A stretch of 48,890 nt of DNA from Bacteroidaceae bacterium (GTDB taxonomy: Bacteria > Bacteroidota > Bacteroidia > Bacteroidales > Bacteroidaceae), in NCBI GenBank assembly GCA_017470525.1, contig JAFUYM010000063.1, forward strand, positions 1 through 48,890, given 5' to 3'. How positions within the stretch are numbered: position 1 is the stretch's first letter; each line of letters starts with the position of its first letter. Under the pieces are notes generated by a model. That model saw only the letters and a list, made by a program, of their open reading frames with translations, was not told the DNA's origin and ran no database searches. This document shows positions 1 through 48,890 of this stretch, in pieces. The position numbers were made by a program, and so were the translations under genes.

Positions 1-174
1 TACCTCAAGTCGCATCGTGGGGTAAGGGGATGGTGGCTACATATTGATGTTGTGCTGTTGCTTTTTACTGAAAGCTGCTACTAACGACTCATAAATCTAC
101 CCTTAATCGTGTATTGGATGATAGTTGCGGATTTTAGGGCTAAATAAATTTTCGCAAACATATAGTTATGTGAA
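1..174. other. Left-edge non-coding stretch
   Basis: No convincing gene is visible. A CAAACATA at 155-162 reads TATGTTTG on the minus strand, which fits the Bacteroidetes -7 consensus TAnnTTTG, so a promoter reading out of the window is possible. No good -33 TTG sits at the usual distance. A minus-strand ATG at 15 opens a frame to the edge, but five codons are too few to judge. Confidence 0.3.
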
Positions 175-1302
175 TCACAAAATATTCTCAACCGCCCGCA
201 CAAGTGTCTCGTTCTGGAATACGGCACTCCGTTGCCGTATCTTTGCCGAATAGTCTGCCCGTAAATCGGGATGAGTCAAGACCCGCTTCATGGCTTGATA
301 AAGAGGCTCTTCGGAATTCTCGGTCATCAACCCATACTCGCTGTTCTCGCCCAAGAGTTCAGCAGTACCCAAGCATCGAGTGGAGATGATGGGAGTACCA
401 ATGATACATGCCTCTGTCAACACCGTGCTAAATCCTTCGGCATGGGAACTGCTAACAAACCAATCCGCCGCTTTCATATAAGGATATGGATTATCTTGAT
501 TCCCAAACAGACACACCTCTTTTTCTAACTCATTTTGCAAAATTTGCTGTTGCAAAGCCTCATGCTCACTCCCCTCCCCAATCAGCCACAAACGGAAGTC
601 ATGCCCTTCCTGTTTCAATCGAGCACAAGCACTAATGAGGCGGTCATAACCTTTCACGGGTATCAATCTACCCACCGAGACAAAAGTCAATAGTTCCTCA
701 CGTTCCACGGCAAAAGCGTCCGCCTTGCGAAGAATCTCCTTGTCATCCAGAATGTTATAGCAGGTTGTCAAAGGAAAGTCTTTGGCAAGTCTCTCTTGAA
801 AATTACGGCAAACGCCATCCGAAACTCCGACAATGGCGTCATACTGACGATATTCACGCAGATAAGTGTCCCGCTGAACCGCGGAAAGATTGGCAAAGCC
901 ATCTCCATAATGCAACCAAGCCAATTTGCGTGAATGCCGATTGGAAGAATGCGCCAAGAAAGTGGTAGGCAAACCTTCATACCATGCAATCTCTACGTCA
1001 TACCCCCCACCAATCAGCAACTGATGAAGCAACCATTTGCTTCCATGACAGAACGCCAGATTGAATGCCTTATATTTCAGAGGATTGGAATTATCAATCA
1101 AGTATTTATATTTCACATGAGGAGCCAACGAATCAGCGAAGGTGCAACGGTAGTTCTCATAAATACTCTGCTTGAACACCGACATCACGGTCACATCATA
1201 CTTTGCGGCATCCAAACTATTCACCAAGTTGATGAGCACACGCTCGGCACCACCCACCACCATTGACTCTATCAAAAACAGCAATCGCTTCTTTGTCGGC
1301 AT
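175..1302 (-). CDS. GT4 family glycosyltransferase
   Basis: A retaining GT-B glycosyltransferase of 375 aa, expected to add one sugar to a lipid-linked glycan at the cytoplasmic face of the inner membrane. The N-terminus is a short strand followed by the glycine-rich loop GGAE (residues 17-20). The C-terminal half has GRLIPVKGY, with the Arg and Lys that usually hold the nucleotide diphosphate, and an intact EX7E motif within SHAEGFSTVLTE (about residues 288-296). No signal peptide or TM helix is evident. It is the last visible gene of the polysaccharide operon and is separated from the upstream GT2 gene by 171 bases holding a palindrome cluster. It resembles the GT4 proteins at 2364-3512 and 10808-11917, so the three are probably paralogues. 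Donor and acceptor cannot be read from the sequence. Confidence 0.9.
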   Translation of the reverse strand: MPTKKRLLFLIESMVVGGAERVLINLVNSLDAAKYDVTVMSVFKQSIYENYRCTFADSLAPHVKYKYLIDNSNPLKYKAFNLAFCHGSKWLLHQLLIGGGYDVEIAWYEGLPTTFLAHSSNRHSRKLAWLHYGDGFANLSAVQRDTYLREYRQYDAIVGVSDGVCRNFQERLAKDFPLTTCYNILDDKEILRKADAFAVEREELLTFVSVGRLIPVKGYDRLISACARLKQEGHDFRLWLIGEGSEHEALQQQILQNELEKEVCLFGNQDNPYPYMKAADWFVSSSHAEGFSTVLTEACIIGTPIISTRCLGTAELLGENSEYGLMTENSEEPLYQAMKRVLTHPDLRADYSAKIRQRSAVFQNETLVRAVENIL

Positions 1303-1345
1303 CTCCGTTCAGAAAAATCTTAAATGATTCAACTTTTCCACATTT

Positions 1346-1412
1346 AGTGTACCCGAGGGGTACGACGTACCGTACTCGAGGGGTACGCCCTGGTGTACCC
1401 CTCGGGTACACT
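1346..1412. repeat. Cluster of three palindromic 15-mers (inverted repeat)
   Basis: Two 18-base arms, 1346-1363 and 1395-1412, are perfect reverse complements. Each contains GTACCCGAGGGGTAC or its complement. A third near copy, GTACTCGAGGGGTAC, lies between them at 1372-1386. Each copy is itself an imperfect palindrome (GTACCC...GGGTAC). The cluster lies between two polysaccharide glycosyltransferase genes read leftward. It could fold as a strong hairpin in the transcript (attenuator or processing site) or be a small mobile palindrome. Confidence 0.8.
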
Positions 1413-1473
1413 TTCTTTTAAAAAGAAAAACGCTGCATCACAAAAAAGTCCAACCTTGTCCATCTCCATCTGT

Positions 1474-2367
1474 TCATCCTACATTCTCTTTGAGTTGCTT
1501 TTTCCGCCGAAGCGACAACAACCATCCCAATGGGAACAAACAATAGACCAACTTACTATTGCACTGCTTCAGATAGGAGTATTCGCCAGCCAAACAGCAG
1601 CAGGAGATGAATTGCAGCACAGTGTTCACCCGACCCTCTTTCTGATATTTCAATTGGGTGTTGAACAGCATGGCATATCCCATCGGGTTGCGTTTCAACA
1701 ATGACCATGTAGATTTTGTAAGTCCACCTTCCTGGTACTCACAATAATAAATTGGGGTGTCGAACCAACGAAGGCGATAGCCATCCAATGCCATTTGGTC
1801 CCAAACAACTGCTTCAGGAGTGAAGATTTCACCTTCCCACACGGGGAACTTATAATGCTTCAATTTCTCCGTATAGAAGACCTCCGCCATGTCTGACACC
1901 AAGTTGTACCGAGAACGTTCCAAATTGTTACAATCAACATGTCCTACGGCAGGGTCGATTTGAGGTTTCCCCTGTATGAAACTGCCATCAAAGCAAACCC
2001 GCAATCCCGAAATGCCGATAAAGGATTCATCCCCCTTTGGCAAAGTCTCAAACGCCTGCTTGATAAAAGAGATGGCATGGGGAACTAAAGCATCATCTGA
2101 ATCAACAATAAAGAAGTATTCCCCCCGAGCCATGTCCACCGCCCGATTTATCGCCCGTTGTTTGCCCCCATTCTTAACCTTCTGATAGATAAGCGAGAAC
2201 GGATGCTCCCGTGTTGTCCATTCATCAAACAGCACTTGCGTATCGTCAGTGGAACCATCATCTATCACCAGCCACTCAAAGTCCATGCAATCCTGCTTGC
2301 AAATGGACTCGTACAACCTCGGCAACAAATGAGCACGATTATAGGTGGGGGTAAAGATGGTTATCAT
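1474..2367 (-). CDS. GT2 family glycosyltransferase
   Basis: An inverting GT-A glycosyltransferase of 297 aa. It begins MITIFTPTYNRAHLL, the classic first strand of the GT2 fold, followed by the nucleotide-binding Asp in DDGSTD (about residues 36-41) and the metal-binding DSDD (about 90-93). The start at 2367 is preferred because its ATG overlaps the TGA of the upstream GT4 gene as ATGA, implying translational coupling; the frame extends 12 codons further upstream without support. A short basic or hydrophobic stretch near the C-terminus may bring it to the membrane. Its role in the polysaccharide repeat unit is inferred from position only. Confidence 0.9.
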   Translation of the reverse strand: MITIFTPTYNRAHLLPRLYESICKQDCMDFEWLVIDDGSTDDTQVLFDEWTTREHPFSLIYQKVKNGGKQRAINRAVDMARGEYFFIVDSDDALVPHAISFIKQAFETLPKGDESFIGISGLRVCFDGSFIQGKPQIDPAVGHVDCNNLERSRYNLVSDMAEVFYTEKLKHYKFPVWEGEIFTPEAVVWDQMALDGYRLRWFDTPIYYCEYQEGGLTKSTWSLLKRNPMGYAMLFNTQLKYQKEGRVNTVLQFISCCCLAGEYSYLKQCNSKLVYCLFPLGWLLSLRRKKQLKENVG

Positions 2368-3512
2368 GCCATTAACAAATCTTCTATCGGCCGCATCAAG
2401 CACTCTATCGAGAACTCTTTTCCACGCTCCACAGCCTTTTGCCGATAATGCTTCAGCAAAGCCTCATCAGACAACAACTGCTTCAGCCCTGCATACAATG
2501 CCTCATCATCATTTTCGGTAATCATGCCACACTCACCATCTTTCAGCAACTCTGCCATGCCACTGCAATCGGTGGTAATGACAGGAAGCCCAAGGATGAG
2601 GGCTTCGGTGACTGCGGTGCTGTAACCTTCCGATAAAGAAGAACAAATAAACAAATCGCCCATGCGCAAATATTTATATGGATTGGCATGGAAACCAAGA
2701 AGTCTCACATGTTCCTGCAAATGATGTTCTTCTATGTAGTTTTCCAGCATTCCTCTTTCTGTGCCATCGCCCAGTATCCACAAATTCACGTCAATTCTCT
2801 CGTCCGTCAATTTCTTCATGATTTTTAGCAAACGCATGTATGCTTTTTGTGGTTCCAATCGACCAACCGTCACCAGAAGCATCGACTCTGGGTGTTTCTG
2901 GATGACAGGCTCTTGGGAACTTGCCAGGATTGCGTCTGAGTGAATCGAATTATAGATGGTGGCTGCTGGCACATCTACTTTGGGGAACTCCTGATGGAAT
3001 GCTGCAACAACGGTATCTGACACGCCAATAATCTGAGCGTACCGAGCATAAGCCTCTGACTCTTCTTCTAAATCTCGATACACTCTTCTTGTCCAATGAT
3101 TCTGATGCAAGTCAATATGCACCCACGCTATCTTTTTTGCCTCCCGATTCGTGGAATGGCTCAGCAATTTCGTTGTAAATCCTTCCACAAAAGCCACTTC
3201 CACATCATTTCCCTGCGGAACAAACAGGCGATAAACCCACGAGAGGGGTAACCAACGATAAACAAGATGATGCTTCAACTTGTAAATCAAATTTTGAAAG
3301 CCACTTTTTCCCGCAGGGTCACTCAATATGGCTCGATATGTCACCTGCTCCTTCACCACCTCCTCATACTTTCCTCCTCCGCTGATGGCACAAACTGTCA
3401 CGTCAAACCGCTCCTTGTCAATGTGCTGCACCAACGTCGTGAGCACCTTCTCCGCCCCACCACCTGCCAGCGACTCTATGAGAAACAGCACCTTACGCTT
3501 TTGCATTTTCAT
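2364..3512 (-). CDS. GT4 family glycosyltransferase
   Basis: A 382-aa retaining GT-B transferase and the best intact member of the local GT4 paralogue set. It shows KVLFLIESLAGGGAEKVL at the N-terminus, GRLEPQKAY with the diphosphate-binding Arg and Lys, and the EX7E motif with Glu about 295 and 303. The first in-frame start in the open frame is a TTG at 3518; the ATG at 3512 or at 3506 is more likely. It overlaps the end of the GH88/105-like gene by 20 bases and overlaps the next GT2 gene as ATGA. This protein is the natural reference for the degenerate paralogue at 10808-11917. Confidence 0.9.
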   Translation of the reverse strand: MKMQKRKVLFLIESLAGGGAEKVLTTLVQHIDKERFDVTVCAISGGGKYEEVVKEQVTYRAILSDPAGKSGFQNLIYKLKHHLVYRWLPLSWVYRLFVPQGNDVEVAFVEGFTTKLLSHSTNREAKKIAWVHIDLHQNHWTRRVYRDLEEESEAYARYAQIIGVSDTVVAAFHQEFPKVDVPAATIYNSIHSDAILASSQEPVIQKHPESMLLVTVGRLEPQKAYMRLLKIMKKLTDERIDVNLWILGDGTERGMLENYIEEHHLQEHVRLLGFHANPYKYLRMGDLFICSSLSEGYSTAVTEALILGLPVITTDCSGMAELLKDGECGMITENDDEALYAGLKQLLSDEALLKHYRQKAVERGKEFSIECLMRPIEDLLMA

Positions 3513-4581
3513 CAACAAAAGAATCCAATTGTTTTGACAGCATTAGCACAAGTCCTTGCACAAAAGGCATGACAGAGAAAATCTGCGAATAATAGCCGAT
3601 GCCGTATGTGTCACCTTGGCAATTGTCTACAGCACCATTACGTCGGGTGGCTTTCATCAAGGCTTTTTCTGCTTGACGGGCTGCATGCAAGAATGTTTGC
3701 TCACCCGAGATGCGGTAGGCGGAAAGAAACAACAAACCGATTAAAACCGTGGCAGAAGACTCCATGCGAGCCTGTAGGTCGAACACAAAACAACCGAAAC
3801 TTCCATCGCCTTTCTGATGAGGCAGCAATGCCTTTGCCAAATTCATGATACGCTCACCTTGTCCCTCCATATCTGCCGTTTCTATCAATGCCAGGATATA
3901 CCAGCCGATTCCACGCCCCCAATCAAAAACACCGCGTGGCAGATTCCGCTCCACATTGTATGCATGGGCAGGAAACACGCCATTCAACAAGGCTTTGTCA
4001 TACTCCTCCAATTGTCGTTTTGCCAAATCGTCCCATCTACAAGCATGCAGGAAAGGAAGCACCATGCCCAAAGTGTCCACAAAACGGATGTTTTTCACCC
4101 ATGGGCGGTAGTGAATGGTTCCTTGTTCCTTCACTGCCTGATATTGGGCTAATATCCCATTTTCTGCATTGGGAGGTAAAACACCACTTTTTTTCAGGGC
4201 ATACGCCAAGAGCAAATCTTCGGGCATGCCATTTTCTGCTTTCAGTCGATTCGAATGAATCCGCACATACTCAACTGCGGCTTCTTGTCCCAATCCCATC
4301 AGCAGCCCTGCATCTTGCCACGTCTGTATGGTTGCATTGCGATACCGTCCTCTGATGATGTCCCACAATATCAATCGGTCTTGCGCCGTCTGCCGCACCG
4401 TCGGAGCATGCTTCAGCCAAGCCTTTGCCTTCCGCTCCACGGCTTGCTGCCACTCCTGCCGATTATTCCATCTGCCAATATGAATGCGTGCTTGCCACTC
4501 GCCAAGGTTCACGACAGCATCCACCACGACAAATAGCAAACAAACAAACGCTACACCACCCAACACAAAAGCAAGCACCAT
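3493..4581 (-). CDS. Membrane-anchored GH88/GH105-like protein
   Basis: A 362-aa protein with a hydrophobic segment at residues 2-24 and no clear cleavage site, so probably an N-terminal membrane anchor. The rest looks like the alpha/alpha toroid of unsaturated glucuronyl/rhamnogalacturonyl hydrolases: FVDTLGMVLPFLHACR matches the part of the GH105 gene at 21640-22908 that holds one conserved Asp, and WGRGIGWYILALIE matches WSRGNGWVYAALV there. The DADDYCCC-like segment of that GH105 protein has no evident counterpart, so activity on unsaturated uronides is uncertain. It sits 3 bases after a GT2 gene and overlaps the next GT4 gene, firmly inside the polysaccharide operon. It may trim or release the exported glycan. 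Confidence 0.75.
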   Translation of the reverse strand: MVLAFVLGGVAFVCLLFVVVDAVVNLGEWQARIHIGRWNNRQEWQQAVERKAKAWLKHAPTVRQTAQDRLILWDIIRGRYRNATIQTWQDAGLLMGLGQEAAVEYVRIHSNRLKAENGMPEDLLLAYALKKSGVLPPNAENGILAQYQAVKEQGTIHYRPWVKNIRFVDTLGMVLPFLHACRWDDLAKRQLEEYDKALLNGVFPAHAYNVERNLPRGVFDWGRGIGWYILALIETADMEGQGERIMNLAKALLPHQKGDGSFGCFVFDLQARMESSATVLIGLLFLSAYRISGEQTFLHAARQAEKALMKATRRNGAVDNCQGDTYGIGYYSQIFSVMPFVQGLVLMLSKQLDSFVDENAKA

Positions 4582-4584
4582 CTA

Positions 4585-5574
4585 TCAGAAATAACGCTTC
4601 AAAACAGGCATGAAACAACACTTCATGCACAAATAGACAAAATACTCTTTCCAGTTATCAAAGATGTTCCGAAAGCCGACCACTTTCATGGCATCTTGTA
4701 TCATCGGAAGCAGAAGGACTTCACGAATATACTTCTCTTTCGGCTCACCATTTGCCTTGCGATTGAGCATCAGCATGCGACTATAACTCTTCACCGCCCG
4801 CTCTGCAACATCAAGACTAAAGGGGGTAAGATTATCCCAAGAGTTGTCTGCAATTAGTTTTCTCTTAACAGCGTACCCCATTGACAACGACTCCTCCATA
4901 TAAGGGTTGTACCGCCTTTCACGCATAATGCTATGAGGATTATCAATACGATAATGATAAGGGGCATCATCCGACAAGTAAACCCGTTGAGCATGGGCAA
5001 ACACTTCCATCATAAATATCATATCCTCCGCAAAGCGAACATTCGTATTGAAACAAATATTGTACTTTTGAAGGAAATCGCGTCGAATCATGTATCTCCA
5101 AACAAAACATAAGTCATCTGAAGATTGAGGTTGGGTTGTGGAAGCCAATAACTGAGATGGGGACAAAACCGTTCCCGTTTGCATAGTGTAGTGTGAGGAT
5201 TGTCCCTGAGGATAAGTTTTATAGGAAAAGCCTAACACTTCAACCTGCTGATTTTCGGAAATTTGATAAAGATGTTCCAAAGCGTCTTCATCTAAAAAGT
5301 CATCAGCATCCACAAACACTATATATGTTCCACGTGCCTGCGCCATCGCAACAGAACGAGCAGAAGCAAGCCCTTGATTATCTTGTGCAATAACCCTTAT
5401 ACGGTCATCTTGTTCTACATACTGTTGCAATATTGCTGCTGACCCATCCGTACTTCCATCATTCACACAAATGCACTCCCAATCACTAAAAGACTGCGAA
5501 ACAATACTATTCAAACAAACATCCAAGTATTGTTCAGCATTGTAAACAGGAAGAATAACAGAAATTTTAGGCAT
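4585..5574 (-). CDS. GT2 family glycosyltransferase
   Basis: A 329-aa inverting GT-A transferase opening with MPKISVILPVYNAEQYLDVCL, then NDGSTDGS and VDADDFLDEDAL, the nucleotide- and metal-binding motifs of GT2. A basic, aromatic C-terminal tail (FRNIFDNWKEYFVYLCMK) may associate with the membrane. The ATG at 5574 shares one base with the TGA of the upstream gene (TGATG), which favours it over the GTG one codon earlier. It is one of three GT2 enzymes in this operon. Confidence 0.9.
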   Translation of the reverse strand: MPKISVILPVYNAEQYLDVCLNSIVSQSFSDWECICVNDGSTDGSAAILQQYVEQDDRIRVIAQDNQGLASARSVAMAQARGTYIVFVDADDFLDEDALEHLYQISENQQVEVLGFSYKTYPQGQSSHYTMQTGTVLSPSQLLASTTQPQSSDDLCFVWRYMIRRDFLQKYNICFNTNVRFAEDMIFMMEVFAHAQRVYLSDDAPYHYRIDNPHSIMRERRYNPYMEESLSMGYAVKRKLIADNSWDNLTPFSLDVAERAVKSYSRMLMLNRKANGEPKEKYIREVLLLPMIQDAMKVVGFRNIFDNWKEYFVYLCMKCCFMPVLKRYF

Positions 5575-6488
5575 CACTCAAAAACCTTCACTATCTGTGA
5601 CTGATATTCTTCATTCACACTACTCTCATCACCAGAATACCCTCCAGCCTCATGAACATATTTGTTAGGAATTGGAACTTTGGTCAATGTCCCCATCTTA
5701 TACCATTCATATTCAGTATCTACATTCCCGATGTCAATGGCCTGATAGTCTCTTTTTGCCAAATCGTAAGCAAGCACAGTCGCCGTCGGTCCCAACGCAA
5801 GTATCACCTGCCATTCATCTGCTGGATATCGTAACACCTCTTTCATGATGTCATCATACTTAGAGAATGCGCTCACCTGGGGTCCAAGGACTCGCTTGAT
5901 TTGTTTGCACCCTGCAAACAAATCATTCCCTACTCCCAAACAACTTTTCTGTCCTTCCACCAACAAAATATTCTTTCCCTCCCAAATCTTCTTTAACATA
6001 TCAAAATACTCCCCAGCATGACTTTTGTCCTTATACATCAGATAACATCTTGACATATGGGTGTTATAATATTGTCGATCTTTCAACAAATACTTGTACC
6101 ACGTACTACGATAATAAGACAAATGCCACTTCCAAAACTTTTTGTGATGGGCATCATACTTTTCCACGCCTTCAAAAGCATCAATCAAACAGGTGATATG
6201 TTGAGGAATGGGCTTATTCAAGACATCTATCAGTTTTTCACACAATTCAGCAGAATTTGCCTGATAACCTATATGGTCTCCATGAAGTATCTTCATCTCC
6301 GCATCACCAAACCGACTTATAGAACAGCCTGTATCCAGAATATATTGTATGGTCTCGCGAATGGATGCCACTTTCGGTGCCCGATGAGTTTTCCTGTAAC
6401 AAAAATCATACAACAGTTGCAGTTTGTCCCGCAACTCAACACTTCTATCATAAGTCCAATTCCAAATGTTAACAAGAAATTTTTTCAT
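5574..6488 (-). CDS. GT-D fold glycosyltransferase (DUF1792-like)
   Basis: A 304-aa protein matching the GT-D class of glycosyltransferases (formerly DUF1792, first described in streptococcal adhesin glycosylation). The key sign is SRFGDAEMKI near residues 58-67, carrying the D-x-E motif (D62, E64) used for metal and nucleotide-sugar binding. Further family-like stretches are ILLVEGQKSCLGVGNDLF and VILALGPTATVLAYDLA. It has no TM segments. In other bacteria such enzymes act in surface polysaccharide or glycoprotein assembly. Translation continues into the GT2 gene through a TGATG overlap. The family call rests on motif recognition. Confidence 0.75.
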   Translation of the reverse strand: MKKFLVNIWNWTYDRSVELRDKLQLLYDFCYRKTHRAPKVASIRETIQYILDTGCSISRFGDAEMKILHGDHIGYQANSAELCEKLIDVLNKPIPQHITCLIDAFEGVEKYDAHHKKFWKWHLSYYRSTWYKYLLKDRQYYNTHMSRCYLMYKDKSHAGEYFDMLKKIWEGKNILLVEGQKSCLGVGNDLFAGCKQIKRVLGPQVSAFSKYDDIMKEVLRYPADEWQVILALGPTATVLAYDLAKRDYQAIDIGNVDTEYEWYKMGTLTKVPIPNKYVHEAGGYSGDESSVNEEYQSQIVKVFE

Positions 6489-6645
6489 ATATCAGTTTTT
6501 TAACGACAACATCTTTCCCAAATGCCATATTCCCTAAATACAGCCTTTAACGTTTCCACTAACATCTAATAACATAAACCTTGCCTGTCCTCTCCACATT
6601 AACAATCACTATACAAATTCGTCAAACTCTAACTTTTTAAAATAG
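6489..6645. other. AT-rich gap inside the polysaccharide operon
   Basis: 157 bases without a gene between two leftward genes. No TAnnTTTG element and no strong hairpin was seen on the minus strand, so read-through from the upstream genes is assumed. Confidence 0.4.
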
Positions 6646-7467
6646 TTACAATTTCCTAAAATTGGGACCTATCTTTCGTTCTTTACAAAATAGATCTTGC
6701 CAAGAAACAGACATACGATACAACACTGAATACAATTTATCAAAAATCCAAACTCGCTTTAGTTCCAACAAAGAGTTCAACATACGATAGTCCTCCTGAA
6801 CTAACGGTAGAAATATCTTATCAAGCACCTGTTTTCTTTCTTTGTGGCTTTGTTCTATCATCTGATCCGAAATTCCCCCACCCTCAAAAACACTAATGGT
6901 CACTGGTATCTTCTTCAACGTTGCCTGCCCTATCAGTATTGCTTCCACAAAAAACTTCCAATCGGAGCAAATTTTCATCTCCTCATCATATAGTCCGAAT
7001 TGTTCAAACATCGTTCGCTTGATAAATGTACCTGGATGCGGCAGTGTGCCATAAAAAAATTGACGTGCTGTCAGAGCCTCTTCTTTTATATCCCAAATAT
7101 AATCATCACCACCTTCATGCACAATCATGTTTCCTAAGATAAAATCTGATTGTACGCCACATTTAATCACTTCTGCAAGCACATTTGAACCCGCAAGACA
7201 ATCCCCCGAATTCAGCAGCAGCACATACTCTCCTTTTGCCCTCTGTATTCCTTTATTCTGCGCATTGTAGACTCCATTGTCTTTTTCTGAACACCAATAC
7301 GAGAAGTGATGCTTATTTTCCTCTATCAGTTCCCTACTCCCATCTGTCGAACCTCCATCAATAAGAAGCCACTCAAAATCACGAAAAGTCTGAGCCACAA
7401 CAGAATCGATTGTCCGTTTTAGCCCTTCTTTATTATTGTAGTTGATTGTTATAATGGAAAACTTCAT
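6646..7467 (-). CDS. GT2 family glycosyltransferase
   Basis: A 273-aa GT2 enzyme beginning MKFSIITINYNNKEGL, followed by LLIDGGSTDGS and LLNSGD, typical of the WcaA/colanic-acid-type GT2 transferases with SGD in place of the usual metal-binding DxD. The open frame runs 67 codons further upstream but overlaps the preceding GT4 gene in another frame and has no family resemblance there. The ATG at 7467, seven bases after that gene's stop, is the sensible start. Confidence 0.9.
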   Translation of the reverse strand: MKFSIITINYNNKEGLKRTIDSVVAQTFRDFEWLLIDGGSTDGSRELIEENKHHFSYWCSEKDNGVYNAQNKGIQRAKGEYVLLLNSGDCLAGSNVLAEVIKCGVQSDFILGNMIVHEGGDDYIWDIKEEALTARQFFYGTLPHPGTFIKRTMFEQFGLYDEEMKICSDWKFFVEAILIGQATLKKIPVTISVFEGGGISDQMIEQSHKERKQVLDKIFLPLVQEDYRMLNSLLELKRVWIFDKLYSVLYRMSVSWQDLFCKERKIGPNFRKL

Positions 7468-7474
7468 TTCGCTT

Positions 7475-8650
7475 TTATCTATTTGCGATTTCACGATATA
7501 TATTAGCCAACTGTTCTGCACTCTTTTTCCAGGAATACCGTGTAAGCCTCTTACGTTGTTTGGAAAGCAGGGCTTGGCGTTCCTTTTCGCTATAAGAGAA
7601 AATTGTCTCCAGTTTTTCAGACAAGTCTGAATCCTTATCATCCATGTGAAAATAGACGGCAGCATCACCGGCTACCTCTGGAAAGCAACTGGCATGATTC
7701 AACAACACAGGGCAATCTGCCTGATAGGCTTCCAAAATAGGAATGCCAAAACCTTCATATTCACTCGTATAAATAAAACACAGTGCATGATGATATAAAG
7801 AAAAAAAATCATCGTCTGTCGAAACCCAATAATGCTTGAATTGACTTTGAACATGGCATTCAGCAAAAAGCATTCTCTCCTGTTCGTCAAAATCCTTCCC
7901 TGTACATATTACGACTACATCTGGATGGGCGTTCAAAAAAGGAGTGGCATGTTGGACAAACATATCAAATCTTTTATACCCTTTCCGTTGCCCCACATAC
8001 AAGATATAAGGATTTTGACCATTCACAGAAATGCGGGAAACATTTGTTTGCGAGAAAGAACACCCATGATAAATGACATGTATTTTTTCCTCTGGTACGT
8101 GCAAAATGTCTATGACATCCTTTTTCGTATTTTCGCTAACAGCAACAATCACACTTGCCAATGGGGCAAGTTCCTTTTTCATTTGAATTTGAAATTTGTC
8201 ATTGAGGGACTGTTTTGGATATAATTCTGGAATCATATCATGGATGGTCAACACGAAAGGCTTTTTCCCCAGATATGGCAGAAAATAGTTACTAAAAAAT
8301 GTTGGATGAAAGATATCAAACTCTTGTCCTTCTAACAACTTAATAGAATAATTTAATTCACCATTGGGATAATACCCCCCATGCGTAAGTTTATCATACC
8401 AAACGTGTAACATTCCCTTGCCAGGGAAATAGTTCCTGCAAATAAAATTCTCATAGGCATAACCAATTGGATGCACCCCATCAAGTTCTTGAACATAAAT
8501 ATTATCAGACTCACGCACCGCAAATTGGGCACGAATATCTTTTGGCAGGTGCTTATACAATTCTACAAAACATCGAGACACTCCTCCAAACTTTTGCATT
8601 TGGAAAGCCTGATAATCATAAAGAACCCTTACGTCGCCCACTTTATTCAT
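7475..8650 (-). CDS. GT4 family glycosyltransferase
   Basis: A 391-aa GT-B retaining transferase of a different subgroup from the three GGAE-type proteins nearby. The N-terminus holds FGGVSRCFVEL, the C-terminal domain ILYVGQRKGYKRFDMF and TSEYEGFGIPILEAY with the EX7E motif intact, resembling mannosyl/rhamnosyl GT4 enzymes. The ATG at 8650 overlaps the TGA of the ABC ATPase gene as ATGA. This tight coupling to the exporter suggests a core role in making the exported chain. Confidence 0.9.
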   Translation of the reverse strand: MNKVGDVRVLYDYQAFQMQKFGGVSRCFVELYKHLPKDIRAQFAVRESDNIYVQELDGVHPIGYAYENFICRNYFPGKGMLHVWYDKLTHGGYYPNGELNYSIKLLEGQEFDIFHPTFFSNYFLPYLGKKPFVLTIHDMIPELYPKQSLNDKFQIQMKKELAPLASVIVAVSENTKKDVIDILHVPEEKIHVIYHGCSFSQTNVSRISVNGQNPYILYVGQRKGYKRFDMFVQHATPFLNAHPDVVVICTGKDFDEQERMLFAECHVQSQFKHYWVSTDDDFFSLYHHALCFIYTSEYEGFGIPILEAYQADCPVLLNHASCFPEVAGDAAVYFHMDDKDSDLSEKLETIFSYSEKERQALLSKQRKRLTRYSWKKSAEQLANIYREIANR

Positions 8651-9930
8651 TGACGCACTACTTCAGGCTTGAAATCAATAAAGCCATTGTCTGTGCCGTT
8701 ATATTTGAGGAATTCTGTACCATTGTCAAAAATGGTAAACATACAAGCATCTTGACGGTCATAAAAGCGAACATTCGGGATATGCGTGACCACTTGAATC
8801 ATATACTTATTGGGCATAAGCACCTTTTTCATGTATTTAAGTGACCAGGTTGTTTTCCCCTCACGAACGTCGCCTATCGGAATCTCTAAATTACATATTT
8901 TCGTTCGATTCAACGTCATGATTATAATGCTCATGACAGTCTTCTTGTCCATATCAAAACCCTTATTACGCTGTAGAGTCACATTCAAAGTAATATCATC
9001 GCCAAACGAAAACAATCCCCTCTTCTGTTCATCCGAACCCGTAAACTCCACAGATGAAATGAACAATGGAAATTTCGATTCTTCCTGTGTAAAACGGCTT
9101 TCGGTGTTGCCGCCATTCACGTACTCAGCCACCGTTGAACGAATATCTCCTGTATATTTCACCATACCATTCTCCAACAGCAACCCATTATCGCACAAAT
9201 TAAGCATTGAGTCCATATTGTGGCTAACAAATAACACAGTGCGTCCACCGCCCTGACTCACATCCTTCATCTTCCCAATCGCTTTCTTTTGGAATTCAGC
9301 ATCGCCAACAGTCAGAACCTCATCTACGACAAGAATTTCGGGTTCGAGGAAGGCAGCGACGGCAAAGCCAAGGCGGACGGTCATGCCTGAGGAATAACGT
9401 TTAACAGGGGTGTCCAAATAACGTTCCACACCAGCGAAGTCAACTATTTCATCTAATTTACGGGTTATTTCCTTTTTGGTCATTCCCATGATGGAACCAT
9501 TCATATATATATTCTCACGCCCTGTCATCTCAGGATGAAAACCTGTACCGACTTCCAGAAGAGAAGCAATGCGACCTTGGTAACGAATGGAACCCATAGT
9601 TGGTGAAGTTATGCGGGAAAGTAATTTAAGAAGTGTTGATTTACCCGCTCCATTCTTGCCTATAATACCTACAACATCACCTTGCTTTACTTGAAAAGAG
9701 ATATCACGCAAAGCCCAGACATAATCAGAAGAGCCCTTTTTACTACGGTCATTTGTTTCTCCAATTTTAAGGTAAGGGTCTTCCTTTCGGAGGATATTCA
9801 TTGTCCACCAACGATTCAAGTCATGCGACAATGTTCCTGTTCCGACACGACCTAATCGATACATCTTACCTACATTCTCAAATTCTATAGCGATATTAGA
9901 CATTTTTAGAATCTCATTAGATTTAACCAT
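8647..9930 (-). CDS. Polysaccharide ABC exporter ATPase (Wzt-like)
   Basis: A 427-aa ATPase of the Wzt/TagH/RfbE type that powers export of a finished glycan across the inner membrane. Walker A GKNGAGKST lies at about residues 91-99, the signature YSSGM at about 179-183, Walker B ILVVDE at about 199-204, and the switch His in FVSHN. About 160 extra residues follow the nucleotide-binding domain, as in exporters whose C-terminal domain recognises the glycan. The ATG at 9930 overlaps the stop of the permease gene as TGATG. An internal start at 9903 (MSNIAIEFENVGK) would also be family-like. It pairs with the permease immediately upstream. Confidence 0.93.
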   Translation of the reverse strand: MVKSNEILKMSNIAIEFENVGKMYRLGRVGTGTLSHDLNRWWTMNILRKEDPYLKIGETNDRSKKGSSDYVWALRDISFQVKQGDVVGIIGKNGAGKSTLLKLLSRITSPTMGSIRYQGRIASLLEVGTGFHPEMTGRENIYMNGSIMGMTKKEITRKLDEIVDFAGVERYLDTPVKRYSSGMTVRLGFAVAAFLEPEILVVDEVLTVGDAEFQKKAIGKMKDVSQGGGRTVLFVSHNMDSMLNLCDNGLLLENGMVKYTGDIRSTVAEYVNGGNTESRFTQEESKFPLFISSVEFTGSDEQKRGLFSFGDDITLNVTLQRNKGFDMDKKTVMSIIIMTLNRTKICNLEIPIGDVREGKTTWSLKYMKKVLMPNKYMIQVVTHIPNVRFYDRQDACMFTIFDNGTEFLKYNGTDNGFIDFKPEVVRQ

Positions 9931-10772
9931 CAAACAGTATCCATAAAGTTACGCTCTGTCCGAGAGAAAATAATTACAGCAAAGAATAATGTTACAAACA
10001 TAAAAAGGGTGCTATATAAAAGCCCATTCCAATCTAAAGAGCCACACCCTAAACATCCATATTTGAACGCTTCAAATATAGGAGTAAGCGGATTTAATGC
10101 TATAAATTCTCTATATTTTTCAGGAGCAGCAGAAAGGGGATAAATAACAGGGGTTACATACATAAACAACTGAATACCAAACTGTACCAAGAACTTCATA
10201 TCACGGTATTTCGTCGTCATAGATGAAATAATTAATCCCCATGACATTCCATGCATAGCAATTAGGAAAATCAAAAATGGGAAAAGAAGTATCGAGGCAT
10301 TGACCTGCAAAGTTCCAGCAGGTAGTGTTACAAAATAATAGATGTATATAACTACAAATATGACCAGTTGAATAAGCATCTTTAACAAATTACTGGTTAT
10401 GCCTGACAATGGAACAACCAAACGTGGGAAATACACTTTTCCAAAAACATTTGCATTCGTTCCAAAAACATCACTACTCACGGAAAAACACTGTGAAAAA
10501 TATCCCCACAAAACTATACCCGCCATATAGAATAAGGGCTGCGGTGCTCCATCAGTTGAAATGCCTGCCAAACCACCAAAAACAAACATATACATGATGG
10601 TTGTGAAAAGAGGCTGAATAACATACCAAAGCGGACCTAATATAGTTTGCTTATATTGAGTCACGATATCTCGACGAATATACATATAATATAGGTCCCG
10701 ATATCTCCACAAACCTTTCAAGTCAATGTCCAACCATTTTCTATGTGGCTTTATCTCTGTCATTTGCATCAT
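9930..10772 (-). CDS. Polysaccharide ABC exporter permease (Wzm-like)
   Basis: A 280-aa ABC-2 type permease with about six hydrophobic segments between residues 50 and 275. The motif YRDLYYMYIRRDIVTQYKQT before the first helix, GPLWYVIQPLF, and TKYRDMKFLVQF are characteristic of O-antigen/teichoic-acid exporters of the Wzm/TagG type. It forms the membrane channel for the adjacent Wzt-like ATPase. Three ATG codons (10772, 10769, 10763) are possible starts. Confidence 0.93.
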   Translation of the reverse strand: MMQMTEIKPHRKWLDIDLKGLWRYRDLYYMYIRRDIVTQYKQTILGPLWYVIQPLFTTIMYMFVFGGLAGISTDGAPQPLFYMAGIVLWGYFSQCFSVSSDVFGTNANVFGKVYFPRLVVPLSGITSNLLKMLIQLVIFVVIYIYYFVTLPAGTLQVNASILLFPFLIFLIAMHGMSWGLIISSMTTKYRDMKFLVQFGIQLFMYVTPVIYPLSAAPEKYREFIALNPLTPIFEAFKYGCLGCGSLDWNGLLYSTLFMFVTLFFAVIIFSRTERNFMDTV

Positions 10773-10807
10773 TTATTAATGCTATTTTCCTATTTATTTA
10801 CTCATAC

Positions 10808-11917
10808 CTATCCCATCATCAGATTTTCATAGGGCACCATTAACGCTTCAATATCAAAGTCCCATCCTCGAGCCTCGCCTTTTTGTCTGTATTGTGCCAA
10901 CAATTGTGGGTCATCAAGAAGTTTTTTAATACCTTCATAAAGAGCCGTTTCATTATTGGGGACGATATAACCACATTCTCCATTTTTCAACAATTCTTGT
11001 AGTTCTGGAGAATCCGTAGCAATAACAGGAAGTCCAAGAATCAACGCTTTTATGACTGAAGAACTAAAAGATGAGCATATAAAGAGGTTGCCTTGGATAG
11101 TGTAACGATAAGGATTCGGATGAGCACCAAAAAGTTTCACACGGTCTTGCAAGTTGTTCTCTTTGACATAATGGTCCAAGATGCCTCGTTCTGAGCCATC
11201 TCCAAAAATCCACAATCCAATATCATAACTTTCCTTTACGAGTCTGTTGACAATTCTTAGCAATCGACCATATTCATTACGAGATTCCAATCTTCCCTGA
11301 GCAACTAAACGGTATTTCACAGGGGCTTCATTGTCATTACTTGCATTCAAAGATTTCAAGCGGACTGAAAGAGAATCTATCGGGTCATAAACGGTTTCTA
11401 CAGGCTTTTTTACATTAGGAAATTCTTTCTTAAATGCTTCACAAAGCAGGTTCGTCGGTCCCAATACTTTATCAAACCGATTATATACGTCTGTTTCTTC
11501 TTTAATGTCAGAAAACACCTCCCTTGTCCAATGATTCTTATGCAAATCTGTATGTATCCATGCATACTTCTTGGCTTTCTTATTGGAAGAACAACTCAAT
11601 AATTTTGTGGCGAACCCTTCAGAATAAGCAATCTCTACATCACTTCCTTGTGGAACATAAAATTTATACACCATTGACATCGGAAGGTTCTTATACACCA
11701 TCTTGTGTTTCATTCCACCTTCACCCGTCAAAATCGCTTTGTAATTCACATTTTCTCTAATGATAGACTCATACTGTCCACCAGCATTTATCGAACAGAC
11801 CGTGACATCATATGTTGTCTTATCTATATACTGTACAAGCGTGGATAGAGCCTTTCCTGCATCTCCACTATCCAGAGACTCAATCAGAAAAAGAATTTTA
11901 CGTTTAGAATTACTCAT
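10808..11917 (-). CDS. Degenerate GT4-like protein, probable pseudoenzyme
   Basis: A 369-aa protein clearly homologous along its whole length to the GT4 at 2364-3512 (for example KNHWTREVFSDIKEE against QNHWTRRVYRDLEEE), but the catalytic landmarks are damaged. The glycine-rich GGGAEKVL loop is SGDAGKAL. The diphosphate-binding Lys of GRLEPQKAY is Asn in GRLESRNEY (N214). The EX7E segment SEGYSTAVTEAL is shortened by four residues to SSSVIKAL, losing the first Glu and replacing the second with Lys (K290). The frame itself is intact, so the protein is probably made. It lies between the Wzc-like kinase and the exporter permease. The ATG at 11917 is used here; the open frame begins at a TTG two codons earlier. 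A structural or regulatory role is inferred, not shown. Confidence 0.8.
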   Translation of the reverse strand: MSNSKRKILFLIESLDSGDAGKALSTLVQYIDKTTYDVTVCSINAGGQYESIIRENVNYKAILTGEGGMKHKMVYKNLPMSMVYKFYVPQGSDVEIAYSEGFATKLLSCSSNKKAKKYAWIHTDLHKNHWTREVFSDIKEETDVYNRFDKVLGPTNLLCEAFKKEFPNVKKPVETVYDPIDSLSVRLKSLNASNDNEAPVKYRLVAQGRLESRNEYGRLLRIVNRLVKESYDIGLWIFGDGSERGILDHYVKENNLQDRVKLFGAHPNPYRYTIQGNLFICSSFSSSVIKALILGLPVIATDSPELQELLKNGECGYIVPNNETALYEGIKKLLDDPQLLAQYRQKGEARGWDFDIEALMVPYENLMMG

Positions 11918-11960
11918 AGTCAATATGTTATTAGAATTAAATTCAATCTATTTTTCATTT

Positions 11961-14465
11961 TCAATCATCATCTTTGGTATATCCACCATAAGCAGAACCA
12001 CCATAATAGCCGTAGCGTGAGCCATAACGGTGATAGCCATAATATGAAAACGAATCAGTTGTTCCATTCAAAATAATGGACATCTTTGGCAATCGATTTT
12101 CATCATAATATTTCTGAATATCAGGAAGAAGGCTACGTTCCTGCATTTCTGCACGCATAATGAAAAGCGTAGCATCTGCACACCGTCCTACAATCGTGGC
12201 ATCTGCGACAATCTCAATAGGAGGACAGTCAAGGATAATATATGCATACTGATTCCGCAACTCATCAAGCAGTTTGCCAAGACGGTCATCAAAAAGAAGT
12301 TCCGTTGGGTTGGGTGGTATAGTTCCCACTGGCACAACATCAAGATATTCATGTGTTGCATCACGTATTACAATATCATCAAAACTGTCTGTCACACCAG
12401 ACAAATAATCTGCAATACCAATTTTAGGCTTATCAACCATTGCTGATAGTGAAGCCTTACGGAGGTCAAGGTCTATCGCCAACACCCTCTGCTTTTTAAT
12501 TGCAAAAGAAGTGATAAGGTTTGTCACAACGAATGTCTTACCCGAGTTTGGATTGAAAGATGTAAGCATAATCACCTTACCGCGCGTTCCTTTAGCCATC
12601 ATAAATTCAATATTGGTACGAATCACACGGAATGCTTCATTAATAACATTACGTGAATGGTCCTTAACCAAAATATGCAATGTCTTATCCTCCTCAACTT
12701 CACCTAACCTAAGCATCACCTTTATATTATTGCGAAGTTTTTTCCATGGACCAAACAATTTCTCCTTAAATGTACGATGATGACGATGAATCGGAATCTC
12801 ACCAATGAAGGGAATCGAAAGTTCATTCAAATCTTTTCGTCCACGTACCTTATCATTAATAGCCTCCAATAAGAAGATGATTAAACCTGGCACTAAAAAT
12901 CCAATGATTGCTCCGATTGCCCATATCATACTGGGTACTGGAGATGTTGGGATATTAGAACCTGTTGCCGAATTGATAACACGATTATTATATGCCGTAA
13001 ATGCTTGTGAAAGTTCATTTTCCTCACGCTTCTGTAAGAGATACAAATACAAGTTCTCTTTAACCTTTTGTTGGCGTTCTACTGAAAGTAAATACTTTGA
13101 TTGGTCTGGAGAGGATGCAATCTTGCTATTTGCTTGACCACGTATAGCCTGCGCCGACTGAAGTTCAACATTCAACGATGCAATATGATTATCCACCGAT
13201 GCAATCAGTGCATTGCGAAGTTCTTCCAGTTGTAGATCCTTTTCTTGAATAATCGGATTCTGCAAGGAACTTGCACTTAACAAATTGTTACGAGACAAAA
13301 GCAATGCGTTATATTCAGAAATCTGACCACTGATGTTAGGACTGTTCACACCTTGATTGGCTGGAATCAATGTATATTTATTGGCATCATTCGTCAAATA
13401 ATTACGTACATAACGAGCCATGTGTAATTGATTGCTGATTTCTGTTGTTTGTGCCGTAGCAGATGTTGCTTGTCCCACATAAATACTAGACACATCACTG
13501 CTACCAGCAGGTATGAGATTGGCTGATTTGAAAGAAGATATGTCATTTTCCACATTTCCCAATTCTTTCTCTATCACCTCTAATCGCTCACTAATAAATT
13601 CTGATGTGGAAACAGACCTACGATTACAATCTTTTACCCATCTTTCATTATATACTGCAATTAGAGTTGACAAAACTGCCTCTGCACGCTGTGGATTTTC
13701 ATCATTATACGAGAGTTTTATGATGGTGGACATTGCACTAACAGCACTAACCGACAACTTACTGGAGAGTGAACCAACTGCTGACGGAATTGGAATGTGC
13801 TCAACCCGAAGCGTTATCTCCTGTGGTGAATAATTTACTGATTTATTCACATCCACCTTACCAATCGGAGTCTTCACCGTTCGACCTACTTTTCCCATGA
13901 TAGAACCTGCCACCTTTTTCCCTCCACGAACAAAATTACTCATCACATAGGTTCCATCATTTTTGAGGTCAAACATAAACTCTGCATATTCTTGGTCATT
14001 AATTTCCACAGGAAGAATCTCCACACACAAGGCTGTACCATAAATCACTTCTTCATGAAAACGTCCTTGAGCATAACATGTAACCTCAAGATGCAAGTTG
14101 CGTACTGTTGCTTCTGCAATGTCTGGAGATTGAAGCGTAAACAATTCATTATTCACATCTACATTACCACCAAAGTTTATGCTCGCACCCCCAGCAGAAC
14201 TTGACCCTGACTGTAGTTCATTTTTAATAAGGATTGATGCTTCACGTGTATAAATAGGTGGCGTGATTTGAAGATACAGATACGAGCCACCAAGACCCAT
14301 TCCAAGGCAAATGATGAACCAATACCATTTGGATGCAAATACTGTAAGCATATCAAGTATCTTTGCATACGGAGAAGCGCCCTTCTTGGCAGAAGAGGAT
14401 GCACCTACGCTTATTGGTTGAGAAACAACATTCGCGGGTTGATTATTATTATTAAGAGGTAACAT
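11961..14465 (-). CDS. Wzc-like chain-length regulator and tyrosine autokinase
   Basis: An 834-aa inner-membrane protein combining a Wzz-type polysaccharide co-polymerase with a bacterial tyrosine kinase. A TM helix at about residues 50-72 and another at about 510-530 bracket a periplasmic region with coiled-coil stretches. The cytoplasmic kinase has a Walker A segment FNPNSGKT ending at K643, Walker A' VLAIDLDLRKAS, and Walker B ILDCPP with D746. The last 30 residues contain nine tyrosines interleaved with glycines, the expected autophosphorylation cluster. Such proteins set chain length and open the Wza-type export channel by cycles of phosphorylation. It follows the export lipoprotein gene by 34 bases. 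The matching phosphatase is not in the window. Confidence 0.93.
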   Translation of the reverse strand: MLPLNNNNQPANVVSQPISVGASSSAKKGASPYAKILDMLTVFASKWYWFIICLGMGLGGSYLYLQITPPIYTREASILIKNELQSGSSSAGGASINFGGNVDVNNELFTLQSPDIAEATVRNLHLEVTCYAQGRFHEEVIYGTALCVEILPVEINDQEYAEFMFDLKNDGTYVMSNFVRGGKKVAGSIMGKVGRTVKTPIGKVDVNKSVNYSPQEITLRVEHIPIPSAVGSLSSKLSVSAVSAMSTIIKLSYNDENPQRAEAVLSTLIAVYNERWVKDCNRRSVSTSEFISERLEVIEKELGNVENDISSFKSANLIPAGSSDVSSIYVGQATSATAQTTEISNQLHMARYVRNYLTNDANKYTLIPANQGVNSPNISGQISEYNALLLSRNNLLSASSLQNPIIQEKDLQLEELRNALIASVDNHIASLNVELQSAQAIRGQANSKIASSPDQSKYLLSVERQQKVKENLYLYLLQKREENELSQAFTAYNNRVINSATGSNIPTSPVPSMIWAIGAIIGFLVPGLIIFLLEAINDKVRGRKDLNELSIPFIGEIPIHRHHRTFKEKLFGPWKKLRNNIKVMLRLGEVEEDKTLHILVKDHSRNVINEAFRVIRTNIEFMMAKGTRGKVIMLTSFNPNSGKTFVVTNLITSFAIKKQRVLAIDLDLRKASLSAMVDKPKIGIADYLSGVTDSFDDIVIRDATHEYLDVVPVGTIPPNPTELLFDDRLGKLLDELRNQYAYIILDCPPIEIVADATIVGRCADATLFIMRAEMQERSLLPDIQKYYDENRLPKMSIILNGTTDSFSYYGYHRYGSRYGYYGGSAYGGYTKDDD

Positions 14466-14499
14466 ATTCTATTATTCGTTAATAATTAAAAACAAAGAT

Positions 14500-15267
14500 T
14501 TATTTGAACCACGCAAGTGCACCTACAATAAATGTGGCAAGTCCCATCCAGAAAGATGGTTGAACCGTAGAGTTCCCCATAACGGTCGCATTGCGTTTCT
14601 CTTTCTTGTTCATCTCTACATAGATAACATCATTTTGCTGTAAATAATAGACCGGCGATGAATACAGATCTTCGGCTGAACAAAGGTTAACTTCATAAAC
14701 AGTTTTCTTACCATAACTCTCGCGAATCACCTTTACATTTGTACGCAGTCCATTAATGTTCAAATCTCCTCCTGAACCAATCGCATCAAGAATGGTGAAT
14801 TTATCTCTATCTATCTGAATACGCCCAGCACCCGCTGCTCCAAGAACTATTACATATAAGTTTGAATAATCAACCGTTACAATTGGATCCCGAATCAAAC
14901 CGCTCTCCATAATTTGTTCACGAATCATCTCTTGAAGTTCCTGGCGATTCAACCCTGCCACATGTATTTTACCAAGCAATGGAAAGCGGATACACCCTTC
15001 TGTATCTATTGTATAGCGAGAGCCACCTCCACCACTGCCACCAGAAGACAAACTAAACTGCGCATCCAATTCTTGTTTACCACTACTAACCTGTATTAAA
15101 ATTTCATCATCTGCCCGAAATTTAATCTCCACCGGATTTTGGACAATAATAGATTTACCAGGGTTAAAATCTTGGAAATAGGCAATATCTTTAGGTGTTG
15201 AACAAGAGGTCAACAATGCAATAATGGTCACCATGACCATGCCAAAAGATAAAATGGACTTTTTCAT
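14500..15267 (-). CDS. Polysaccharide export lipoprotein (Wza/SLBB family)
   Basis: A 255-aa outer-membrane-associated export protein. The start at 15267 gives a lipoprotein signal MKKSILSFG...LLTSC with the lipid-attachment Cys at about residue 23; an ATG three codons upstream is possible. The poly-export domain contains YTIDTEGCIRFPLLGKIHV and a following SLBB-type region (VIVLGAAGAGRIQI). A hydrophobic segment close to the C-terminus (FWMGLATFIVGALAWF) is followed by Lys. It is the first gene of the operon and would form the outer-membrane part of the export route together with the Wzc-like protein. Confidence 0.92.
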   Translation of the reverse strand: MKKSILSFGMVMVTIIALLTSCSTPKDIAYFQDFNPGKSIIVQNPVEIKFRADDEILIQVSSGKQELDAQFSLSSGGSGGGGSRYTIDTEGCIRFPLLGKIHVAGLNRQELQEMIREQIMESGLIRDPIVTVDYSNLYVIVLGAAGAGRIQIDRDKFTILDAIGSGGDLNINGLRTNVKVIRESYGKKTVYEVNLCSAEDLYSSPVYYLQQNDVIYVEMNKKEKRNATVMGNSTVQPSFWMGLATFIVGALAWFK

Positions 15268-15276
15268 ATTTAACAT

Positions 15277-15473
15277 TTTTTAAGTCTTTGATTTGACCTT
15301 ATTTTTCAAAAAACATCCTATAAAAGGCAGTTGAAGTATTTTTGTAACAAGGCATACTTTTACCTCGTCCTATTTATTCCAACAGGATGTTTTTCAATTT
15401 GTTAGAAACAATCTCAGGATAAATTAGCCTTGCTAAAGTCACTGATTTAGGTCGTTTTTTTTCAAATCAAGTT
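15277..15473 (-). promoter_or_regulatory. Long structured 5' leader of the polysaccharide operon
   Basis: About 200 transcribed but untranslated bases separate the likely promoter from the first gene. In the minus-strand RNA, AAAAACATCCT pairs with AGGATGTTTTT across about 75 bases (plus coordinates about 15308-15396), and the downstream arm ends in a U run. Inside lies a smaller hairpin AAGTAT...ATACTT. The layout resembles a conditional terminator. No NusG-like UpxY antiterminator gene is in the window. Confidence 0.45.
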
Positions 15474-15481
15474 CAAAAGTA
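15474..15481 (-). promoter_or_regulatory. Probable promoter of the polysaccharide operon (-7 element)
   Basis: CAAAAGTA on the plus strand reads TACTTTTG on the minus strand, matching TAnnTTTG. The flanking DNA is extremely AT-rich; no clean -33 TTG is present at the expected distance, so the element may be weak or regulated. Confidence 0.45.
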
Positions 15482-15541
15482 CAAAATTCTTAAATAATAA
15501 AAAAGAATTTTTGAAAAAAAATTATTTCTATTTTTTCATTA

Positions 15542-15627
15542 AACATCCCTCTGGGTATAATATTGTAAGCACTCAGCGCATGATATGACGTACCAAGTGC
15601 TTACAATATTATACCCAGAGGGACGTT
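15542..15627. repeat. 86-base palindrome with 32-base arms
   Basis: Arms 15542-15573 and 15596-15627 are reverse complements with a single mismatch, separated by a 22-base loop. The loop sequence CAGCGCATGATATGACG is nearly the same as CAGCGCATAAAATGACG at 40443-40459. The palindrome lies between the end of the CE12 gene and the polysaccharide operon promoter. It may terminate CE12 transcription, but there is no long U run, so a miniature mobile palindrome is equally possible. Confidence 0.85.
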
Positions 15628-15703
15628 ATATTTCTGTTTTCTTTGTATATTTCAAGAACGGAACAATTTATCCAAATAACATCCATCCCAAACAAAAGAT
15701 GAG

Positions 15704-17008
15704 TCAATTCCCATCCGGTTTAATAATATCAATGAAAGGACCATCGTTCCAATGGAAAGACTTCCAATCATCAGGCTGAGAGGGGTTAAAAGGAACATAA
15801 TCGCTACGAAGATGTTGAATAATGGGAAGGTTCAAAGATTTCAAACCTTCTACAATCATCTTAGAAATCTCGTATGCACCATAAGGATTAAAATGTGTAT
15901 TGTCCTCAAAAGCCTTGGATTGTCCTGGATACGTACCTACGGGATAGTGAACTAACGCGTGTTTACTCTCTTCCATCCCTAATGTTTCATAGAACTCACG
16001 AGTCATATCATGCAATTCTATTAGTTGTACCTCCAGATCTTTAGCAACCCAACGCATCGCTTCAGGATAATTAGCATGAGTCTCTTGGATTTTGCCATTC
16101 TTGTCAAAAGAACGTCGTTGAGTAGGAGTAACGAAGATTGGAGTTACACCTTTTGCACGTGCCTCATCCACAAACTGTTTAAGAGCGTATGCATAATTAT
16201 AGAAAGCACCACTGCCCGGACGTTTTTCCTTTTGGTCATTATGTCCAAATTCCATAAGAATGTAATCACCCTTTTTCATCAAAGACACGATTTTTTTCAA
16301 ACGACCTGCTCCAATAAAAGAAGTTGCAGTTTCACCACTTTCAGCATAGTTTGCAACAGCCACCTCATCAGTAAACCAACGAGTTATCATCTGCCCCCAT
16401 GATGCCCACGGTTCATAGTCTTGGTCAACTACTGTAGAATTGCCACATAGCCAAAGAGTCGGCACATCTGTAGCAGGTTCTATCTTGATGGAAGAGATTG
16501 CTGGAGCATCGCCATTCACTTCAATTGTCAGTTTATCATCCCAATTCATTTTCGTTTCTTCACGTTTTTTAATACGCACATGGTCAGTCTTTCCATCAGG
16601 CAAATTGATGGTTGTGTTACGCTTATTGACGATGAAAGAACAGGTTTTGAATTCACCTTTCTTTGTCTCCACATTCTGAACAAAAAGGCGGCGAGACTCA
16701 GCACGAACAGTCGTATTTGCCCTCTTTATCTTAGAGCCAAGAGTCACTGTCACTTTATAATTGCCATCTGGCACGGCTACAGAAAAATAAAAGATGCCTT
16801 CTGAGAGTTGATAGGTATCGTTCTGTGCCTTCCGCGCTTCAGTTATGACCTCTTGGAAGTCGTAACCATACCCACGTTCTTGCGTGAATGTATCGGTAGG
16901 TTTCACCTGAATGGCGGACTTATCCCATCCATCAAAAGAGAAAGTTTGAGCCTCAGAAACTAAAAATGAGACACTAATAATAATTAAAAGTAAGAAAATC
17001 TTCTTCAT
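15704..17008 (-). CDS. CE12 rhamnogalacturonan acetylesterase (SGNH fold)
   Basis: A 434-aa secreted esterase expected to remove acetyl groups from rhamnogalacturonan, easing access for lyases and hydrolases. A signal peptide (MKKIFLLLIIISVSFLVSEAQ) is followed by a galactose-binding-like domain to about residue 175. The SGNH hydrolase domain shows WLCGNSTVV with nucleophile Ser about 191, MEFGHNDQK, and DNTHFNPYGA with the Asp and His of the catalytic set. An AGGAG lies about ten bases before the ATG at 17008, favouring it over the ATG at 17017. It follows the GH2 gene by 21 bases and is probably cotranscribed with it. Confidence 0.9.
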   Translation of the reverse strand: MKKIFLLLIIISVSFLVSEAQTFSFDGWDKSAIQVKPTDTFTQERGYGYDFQEVITEARKAQNDTYQLSEGIFYFSVAVPDGNYKVTVTLGSKIKRANTTVRAESRRLFVQNVETKKGEFKTCSFIVNKRNTTINLPDGKTDHVRIKKREETKMNWDDKLTIEVNGDAPAISSIKIEPATDVPTLWLCGNSTVVDQDYEPWASWGQMITRWFTDEVAVANYAESGETATSFIGAGRLKKIVSLMKKGDYILMEFGHNDQKEKRPGSGAFYNYAYALKQFVDEARAKGVTPIFVTPTQRRSFDKNGKIQETHANYPEAMRWVAKDLEVQLIELHDMTREFYETLGMEESKHALVHYPVGTYPGQSKAFEDNTHFNPYGAYEISKMIVEGLKSLNLPIIQHLRSDYVPFNPSQPDDWKSFHWNDGPFIDIIKPDGN

Positions 17009-17029
17009 AGACCGCATGCTCCTATTCTT

Positions 17030-20000
17030 TTAGTTTGATGGATTTGTGGATGAGGATTTAATAGAATTGTCAAGCGCAGGTTTTAATTCATCGGGAGAGT
17101 CATTAGTAAACATATTCACTTCACCTGCCACTTTTGTGAAAAGGTCTTTCACTAATTGGACATCAATCGTCCACTGAGGATGGAACTTGTCTGACTGCAT
17201 ATAAGTCAAAATGGATTCCCGCATCTGACGAGCCACAATACGAGTGTCAAGATGGTGAACAATATCCATCGTGGTCATGACCAGTTTTCCTTTACCTACA
17301 TTTGCCTCAAAGAGCATACCGATTTTGCGAGACACAAACCACGTATCAATGCTCTGCACTATTGGTTGGAAATCAGCAGGGAAGTCTGTAAACTGCATCA
17401 CTTGGGCGCGGTTCACCAATTCCCACCATTGCAGGTCGGAATGATAATCGGTCGGGAAGATGTCAAAAATAGGATGCGTGTTCTCCACGAAAATGCCTGT
17501 TGTGTGAGGTGGTCGCATCTTGAACCATGAGGTATTCCAGAAAACAGGGGTGAACTGCTGCACCACTTCCCTACCATAAGTCACCTTACCCGCTGCACAG
17601 ACAAGGACGTTACCACCCTTCTTCAAGGTCTTCAAGGCAGTCTCATCCAAAGAGTCTGTCACATAAACACCCTTAGGATACAATTTCTTATCATATTGCA
17701 CCCTTCCTGTTACAGGAGTTGGATATACCCAAAAGTCCCAACGGTTCCTCGCTTCTGTTCCTGGTATAGAAACCACGAGTGTCATCTTGGTCGGCTCTTT
17801 GACACCTGAAAGCGGTACGGAAATCTTGCCCAAATCTATATTTCCACCTATCTGTATGTCACGTGTTGGCAAAGTCCCTTCCGCATAGACTTCTTCCGAA
17901 GGGACAGAAGGAACAGACTCTGTCAGGGAAACTTTTCCCTCCTTGAAAATCGTCCATTGAGGGGTGACACCCTTCAACTCCTTGTCAGAGAATTGACTTA
18001 ATTCCACATCCGCCTCAAAAGATTCCCCTGCCTGATAAGTGAACTTACGAATCTTGGCAAGCGGCACAATGGGTGAACAGAATTCACGGAACTGATTTTC
18101 AAAAATGTATCCTTTATTGTCAAAGAACACATCTGTCACACCCACCAGTGCAGTGCCCTGTCCCGAATAGTCATTCAACGACAGCAACTGGAAACCTGCA
18201 TATTTAGGAGTCCTCAGCGTCCTTTCTATTTCAGCCTTATAACACAAAGCCTGCAACTTGCCAGATGCCATCATGAACTTATGTCCCATAGCCTCCATGC
18301 CATTGTCACGGAGCAAGTCACGGAATATCTCAAAATTCTTCGCCTTGTTCACCCCCGTATATTTGCCGATTTCCTCAAAATTCGGGAAAACGCACCATTG
18401 TCCTGTCTCATGACTCACAAACGGCATGGTAATGGGTGTATTCGGCATGTCCTTACCGTTATACTTCGATATGTTCCTCTCAAAATTCACCACCGACTCT
18501 GGAGCCCGATTCGTCCATTCGTTCAATCCTCGAGCACCCGCCTTCACCGCATACTCGCTACCAGGCTGCCAAGCCCATCCACCACCTACACTAAATCCGC
18601 AATACAAATGTCGGGGATCATAGTTCTTCATTTGTGCCACATGCTCCGTTGCCCAAGGCACCCAATTCCCCGCTGGCTCATTGCCAAAAGCATAAAAAGT
18701 GAACGACGGATGATTACCATATTCATTCACAATGGCAATGCTCTCATCCATCAAATAAGTATCAATCGGTTCTCCACGTCCTAATCTCACACCATGATTC
18801 GGCCACGATGGTCCTTCAGGCTGAATGTAGAAACCCGTCATGTCTGCAGCCAAAAATGCAACCTCAGGAGGACAATAACTATGGAAACGCATGTGATTCA
18901 ATCCGTATGACTTGCAGGTTCTGAAGAGTTTCAGCCATGACTCCAAATCCATCGGGGGATAGCCTGTATTGGGGAAGTCGCAGTTTTCCACCGTACCTCG
19001 CAAGATGGTCTCCCGACCATTCACATAGAACATCTTATCCTTGATTTCCATCTTACGCATACCAAACACCGTCTCCTTGCGATAGGTTTTTCCAGCCTTC
19101 GTCATCACTTCCACCTCCAATCTATACAACTGTGGATGGAACTCATCCCACAGCAACATACCTTCTCCCATCTGCAAATCCACATCACAAACCACAACCT
19201 TTGAGTCATCCAATACTACTTCTACAGGTTTCGCCTCCACGGCATGCTGATGTTCTGTATTAAAGGCTGTCGCCTTCAATTTAACCGTCGCCTTCTGTTT
19301 CTGACCAGCATCCATCAGTTCAAGATGCACCCGTGCCGTTTTTGAATCAATGTCTGGATAGACCGCCACAAAATCAACTGCATTGAAAGGACACAATTCC
19401 AGTTTGCCCACCACACCATTCCAGTCGCCTTGGGTTTGGTCAGTCACGGAGTGTGAGTCCTGTCCCACCTTCACGGTTTCAGGGTCATTATCCACACAGA
19501 TGGCAATCGTATTTTCCCCAGGTTTCAGCAATCCATACAGGTGATACACATGGGGTACCGAGAGTGATTTCTTTCCTTCCCCCACCTTTTCACCGTTCAC
19601 CCAGACCTCTGTCGTGATGTGCGGGCGTTCCAGATAGAGCGTGTACAACGGCATCCCCTCGTCTTCAGGCAATATCACAGTCCGCTTGTACCATGCTTTT
19701 CCCACATAATGCTTATCGGGAGTGAGGAAGAACTGCAACTTCATGTCCTTACCCGGATTGCGGTACTTCTTCATATACGGATTGTAGAAATAACTGGAGT
19801 CATAAAGCGAGCCTACCCATTTGGTATCAACACTAATATCATCGCCCTTCAATTGTTGAGGCATTGAGGCGGGAAGCGCCATCTGATCGTTGAAAGGAAC
19901 ACCCTTCTCGTACCACTTTTCCGCAACACCCCGATTTTCCCTATCTATTTGAAACTGCCAAACGCCACTCAAATCAATCTTCTGAGCAATGGAAGATTCG

Positions 20001-20062
20001 GACACACACACACAAAGGGCTATCGCCCATAAAAATCGCAAGTTTATAAGAAAGGTTTTCAT
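17030..20062 (-). CDS. GH2 family glycoside hydrolase (pectin-linked)
   Basis: A 1010-aa secreted hydrolase of the beta-galactosidase superfamily. After a signal peptide (to about residue 26) come the sugar-binding domain (KIDLSGVWQFQID; TEVWVNGEKVG), an immunoglobulin-like domain, and the TIM barrel opening with FYVNGRETILRGTVENCDFP. Candidate catalytic residues are E462 in FGNEPAG (acid/base) and E552 in VSHETGQW (nucleophile). The C-terminal 350 residues include further beta domains. The frame extends 32 codons upstream through a tandem repeat and the promoter, so the start at 20062 is chosen. Neighbouring CE12 and GH105 genes suggest galactose or arabinose side chains of rhamnogalacturonan as target, but the exact linkage is not readable. 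Confidence 0.9.
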   Translation of the reverse strand: MKTFLINLRFLWAIALCVCVSESSIAQKIDLSGVWQFQIDRENRGVAEKWYEKGVPFNDQMALPASMPQQLKGDDISVDTKWVGSLYDSSYFYNPYMKKYRNPGKDMKLQFFLTPDKHYVGKAWYKRTVILPEDEGMPLYTLYLERPHITTEVWVNGEKVGEGKKSLSVPHVYHLYGLLKPGENTIAICVDNDPETVKVGQDSHSVTDQTQGDWNGVVGKLELCPFNAVDFVAVYPDIDSKTARVHLELMDAGQKQKATVKLKATAFNTEHQHAVEAKPVEVVLDDSKVVVCDVDLQMGEGMLLWDEFHPQLYRLEVEVMTKAGKTYRKETVFGMRKMEIKDKMFYVNGRETILRGTVENCDFPNTGYPPMDLESWLKLFRTCKSYGLNHMRFHSYCPPEVAFLAADMTGFYIQPEGPSWPNHGVRLGRGEPIDTYLMDESIAIVNEYGNHPSFTFYAFGNEPAGNWVPWATEHVAQMKNYDPRHLYCGFSVGGGWAWQPGSEYAVKAGARGLNEWTNRAPESVVNFERNISKYNGKDMPNTPITMPFVSHETGQWCVFPNFEEIGKYTGVNKAKNFEIFRDLLRDNGMEAMGHKFMMASGKLQALCYKAEIERTLRTPKYAGFQLLSLNDYSGQGTALVGVTDVFFDNKGYIFENQFREFCSPIVPLAKIRKFTYQAGESFEADVELSQFSDKELKGVTPQWTIFKEGKVSLTESVPSVPSEEVYAEGTLPTRDIQIGGNIDLGKISVPLSGVKEPTKMTLVVSIPGTEARNRWDFWVYPTPVTGRVQYDKKLYPKGVYVTDSLDETALKTLKKGGNVLVCAAGKVTYGREVVQQFTPVFWNTSWFKMRPPHTTGIFVENTHPIFDIFPTDYHSDLQWWELVNRAQVMQFTDFPADFQPIVQSIDTWFVSRKIGMLFEANVGKGKLVMTTMDIVHHLDTRIVARQMRESILTYMQSDKFHPQWTIDVQLVKDLFTKVAGEVNMFTNDSPDELKPALDNSIKSSSTNPSN

Positions 20063-20082
20063 ATTAGTTAGTAATTTAGGGG

Positions 20083-20090
20083 CAAAGGTA
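20083..20090 (-). promoter_or_regulatory. Promoter of the GH2-CE12 operon
   Basis: CAAAGGTA reads TACCTTTG on the minus strand, an exact TAnnTTTG. A TTG lies 19 bases upstream, and that TTG is supplied by one unit of the adjacent seven-base tandem repeat (20101-20128). Confidence 0.75.
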
Positions 20091-20100
20091 AGAAAAAAAT

Positions 20101-20128
20101 GACAATTGACAATTGACAATTGACAATT
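20101..20128. repeat. Tandem heptamer GACAATT x4
   Basis: Four perfect copies of a seven-base unit lie directly upstream of the GH2 promoter, overlapping its -33 region. Confidence 0.95.
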
Positions 20129-20151
20129 ATTCAGAAAAACCATTAAAAAAA

Positions 20152-20200
20152 TTGCCACCGCATCGGTCCGTCAATCGTTGACGTGCCAGTGCGGTAGCAA
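20152..20200 (-). terminator. Intrinsic terminator of the ferredoxin gene (hairpin family copy 1)
   Basis: TTGCCACCGCA (20152-20162) pairs with TGCGGTAGCAA (20190-20200) with one G-U-type mismatch. In the minus-strand RNA the stem is followed by a run of seven U, the form of a Rho-independent terminator for the ferredoxin 30 bases upstream. The 27-base loop contains its own palindrome, GTCAATCGTTGAC. A second copy of the stem lies at 44800-44857. Confidence 0.75.
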
Positions 20201-20229
20201 ATCTTCACTTTTTCAGTTGTTCACTTTCC

Positions 20230-20403
20230 TTATTCGCCTGGAGCAATTGCACCAGCAGGACAAGCATCAGCGCAAGTGCCACAATCCACACATGCGTCTG
20301 CATCAATTACATACTTGCCATCACCTTCGCTGATAGCACCAGATGGACACTCACCTGCGCAAGTTCCACACATTACACAATCGTCACTAATTACGTAAGC
20401 CAT
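20230..20403 (-). CDS. 2[4Fe-4S] ferredoxin
   Basis: A 57-aa clostridial-type ferredoxin that carries single electrons in the cytoplasm. Two complete CxxCxxCxxxCP motifs are present: C9, C12, C15, C19 and C38, C41, C44, C48, each set ligating one cubane cluster together with the last Cys of the other. Internal symmetry between the two halves (CGTCAGECPSGAI and CGTCADACPAGAI) is clear. The gene stands alone with its own promoter and terminator. Likely partners are pyruvate:ferredoxin oxidoreductase or Rnf-type complexes, which are not in the window. Confidence 0.95.
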   Translation of the reverse strand: MAYVISDDCVMCGTCAGECPSGAISEGDGKYVIDADACVDCGTCADACPAGAIAPGE

Positions 20404-20455
20404 AATTTTTACTTTTCTTTATTTTAGAATTACTTTGCTATACTCTTTTCGGTTG

Positions 20456-20463
20456 CAAATGTA
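20456..20463 (-). promoter_or_regulatory. Ferredoxin promoter
   Basis: CAAATGTA reads TACATTTG on the minus strand, with TTTG 21 bases upstream. The predicted transcription start leaves a leader of about 45 bases before the ferredoxin ATG. Confidence 0.7.
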
Positions 20464-20529
20464 GGAAAACTTTTCCACATCTACCAAATTTTAGGTAGAG
20501 AAAATGCTTCTTCTGATACAAAATAATAC

Positions 20530-21516
20530 CTATTTTTGAGTATCATCCTCAAAAGTGAGCGTTTGGAGCGCTGCTTCCAGTCCTCGAACCAAAGCCCGCT
20601 TTTTCTCTTCTGGAGCAAAAATGAAACCCTCTGCCACCAACAAACACCCCTTTTCTTCATCCGGATAAAAATAACAGACAAAAGGACCGCCCATCGCATC
20701 GTTCCTCATATCCCAAAGACCGCGAATGGCCATACAGGACTTCCCGTCGAAAGACACCCATCCACCCGTCACCGTGCGACCGTCCGTCTCCATCCATTGG
20801 TCATCCCGTCCCCCAGGAATATTTATCTTCATCACCGAATCGCGCATCTCCACAAACCTTTCGAGAGCCAAGTCTTGCATGGGTAATGTGTAAAGGCATA
20901 CATTGGTGCGGAAATCCTGCTTGCTGGCAGAAGCCCACAAGAAATGCTCACCCACCTTGATATCGTCAATGTCTTGAGGCACTTGAAAGTTCACTCCAAA
21001 CTGCTTCTTAGCCTGTTTCATCACCACTCCGCTATGGTGTTTCTTCAAGAGCCGTTTTTCTCGTCCGAACTCATTCTCGTTCAGCAGCATCAACATCAGT
21101 TCCCGATTCTCCTTCACGTATTGCTCGAAAGTCACATTATCTGGAGCAGACAGATAGAGCACCACTTGCGGCTGGGCATACACATTCTTCCGTATTGACA
21201 ACGACGGTTCTTGATGCTTCTTGGCTACCTCCGCCACCACAATGTTGGCATAGCCCTTAAAGGTGCCGTTGAAAGCATACGGATTGATGTAGGTGACACG
21301 AAAGTTTGGTTCCACCTGTGGCAGTCCCTCAATCGGAGCCTCCACCGTACCGACAAGACTCTGTCCCGCCTCCGTACTCAACCAATCTTTGTCAGCCACA
21401 ACCAACAACTCATACGGAGCACTCTGCACCTTCCCCTTCTTCGTGTGCCCTTTCTTTTCCGATGAGCAGCCCAGCACGAAGCACATACACATTATTATAT
21501 ATATATAACGTCTCAT
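20530..21516 (-). CDS. DUF4837 family lipoprotein
   Basis: A 328-aa predicted lipoprotein: MRRYIYIIMCMCFVLGC ends in the lipid-attachment Cys (C17), followed by a hydrophilic linker and the motif PYELLVVADKDWLSTEAG that marks the Bacteroidetes DUF4837 family. No catalytic motif is recognisable and the function is unknown. It is not obviously part of an operon with its neighbours, lying 126 bases from the ferredoxin and 123 bases from the GH105 gene. Two imperfect heptamers precede its ATG. Confidence 0.85.
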   Translation of the reverse strand: MRRYIYIIMCMCFVLGCSSEKKGHTKKGKVQSAPYELLVVADKDWLSTEAGQSLVGTVEAPIEGLPQVEPNFRVTYINPYAFNGTFKGYANIVVAEVAKKHQEPSLSIRKNVYAQPQVVLYLSAPDNVTFEQYVKENRELMLMLLNENEFGREKRLLKKHHSGVVMKQAKKQFGVNFQVPQDIDDIKVGEHFLWASASKQDFRTNVCLYTLPMQDLALERFVEMRDSVMKINIPGGRDDQWMETDGRTVTGGWVSFDGKSCMAIRGLWDMRNDAMGGPFVCYFYPDEEKGCLLVAEGFIFAPEEKKRALVRGLEAALQTLTFEDDTQK

Positions 21517-21561
21517 ATCAATTCATAATTCACAAAAAATTTATTTCAATTTTATTTTTTT

Positions 21562-21590
21562 AACAACGAATTACACGAATGAAACGAATT
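21562..21590. repeat. Dispersed AACAACGAAT-type repeat
   Basis: An intergenic copy of a sequence beginning AACAACGAATT and ending GAATGAAACGAA, which recurs twice at 33203-33293 and, inverted and altered, near 46683-46722. Confidence 0.7.
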
Positions 21591-21639
21591 TTTTTAATCG
21601 AATCATTCGTTATTCACAAATCAAGTTCCGTCAGTTCCA

Positions 21640-22908
21640 TTATTTGTTCAGAAGTCTCACAATCTCACTTCCACACAACAAGAAACACCCCAATCCATAA
21701 TCATCAAAGTCCGGTTCCTTATCATAAGTGACAGGTTGGGAATCCTTCGGCTCCTTACCCGTTCCCTGCACATAACCTAAGAAACCATTCTCGTGCAGAC
21801 ACGTCTTTACCATAGTCTCCCATGTTCCATACACAATGGGCAGATAAGTTTTCTTCGGCAAATAGCCATGTCTCACACCCCATGCCATGCCATAGATGAA
21901 CAGTGCCGTACCCGACAATTCCACACCCCCATAATTCCCCTCATCATGTAGCGACACATTCCAGAACCCATCCTTCCTCTGGCACTTCACCAACGCCTTC
22001 GTCATCATCAGATAATCGTCCAGTTCATCCTCAAAATGCCTGTCTTCGCCGATATTCTTCCACTTTTTCTCACCCAGCGGTTCCAAATAGTCAGGAGCCT
22101 TAGCTCTCTTACCCACCAGCATCGCATCCATCGCCCTCACCAATGCCGCATACACCCATCCGTTTCCACGACTCCAATAGCAATCCTCACCATTCGGTTC
22201 CGTGTAAGGCGGCACAAAATCCTTGTCACGCCACCACAGCCCATCCTCCAGATTCATCAGACCGCCACCCGTCCTGTTGCGCGAAGTCTCATACATCGCC
22301 CATCCCTGCGCCACATAGCGTGACGCATCCTTGTCACCTGCAAAATGACAGATGCGCGTCAACTTTGCCAACACAGGCAGTCCCATCTGAATCGCATCAA
22401 TCCAAGTCCAATCGCCATCGCTGCCCTCCGACTTCGTCAGTCCGCCAGCCACCCAAGGCACACCATGCGCCGCAATCACATTATCCATACACTCCACCGT
22501 CGGAGCAATCATCCCTTCCTCACGCTTTCTCACATACATGTCCAGATACGTTTGGCAACAGCAATAGTCATCCGCATCGCGAGTCGTCACCCCATTGCGA
22601 GGCATCCACCGATGCGCTGTACCCCAATCCATGATGTACTGTTCATATCTGCCAAATCTCTCGCCCCCCATCAAACGCTCCAATTCCGTCAGAGCAGCCA
22701 GCCCCTCAAAATAGACGCCCCTCGTCCAAAGATTCGACGGACGCTCCCTCTTCACAAACGTGGGCTTGCCCGGGTCAGGATATTTGTTGATGAAATAATC
22801 GTTAGCACACTCCATAGCCGCCATCACCTCCTGCTGACGGGGCTGTGCCACAACCCTCATATCCAGCAGCAGAGCCAGACATAACAAAAGAAAATACCTC
22901 GTATTCAT
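21640..22908 (-). CDS. GH105 unsaturated rhamnogalacturonyl hydrolase
   Basis: A 422-aa secreted or periplasmic enzyme that removes the unsaturated galacturonate left at the end of rhamnogalacturonan fragments by polysaccharide lyases. The signal peptide ends at about residue 21 (DMRVVAQ). The alpha/alpha toroid shows TRDADDYCCCQTYLDMY (Asp 111-114), DWTWIDAIQMGLPVL (D171) and WSRGNGWVYAALVRAMD (about 246-261), the conserved GH105 blocks. It has its own promoter at 22934-22941. Together with the GH2 and CE12 genes it forms a small pectin toolkit without SusC/SusD in this window. Confidence 0.93.
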   Translation of the reverse strand: MNTRYFLLLCLALLLDMRVVAQPRQQEVMAAMECANDYFINKYPDPGKPTFVKRERPSNLWTRGVYFEGLAALTELERLMGGERFGRYEQYIMDWGTAHRWMPRNGVTTRDADDYCCCQTYLDMYVRKREEGMIAPTVECMDNVIAAHGVPWVAGGLTKSEGSDGDWTWIDAIQMGLPVLAKLTRICHFAGDKDASRYVAQGWAMYETSRNRTGGGLMNLEDGLWWRDKDFVPPYTEPNGEDCYWSRGNGWVYAALVRAMDAMLVGKRAKAPDYLEPLGEKKWKNIGEDRHFEDELDDYLMMTKALVKCQRKDGFWNVSLHDEGNYGGVELSGTALFIYGMAWGVRHGYLPKKTYLPIVYGTWETMVKTCLHENGFLGYVQGTGKEPKDSQPVTYDKEPDFDDYGLGCFLLCGSEIVRLLNK

Positions 22909-22933
22909 TGTTCAATTATCAATTAATCATCGG

Positions 22934-22941
22934 CAAAGATA
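22934..22941 (-). promoter_or_regulatory. GH105 promoter
   Basis: CAAAGATA reads TATCTTTG on the minus strand. The usual -33 zone is occupied by a seven-base tandem array (22951-22978) and lacks a TTG at standard spacing. Confidence 0.6.
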
Positions 22942-22950
22942 CGACAAAAA

Positions 22951-22978
22951 AGTGAAAAGTGAAGAGTGAAAAGTGAAA
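22951..22978. repeat. Tandem heptamer AGTGAAA x4
   Basis: Units AGTGAAA, AGTGAAG, AGTGAAA, AGTGAAA lie directly upstream of the GH105 -7 element, nine bases away, much as the GACAATT array lies ten bases from the GH2 promoter. Confidence 0.95.
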
Positions 22979-22986
22979 AAAGGTAA

Positions 22987-24450
22987 TCACTCTTCATTTT
23001 CTGTTGAAAACCCATCAAAAAACGTGCACATCAGACCCGAATCGTCCCACACATAACCCTTCCGCAACGTAACAAACACCGTGATGGGCTTCTTCTTCTC
23101 CAACACAGAGCAGCGCACGTACGGATAGAAAGCCGCAGGGTCGTTCGTAAAATAAACGTTTCTCACCTCATCCAAATACTGCGGCAACGATTTTTTCGTA
23201 GGGCGCAACACCTCAAAGTCTGTAATCCGCTTGCTCAGTCCTGTCACCATACGATAAGCCCCATCTACAATCCAAACAATCGGTCTCCCCTCAAAACTCA
23301 CTCCATCCACACACACCGTGCGTGGGTCATTAGAATCCTTCCCTGGCAAATTCAAATCCACCGCTCTGCTGCACACCGTGTCGGGCGTCACATTCTGCAC
23401 AATCGGCGAGGCGTATCCCGTTGCACGTTCAAACCGTCCATCAGAGTTCGACAAAAAAGCATAGAAACTGGAAGAAATGCTCCCACTATTATTCATATTC
23501 AACGATGCCACATCGCCATCCAAAAAACACCGCTCATATTTCCGTCCCGACACATCATCCTTCCACTTTCTTTTCCCGAAATTCATTGGTTCAAACGCCT
23601 CAGCAGGAAACACGCGTGGCACAGGAGCGAATAATCCATCCACCGCCACCACATGCTGCTTCGTCACCACCCGTTCGCCCATTGCCACCTCTGCCACCTT
23701 CGGAGTCAGCATCTTCATGTTCCACTCCCCCTTCACATCGGGAAAATACAATGCATAACACCCCATCGAATCCGTCACCGCATCCCCCATCAGCACCTTT
23801 TTCCCCTGATAAATAGCGACTTTCATCCGTCTGTTTCCCCTGTCGTTCCATTCCTTCACAGTAGGGTGTTTTTTTCTTGGTTCGATATGCCCAAACACCA
23901 TCAGATGCCTCTCTATGGGTTGTTCCACACCATAGATTGTATCCTTTTCCACCGTCACCATGCGTTTCCACAACGAATTACTCACCATGCGCGGTGCCTC
24001 CAGATTCAGCCGCCTCACATCTCCACTTTCTCCTTCTTTCAACTTCAAATAGACAGGCAGCAACCGACTCCAATAACCATAACTTTTCCAATTTGTCATG
24101 TAGCGGGTGTATGCCCTCAGTTCATAAAAACCCGACCCGTAGAGGCTATCCACCCACACCTTTCCCTCAGCACGTCCTCCCTCCAACGGCAATTTCCGCC
24201 TCTGAATGACATTCCCTGCCGCATTCAACAGTTCCACATAGAGCACACGGCTGAAATCCGTCGCCCCCTCATGCCCTTCTCGCTCCACAAAAGCAGAGAA
24301 GTGAATGGTGTCACCGAGGTCACATCCATTCACTCTATCATACTCCACTGTCACCTTTTCACGTGGCAGAGGTTCCTGTGCATACGATACACCAAACGAT
24401 ACAGTCAACATCCATACAAATAACTTCCAACGCTGTCTCATGTCATTCAT
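22987..24450 (-). CDS. Secreted MG2-domain protein, shortened paralogue
   Basis: A 487-aa exported protein (signal peptide to about residue 24) homologous to the larger protein encoded just upstream. The N-terminal macroglobulin-like MG2 domain includes SRVLYVELLNAAGNVIQRRK and GFYELRAYTRYMTNWKS. A beta-sandwich stretch (VTDSMGCYALYFPDVKGEWN) follows, then a plug-like C-terminal region (GRPIVWIVDGAYRMVTGL; YLDEVRNVYFTNDP). Compared with the 957-aa paralogue it lacks most of the central region and the final domain. Its ATG at 24450 overlaps the upstream stop by eight bases; an alternative ATG is at 24441. It probably acts in the periplasm or at the surface. Molecular function is unknown. Confidence 0.8.
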   Translation of the reverse strand: MNDMRQRWKLFVWMLTVSFGVSYAQEPLPREKVTVEYDRVNGCDLGDTIHFSAFVEREGHEGATDFSRVLYVELLNAAGNVIQRRKLPLEGGRAEGKVWVDSLYGSGFYELRAYTRYMTNWKSYGYWSRLLPVYLKLKEGESGDVRRLNLEAPRMVSNSLWKRMVTVEKDTIYGVEQPIERHLMVFGHIEPRKKHPTVKEWNDRGNRRMKVAIYQGKKVLMGDAVTDSMGCYALYFPDVKGEWNMKMLTPKVAEVAMGERVVTKQHVVAVDGLFAPVPRVFPAEAFEPMNFGKRKWKDDVSGRKYERCFLDGDVASLNMNNSGSISSSFYAFLSNSDGRFERATGYASPIVQNVTPDTVCSRAVDLNLPGKDSNDPRTVCVDGVSFEGRPIVWIVDGAYRMVTGLSKRITDFEVLRPTKKSLPQYLDEVRNVYFTNDPAAFYPYVRCSVLEKKKPITVFVTLRKGYVWDDSGLMCTFFDGFSTENEE

Positions 24451-27316
24451 TGATTAGAAATACACCATCCTTCGTCATCCCTTCAGCCGAAATGTATAAC
24501 CGACGTGCCGACGAGTTGTTCCAAAACTCCACCGTCGCATGCCCGTTGGCATCCGTCTTCACGTCGGGTGCCCAAAAAATGGTGCGTCGAAAATCTTCCA
24601 TAGGCGGCAGTTTGCTATAGTCATCCATCTCAAACGTGTCGGGTTTATCGAATGCCTGAAAATAGGTTTTGCGCAACCCGTTCTTCTTCCATGGCACATG
24701 ATGGTGCGTATAGACGAAAACCGTCACAGGGCTCCTTGCCTTCAAATCATCACAAAACACATAGCGGTCTGGGGCTGACTCATTTTCAGTAATATAAATG
24801 GATTTCACTTCATCCAAAAACACAGGGAAACTCTCCAATGTGTTATCGAATGTGGCAATATTATGAATTGTCAGGTTTGTCGTACTTGTCACCCCTGCAT
24901 AGCAATTGTTCAAAATCCAAATGACAGGGCGACCTTTATAACTCAATCCATCTCGATAAATGTGAGCATCTGCAGGGTCAGTGGAGTTGTAACTCGTTTT
25001 AAAATGGGTCAAGGAGTACCAATCATCCAACAATGGAAATGCATTAGATGGTGCAACGCTCCCTGGAAAGGCTTCCAACGAAACTCGTGTCCACTCCCCC
25101 TTATTATATCTAAACTTCTTTTTCAAAATATTATCATTGGGTTCCGTCGGTAAAAACCTGTCTGAACCTGATGCCTCAAAGAGTGGGTTCCGCACGTACA
25201 GCCACTCCATCAATCCTGGAATCGTGCCTCCTTCATCATAAATATTGTCCACCTCCTTGTCAATATCATAATAGATGTTTGCCCAGTGCCTGCCATGCTC
25301 TTCACTTTCCCACGCGGCACGTGCACCATCAAAGATTCTTCGACGGGCTTTCACTTTCACCTCTTTCAGCACATTTTCACGCTTCAAGATAAGCATATTT
25401 TCCAATTCGAATTCCAGAGAATCAGATACATTAGTAAACAGATTCGGGGTCAAATGCGCCAAGGTGTCGGTTTCGTATGGAGAAAGCCAGCGAGCCATAG
25501 GTGAAAAGTGTCTATCAAGTGTCACCCGATAGTCTTGGCGATGGTCACTCACACCTATCTTTCCTGGTTTTCCAAATCCTAAATTATAGGCGTTTTTCAC
25601 CACAATCTGCATATTCCATTCGTTCCATGCATCCGGCATTTCAAAGGCAAATTGTCCAAGGCTATCCGTCACACAATCACCAGCCACCCATTCGCCATGT
25701 CCTGCCTTGCGGTCCACCCAAATGAGATAAGCGCGCAACGGTTCGTCCGTCACAGGTATGTCTTTTTTTCTTTGCAACAAGGTGCCATTGATGTAGAGTT
25801 TATCCTCTATATTATATGTGCGCGCAAACTCTTCTTTTCCAGCCATCAAGTTCCAGCGATAACGTCTCCATCCTTGCACCATCATCAACAAATCGGCAGC
25901 AACACGGTGTTCGTGGTCATCGCTTTCAAAATAGTACTCTGGATTCCGAATGTAACCCTTCACATCGCTCGACAGGAGCATCCACGTCAGCGCATTGCCC
26001 TCTTTTCCATTCGTCATGGTTGCCACGTCGATTGCTGAGAATGAGAGACTTGCATTGGGTGCCGACTGAATATCCACCTTCACCTTTCCACACGGAACGA
26101 GGTGATCATCAGGAGTTGACACCATCACCTTGTTGGTGGCATCCAACTTAGGGCAGATGAAGAACAAGCGTTCAGCCATCACACGCCCATCCGAATCGAA
26201 CACTGTCAATTGATTCACTCCAGCCGGCAGACTTTCCCTCGCAAACTTCAACGTCATCTGCGGTCGGCAACTCAGCGTGTCACAGGCAATCAGGATGCCA
26301 TCGTGCATTAAGGTATAACCCAACAGGCGATAGTGCATCGCCACCGTTGTCGTCATCGAAGCCACCACATTTGAGTCGCCAAGCGTGTTGAGGGTCAAAC
26401 TGAGACCCTGTGGCATGGCTTCAGGCAACTGAAACTCCCGTTTCTTTCCGTCGGCAGTGGTCAACTGGAGGTATTTCGGCTCATCATCAGGCGTGATGTT
26501 GAAATAGCCACGTCCGTCCTTATAGGTGACTGCCCCTCCCAACAACTGCTTCTGTTCGTCCAAGATGACAGCATCCACATCGAAATACCGTCCCTCATCA
26601 TCATTCACAGCAAAAGCCACCCTCGACGGTAAACCCTCCACCAGATCACCCCCTTCGGGATAGAAATTCACATGCACCTCTCCATGTGGCAGCCGCTTCA
26701 TGGTCAGTTGGTTCTGATTCTTATTCCCGGCATCTTCACGAAGAATCTCCATTGGCACTTCACGGTAATCGGGTTGTCTTTTACGATAGGAAAACTTGTC
26801 AATTTCCATACGCGAATAATCGCCCACTTCTTTGGGTTGCTTGAAAATCGGGAGCACCCGCGAGTAAATCCCCGTACCGCCCCAATTCATCATGTATTTT
26901 GTGTATGCCCTTAACTCATAGAACCCGGTCACATAGAGCGTGTCGAGCGTAAAGTCACCCACTGCTTCCCCCTCTTCAATATGGACTTTGCGACTCTGCA
27001 CAACTTCCCCACTTGGATTCACCAACTCCACATACAACACGCTGCTCATGTCGGTCGGCTTGCCCGTATCAGTGCGGATGACATAGCCTTTGAACCAAAG
27101 TTTCTCTCCCTTGAAGTAACCCGTGTTGTCCAAATGCAGATACACCTTCTCCTGTGGCACTTCATGCCCAAACGACCACACGTGCTGCATCAGCCGTACC
27201 AGATTGACATACTCTGGCGAACCTGTCAAAACCGAGTCGGACAGGTTGATGTTTTGCCCTAATGCCACCAGCCAACAACTCAGCAGCAAGGCTCCAATCA
27301 TAGTGAATCGTCTCAT
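24443..27316 (-). CDS. Secreted MG2-domain (alpha-2-macroglobulin-like) protein
   Basis: A 957-aa exported protein with a signal peptide to about residue 20. The MG2 region (about 50-170) carries EKVYLHLDNTGYFKGEKLWF, YVELVNPSGEVVQSRKVHI and GFYELRAYTKYMMNWGG, typical of Bacteroidetes macroglobulin-related proteins. Further beta domains follow. Near the C-terminus a plug-like segment (GRPVIWILNNCYAG; FLDEVKSIYITEN) precedes a final domain with FRRTIFWAPDVKTDANGHA. There is no thioester motif visible, so it is not a classical protease-trapping macroglobulin. Its ATG overlaps the stop of the upstream regulator gene as ATGA, so the two are translationally coupled. Confidence 0.82.
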   Translation of the reverse strand: MRRFTMIGALLLSCWLVALGQNINLSDSVLTGSPEYVNLVRLMQHVWSFGHEVPQEKVYLHLDNTGYFKGEKLWFKGYVIRTDTGKPTDMSSVLYVELVNPSGEVVQSRKVHIEEGEAVGDFTLDTLYVTGFYELRAYTKYMMNWGGTGIYSRVLPIFKQPKEVGDYSRMEIDKFSYRKRQPDYREVPMEILREDAGNKNQNQLTMKRLPHGEVHVNFYPEGGDLVEGLPSRVAFAVNDDEGRYFDVDAVILDEQKQLLGGAVTYKDGRGYFNITPDDEPKYLQLTTADGKKREFQLPEAMPQGLSLTLNTLGDSNVVASMTTTVAMHYRLLGYTLMHDGILIACDTLSCRPQMTLKFARESLPAGVNQLTVFDSDGRVMAERLFFICPKLDATNKVMVSTPDDHLVPCGKVKVDIQSAPNASLSFSAIDVATMTNGKEGNALTWMLLSSDVKGYIRNPEYYFESDDHEHRVAADLLMMVQGWRRYRWNLMAGKEEFARTYNIEDKLYINGTLLQRKKDIPVTDEPLRAYLIWVDRKAGHGEWVAGDCVTDSLGQFAFEMPDAWNEWNMQIVVKNAYNLGFGKPGKIGVSDHRQDYRVTLDRHFSPMARWLSPYETDTLAHLTPNLFTNVSDSLEFELENMLILKRENVLKEVKVKARRRIFDGARAAWESEEHGRHWANIYYDIDKEVDNIYDEGGTIPGLMEWLYVRNPLFEASGSDRFLPTEPNDNILKKKFRYNKGEWTRVSLEAFPGSVAPSNAFPLLDDWYSLTHFKTSYNSTDPADAHIYRDGLSYKGRPVIWILNNCYAGVTSTTNLTIHNIATFDNTLESFPVFLDEVKSIYITENESAPDRYVFCDDLKARSPVTVFVYTHHHVPWKKNGLRKTYFQAFDKPDTFEMDDYSKLPPMEDFRRTIFWAPDVKTDANGHATVEFWNNSSARRLYISAEGMTKDGVFLINE

Positions 27317-29208
27317 AGGTTTAGGTTTTGTAATTCAGGAAGTTCTACATTTTTCAATTTCTTTCTCAATCGGCTTTTTGCAGTTCGGTAAGCCGAATAG
27401 GAGGGGATTTCGAGCACCTCCATCACCTGTTCGTCAGTCATGCTTTCCGAATAGGAAATCATGCATATCACCTGTTCTCTTGGGGTCAACGAAGGGCACA
27501 ACTTCTCCAGTTTGGCAAGCAATGCCGCATTCTTGGGTTTCTTTGCCGACCATGCTGCTACCAAACTGTCCCAGAAGTTTTCGGCACCCGCTTTTTCGTC
27601 CTCCAGCGCCCCTTCGTCGGCATCGTCGCCCCATTTTCTGCCGAAGTCTGACTGCCGTCTCCTCTTTCGGTATCGATAAATCGCGAAGGCCACCGTCCCC
27701 GCCATCGCCAAAATGCCCAAAAGCCACCACGTTGCATGCAGTAAACGGTGTTCGGCTTGTGCCTGTGGTTGAGGAATCAGTTCATAGCCCGCCCCGAACG
27801 TGTGTTCACGGTCATAAATCAACGAAAGAGAGTCGGGCACTTCTATCATGGTGTCAATCATCACCTGTTCCTCTTTGGTCAGCGCATCCGACTCGGTGTG
27901 CAGAATCAGACGGAAACGCCTACGGAACTCAAACTCGTCGTTGTAGTTGAGTGGTGTGACCAGCGGGAAGCCTTCCCGATTCAGTGTGCCAACCACCGAA
28001 GGCTCTCTTGCAAGCAGGAACTCACGCACGGCGGCAAACTCATCGGCAGTGAGCAGATGAGTGTCCTCATCCTCCAAATAACGCTCCACAAACTTCTCGT
28101 AATAGTTGTTGGGAACGCTGCGACCATCGAAGAGATAAACCAATTGAATATCAGGATTTTCAGCAAAATCAAAACGGATGTTGGAGAGTTGGTTGAGGGT
28201 CGGAATCATGGTTTTCGCACTCATGCCCACAAACTCCACATATTTGCCACGATGCCGCTTCGCCAAAGCCTCAATGACCGCCTTACCTCGTTGGGCAGGA
28301 GATTCGTAAGTGGCTGTGAGTGAGTTGGCTATGGGCATAGGTTTCAGCAATAAAAAGTCGTTGCCCAACACAGCCGCATCCTGCATGGCAAGCAAATGGT
28401 CAACCGAGCACTTCGACTGATAGTTCACCACCCTGCCTTCGGTGAGACTAATTGTAAGTGTCACATCGTCAGCAGGATGCACATAAACAGGTATCAACCA
28501 CTCATCATCTTCCATTGCCGATGCCAACACCAACAGGGATGCCCGCTTCACTTCAGCCGACAACATGAAGGAACCGTCGTTTTGCAAGTGGCAGGAGGCA
28601 AGGGGACGGCGGGGTTCATCGCCCAATGCCGACTCGTCGCACAAAAATAACGACAGGTGTTCCTCTTTCGGTCGATAGCCTTTCAACTTCCCATGAATCA
28701 ATGCCTTGCCATCACCAAATGAATGATTGCAATCGAACATCTGACGAGTGGTTCGCTGTTGGAAACGCACGTTTTCAGCCGTGTTGCCCTCGGTCATGCC
28801 CAGCAACAAGGCGCGGTTCCGATGAATCTGCGATTCCACAAAATCGACCGACCGCACATCGTCAGCCAAAGGAGCGAATGACAGCACAAAAGCCCACTCA
28901 CCACGTTCGTCCAGCCACATGCTTTTGCCCAATTCCAACCCTTGAGCACTCTGCACCGCATAGGTGCGTCCACGTTCATCGCGCAAATGGCAACACCTCC
29001 GAATGAAAAATGACGTGTCGGGTTTGCCGCGAGCCACAAGCGAAAGCAAGGTGGCGGTGTCGTTCACCGTGATGCCTGTCACCGCATACTTCTGTTGGTT
29101 GGAAAAATACACGTTCACCTGCTGCCACACTTTCTGCTTTGCCACCACCCCAAGAGGCAGCAGCCAAAGCATCATATAAATAAATAATGTACAGCCATTT
29201 TTTCTCAT
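27313..29208 (-). CDS. Membrane-spanning regulator: periplasmic TlpA-like sensor, TM helix, cytoplasmic HTH
   Basis: A 631-aa one-component regulator candidate. A signal-anchor or signal peptide (residues 1-24) leads to a large periplasmic part. Residues about 300-440 resemble the thioredoxin fold of TlpA/DUF4369 proteins, but the CxxC site is absent (GMSAKTMIP in its place). A TM helix WWLLGILAMAGTVAFAIY lies at about 494-512, followed by a basic stop-transfer RKRRR. The cytoplasmic tail ends with a LuxR/sigma-4-type HTH beginning LTPREQVICMISYSE at residue 574. The ATG at 29208 is chosen because an upstream ATG at 29229 would start at the predicted transcription start. It is coupled by ATGA to the MG2 gene. 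The ligand is unknown. Confidence 0.75.
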   Translation of the reverse strand: MRKNGCTLFIYMMLWLLPLGVVAKQKVWQQVNVYFSNQQKYAVTGITVNDTATLLSLVARGKPDTSFFIRRCCHLRDERGRTYAVQSAQGLELGKSMWLDERGEWAFVLSFAPLADDVRSVDFVESQIHRNRALLLGMTEGNTAENVRFQQRTTRQMFDCNHSFGDGKALIHGKLKGYRPKEEHLSLFLCDESALGDEPRRPLASCHLQNDGSFMLSAEVKRASLLVLASAMEDDEWLIPVYVHPADDVTLTISLTEGRVVNYQSKCSVDHLLAMQDAAVLGNDFLLLKPMPIANSLTATYESPAQRGKAVIEALAKRHRGKYVEFVGMSAKTMIPTLNQLSNIRFDFAENPDIQLVYLFDGRSVPNNYYEKFVERYLEDEDTHLLTADEFAAVREFLLAREPSVVGTLNREGFPLVTPLNYNDEFEFRRRFRLILHTESDALTKEEQVMIDTMIEVPDSLSLIYDREHTFGAGYELIPQPQAQAEHRLLHATWWLLGILAMAGTVAFAIYRYRKRRRQSDFGRKWGDDADEGALEDEKAGAENFWDSLVAAWSAKKPKNAALLAKLEKLCPSLTPREQVICMISYSESMTDEQVMEVLEIPSYSAYRTAKSRLRKKLKNVELPELQNLNL

Positions 29209-29237
29209 GTTGAACGCCTTTTTTGTCATTGCAGTTG

Positions 29238-29245
29238 CAAAGTTA
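29238..29245 (-). promoter_or_regulatory. Promoter of the regulator/MG2 operon
   Basis: CAAAGTTA reads TAACTTTG on the minus strand; the -33 TTG (29266-29268) is exactly 20 bases upstream. It is preceded by a CCCTGTAACA box 28 bases above the -7 element. The whole arrangement is repeated at 48735-48780. Confidence 0.8.
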
Positions 29246-29273
29246 CAAAATATTCTTCAACACCACAATAGTT

Positions 29274-29372
29274 TGTTACAGGGTCTCTATGCCAAGTCAC
29301 TGTATATCAGTTAATAAAAATTTTCACAATAGGTAAATTGTAACAAAATTGACCCTGTAACAAAGTTGTAAC
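29274..29372 (-). promoter_or_regulatory. Putative operator array, TGTAAC/GTTACA boxes
   Basis: Read toward the regulator gene: three direct GTTACA boxes (plus coordinates 29367-29372, 29356-29361, 29339-29344), the last two separated by 11 bases, then an inverted box CCCTGTAACA (29274-29283). The same boxes with nearly the same spacings precede the right-edge gene. They probably bind a dimeric regulator; the HTH protein of this operon is the obvious candidate. Confidence 0.7.
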
Positions 29373-29488
29373 AAACGGTTTTCACCCTATTTTTCACCCG
29401 ATTGACACCAGCAGTCACCCTACCCTTTCTGCACATACTTCACCAACCTCTGTAAAAAAGCCCCTTTTCTGGCTGTTTCAGGACCTCT

Positions 29489-29557
29489 CAACCGACGTCG
29501 TCGACATCGGTCAACCGACATCGTCGACATCGGCGAACCGACATCGACGACGTCGCT
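29489..29557. repeat. Three 23-base GC-rich tandem repeats
   Basis: Units at 29489-29511, 29512-29534 and 29535-29557 all begin AACCGAC at their second base and are built from palindromic pieces such as GTCGACATCGG and GACGTCGTCGAC. The composition stands out from the AT-rich surroundings. Confidence 0.9.
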
Positions 29558-29713
29558 GAAGGGGTTGTGGAAGCCCCCCAATCGTTCCCCTTCCCACCCC
29601 CAACTTGTGCCTCACCGTCCTCTCCTCTCCCCCTTTTTCTTCTCTCCGTTCCAATTCCCACTTTCTTTTTCACATTTTTTCAAAGAACTCTTCCGCCGAA
29701 AGAAAAAAAGTTT

Positions 29714-29721
29714 TATCTTTG
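29714..29721 (+). promoter_or_regulatory. Promoter of the nucleobase permease operon
   Basis: TATCTTTG matches TAnnTTTG and lies 49 bases before the ATG of the first permease gene. No good -33 TTG is visible. Confidence 0.6.
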
Positions 29722-29770
29722 CAGCAAATATCTTGAGTGATTGTTTATTTCGATAAAAATTCTGTTGCGT

Positions 29771-31069
29771 ATGCTGAAAAAATTGTTTGGCTTCGACCCT
29801 GCGAAGCATTCGGTCAAGACGGAAGTGATGGCTGGCTTGACCTCATTCTTGACGATGGCGTATATCCTTGCCGTCAATCCGAACATCTTCTCTGCTTTGG
29901 CTGACCAAGGGATGGACACGAATGCGGTGTTCACGGCTACGGTCATTGCCTCGGTGGTGGGCACGCTGGTGATGGCTGTGTATGCGAAGATGCCGTTTGG
30001 ACTTGCCCCGGGCATGGGTCTGAACGCTTTTTTTGTCTATACGGTGTGCCTCACGATGGGCTATTCGTGGCAGTTTGCGCTGACGGCAATTCTGCTGGAG
30101 GGCATCATCTTCATCATCATGAGTGTGACGAAGGTGAGGGAACTGATTGTGAACGCCATCCCGATGCAGTTGAAGGCTGCCATCTCGGTGGGCATCGGTC
30201 TGTTCATCGCATCGCTGGGCTTGAAGAATGCGGGCATCATCGTGGACAGTGAGGCTACGCTGGTCACGCTGGGCACGGTGAACAGCGGCACGGCGCTGCT
30301 GTGCATCATCGGCATCCTGCTGACGGCGGCACTGCTCATCTACAAGGTGAAGGGTGCGCTGCTGGTGGGCATTCTGGCGACAACTTTGATTGGTATTCCG
30401 ATGGGCATCACGGAACTGAACGGCATTGTGGGCATGCCGCCCGATGTGTCGCCGCTGTGCCTGCAGTTTGAGTGGCACAACATCTTCACGCTTGACATGC
30501 TGCTGGTGGTGGTCACGTTCCTGTTCATCGACATGTTTGACACGATTGGCACACTGATTGGTGTGATGGGCTCGGCAAACCTGATTGAGAAGGACGGCAA
30601 GATTCCTGGGGTGAACAGGGCTTTGCTGGCTGATGCGATTGCCACGACGGCTGGTGCCTGTGTGGGCGCTTCGACCACGACGACTTACGTGGAGTCGGCT
30701 GCAGGTGTGGGTGAAGGAGGCAGAACGGGCTTAACGGCTGCATCGATTGCTTTCTTCTTCATCATTGCGCTGTTCTTCTCGCCGCTGTTCCTGTCGATTC
30801 CTTCGGCTGCCACGGCTCCTGCACTGATTGTGGTGGGTCTGATGATGTTCATGCAGGTGGTGCATATCGACTTCAACTCTTATGAGGAGGGGCTGCCTTG
30901 TTTCATCACTTTGTTTGCCATGACGATGGCAAGCAGCATCAGCGACGGCATCCTGCTGGGCATCATCTCGTGGGTGGTGCTGAACGCGGTGGCACGGAAA
31001 TGGGAGAACCTGAACTGGACGCTGGTGGTGCTGGCTGTGATTTTTGCGCTGAGATACATTTTGCTGTAA
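29771..31069 (+). CDS. NCS2 purine permease (AzgA/PbuG-like)
   Basis: A 432-aa inner-membrane symporter of the AzgA-like branch of the NCS2 family, importing adenine, guanine or hypoxanthine. Family blocks include FGFDPAKHSVKTEVMAGLTSF at the N-terminus (here split by the first helix), APGMGLNAFFVYTV, GLKNAGIIV, FIDMFDTIGTLIGV, and SVGIGLFIASLGL. About 12-14 hydrophobic segments fill the protein. The ATG at 29771 is preferred; the open frame begins ten codons earlier. Third codon positions are strongly G/C here compared with the polysaccharide genes. One base separates its stop from the next permease gene. Confidence 0.93.
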   Translation: MLKKLFGFDPAKHSVKTEVMAGLTSFLTMAYILAVNPNIFSALADQGMDTNAVFTATVIASVVGTLVMAVYAKMPFGLAPGMGLNAFFVYTVCLTMGYSWQFALTAILLEGIIFIIMSVTKVRELIVNAIPMQLKAAISVGIGLFIASLGLKNAGIIVDSEATLVTLGTVNSGTALLCIIGILLTAALLIYKVKGALLVGILATTLIGIPMGITELNGIVGMPPDVSPLCLQFEWHNIFTLDMLLVVVTFLFIDMFDTIGTLIGVMGSANLIEKDGKIPGVNRALLADAIATTAGACVGASTTTTYVESAAGVGEGGRTGLTAASIAFFFIIALFFSPLFLSIPSAATAPALIVVGLMMFMQVVHIDFNSYEEGLPCFITLFAMTMASSISDGILLGIISWVVLNAVARKWENLNWTLVVLAVIFALRYILL

Positions 31070-31070
31070 T

Positions 31071-32384
31071 ATGGAAACTACTCAACAACTGGGCATTTAC
31101 GATGCCCGCCAACTGGGTCCTGTGAAGTTCGGCATTCTGGGTGTGCAGCACTTGTTTGCCATGTTTGGTGCCACGATTCTGGTGCCTGCCATCACGGGGC
31201 TGGACGTGTCTGCCACGCTGCTGTTTGCTGGTATCGGCACTCTGATTTTCCACTTTATTTCGAAGATGAAGGTGCCTGCCTTCTTGGGCAGTTCATTTGC
31301 GTTCATCGGGGGTTACATGTCCATCAAGCAGATAGGCATGGACAAGGGTTTGCCCGAGTATCTGTCTCTGGATTATGCCTGCATCGGCGTGTGCTGTGCG
31401 GGGCTCTGCTATTTCCTGATGGCTGGTCTCATCAAGGGGTTCGGTTCGGAGCGTGTACTGAAATATTTCCCGCCAGTGGTGACGGGTCCCATGGTGGTGT
31501 CCATCGGTTTGTGTCTGTCGGGCTCTGCCATCTCGAGTGTGACGAGCGACTGGCTCATCTCGCTGGTGGCTATTGTGGTGGTGATTGTGAGCAACATGTG
31601 GGGCAGGGGCATCGTGAGGATTGTGCCAATCCTGCTGGGTGTCATTGCTTCGTATGGCTTGGCGGCTTGTCTGGGCAGAGTGGATTTCACCGCTTTCAAC
31701 GAGGCTGCATGGATTGGGTTGCCTGTGGCTCGCGAGAACACGGTGCTGGCGGTGTTGGACAATCCTGATAAATCTCTCATCCTTTCCAGCATCATCGCCA
31801 TCATGCCGATTGCCTTTGCCACCATCATGGAGCATATCGGTGACATGTGTGCCATCTCGGGCACCGTGGGCAAGAATTTCCTGGCTGACCCTGGATTGCA
31901 CCGCACCCTGACGGGCGACGGTATTGCCACTGCGCTGGCTTCGCTGTTTGGCGCTCCTGCCAACACGACCTACGGCGAGAACACGGGTGTGCTGAACATC
32001 ACGAAGGTGTATGACCCGCGTGTGATTCGCCTGGCTGCGATGCTGGCAATCCTGCTGAGTTTCTGTCCGAAGTTTGCCTGTCTGGTGGGCATGATGCCAG
32101 CGGCTACCATCGGCGGCGTGTCGCTGATTCTCTACGGTATGATTTCAGCAGTGGGCATCCGCAACATGGTGGAGGCTCACATCGACTTCGCCTCGATGCG
32201 CAATGTCATCATTGCCGCGCTCATTTTGGTGATTGCCATCGGTGTGAAGTATGGAGCAAACGATTCCATCCCTATCGGTCCCGTCAACATTTCAGGCTTG
32301 GCTTTGGCTGCCATCGTGGGCATCCTGCTCAACGCCATTCTCCCGAACCGTGTGGATATCGACATCGAACAATATACTAATTAA
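31071..32384 (+). CDS. NCS2 uracil permease (UraA-like)
   Basis: A 437-aa nucleobase:cation symporter of the UraA branch. It shows LGVQHLFAMFGATILVPAITGLD at the N-terminus (interrupted helix 1), FLGSSFAFIGGY of helix 3, PPVVTGPMVVSIGL, GEN in TTYGENTGVLNITKVYDP (the substrate-contacting helix 10 segment) and EHIGD (helix 8 Glu) for proton coupling. It is cotranscribed with the purine permease, the two genes being one base apart. Together they suggest salvage of free bases. The stop codon TAA starts a seven-base tandem array (32382-32402). Confidence 0.93.
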   Translation: METTQQLGIYDARQLGPVKFGILGVQHLFAMFGATILVPAITGLDVSATLLFAGIGTLIFHFISKMKVPAFLGSSFAFIGGYMSIKQIGMDKGLPEYLSLDYACIGVCCAGLCYFLMAGLIKGFGSERVLKYFPPVVTGPMVVSIGLCLSGSAISSVTSDWLISLVAIVVVIVSNMWGRGIVRIVPILLGVIASYGLAACLGRVDFTAFNEAAWIGLPVARENTVLAVLDNPDKSLILSSIIAIMPIAFATIMEHIGDMCAISGTVGKNFLADPGLHRTLTGDGIATALASLFGAPANTTYGENTGVLNITKVYDPRVIRLAAMLAILLSFCPKFACLVGMMPAATIGGVSLILYGMISAVGIRNMVEAHIDFASMRNVIIAALILVIAIGVKYGANDSIPIGPVNISGLALAAIVGILLNAILPNRVDIDIEQYTN

Positions 32385-32402
32385 TTCATAATTGATAATT
32401 CA
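32382..32402. repeat. Tandem heptamer TAATTSA x3 starting at a stop codon
   Basis: Units TAATTCA, TAATTGA, TAATTCA. The first three bases are the TAA stop of the uracil permease gene. After it, TTTCGGAT (32409-32416) can pair with ATCCGAAA (32449-32456). Confidence 0.9.
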
Positions 32403-32476
32403 TTTAACTTTCGGATTTCCTTTTTTTACCGCAAAGCGTAATAAACACATCCGAAACTAAAATTAATAATAAGACA

Positions 32477-33202
32477 ATGAAAAAAGTGATTTTTATGGCG
32501 ATGGCACTTATCGCTGCCATCAGTGCAGACGCACAGGACATTCAGTTCCACTATGACTTTGGTCGCAACCTCTATCCCGATGAGGAAGCAGGTCGTCAGA
32601 AAGCGACCGTGACCGTTGAGCAGTTCAAGGCTGACAACTGGGGTTCTTGGTACTACTTTGTGGATATCGACCTGAGCCGCAAGTTCACAGAGGGTGCTTA
32701 CACCGAGATTTCCCGTGAGTTCAACCTGGGCAAGCAGTCACCTTTTGCTGCCCACATCGAGTATGATGGCGGTTTGAACCGTTTCGGAAGTTTCCAGCAG
32801 TCTGCCCTCATCGGTCCTGCTTGGAACGGACACTCTGCCGACTTCTCGAAGACTTACTCTGTGCAGTTGATGTACAAGCACTACTTCAAGAGTTACAACT
32901 ACACCCGTTCATACGCGAGTGTGCAGTTGACTGGTGTGTGGAGCACGACTTTTGCTCACAAGGCATGCACCTTCTCTGGCTTCATTGACCTTTGGAGAGG
33001 TGAACAGGCAAATGGTCATGGTCAACTCGTGCTCCTCACCGAGCCTCAGTTTTGGTACAACTTCAACAGCATCAAAGGTTTGGAGAACACCAACCTTAGC
33101 ATCGGTACGGAGGTGGAAATCAGCAATAATTTCATCTACAACACCTACAACGACAAGAGTTTCTTCATCAATCCGACACTGGCATTGAAGTGGACGTTCT
33201 GA
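32477..33202 (+). CDS. DUF5020 family outer-membrane protein, Tsx-like
   Basis: A 241-aa exported protein (MKKVIFMAMALIAAISADAQ signal) predicted to be a small beta-barrel. Alternating hydrophobic/polar strands rich in aromatic residues (WYYFVDIDLS, SYNYTRSYASVQLTGVWS, SFFINPTLALKWTF) end in a C-terminal Phe, as is usual for outer-membrane barrels. The family DUF5020 is related to the nucleoside-specific channel Tsx. Its position 92 bases downstream of two nucleobase permeases supports a role in passage of nucleosides or bases across the outer membrane; that role is inferred. Confidence 0.8.
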   Translation: MKKVIFMAMALIAAISADAQDIQFHYDFGRNLYPDEEAGRQKATVTVEQFKADNWGSWYYFVDIDLSRKFTEGAYTEISREFNLGKQSPFAAHIEYDGGLNRFGSFQQSALIGPAWNGHSADFSKTYSVQLMYKHYFKSYNYTRSYASVQLTGVWSTTFAHKACTFSGFIDLWRGEQANGHGQLVLLTEPQFWYNFNSIKGLENTNLSIGTEVEISNNFIYNTYNDKSFFINPTLALKWTF

Positions 33203-33293
33203 ACAACGAATTTATCGAATGAGACGAAACCGACGCGGGAAACGAACGAACATCGGTGGACATCAGAACAACGAATTTATCGAATGGAACGAA
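33202..33293. repeat. Two direct copies of the AACAACGAAT repeat
   Basis: A 27-base sequence starting AACAACGAATTTATCGAATG occurs at 33203-33229 and 33267-33293 with two differences, 64 bases apart. The second copy ends five bases before the folP start codon. Confidence 0.85.
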
Positions 33294-33297
33294 GAGG

Positions 33298-34143
33298 ATG
33301 AAAGGACTTCTATCATACACCATCAATGTCCGAGGCAGGTTGATTGACTTGTCGGAGCCACAAGTGATGGGCATTCTCAACGTCACACCCGACTCGTTCT
33401 ATGCAGCGAGTCGGGTGCAGACGGAAGAGGATATCCGTCAGCGTGTTCGCCAAATCATTGCCGAAGGCGGACAGATGATAGATGTGGGAGCCTACTCCAG
33501 CCGCCCCGGTGCCAACGACGTGTCGGCTGAAGAGGAGATAGAACGACTGAGACGAGGCATGAAGGTGGTGAGGGAAGAAGCCCCCGACATCCCTGTGAGC
33601 ATTGACACCTTTCGTTCCGAGGTAGCAAGAGCCGCCATTGAAGAAATGGGAGCAGACATCATCAACGATATTTCGGGTGGTGAACTGGACAAAGAGATGT
33701 TCCCAACGGTGGCAAAACTCGGCGTTCCTTACGTGCTGATGCACATGAAAGGTACTCCGCAAACGATGCAGCAAGCACCCCACTACGATGACCTGATGAA
33801 GGAGATCTTGCTCTACTTTGCCGAAAGAATCCAAAAACTGAGGGACTTAGGGCAGAAAGACATTATCCTCGACCCAGGTTACGGCTTTGCCAAGACCCTC
33901 GACCACAACTACGAACTCTTGCAACACCAAGAGATGCTGAAAGTCTTCGAGTTGCCCATTCTGGTAGGTGTTTCTCGCAAGAGCATGATATATAAACTCT
34001 TAGAATGCACTCCCCAAGAGGCTTTGAACGGCACTACCGTGCTGAACACCATCGCTTTACAGAAAGGGGCAAGCATCCTCCGAGTGCATGACGTGAAAGC
34101 CGCCGCCGAAGTGGTGAAACTCTGCAACAGAATGAAGAATTGA
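33298..34143 (+). CDS. folP: Dihydropteroate synthase
   Basis: A 281-aa enzyme joining 6-hydroxymethyl-dihydropterin pyrophosphate and 4-aminobenzoate in folate synthesis; target of sulfonamides. Signatures are VMGILNVTPDSFY near the N-terminus, DVGAYSSRPGA, SIDTFRSEVA, INDISGG, LMHMKGTP, DPGYGFAKT and GVSRKSM. The open frame extends 14 codons upstream to a GTG through a dispersed repeat, so the ATG at 33298 (preceded by AGAGG) is used. It precedes the diadenylate cyclase gene, a gene order conserved in Bacteroidetes. The stop TGA lies within the first unit of a heptamer array. Confidence 0.95.
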   Translation: MKGLLSYTINVRGRLIDLSEPQVMGILNVTPDSFYAASRVQTEEDIRQRVRQIIAEGGQMIDVGAYSSRPGANDVSAEEEIERLRRGMKVVREEAPDIPVSIDTFRSEVARAAIEEMGADIINDISGGELDKEMFPTVAKLGVPYVLMHMKGTPQTMQQAPHYDDLMKEILLYFAERIQKLRDLGQKDIILDPGYGFAKTLDHNYELLQHQEMLKVFELPILVGVSRKSMIYKLLECTPQEALNGTTVLNTIALQKGASILRVHDVKAAAEVVKLCNRMKN

Positions 34144-34164
34144 TAATTGATAACTCCTAACTCC
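34137..34164. repeat. Degenerate heptamer array spanning the folP stop
   Basis: Successive seven-base units GAATTGA, TAATTGA, TAACTCC, TAACTCC. The TGA of the first unit is the folP stop codon; the array ends nine bases before the GTG of cdaA. Confidence 0.85.
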
Positions 34165-34172
34165 CAATACCT

Positions 34173-34946
34173 GTGTTTGAATTTGGCATAAAAGATGCAA
34201 TAGACATCCTGCTGGTAGCACTGATGCAGTTTTATGTATGGCGACTGATGAAATCATCGGGGTCACTCAACATATTTTATGGCATACTGGTGTTTGTGGT
34301 CATGTGGATTGTGGTGTCACAAGTACTGGAAATGAAACTGCTGGGCAGCATTTTCGACAAGTTGGTCAGTGTGGGTGCGCTCGCCCTCATCATCTTGTTC
34401 CAGGAAGAAATCAGGCGTTTCTTCCTCACACTTGGTTCGCAGCGACAGATGAAATTCATTACCAAATACTTTGTCAAACGAAAAAGTGACGAAGAAGAAG
34501 AGCATGTGGATCAGCAACTGATGCGCATTGTGCTGGCATGCGACCACATGAGCAAGAACATGGTGGGTGCCCTTATTGTGATAGAACGAGACATGTCGCT
34601 CAACGACATCATCAAATCGGGTGAAACTATTGATGCCAACATCAGCACGGAACTGCTGAAGAATATCTTTTTCAAGAACTCGCCTCTCCACGACGGAGCG
34701 GTCATCATCAGCCACAACCGCATCATGGCAGCAGGTTGTATTCTGCCTGTCAGCCACAACCTCAACATTCCCAAGGAATTAGGGCTCCGACACCGTGCAG
34801 CCCTCGGCATCACCTCGCAGAGCGATGCCATCGCCGTGATTGTGAGCGAAGAGACGGGAGCCATCAGTGTGGCACAAGGTGGTGAGTTCCACCTCCGACT
34901 GGCGAGCAATGAATTGGAGAGTTATCTGATTAATGCATTAAAGTAA
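34173..34946 (+). CDS. cdaA: Diadenylate cyclase CdaA (c-di-AMP synthase)
   Basis: A 257-aa membrane-bound enzyme making the second messenger c-di-AMP from two ATP. Three hydrophobic segments occupy about residues 10-85, followed by FQEEIRRFFLTLG and the DisA_N catalytic domain with the DGA motif (D174-G175-A176) and the RHR motif (R206-H207-R208). c-di-AMP controls osmolyte transport and cell-wall balance in many bacteria. The start is GTG; the spacing after folP is filled by a heptamer array. A downstream hairpin may limit read-through into murF. Confidence 0.95.
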   Translation: MFEFGIKDAIDILLVALMQFYVWRLMKSSGSLNIFYGILVFVVMWIVVSQVLEMKLLGSIFDKLVSVGALALIILFQEEIRRFFLTLGSQRQMKFITKYFVKRKSDEEEEHVDQQLMRIVLACDHMSKNMVGALIVIERDMSLNDIIKSGETIDANISTELLKNIFFKNSPLHDGAVIISHNRIMAAGCILPVSHNLNIPKELGLRHRAALGITSQSDAIAVIVSEETGAISVAQGGEFHLRLASNELESYLINALK

Positions 34947-34949
34947 CCA

Positions 34950-34972
34950 GCCCACGCGCTGGGCGATTTTTT
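34950..34972 (+). terminator. Weak intrinsic terminator after cdaA
   Basis: GCCCA (34950-34954) pairs with TGGGC (34960-34964) and is followed by six T (34967-34972). The stem is short, so termination is probably partial and murF may still be cotranscribed. Confidence 0.5.
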
Positions 34973-34985
34973 AAGGGTCACTATT

Positions 34986-36320
34986 ATGGAAATGAAAAAC
35001 CTCTATGAGTTGTTCCTGCAACATCCTGTCATCACGACCGACAGCCGCGATGTGCCCGAAGGCTCTATTTTCTTTGCCCTGAAGGGTGAAACTTTTGATG
35101 GAAACGCATACGCCAAATCCGCCCTGGAAAAAGGGGCAGCATACGCCATCGTGGACGAAAAGGAGTATGCAGAAGAAAGTGAGCCACGCATTCTGTTAGT
35201 GGATGACGTGCTGACCACCCTGCAACAACTGGCTAAATATCACCGTGTTCACATCGGCACCACCATCATCGGCATCACAGGCACGAATGGCAAAACCACC
35301 ACGAAAGAACTTATTGCCACTGTGCTGAAAAAGAAATACAACGTACTCTATACACAAGGTAACTTCAACAACCACATCGGAGTGCCCAAGACCCTGTTGC
35401 AACTGACGAAGGAACACAACATCGCTGTCATCGAGATGGGAGCGAACCACCCTGGCGAAATCAAGACCCTCGTTAACATTGTCTTGCCCGACTATGGCAT
35501 CATCACCAATGTGGGCAAGGCACACCTACTGGGTTTTGGCTCTTTCGAAGGCGTGATTCGAACCAAAGGAGAACTCTACGATTTCCTCCGAGAGATTCAA
35601 GGCACGGCTTTCATCAACAACGACAATCCACATCTGTTGGACATCAGCCAACATCTCAAACTCATCAAATACGGACAAAAAGAGGCAGAAGGGCTGTTGG
35701 TGCAAGGCAGGTTGGTGGAGTGCAATCCGTTCCTGAAATTTGAATGGCAGACACTCGCAACTCCCGATTCTCAACTCTCAACTCTCAACACCCTGCCCTC
35801 AATCGTCCAAACCCAACTCATTGGCAGTTACAACCTCGACAATGCACTGGCTGCCGCATGCATCGGCACATACTTCCAAGTGCCTGCCAATGACATCTGC
35901 AAGGCATTGGAAGAATACACGCCTTCCAACAACCGCAGTCAGTTGACGGTGACGAAAGACAACAAACTGGTGGTCGATGCCTACAATGCCAACCCCACCA
36001 GCATGAAGGCTGCCCTCGACAACTTCCGACTCATCCCTGCCGACCACAAGATGTGCATTCTCGGACAGATGGGTGAACTGGGCGATGCAAGCAGTGAAGA
36101 GCATCAACGGGTCATTGACCAACTGAAAGAGAGCGATATGGAAACCGTTTGGCTTGTTGGTGAAGAGTTTGCCAAAACCCAACACCCCTCCAACTACCGA
36201 CTCTTTGCCAATGTGGATGCAGTGAAAGCAGCCCTTGTCGAAAGCAGACCTCAGGGATGCCTCATTCTCATCAAAGGCTCCAACAGCAACAAACTCGTAC
36301 AAACAATAGAACTACTCTAA
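34986..36320 (+). CDS. murF: UDP-MurNAc-tripeptide--D-Ala-D-Ala ligase
   Basis: A 444-aa Mur ligase that adds D-Ala-D-Ala to the peptidoglycan precursor in the cytoplasm. The N-terminal uridine-binding domain includes TTDSRDVPEGSIFFALKG. The ATP-binding domain has GITGTNGKTTTKEL with P-loop K103, then QGNFNNHIGVPKTLL and IEMGANHPGEI. The C-terminal domain contains DAYNANPTSMKAAL and MGELGD. Odd feature: three perfect copies of the heptamer TCTCAAC (35769-35789) lie in frame and encode the SQLSTLN segment near residue 262. The stop codon TAA begins another set of heptamers leading to the GH51 start. Confidence 0.95.
   Translation: MEMKNLYELFLQHPVITTDSRDVPEGSIFFALKGETFDGNAYAKSALEKGAAYAIVDEKEYAEESEPRILLVDDVLTTLQQLAKYHRVHIGTTIIGITGTNGKTTTKELIATVLKKKYNVLYTQGNFNNHIGVPKTLLQLTKEHNIAVIEMGANHPGEIKTLVNIVLPDYGIITNVGKAHLLGFGSFEGVIRTKGELYDFLREIQGTAFINNDNPHLLDISQHLKLIKYGQKEAEGLLVQGRLVECNPFLKFEWQTLATPDSQLSTLNTLPSIVQTQLIGSYNLDNALAAACIGTYFQVPANDICKALEEYTPSNNRSQLTVTKDNKLVVDAYNANPTSMKAALDNFRLIPADHKMCILGQMGELGDASSEEHQRVIDQLKESDMETVWLVGEEFAKTQHPSNYRLFANVDAVKAALVESRPQGCLILIKGSNSNKLVQTIELL
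35769..35789. repeat. Tandem heptamer TCTCAAC x3 inside murF
   Basis: Three perfect seven-base units, 21 bases in total, so the reading frame is kept. The same kind of array is otherwise intergenic in this window. Confidence 0.95.
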
Positions 36321-36345
36321 TTATTAACTGATAACCTATCACAAC
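36318..36345. repeat. Four drifting heptamers between murF stop and GH51 start
   Basis: TAATTAT, TAACTGA, TAACCTA, TCACAAC fill the gap exactly: the first three bases are the murF stop TAA and the next base after the array is the A of the GH51 ATG. Confidence 0.7.
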
Positions 36346-38817
36346 ATGAACATCAAATCCATTCTTACCACCACGTTGCTGACCTCCACCATGGCAGCAT
36401 CAGCACAGGTGAACATTACCATTGATGCCAACCAACGCGGTCCGAAGATTTCGCCCACCCACTACGGCATCTTCTTCGAGGACATCAACCACGCTGCCGA
36501 CGGTGGTCTGTATGCTGAACTCATTCAGAACCGCTCGTTTGAAAACGACCAGCAACGCCCTGCTAACTGGCAAGCCATCCACAACAAGCAGAGCAATGCC
36601 ACCATCGAACTGACAGCCGAAGACCCGATGAACAAGGCACAGAGAAAATCTCTGCGTGTCATCGTCAGCAAAGCCGATGCACAGAATCTGGCAGGTGTGA
36701 CCAACGAAGGCTTCTGGGGCATCAATGCCGTCAGTGGCCGTACATACACACTCACATTCTGGGCAAAGAGTGACAAGAAATACAAAGGAACCCTGAAGGC
36801 TCAATTGCGTTCCAACGATGCCATCAAGACCAGTTTGGGTTCAGTGGAGATTCCCGTGAAACTCACTCCTAAGTGGCAAAAATACACTGCCACCCTCACC
36901 GCTACAGGCAACGACCCCAAGGCTGCCTTCGACCTCCTCGCTTCCACTCCTGGTGTGTTCCAACTGGATGTGGTGAGTCTGATGCCACCCACCTTCAAGA
37001 ATCACGGCATGCGTTCTGACCTCGCCCAACTTCTTGCCGACATGAAGCCCGCATTCATGCGCTTCCCTGGCGGCTGCTTTGTCGAAGGACAGCGTTCACC
37101 AGAGAATGCTTTCCGTTGGGAACGCACCATCGGTCCCATCGAAGAACGTCCCGGTCACATGAATGCCAACTGGGGGTATTACACGACGGATGGTCTCGGA
37201 TTCCACGAGTATCTCCAACTGGCAGAAGACATCGGTGCCAAGCCCCTTTATGTGGTGAATGTCGGCATCTGGCATGGTGGCTACACACCGCTTGATTCGC
37301 TGAAAGACACATGGCTCAAGGAGTGCATGGATGCTCTTGAATACGCTAATGGTGACGTATCAACCAAGTACGGTGCCCTGCGCGCCAAGAACGGACATCC
37401 AGAACCTTTCAACATCGAATTTGTCGAGATTGGTAACGAAAACTACAACTTCTTCATGGACAGCAACCGTGACCAATCCATCGAATACCCCGAACGCTAC
37501 AAAATCTTTTACGATGCCATCAAAGCAAAGTACCCGAACATCAAGGCAATCGGCAATGTGGAATCATGGGGAACAGACAACCCATCATGGCGTAACAATT
37601 ATCCTGTTGACATCGTCGATGAACACTACTACCGCAACCCGAAATGGTTTGCCGACCGTTTCCACAAGTATGACACATACGCTCGCAACAGTTACAAGAT
37701 TTATACAGGCGAGTATGCCGTCACCTCACAGTTTGGCACCATTGGCAATCTCAATGCAGCCTTGGGTGAGGCAGTCTATATGATGGGTATGGAAAACAAC
37801 TCCGACGTGGTGGTGATGAACTCATACGCTCCGATTTTCGTCAACGAGAACAATGCAGCATGGAAACCCGACATGATTCGTTTCAACAGCGCGAAGGTGA
37901 TGTGTACTCCTTCTTACTATGTACAGAAACTCTTCCCCAACAACATCGGCACTCAGGTGGTGAAGACCTCATGGACAGCCAATCTGCCTGAAAAACCTGT
38001 AGAGAACGCGAAGGAAGAACCTGTCCACATCGGACTCGGTTCATGGGCAACAACTGCCACATATAAAGATGTGGAATACATCGTAGATGGCAAGAATGTG
38101 GAACTCACCGACCTCTCCAAATGGGAAAGCAAGAAGGGACAGTGGCGCGCCAGAGGAGGCGAAGTGACCCAAACCTCTTCGGAAGAAGCAGCCATGTTCA
38201 TTTGCCCCGACGGCTTCACCCACAAGAAATACACCATCAAGGCAAAAGCACAGAAGCGTCGTGGCAACGAAGGCTTCCTCCTGATTTTTGGTTATAAGAA
38301 CAACGACAACTACAACTGGTTCAACGTAGGCGGTTGGAGCAACTCACAGAACAACATCGAACAAGGCAACGGCGGCGGACGCATCCAGATTGCCAAAGAC
38401 ACACCTTTCAAGGTGGAGGACAATCGTTGGTACGACCTGCAGGTGGATGTGGATGGCGACAGCATCACCGCTTACATCGACGGCAAGGTGAATGCCACAG
38501 GTAAACTCCAGCACAGCCTGATGAAGGGTGTCTATGCTTCCACCACCATCGACGATGCCACCAAGACCCTTTACATCAAAGTGGTCAACACAGGCTATGG
38601 TCCCACTACAGGCACCATCGACCTGAAGAATGCCCAATGCGCTTCTGCCACTCTTGAACGCATGACCTCTGCCAGTGGCGACGACGAGAACACGATTGAC
38701 AGCCCGACTTACGTAATACCTCGTCCTGCCACCGTCAACGTACAAAACAACGGTAACCAACTCACGTTCGACGTGCCTTCTTATTCGCTCAATATCATTA
38801 AGGCACAACTGAAATAA
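36346..38817 (+). CDS. GH51 alpha-L-arabinofuranosidase
   Basis: An 823-aa secreted hydrolase releasing arabinofuranose from arabinan or arabinoxylan side chains. A signal peptide (to about residue 21) is followed by a GH51 N-terminus (ISPTHYGIFFEDINHAADGGLY), an inserted carbohydrate-binding-like domain at about 80-210, and the barrel MRFPGGCFVEG. The likely acid/base is E365 in EIGNENY and the nucleophile E456 in YTGEYAVTS. A LamG/3-keto-disaccharide-hydrolase-like domain (GFLLIFGYKNNDNYNWFNVG) is inserted at about 590-770 before the last strands. It follows murF by 25 bases but a role in wall metabolism is unlikely. A strong palindromic terminator follows. Confidence 0.95.
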   Translation: MNIKSILTTTLLTSTMAASAQVNITIDANQRGPKISPTHYGIFFEDINHAADGGLYAELIQNRSFENDQQRPANWQAIHNKQSNATIELTAEDPMNKAQRKSLRVIVSKADAQNLAGVTNEGFWGINAVSGRTYTLTFWAKSDKKYKGTLKAQLRSNDAIKTSLGSVEIPVKLTPKWQKYTATLTATGNDPKAAFDLLASTPGVFQLDVVSLMPPTFKNHGMRSDLAQLLADMKPAFMRFPGGCFVEGQRSPENAFRWERTIGPIEERPGHMNANWGYYTTDGLGFHEYLQLAEDIGAKPLYVVNVGIWHGGYTPLDSLKDTWLKECMDALEYANGDVSTKYGALRAKNGHPEPFNIEFVEIGNENYNFFMDSNRDQSIEYPERYKIFYDAIKAKYPNIKAIGNVESWGTDNPSWRNNYPVDIVDEHYYRNPKWFADRFHKYDTYARNSYKIYTGEYAVTSQFGTIGNLNAALGEAVYMMGMENNSDVVVMNSYAPIFVNENNAAWKPDMIRFNSAKVMCTPSYYVQKLFPNNIGTQVVKTSWTANLPEKPVENAKEEPVHIGLGSWATTATYKDVEYIVDGKNVELTDLSKWESKKGQWRARGGEVTQTSSEEAAMFICPDGFTHKKYTIKAKAQKRRGNEGFLLIFGYKNNDNYNWFNVGGWSNSQNNIEQGNGGGRIQIAKDTPFKVEDNRWYDLQVDVDGDSITAYIDGKVNATGKLQHSLMKGVYASTTIDDATKTLYIKVVNTGYGPTTGTIDLKNAQCASATLERMTSASGDDENTIDSPTYVIPRPATVNVQNNGNQLTFDVPSYSLNIIKAQLK

Positions 38818-38866
38818 TAATCACACACTCTCAGTGCATCGAATCGGGTGCAGTGAGTGCAATAGG

Positions 38867-38913
38867 AAAAGCAGAAGGGGAACGCCTCGCGAGGCGTTCC
38901 CCTTCTGCTTTTT
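38867..38913. terminator. Bidirectional intrinsic terminator, 23-bp perfect stem
   Basis: A perfect palindrome with arms 38867-38889 and 38890-38912, beginning with four A and ending with T5 on the plus strand. It stands between the convergent GH51 and VWA lipoprotein genes and should terminate both. A smaller palindrome GCAAGTTCAACTTGC follows at 38922-38936. Confidence 0.9.
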
Positions 38914-38954
38914 ATGCTTAGCAAGTTCAACTTGCCTGCTTTTATGCTGCGGGC

Positions 38955-40121
38955 TTATTTCGTGAATACAACTTTGTACTCTCTTTCTGCACGAACAGTT
39001 CCGTTAGGTGAGAGGATTGTAATCTTCACTGTGTGCTCCTGACCATCGAAAAGATTCTCCACGTTTGTTACACGGATGTAGTAAGAGTTCTGCAATGCAC
39101 CTGTGATTGGCAGGTCATCCAGAGATACACCCTTGAAATCAGATGGGGCGAAGATGGTAGTACCACCTGTATAGTCAGAAAGCAGCCATGGACGCTCATC
39201 ATAGAGGTCTTCCCAATAATATGAATAATAAGTGGAATCCTCACTGAAGACCGTGTGAACTGTTCCGTTTGTCGTTGGCCAGTTTGCAGGGTCTTTCACC
39301 CAGTTCACACTCCATTGCTCTTCACCATCCGGCTGATTAGGCTCATCTGTGAAATTCACATAAACACGGTTGGCACCTGTACGGAAACTGAATTTGTCGT
39401 TAGCAAAACGGAGTGCCATCACACCGCACTCGTCCCATACGCGACCGTAATTAGCGGCAGCAGTCTCAAGAGTCTCGTCCAAGAAGCCCACAGTGCGTTC
39501 TGTGCCCCAATAGGTGTAACCTTCCCTGTTCAGATAAGAACTCAAACTATCAGCGGTGTTGAAATCAAATGCGCCATTCACATAACCGCTCACGTCATAA
39601 CCAACGCAACCGAACCGAATGTCAAGAGTCTTTGCCAAATTAGCAGACCAATCAATAATGTCCTTCGCAATCGTGTCAGCCTCCTCGTCCATAGAGCCAG
39701 AATTGTCAACCAGGAATACGAGGTCAACAGCAGCCTGAGTGTTGTTGCTGGCATCATCGATTGTGTTGTGAACAGTGATACCCTTTTTCTGTCCGTCAAT
39801 AGACAACCATACATTCTGCTGTGACTGGCTTGTACCATAGAGACGGAGCCAACTCTTCAGTTCCGGGTCTTGAATACCTGTCAGGTCAAAGCGAATCACG
39901 GTCTGTCCGTTTTCGGTCTGAATGGTGTAGTTCAAGTTCGGAATGACAGTATTTGCACTGTCTGGGAGAGTTGGGTTAGCGCTGGCATTGCCATCTGCCG
40001 GAATCGATGGAACAAGAGAGCCACTGCCCGAATCGTCATCGTCGTCACCGCATGAGACTAACGCAAATGGCATGATTCCCATTGCAAGGAACAACATGCT
40101 GTAAAGAAAACCTTTTTTCAT
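38955..40121 (-). CDS. VWA-domain surface lipoprotein
   Basis: A 388-aa lipoprotein: the signal ends LVSC with the lipidated Cys at residue 24, followed at once by GDDDDD, an acidic stretch of the kind that directs Bacteroidetes lipoproteins to the cell surface. The von Willebrand A domain starts at about residue 130 (VDLVFLVDNSGSMDEEADT); its metal-binding DxSxS set (D139, S141, S143) is intact. The N-terminal 110 residues form another beta-rich segment. VWA domains bind protein ligands through the metal ion, so adhesion or assembly is likely. It is a single-gene unit with its own promoter. Confidence 0.85.
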   Translation of the reverse strand: MKKGFLYSMLFLAMGIMPFALVSCGDDDDDSGSGSLVPSIPADGNASANPTLPDSANTVIPNLNYTIQTENGQTVIRFDLTGIQDPELKSWLRLYGTSQSQQNVWLSIDGQKKGITVHNTIDDASNNTQAAVDLVFLVDNSGSMDEEADTIAKDIIDWSANLAKTLDIRFGCVGYDVSGYVNGAFDFNTADSLSSYLNREGYTYWGTERTVGFLDETLETAAANYGRVWDECGVMALRFANDKFSFRTGANRVYVNFTDEPNQPDGEEQWSVNWVKDPANWPTTNGTVHTVFSEDSTYYSYYWEDLYDERPWLLSDYTGGTTIFAPSDFKGVSLDDLPITGALQNSYYIRVTNVENLFDGQEHTVKITILSPNGTVRAEREYKVVFTK

Positions 40122-40167
40122 AAGACTAAAATTAAATGTTTAACAAAAAACTATAATTATAACGGCA

Positions 40168-40175
40168 CAAAGGTA
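40168..40175 (-). promoter_or_regulatory. VWA lipoprotein promoter
   Basis: CAAAGGTA reads TACCTTTG on the minus strand, with TTTG 21 bases upstream; the leader is about 40 bases. Confidence 0.7.
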
Positions 40176-40688
40176 CAACTATTTTTCAACAATACGCAAA
40201 ATTTAATAAAAATATTTGGATTTATTCTCAAAAAAGACAAAGTTTAAACCAAAAAATTCAAATATCGTCATTATAGAGCAGTATAAAAAAAGGAAAAATG
40301 GCAGAAAAAGCAAGTAAGAACAAAAACAGTTCTTCTCATTTTTGTCTTTGCAACAAGCACTAAAAGGATTGAAAAAGATTTCATGAATCCTCCATATCAA
40401 TTTCATCCTATGTCTGCACCCTGCGCTACTGATTTCACGCACCCAGCGCATAAAATGACGAGCACCCAGCGCCTATTATTTCACGCTGAGTGCCCACTTT
40501 TCCACAACCCTCTATCATTAAAATATTTACATCCTTTCCCGAAAAAATACAACAATATATGCTTTCCATCCATTTTTATGGAGTTCTTGGACAAGGAAGG
40601 ATAATTTTGTCCTATTAACTTTATATACACACAAACATAAAGACAGAAAAAAATAGAGAAAGATAGGTTCTTCCTCTGTTTTTTTTCG
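40176..40688. other. Long AT-rich divergent intergenic region
   Basis: About 600 bases between the divergent VWA and Lys-rich protein genes. It holds two promoters and, at 40438-40497, two copies of a GCACCCAGCGC motif, the second forming a hairpin with CGCTGAGTGC. The motif is related to the loop of the palindrome at 15542-15627. The rest is A/T-rich without a credible ORF, tRNA or known RNA. Confidence 0.6.
40438..40497. repeat. GCACCCAGCGC repeat pair with hairpin
   Basis: First copy: GCACCCAGCGCATAAAATGA at 40438; second: GCACCCAGCG (40463-40472) facing CGCTGAGTGC (40485-40494), which gives a ten-base stem with one mismatch and a 12-base loop. Confidence 0.7.
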
Positions 40689-40696
40689 TACCTTTG
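40689..40696 (+). promoter_or_regulatory. Promoter of the Lys/Glu repeat protein gene
   Basis: TACCTTTG, 28 bases before the ATG, matches TAnnTTTG. Confidence 0.65.
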
Positions 40697-40724
40697 CCGC
40701 CGAAAACAATCAATCAAGACGAAC

Positions 40725-41453
40725 ATGAAACGTATCATCTTCCTATTCGCATGCATGACCTTTGCCATTCAACTCTGCACAATGGCACAGACACAGAACC
40801 GTATAATGACTCCCACAGATTCGCTCCAACAGGAACTGAAGGCACAAATCAAGGTGGCAAAAGACAAGGTGCGCGCCAGCCGCACCCAACTGAGAGCCGA
40901 CGAACGAGAAGTGACCAAACTGACCCGCGACCTGGAACGTGCCCGCCGACAGGCAATGAAAGAAAAACTTGCCATGCGCAAGGCGAAAGCCAAGGGAAAG
41001 ACATACACACCAAAAACTGTTAGCGTCAGAAAGGAACGCCCGCAGACAAAGAAACCTGTGGCAGAAAAGACTAAAGCAACTCAAAAAGAGGTAGAGTCTG
41101 CTCAAACACAGGTAGAAGAAGTAACCCCGAAAGAGACGAAAGCCAAGGAAACTAAAATTAAAGAAACGAAAGCCAAGGTAGCCAAGGAAACTAAGGTGAA
41201 AGAAGCCAAGGTAAAGGAGCCTAAAGAAACCGAGGCAGAAGAAGCCACAGTGAAGGAAGCAAAAGAGACGAAGGTAAAGGAACCCAAAGAAACCAAGGTG
41301 AAAGAACCCAAAGAAGCCAAGGTAAAAGAACCTAAGGCTAAAAAAGAAAAGGCATCGGCTGCCAAGAAAAGCAAGGATGTGAAAGTCAGTGTCAGACGCA
41401 AGCGAGACATGAAGGACGACGCTGAAGAAAATGAGGAAGAAGAGGAGGAATAA
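40725..41453 (+). CDS. Exported Lys/Glu-rich repeat protein
   Basis: A 242-aa protein with a signal peptide (MKRIIFLFACMTFAIQLCTMAQ). Residues 30-90 form a highly charged coiled-coil stretch rich in Lys, Arg and Glu. Residues about 130-205 are a low-complexity repeat around KVKEPKET/KVKEPKEA with a period near eight. The C-terminus is acidic (a run of Glu). No known domain is recognised. Such a protein could be periplasmic and bind an acidic polymer or the wall, but that is a guess. The long antisense frames opposite it are products of the repeat. A weak hairpin follows the stop. Confidence 0.75.
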   Translation: MKRIIFLFACMTFAIQLCTMAQTQNRIMTPTDSLQQELKAQIKVAKDKVRASRTQLRADEREVTKLTRDLERARRQAMKEKLAMRKAKAKGKTYTPKTVSVRKERPQTKKPVAEKTKATQKEVESAQTQVEEVTPKETKAKETKIKETKAKVAKETKVKEAKVKEPKETEAEEATVKEAKETKVKEPKETKVKEPKEAKVKEPKAKKEKASAAKKSKDVKVSVRRKRDMKDDAEENEEEEEE

Positions 41454-41465
41454 CAAAACAAAAAG

Positions 41466-41482
41466 TCCTTATATTGTAAGGA
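41466..41482 (+). terminator. Weak hairpin after the Lys/Glu repeat gene
   Basis: TCCTTA pairs with TAAGGA across five bases; the following T run is short, so this is a tentative terminator. Confidence 0.35.
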
Positions 41483-41552
41483 TTTCAAGAACATGTAACC
41501 TCCTTACAAACCCCTGAAACATGACGGGAAAGGGTCTTTTAGGTTTTTGTTG

Positions 41553-41560
41553 TACCTTTG
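41553..41560 (+). promoter_or_regulatory. Promoter of the GH98-like gene
   Basis: TACCTTTG matches TAnnTTTG and lies 27 bases before the chosen ATG. Confidence 0.65.
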
Positions 41561-41587
41561 CAACGAAAACCTAAATTTTTTTTCAAT

Positions 41588-44500
41588 ATGATACAAAAAA
41601 TCTTTACCCGTATGATGATGGTGATGCTGCTAATGGTGGCATCGCAAAGTGTGTCGGCTCAAGAACGCCGACCCATTGATTCCCAACACCCTCTTTGGCT
41701 CGTCCACATCGATGTGTGGAATAGTGCCGACCCTCAGAAAATCATCGACTTGATTCCCGACGACATCAAGCCGTATGTATGTATGAACCTGTCGCTCTCC
41801 TGCCAGTACGACACCGACACGGAGATGTACCGCATGCCCCGCTACGCTGTGCGCACCTACAAATCGTGGGCAACGGTTTGTCAGGCGAATGGCATGTGGT
41901 TCACCTGCCAGCCAGCCAGTGGCGGTCACACCCACATTCAGGATGACGACCTTGCCACCTTCGAGTATTTCTTCAAGACCTACCCCAACTTCCTCGGCTG
42001 GAACTATGCCGAGCAGTTCTGGGGCTTTGACGTGGCTGGCAACAAGAGTTCAAGCACCCCTGCCAATCGTTGGGCTTTGTTTGCCAAACTGGTGGAGATG
42101 TCGCACCAATACGGTGGCTTCCTGACCGTCAGTTGGTGTGGTGGCACCTACCACATGAACACGAACCCCATTGCCGAACTGAAGCGCGACAAGAACTTCT
42201 TGGCGGCTTGCCAGAAATATCCCGAAGCCATCCTATTCCTTTATAAATACACCCATGCCGGCTGCTTCTACAACAACGAGAGTGTCTGCTGGGGACCTTT
42301 CATCTCAGGTCTGACCAAGAACTACGGCGTTCGCTACGACAACTGCGGATGGAACGACACGATGAACAAACTGCTGGGCGAGAAGCACGGCAAGAAATAC
42401 CCTGGCAGTGCGGGCATCGGCACCGTGATGGAGCAGACCTGTGTGAATGGTGGTGCCGTGTGGGACGGTCCCGAATTGATTTGGAGCGGCGAGTGCTTCC
42501 AAAATCAGAATGACTCCCAGGTGGATGGTTACACACGACGCAACTGGGCGACCTTCCCCAACTTCAGAGGCATCTGGCTCGACATGTGGCGTAAGATTAT
42601 CGACGGAACCATGTACATCCCCACTCGCGAAGAGGTGGTGGAGAAGACGAAGATTGTGGTCATCAACGACAAGGCTGACGACTACACGGCGTGGGACGAC
42701 CTCTACAACGGGCTTTACCTGCAAACCGACCCCTTCAATCAGAAAAAGGAGTGGCAATGGAACTACGGACAGTGGTACAACAATCTGTGCTACTTCAAAT
42801 CGACCGGCCGCTACGGGGCAGTGCCCATCGTGACAGGGCTCTATGAGGACTTGGCAAAAAAGATTCCTGTGCAAGTGAAAAAATCCAACTACACTTCACG
42901 CTGGAACACACAAGCGAAAAAACAAGCTGATTTCAACGCACAATATCCCGAAGTGAGCACGGGCGACCTGTATGTGAACCGCTACAAGAACCAATTGGTC
43001 ACTTACACTCCTTACACCTACATGAACGAAAAGAAGACCGCCACAGCAAAGATTCCGCTCCAGTACAACACCTGCGAAAGCCTCGAACTGACTTGGGGAA
43101 AACTGAGCGGTGGCATCATCCGCGAATACAGCGACCACATCGACTTCTATCTGAACAACTACCGCAACGACACCACCACACAGGTGCTCGACAAGATTGT
43201 GGTGGTTGGTGCAACGGAAGAACCCACCTATACAGTGACCAAACGTACGCTTGCCACTCATTCGACCACAAAGGAATGGGATGCTGAGACTGGAACTTTC
43301 ACCCTCAACGTGAAGCACTTAGGCGCACTCGACGTGACCATCAACTGTGCCGGAACCGCCACCGAACGGAGCACCGACATGGCAAGTAGCACACCACTCA
43401 CAGCCGATCTGCCTAAGCAGCCTGAGGACTATGCAGGTGAAATCATCATCGAGGCAGAAAATCTGGACCGCAAGGATGTGGGAAGTGTTGCCCTGACCAA
43501 TTCTGGCTGGTGGGCACAGAACGTGAAGGACTTTGCCGGCATGGGCTACATCGATTTAGGCACCAAGAGCACAGCAGCCCTTCGTCATCAACTCAAACTG
43601 AAGAAGGCTGGAGATTATGACATCTATGTGCGCTATTGCAACTCCACAAAGGCAGGAAAAGTGAGAATCGCCGTCAATGGCACATCTTCCCTCGTGGATT
43701 TTGAGAAGACTCCTCTCAACGACTGGCGTTTGGCAAAAGTGAGTGCCACCCTGAAAGAGGGCAACAACACCTTCATTCTGACCAACACTGGCAGCGTGGG
43801 CATGTACATCGACCAAATCATCTACATGCCTGTGGACGCCGCTCCACAGAAATTTGCAGTCGCCGTGCGGGATGCCGAGAACGGAAAAGTGGAAGCCGAT
43901 GTGACCGAAGCGATGGAGGGAGAAACTGTCACCCTGACCATCACCCCCAACCCTGGCTGTCAGTTGAAAGAACTGCGAGTGGTCAATTCCGTCTATTTCA
44001 CAGAAGGAAAGACCATTCCAATAGAAGACCCAACGGCAGATGAAATCAAGTTTGCCATGTTCGATGACAACGTAACCATACAGCCAGTCTTTGTTGACAT
44101 GAGTACAGTTTATAAACTTGATTTCGGCAACAGTCTCAATGGCACCATTCCAGAGGGTTGGCGCGCCACACAAGAGAACAACGACGTGCATCAGTACCCT
44201 AACACCTACGGCTCCGGGGCTCGCGTCTTCACCGGATTCAAAGGTTACCAAGGCTCTGCCCTCTACTGGCGCAACAACAATGCCGAATTTGGCAAACAGA
44301 GTGCCTATCCGCTCAAACTGAGCGTTGGCTCTTACAAACTCACCTTCGCTCAGGCAGCATGGAAGGAGTCACCCCGCTACAAAGTGCAGATTCTCAATGC
44401 CAGCGGAAGAGTCATTGCTGAGTCCAGCATCTACACGGCTACTCCGAACGCCAATGGCAGCACTGTTGCCAATGTCAGCAGCGCCAAGACTTACGAACTG

Positions 44501-44767
44501 CCATTTGATATTACGACAGCAGGCAACTATACCATCCGCTTTGTCAACATGACGACAGGCGGTACCTTCCAAGAGTTCCTCCTGTTGGAATGCCGTATCA
44601 ACACCGTTGTGAAAGAGGAACCTGACGGCATTGCCGGCATCTCCACCGACAGCAGAAATGCCATCTCCATCTATAGTCCAGCAGGTGTGAAACTCAATGC
44701 CTTGCAGCCAGGTGTGAACATCATCCGAGAGGCAAATGGCAAGACACGGAAAGTGTTTGTGAAGTGA
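41588..44767 (+). CDS. GH98-like endo-glycoside hydrolase, multidomain
   Basis: A 1059-aa secreted enzyme. After the signal peptide the catalytic region begins HPLWLVHIDVWNSADPQKII, which recalls the GH98 family (endo-galactosidases acting on blood-group glycans and endo-xylanases in Bacteroides). Conserved acidic candidates are E142 in NYAEQFWGF, D251 in YDNCGWND and E296 in GPELIWSGEC. A GH98 C-terminal beta domain spans about 440-600. A CBM6/35-like domain starts EIIIEAENLDRKDVG near 620, and further beta domains follow to a terminal SIYSPAGVKLNAL segment resembling a C-terminal secretion or sorting domain. The open frame begins at a TTG inside the promoter; the ATG at 41588 is the real start. 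Substrate remains open between xylan and host-type glycans. Confidence 0.75.
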   Translation: MIQKIFTRMMMVMLLMVASQSVSAQERRPIDSQHPLWLVHIDVWNSADPQKIIDLIPDDIKPYVCMNLSLSCQYDTDTEMYRMPRYAVRTYKSWATVCQANGMWFTCQPASGGHTHIQDDDLATFEYFFKTYPNFLGWNYAEQFWGFDVAGNKSSSTPANRWALFAKLVEMSHQYGGFLTVSWCGGTYHMNTNPIAELKRDKNFLAACQKYPEAILFLYKYTHAGCFYNNESVCWGPFISGLTKNYGVRYDNCGWNDTMNKLLGEKHGKKYPGSAGIGTVMEQTCVNGGAVWDGPELIWSGECFQNQNDSQVDGYTRRNWATFPNFRGIWLDMWRKIIDGTMYIPTREEVVEKTKIVVINDKADDYTAWDDLYNGLYLQTDPFNQKKEWQWNYGQWYNNLCYFKSTGRYGAVPIVTGLYEDLAKKIPVQVKKSNYTSRWNTQAKKQADFNAQYPEVSTGDLYVNRYKNQLVTYTPYTYMNEKKTATAKIPLQYNTCESLELTWGKLSGGIIREYSDHIDFYLNNYRNDTTTQVLDKIVVVGATEEPTYTVTKRTLATHSTTKEWDAETGTFTLNVKHLGALDVTINCAGTATERSTDMASSTPLTADLPKQPEDYAGEIIIEAENLDRKDVGSVALTNSGWWAQNVKDFAGMGYIDLGTKSTAALRHQLKLKKAGDYDIYVRYCNSTKAGKVRIAVNGTSSLVDFEKTPLNDWRLAKVSATLKEGNNTFILTNTGSVGMYIDQIIYMPVDAAPQKFAVAVRDAENGKVEADVTEAMEGETVTLTITPNPGCQLKELRVVNSVYFTEGKTIPIEDPTADEIKFAMFDDNVTIQPVFVDMSTVYKLDFGNSLNGTIPEGWRATQENNDVHQYPNTYGSGARVFTGFKGYQGSALYWRNNNAEFGKQSAYPLKLSVGSYKLTFAQAAWKESPRYKVQILNASGRVIAESSIYTATPNANGSTVANVSSAKTYELPFDITTAGNYTIRFVNMTTGGTFQEFLLLECRINTVVKEEPDGIAGISTDSRNAISIYSPAGVKLNALQPGVNIIREANGKTRKVFVK

Positions 44768-44800
44768 AAAATGAAAATAAGGTAAAAGTGAAAAGTGAAA
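44763..44800. repeat. AGTGAAA heptamers starting at the GH98 stop
   Basis: AGTGAAA (44763-44769) and AATGAAA, then ATAAGGT, then AGTGAAA twice (44787-44800). The GH98 stop TGA lies inside the first unit. The mirrored array at 44858-44895 contains the stop codon of the convergent transporter gene. Confidence 0.85.
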
Positions 44801-44857
44801 AATTTGCTACCGCACTTGTTGGTCATTCTGTTGGCTTACTGCTGCGGTAGCAAATTT
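44800..44857. terminator. Bidirectional hairpin terminator (hairpin family copy 2)
   Basis: A perfect 15-base stem (44800-44814 with 44843-44857), core TTTGCTACCGCA, with a 28-base loop, flanked on both sides by AGTGAAA-type heptamers. Together the inverted repeat extends over about 130 bases between two convergent genes. The stem core and part of the flank match the ferredoxin terminator at 20152-20200. Confidence 0.8.
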
Positions 44858-44889
44858 TTCACTTTTCATTTTTCACTTTTACCTTATTT

Positions 44890-46272
44890 TCACTTTAATG
44901 CAAGAAACTGGAACACACCCATTTGGTCGAGAAGCACCAGCCCGATGGCGAGTGGTGCGATGTAACGCAAAGAGAAGACCAGCAGTTTGAAATAAGGAGC
45001 CTTCAAGTCGCCTCCGTTGCTGAGTTCATCATGATAGAGTTTGCGGTCTAACACCCAACCTGCAAAGATGCTGATGAGCATACCGCCAATCGGTAGCAGG
45101 ATTCTGCCCGAAAGGTCATCGAAGATGGAGAAGATGTTACGGTCAAACAACTTCACATCGCTCAAAGGCCCGAAAGACAAAGAGCACAATGTGCCCAACA
45201 CCAGAATCGACACAGTGACCAACGTAGCACCCCTCTTGCGCGACATGCCGAACTCCTCGGTCACGTATGCCGTTGCCACTTCATGCAGTGAAATTGCACT
45301 GGTCAGCGCAGCCACAAACAGCAGGAAATAAAATAACGTGGAGAACACCACAGCCAGCACAGAACCGTCACCCAACGCCTGTTGGAACACGTTCGGCAGC
45401 GACACAAATGTCAGGCTCGCCCCCACCCCGACTTCGTTCGGGTCCATACCGATGTTGAACACCGACGGAAAAATGATAAAACCTGCCATGATGGCTATCA
45501 AGGTATCAATCACCGCCACATTCACGGCAGACTTGGCAAGCGGTGTCTTCTTGTCAAAATAACTGGCATACGTACACAGACAGCCCATCGCCAGACTCAA
45601 CGAATAGAACGCCTGTCCCATCGCCTCCAGAACAACGGTGCTGTTCACCTTGCTCCAATCGGGTCTGAGCAGGAACTCGATGCCTTGCGAAGCCCCAGGG
45701 AGAGAAACGGAACAGATTGCCAAAAAGACCGTGATGACAAACAAGGTCGGCATCATCAACTTAGCGGACTTCTCAATGCCCGACTGCACACCACGAGTAA
45801 TCACATAATGAATCACACCAATGAACACTAACAGCCAAAGCGTCGGCATCCACGGATTGGAAACGAAACCATTGAAAATCGTCTCGTACTCCCTTGCTGG
45901 CACCTCATAGAAAGCGTTGGTGACGGAGAGGAACGTGTAGTGCATCGTCCATGCTCCCACCACCACATAATAACACAGGATGAACCAGCCCGTGAACACA
46001 CCCATACGACCGACCCACTTCCACGGCGAACCGTTCGACACAATGCGGAACGCGCCTGCCGTGTTAGCATGCGTGTAACGACCTATCAGAAATTCACTAA
46101 TCATGATAGGCAACCCTAACGCCAAGATGCACAGCACATAAATGATGATGAACGCGGCACCACCATTCTGCCCTGTTTCAATCGGGAAACGCCACACATT
46201 GCCCAACCCCACAGCCGAACCAGCCGCCGCGAGGATGGCACCTACCTTTGACCCGAAATTTTCTCGTTCCAT
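44890..46272 (-). CDS. NSS family sodium-dependent transporter
   Basis: A 460-aa inner-membrane transporter of the neurotransmitter:sodium symporter (LeuT) family, importing an amino acid or similar solute with Na+. The hallmark N-terminus FGSKVGAILAAAGSAVGLGNVWRFP contains the unwound part of helix 1 (here more than 20 residues are not written out in one run elsewhere), followed by NGGAAFIIIYV, EFLIGRY and about 11 helices. TM6-like GQAFYSLSLAMGCL completes the substrate site. Its start overlaps the end of the VanZ-like gene by 31 bases, so they form one transcript. The substrate cannot be read. Confidence 0.93.
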   Translation of the reverse strand: MERENFGSKVGAILAAAGSAVGLGNVWRFPIETGQNGGAAFIIIYVLCILALGLPIMISEFLIGRYTHANTAGAFRIVSNGSPWKWVGRMGVFTGWFILCYYVVVGAWTMHYTFLSVTNAFYEVPAREYETIFNGFVSNPWMPTLWLLVFIGVIHYVITRGVQSGIEKSAKLMMPTLFVITVFLAICSVSLPGASQGIEFLLRPDWSKVNSTVVLEAMGQAFYSLSLAMGCLCTYASYFDKKTPLAKSAVNVAVIDTLIAIMAGFIIFPSVFNIGMDPNEVGVGASLTFVSLPNVFQQALGDGSVLAVVFSTLFYFLLFVAALTSAISLHEVATAYVTEEFGMSRKRGATLVTVSILVLGTLCSLSFGPLSDVKLFDRNIFSIFDDLSGRILLPIGGMLISIFAGWVLDRKLYHDELSNGGDLKAPYFKLLVFSLRYIAPLAIGLVLLDQMGVFQFLALK

Positions 46273-46628
46273 AATTTATTAAATAAGAAAGAAATGAGGA
46301 GACCCAATGCTGCGCCTATTGCATCAGCCTCAAAATCAATCCAATCTCCCGAACGGCAAGTAGTCCAGTATGCCTGCACCAATTCCATCAGTCCACCCAA
46401 CAGCATCGGATAAACAAACATCAGAATCCAGAACACACGTGACATATCCCCTTTGTTCCTCGCCACGCGGTCAAACCACATCACAAAAGCCAAGCCTCCA
46501 TACATCACCATGTGTACCCACTTGTCAATCAGCGGGAAATCACTCAGTGGCGCATGTTCAGGTATCGGAATGATGCTGAGCACCACAATCGCCACGGTCA
46601 CAAGAATTGTCAATACATAATCTTTCAT
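46242..46628 (-). CDS. VanZ-like membrane protein
   Basis: A 128-aa membrane protein with about four hydrophobic segments and the VanZ-family motifs DKWVHMVMYGGLAF and the C-terminal SGDWIDFEADAIGAALG. VanZ-like proteins affect sensitivity to glycopeptides in some organisms, but for most family members the function is unknown. It lies upstream of and overlaps the NSS transporter gene. Confidence 0.88.
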   Translation of the reverse strand: MKDYVLTILVTVAIVVLSIIPIPEHAPLSDFPLIDKWVHMVMYGGLAFVMWFDRVARNKGDMSRVFWILMFVYPMLLGGLMELVQAYWTTCRSGDWIDFEADAIGAALGLLISFLFNKLWNEKISGQR

Positions 46629-46682
46629 CTTTCACAATGAGTTTTTCTAATTAGACGAATCTGCACAATACCGCAAGCAGTT

Positions 46683-46722
46683 ACGAATGAAAACGAAATT
46701 CGTTCAGTTCGGTTCATTCGTT
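46683..46722. repeat. Altered, inverted copy of the ACGAAT repeat with hairpin
   Basis: ACGAATGAA at 46683-46691 faces TTCATTCGT at 46713-46721. The sequence belongs to the same family as the repeats at 21562 and 33203, read on the minus strand. It lies between the CYTH and VanZ-like genes. Confidence 0.6.
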
Positions 46723-47222
46723 GTTGGCCCTTCAAACTCCACTTCGTCCTTCCACAACTTGTAAGGTCGGCGAAGCATGTATTTATTATAATAATGATAA
46801 TCGCCCGTCACCTCCTTGCCCAAGAAATCAGGCTTCTCATACGACTCATCCTCACTTTCCAACTCAATCTCCGCCATCACCAGCCCCTCGTTGTCGCCAA
46901 AAAACTCATCCACCTCAATGATATGCTTCCCATTCTTCACCAAATACCGGTCCTTGTTCACACGCCCCGGCATGCACAACCCCATCATTTCACGCGCATC
47001 CTCCAACGAAATCTCCGTTTCGAATTCATACCGTCCGAACTCTCCCTTCCTCGGAGCACCCTTGATAGTCAGATACCCTTTGTCATCACGGATTCTGACC
47101 CTCACCGTGCGTCCAGGCTCCGTAGCAAAATACCCCTGCTCAATGTGAGTCTTGCTATAAGCCAACGACTTAAATGAGTCGTCCTTGACTAAGAACTTTC
47201 TTTCTATCTCCCGATGTCCCAT
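46704..47222 (-). CDS. CYTH domain protein (triphosphate tunnel enzyme family)
   Basis: A 172-aa cytoplasmic protein of the CYTH superfamily, which contains tripolyphosphatases, thiamine triphosphatases and class IV adenylate cyclases. The ExExK signature is EIERK (E5, E7, K9). Other tunnel residues are suggested by TVRVRIRDDKGYLTIKG, RYEFETEI, and EVDEF. Bacterial members of this length are mostly inorganic tripolyphosphatases; the actual substrate is not readable. It probably leads its own transcript. Confidence 0.9.
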   Translation of the reverse strand: MGHREIERKFLVKDDSFKSLAYSKTHIEQGYFATEPGRTVRVRIRDDKGYLTIKGAPRKGEFGRYEFETEISLEDAREMMGLCMPGRVNKDRYLVKNGKHIIEVDEFFGDNEGLVMAEIELESEDESYEKPDFLGKEVTGDYHYYNKYMLRRPYKLWKDEVEFEGPTTNEPN

Positions 47223-47234
47223 ATTTCTGCTCTT

Positions 47235-47359
47235 TTACGCTTCGCGCCTTTAGAAAAATAAGAACCTTAGCTCGGCGTAGCCAAAAAACAAAATAATATA
47301 AAATATTTTTTCTTGTTTTCTTTTGCCTTTTTTTGTTTTTCTAAAGGCGCGAAGCGTAA
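47235..47359. repeat. 24-base perfect inverted repeat around a 77-base core
   Basis: Arms 47235-47258 and 47336-47359 are perfect reverse complements containing ACGCTTCGCGCCTTTAG. The core is AT-rich with poly-T tracts. It fills the gap between prfB and the CYTH gene and ends three bases from the prfB stop. The wide loop and lack of a terminal U run argue against a simple terminator; a small mobile element is possible. Confidence 0.85.
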
Positions 47360-47362
47360 TTC

Positions 47363-48475
47363 TTATTCCTCCGTTGCAAACTCCATCAGGTAAGCCTTGA
47401 TGAAACCATCCAGTTTTCCGTCCATCACACCACCCACATCACTCGTCTGATAGTTCGTGCGGTGATCCTTCACACGGCGGTCGTCAAACACATACGAACG
47501 GATCTGGCTGCCCCACTCAATCTTCTTCTTTCCAGCCTCCACCTTTGCCTGTTCAGCCATGCGGTGCTGCAACTCCTTGTCATACAACATCGAGCGGAGC
47601 AGACGCAACGCATTCTCCTTGTTTTTCGGCTGGTCACGCGTCTCCGTGTTCTCAATGAGGATTTCCTCTTCCTCACCCGTGTAAGGGTCTTTATACTGAT
47701 ATCTCAGACGCACACCCGACTCCACCTTATTCACATTCTGACCACCGGCACCGCTGCTTCGGAAGGTGTCCCACGAAATGCGCGCCTGCTCAATCTCCAC
47801 ATTGATGGTGTCATCGACCAGCGGTGTGACAAACACGCTGGCAAACGAAGTCATGCGCTTGCCCTGTGCATTGTAGGGGCTGACGCGCACCAGCCGGTGC
47901 ACACCGCTCTCACCCTTCAGGTAGCCATACGCCATGTCACCCGCAATCTCCATCGTCACCGTCTTGATGCCCGCATCTTCACCGTCTTGGAAGTTACTGA
48001 TGGTCACCTTGTAGCCATGCTGCTCCGCATACCGCTGATACATTCTCATCAGCATCTGCGCCCAGTCCTGCGCCTCCGTGCCGCCAGCACCCGCATTAAT
48101 CTTCAGCACCGCATCCATATTGTCCGCCTCGCCTTGCAGCATATTCTTCAGTTCCAAATCCTCAATCAGTTTCAGAGCCGTGGCATAATACCCATCCACC
48201 TCCGCCTCCGTCGTCATCTCCTCCCTGTAGAAGTCAAAAGCCACCTCCGTATCGTCCGTAGCCGCCTTCACCTCATTGTAGCCGTCAATCCAGCGTTTCA
48301 GAGTCTTCACCTTCTTCATCTGCGCCTCAGCCGCTTTCTGGTCATCCCAGAACCCCGGAGCCTGAGTCCTCAGTTCCTCTTCCTCCACCTCTATCAGTTT
48401 CTGGTCAATCTGCAAATAACGGTGGAGCGCCGCCGTTCTGTCCTTAATGTCCTTCAGTTGTTCTGCTGTAATCAT
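47363..48475 (-). CDS. prfB: Peptide chain release factor 2
   Basis: A 370-aa class I release factor that reads UGA and UAA and triggers peptide release on the ribosome. The catalytic GGQ is in SSGAGGQNVNKV (Q246). The codon-recognition tripeptide position is SPY (S199-P200-Y201) instead of the usual SPF. The N-terminal segment RYLQIDQK is encoded without the in-frame TGA frameshift site that many bacteria use to autoregulate RF2. The start at 48475 (MITAEQLKDIKDRT) follows a TACCTTTG promoter; the open frame further upstream runs through that promoter and is not coding. Confidence 0.95.
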   Translation of the reverse strand: MITAEQLKDIKDRTAALHRYLQIDQKLIEVEEEELRTQAPGFWDDQKAAEAQMKKVKTLKRWIDGYNEVKAATDDTEVAFDFYREEMTTEAEVDGYYATALKLIEDLELKNMLQGEADNMDAVLKINAGAGGTEAQDWAQMLMRMYQRYAEQHGYKVTISNFQDGEDAGIKTVTMEIAGDMAYGYLKGESGVHRLVRVSPYNAQGKRMTSFASVFVTPLVDDTINVEIEQARISWDTFRSSGAGGQNVNKVESGVRLRYQYKDPYTGEEEEILIENTETRDQPKNKENALRLLRSMLYDKELQHRMAEQAKVEAGKKKIEWGSQIRSYVFDDRRVKDHRTNYQTSDVGGVMDGKLDGFIKAYLMEFATEE

Positions 48476-48494
48476 AACTTTTTGATTTTGGGTG

Positions 48495-48502
48495 CAAAGG
48501 TA
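48495..48502 (-). promoter_or_regulatory. prfB promoter
   Basis: CAAAGGTA reads TACCTTTG on the minus strand, about 20 bases from the start codon. Confidence 0.7.
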
Positions 48503-48596
48503 GTGAAAATTTTGATTAAGTGAGAGAAAAAATAAATTTATTTGTGCTTTTCCGAACGTGAGCACTTCCGACAGATGCCAAAGGTACAGAAAAAAG

Positions 48597-48656
48597 AAGT
48601 GCTAAAAAACAGCCCAAATGTTTCAAAATTGAAAGTATGTTTCAAAATCAAAAGTG
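48597..48656. repeat. Short direct repeat ATGTTTCAAAAT
   Basis: ATGTTTCAAAATTGAAAG and ATGTTTCAAAATCAAAAG follow one another just upstream of the GTTACA boxes of the right-edge gene. Confidence 0.6.
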
Positions 48657-48657
48657 T

Positions 48658-48744
48658 GTTACAGGCACGATTTTGTTACAATTTGCCCTGTTACGGACTT
48701 TTTTCATGCTGACTATCAAAGGTTTGCATTTTCACCCTGTAACA
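48658..48744 (+). promoter_or_regulatory. Putative operator array before the right-edge gene
   Basis: GTTACA (48658-48663), GTTACA (48675-48680) 11 bases on, GTTAC (48690-48694), and the inverted box CCCTGTAACA (48735-48744). Order and spacing match the array upstream of the regulator/MG2 operon. Confidence 0.7.
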
Positions 48745-48772
48745 CACTCTTGCAGGATACACAGAAAATGCA

Positions 48773-48780
48773 TAACTTTG
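48773..48780 (+). promoter_or_regulatory. Promoter of the right-edge gene
   Basis: TAACTTTG with a -33 TTG (48750-48752) exactly 20 bases upstream. The -7 sequence is identical to that of the regulator/MG2 operon. Confidence 0.75.
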
Positions 48781-48823
48781 CCGTCGATTTCAAAATCACC
48801 ATCAACAAACAAACCTGAATCGC

Positions 48824-48890
48824 ATGATGAACAAGTTCTTCCGCATCCTATTACTTTTCCTCGCGACTGTCCTGCCGCTCCATGCCCAGC
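48824..48890 (+). CDS. Start of an exported protein gene, cut by the window edge
   Basis: Only 22 codons are visible: MMNKFFRILLLFLATVLPLHAQ, a clear signal peptide with a likely cut after HA or HAQ. The start may be the ATG at 48824 or at 48827. The mature protein lies beyond the window, so no function can be given. Its promoter and operator layout matches that of the regulator/MG2 operon, which suggests that it encodes a related regulator or an MG2-type protein. Confidence 0.75.
   Translation, partial: MMNKFFRILLLFLATVLPLHAQ

Follow-up and report, generated by a model that had tools for sequence, protein, structure and literature searches.

A promoter module with paired inverted TGTTACA boxes upstream of MG2-like genes in Bacteroidaceae

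Two promoter regions and their relatives in one genome

The window analysed here, a contig of 48,890 nt from a Bacteroidaceae bacterium, contains two promoter regions of matching layout, site A (29238–29373, minus strand) and site B (48657–48780, plus strand). Each has a distal box and an inverted proximal box, a middle element between them and a promoter at the gene-proximal end (Table 1). Site A precedes the genes for P0001 and the MG2-like protein P0002, and site B a gene that was assigned to the MG2-like group from its first 22 codons. A preliminary description of this DNA had reported the boxes of both sites and their matched spacing, and re-measurement agrees with it: AATTT(A/G)CC is separated from CCCTGTAACA by 48 bases in A and 47 in B, and CCCTGTAACA from TAACTTTG by 28 bases (8 + 20) in both.

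Table 1 Features of sites A and B and of the adjoining genes, in window coordinates
Feature	Position	Strand	Remark
P0002, 957-aa MG2-like secreted protein	24443–27316	−	Pfam MG2 18.5 bits, cut-off 32.8
P0001, 638 aa	27313–29229	−	N-terminal part related to secreted proteins; transmembrane helix at ~500–525 (by eye)
P0001 C-terminal HTH part, contains YRTAKSRLRKKLK	27316–27615	−	weakly like sigma region 4 / LuxR type
Site A −7 element TAACTTTG	29238–29245	−	consensus as in PMC7366714
Site A CTATTG, −33 region	29266–29271	−	C and T conserved; no T at the first position of TTTG
Site A proximal box TGTAACA	29274–29280	−	C precedes the box in 8/9 independent modules
Site A IHF-like stretch ATACAGTGACTTG	29293–29305	−	6/9 consensus positions
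Site A central element CTGATATACAG, YTG-N5-CAR	29300–29310	−	starts at +35 from the distal box in 12/13 modules
Site A T-tract, TTTTTA	29315–29320	−	columns 27–30 are T in 11/13 modules
Site A distal box, TGTTACA running on into ATTT	29339–29345	−	tail conserved; box not demanded in the genus search
Site A extra box, makes the N11 pair	29356–29362	−	within a 14-nt perfect inverted repeat, 29272–29285 / 29351–29364
Site A second extra box, TGTTACA	29367–29373	−	11 bp further upstream
Site B extra box (48657–48663) with flanks	48649–48665	+	inverted copy (16/17) of proximal box and −33 region, 48736–48752
Site B distal box TGTTACA	48674–48680	+	
Site B T-tract TTTTTT	48699–48704	+	
Site B central element CTGACTATCAA	48709–48719	+	
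Site B IHF-like stretch TATCAAAGGTTTG	48714–48726	+	9/9 consensus positions
Site B proximal box TGTAACA	48738–48744	+	
Site B CTCTTG, −33 region	48747–48752	+	
Site B −7 element TAACTTTG	48773–48780	+	
Gene behind B, start MMNKFFRILLLFLATVLPLHAQ	48824–48890	+	cut by contig end; 21/22 residues match the N-terminus encoded by the MG2-like gene behind C

A looser search of the own genome (G000) returned three matches in all and none in the controls. The third match, site C (G000:C76:1353–1476, minus strand), shares ~94% identity with B across 207 bp, and the MG2-like gene that follows it encodes an N-terminus departing from that of the gene behind B at one of the first 22 residues; by their sequences, B and C are recent duplicates. 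For this reason, and because A differs from B outside the boxes in a sequence comparison, it is the comparison of A with B that is informative in this genome. The proximal half of the module occurs without the distal box at three promoters, all in the own genome: site D (C30) before an MG2-like gene, site E (C76:12082) before a TPR-type regulator, and a promoter on C33 before a CarbopepD_reg_2 protein. The full module is therefore not always needed.

Several further sequence features were seen around these sites. At site D (L036 693–783, G000:C30), 97% identity to B starts at the proximal box with its CC, and the sequence upstream of it, distal box included, differs from B, with the breakpoint at the operator. 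Site B contains a second inverted repeat of 17 nt (48717–48733 versus 48764–48780; 88%, and 82% in C) that pairs the stretch right of the middle element with the −7 region, and just upstream of B lies a 19-bp direct repeat, ATGTTTCAAAATCAAAAGT, in 2.3 copies (48618–48660), which is present before C too. Contigs break within similar MG2-like paralogs (the right edge of the window; L037, L039 and the left end of L004), and the number of paralogs in this genome, which is 83% complete, is therefore uncertain; the genomes compared are mostly draft.

Tandem arrays that repeat at exactly 23 bp, with a palindrome of ~12–17 bp in many of the units that varies in sequence by array, occur in the window (1345–1400, 29488–29555) and in L134 (3702–3840), L135 (7728–7837), L133 (8243–8308), L037 (1238–1300), L038 (2253–2313, 6452–6514), L106 (1770–1850), L143 (5526–5589) and L142 (15362–15421). 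Period 23 accounts for 13 of 78 array rows (two describe one array and two overlap) in 288 kb of fetched DNA; periods 20, 21, 22 and 24 account for 2, 3, 1 and 1. In genomes G063 and G068, arrays of TGTTACAAATGTAACA and TGTAGCAGTTGCTACA lie at the same place upstream of the module.

Conservation and common anatomy of the module

The window contains TGTTACA-N57/58-TGTAACA twice, whereas 300 mononucleotide shuffles contain it 0.003 times on average. We searched 45 genomes of the genus with the proximal half, TGTAACA-N5-TTG-N19–21-TAnnTTTG, and obtained 14 sites in 8 genomes and none with the reversed control; although the search left the distal box free, 11 of these 14 sites carry a TGTTACA at precisely 64 or 65 bp upstream. 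The complete pattern, TGTTACA-N56–59-TGTAACA-N5-TTG-N19–21-TAnnTTTG, was found at 12 sites, in 8 of the 399 genomes searched from the family (reversed control 0 in 399), and added one other genus, represented by two sites in G118. Since G005 was not drawn in the family scan, the total is 13 full modules in nine genomes and two genera, with invariant order and near-fixed spacing. The preliminary description had judged such exact spacing unlikely by chance, and the shuffles and reversed controls bear this out.

A slightly looser pattern matched one of 393 genomes in an order-wide scan, namely the own genome (reversed control 0); this set included six genomes of the family, the own among them. 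The genus, family and order patterns require exact boxes and miss variants, and with this exactness 37 of the 45 congeners have no match whatever to the promoter pattern in the genus search. The matches to a pattern that tolerated three mismatches, found in 11 of 61 genomes, were discarded as noise: outside the own genome all of them had three mismatches, and the reversed control gave 5 hits in the 61 genomes.

The module is retained where the surrounding DNA is not. Three P0001 orthologs with 60–61% protein identity keep it before the gene though the flanks have diverged, and in species with an MG2-like protein 64–72% identical, boxes and spacing agree while the rest of the spacer has diverged. 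The earlier proposal of one shared regulatory module is upheld: orthologous promoters conserve the module, and it is found almost exclusively with one gene family. We regard its reality as close to certain.

Alignment of the 13 modules gives a common core: TGTTACA with an ATTT-like tail, a T-tract, YTG-N5-CAR, and TGTAACA-NNCT(A/C)TTG-N20-TA(A/C)CTTTG, in which the distal TGTTACA and the proximal TGTAACA are inverted and 64 or 65 bp apart. The invariance of TGTAACA, TTG and TAnnTTTG (and of the distal TGTTACA in the two G118 sites) is no evidence, as the searches demanded these elements; they did not prescribe the tail, the middle element, the CT or the precise spacing, nor, within the genus, the distal box. 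Where we count nine independent modules, the near-duplicates own_C, G020, G068 and G118a have been left out by our choice. In this set, C before TGTAACA and the CT of NNCT(A/C)TTG are each present in 8 of 9. The conserved middle, consisting of T-tract and YTG-N5-CAR, had been missed in the preliminary description. The T-tract lies ~25–30 from the distal box (AAAAGT occupies columns 25–30 in both G118 sites), YTG-N5-CAR starts at +34 in the one exception, G063, and TTR follows four bases past CAR in 10 of 13 modules, being absent in G005, G023 and G035a. The variable spacing base sits right of the middle element (18 or 19 bp).

IHF-type bending sites have an A/T-tract upstream of a core, for which WATCAANNNNTTR is the consensus used in papers on IHF. 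At one fixed offset this consensus matches the nine independent modules in 64 of 81 positions, compared with a mean of 41 and a maximum of 48 in 500 shuffles, a test that rewards any conserved motif resembling IHF. Individual sites match at 6 to 9 of 9 positions, with 6 of 9 in A, G023 and G035a. The resemblance of the middle element to an IHF site is suggestive; YTGA lies outside the IHF consensus, and the middle could therefore be the site of another dimeric regulator.

The Bacteroidota primary-sigma promoter has TTTG at −33 and TAnnTTTG at −7, as stated in PMC7366714, and the preliminary description had considered both elements of sites A and B to fit it. For the −7 element this holds, with TA(A/C)CTTTG in all 13 full modules (TAnnTTTG was demanded by the search). 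For the −33 element it does not: all 16 module and half-module promoters have A or C ahead of TTG, so that TTTG never occurs, compared with T at this position in 22 of 36 other promoters (Fisher P 3e-5, relatedness ignored), which are pattern matches in fetched DNA and not mapped promoters. From a consistently poor −33 element beside a regulator site we infer that activation is likelier than repression, a preference that is modest.

Additional box copies are present in 5 of the 13 modules at positions that are not fixed, which fits a predicted binding site. Counting the outermost TGTTACA, site A has three boxes in a row, and the box 17 bp upstream of its distal box and the proximal box lie in the two arms of a perfect 14-nt inverted repeat. 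In site B the extra box belongs to a 17-nt inverted repeat (94%) whose other arm is the proximal box with the −33 region, as if the site of the protein ran across both. In G118a, TGTTACA lies 19 bp above the distal box and TGTAACA 10 bp further (83 and 93 bp above the proximal box), and G063 carries nine boxes in a palindromic array 134–237 bp above the proximal box. The preliminary description had proposed GTTACA-N11-GTTACA as the operator. The exact pair is restricted to A, B and C and found in none of the 10 modules from other genomes; with up to two mismatches it occurs 6 times in the window, compared with a shuffle mean of 3.2 (10 of 100 shuffles reach 6), so that by itself the direct pair is weak evidence. 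We therefore reject it as a conserved operator and consider it a lineage-specific extra; the conserved pair is the inner TGTTACA with the inverted TGTAACA.

Target genes and candidate regulators

Genome scans with listing of downstream genes, as the preliminary description had proposed, place 11 of the 13 modules before MG2-like genes, four of them by way of P0001 (A, G005, G023 and G035a). The MG2 label of the target proteins is weak, with Pfam MG2 scores of 18.0 to 26.2 bits in the four proteins for which a match is reported (cut-off 32.8). The MG2-like family is large, with matches in all 45 genus genomes, and the module marks a subset of it: 60 of 60 other MG2-type upstream regions lack it with one mismatch per box and 62–67 bp allowed (reversed control 1 hit), these regions being from among the matches listed that align near the start of P0002, three of them shorter than 731 bp, in a test that overlooks modules separated from the MG2-type gene by another gene of its operon, as happens with P0001. 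Among 29 MG2-like loci, the exact box pair is found in G063 and G068 only, and P0001 intervenes in G005, G023 and G035. MG2-like orthologs without the module are those of G013, which is syntenic and has a plain promoter, and G014, with other sequence upstream.

Both G118 modules precede gene types other than MG2-like. One lies between a TPR-type HTH gene and the gene for a 137-aa secreted protein, ahead of small proteins, one of which has a Pfam NVEALA match below cut-off; among the genes behind the other, one has a TolB_like propeller match, below cut-off as well. With its three parts kept by related species at nearly constant spacing, the element before the surface-protein genes of this gut bacterium is very probably a real switch.

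In L004 1–12000 (G000:C76), the TPR-type regulator behind half-module E is clustered with the MG2-like gene behind C, with small secreted proteins of similar N-termini containing TR(S)GGEPGG, a Wzy_C-type membrane protein and a lectin/transglutaminase-like protein. The cluster looks like a peptide or surface-polymer system.

The sequence of P0001 suggests a fusion of a thioredoxin-fold-like secreted protein, a transmembrane helix and an HTH. Its C-terminus is predicted to form an HTH (mean pLDDT 81, fair confidence) with weak similarity to sigma region 4. Own-genome relatives of its N-terminal part (L040, L041; G000:C70, C17) end without an HTH and look, by eye, like secreted thioredoxin-fold proteins.

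The preliminary description had suggested the HTH protein of the operon as the common factor, in which case P0001 would autoregulate site A and also control B via the GTTACA/TGTAAC boxes. Full-length orthologs (60–61% identity) are present in 3 of 44 congeners, and the module directly precedes P0001 in all four of the 45 genomes having it, own included (hypergeometric P 0.0005, relatedness ignored), which together with the predicted HTH speaks for this model. It is nevertheless unlikely, as P0001 is absent from four of the eight module-bearing genus genomes, where modules are intact: searches gave no match in G007 and G020, weak partial matches in G063 and G068 (E 2.6e-5 and 6.2e-5; 22–33% identity), and no HTH of the P0001 kind at E ≤ 0.1 in any of these four by HTH profile. 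The syntenic locus of G063 and G068 consists of permease, module and MG2-like gene, with no P0001 between. Assembly completeness of 81–98% weakens this argument for single genomes only. Strong matches to the HTH profile are confined to 4 of 45 genomes; six weak ones (E 0.00025–0.066) fall in five genomes without the module, and the three that are readable have other helices. We therefore reject P0001 as the general factor: it is at most one of the readers, and may act on its own promoter.

The HTH motif RTAKSRL is common to the four P0001 proteins and to the TPR-type protein of G118, whose gene lies immediately upstream of a module; it is extended to YRTAKSRL in three of the four and in the G118 protein, and to FRTAKSRL in G005. 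Over the whole domain the G118 protein is 25% identical to the P0001 HTH, and its Pfam TPR_12 match (E 3e-6) is just below cut-off. Upstream of the modules of G007 and G020 lie decayed reading frames like the start of TPR-type regulators (LLSACADDK..., by eye). The TPR-type protein E of the C cluster has a weak TPR match, a half-module before its gene and a helix without RTAKSRL. Among the genes compared, no single regulator gene tracks the module, given the absence of P0001 from four of eight genomes and of RTAKSRL from the HTH of E. The module is probably read by more than one kind of membrane-tethered HTH regulator.

A possible mechanism and its known counterparts

A tripartite promoter-control module, in which two inverted boxes with an IHF/HU bend between them control a weak promoter, is a reading to which we give about an even chance. 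A DNA-binding protein would recognise the TGTTACA core at the two inverted sites, 64 or 65 bp apart, and an IHF/HU-family protein would bind the T-tract and YTGANWNNCAR-N4-WTR between them. The resulting bend would bring both sites together at the promoter in a loop. The proximal site would abut, and partly overlap, the −33 region of a promoter that is otherwise typical of Bacteroidota; this promoter, being weak with its (A/C)TTG, would more likely be activated than repressed. The putative regulon would comprise mainly a subset of MG2-like secreted proteins and their operons, read by TPR-type HTH proteins generally and by P0001 for its own promoter where present.

The same layout could serve repression, with a repressor at both boxes, the bend between them and the −33 region blocked. 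Paired operators with a bend between them are a classic repression layout, and the proximal site extends into the −33 region; we nonetheless consider such a loop doubtful, as the −33 element is consistently off-consensus (TTTG in 0 of 16), which suggests a promoter needing help and is not decisive. It is conceivable that the shared sequence was merely inherited with duplicated genes and is functionless, as B, C and D arose by recent duplication and have signal peptide and leader in common. This is the most improbable of the readings considered, because boxes and spacing agree while the spacer has diverged, both between A and B and in the species at 64–72% MG2-like identity, and because syntenic G013 has a plain promoter without the module. 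An RNA element was rejected, with no Rfam match at gathering threshold in the window.

The inverted boxes could also delimit an invertible promoter segment or a mobile element. GTTAC-type invertible promoters of Bacteroidales carry GTTAC-N7-GTAAC within one arm, flanking ~280–290 bp (PMC12118408). Site A has its perfect 14-nt inverted repeat, and among the neighbouring genes examined one, for a tyrosine recombinase (Pfam Phage_integrase, 148 bits; L037 4740–5657, G000:C60), adjoins an MG2-like gene at its 3′ end; this MG2-like gene is probably the continuation of the one behind C. This recombinase, however, lies at the far end of the gene, away from the module, and may be a housekeeping XerC/D; GTTAC-N7-GTAAC has no exact match in the window and two with one mismatch, neither at A or B; and the boxes are 64–65 bp apart with −33 and −7 outside them in 13 of 13 modules. 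On repeat type, box spacing and promoter position we reject this reading as very improbable.

The bent-DNA module of paired boxes thus remains our preferred reading. More broadly, it may tentatively be seen as one member of an undescribed class of Bacteroidota control regions, with an inverted TGTTACA pair at a near-fixed 64–65 bp, an IHF/HU-like bend at a set point and membrane-anchored one-component HTH readers (TPR-type or thioredoxin-like sensors with a recognition motif in common) that would pass an envelope signal to MG2-like and peptide-cluster genes. In our judgement, few Bacteroidota control regions beyond the core promoter are understood in detail, and we know of no DNA site for many membrane-bound HTH proteins of this phylum. 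The module provides a precise site model with testable anatomy, defined target genes and a candidate regulator family, and makes the link from envelope sensor to promoter directly testable.

Known systems share parts of this design. The fusA2 site of Cur (BT4338) of Bacteroides thetaiotaomicron contains TGTTACA (PMC6989115), as do the module boxes, whereas the proposed Cur site is a compact palindrome, wwwTATGTTnTAnAACATAwww, and the module half-sequences lie 64–65 bp apart; by eye, the Cur palindrome TATGTTnTAnAACATA is at neither box in any of the 13 modules, and we reject a Cur site. The Bacteroidales invertible promoters (PMC12118408) share the GTTAC/GTAAC letters within inverted repeats and differ in spacing, repeat structure and promoter position. 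Like the primary-sigma promoter of the phylum, the modules have TAACTTTG or TACCTTTG (one half-module TATCTTTG) with TTG at 20 bp; unlike it, they have (A/C)TTG at −33 within a conserved CTMTTG adjoining TGTAACA. Our literature search found no counterpart for the sequence, spacing and gene context of the module.

Arrangements of this kind, in which a bend separates paired operators beside a weak promoter, are known from other systems. In IHF-bent control regions of proteobacterial promoters and lambda, paired regulator sites have an IHF site between them. The module differs in belonging to another phylum, in its degenerate match and in its other outer boxes. What it shares with these regions is the fixed spacing of two regulator boxes and, between them, an A/T-tract followed by a sequence like WATCAANNNNTTR.
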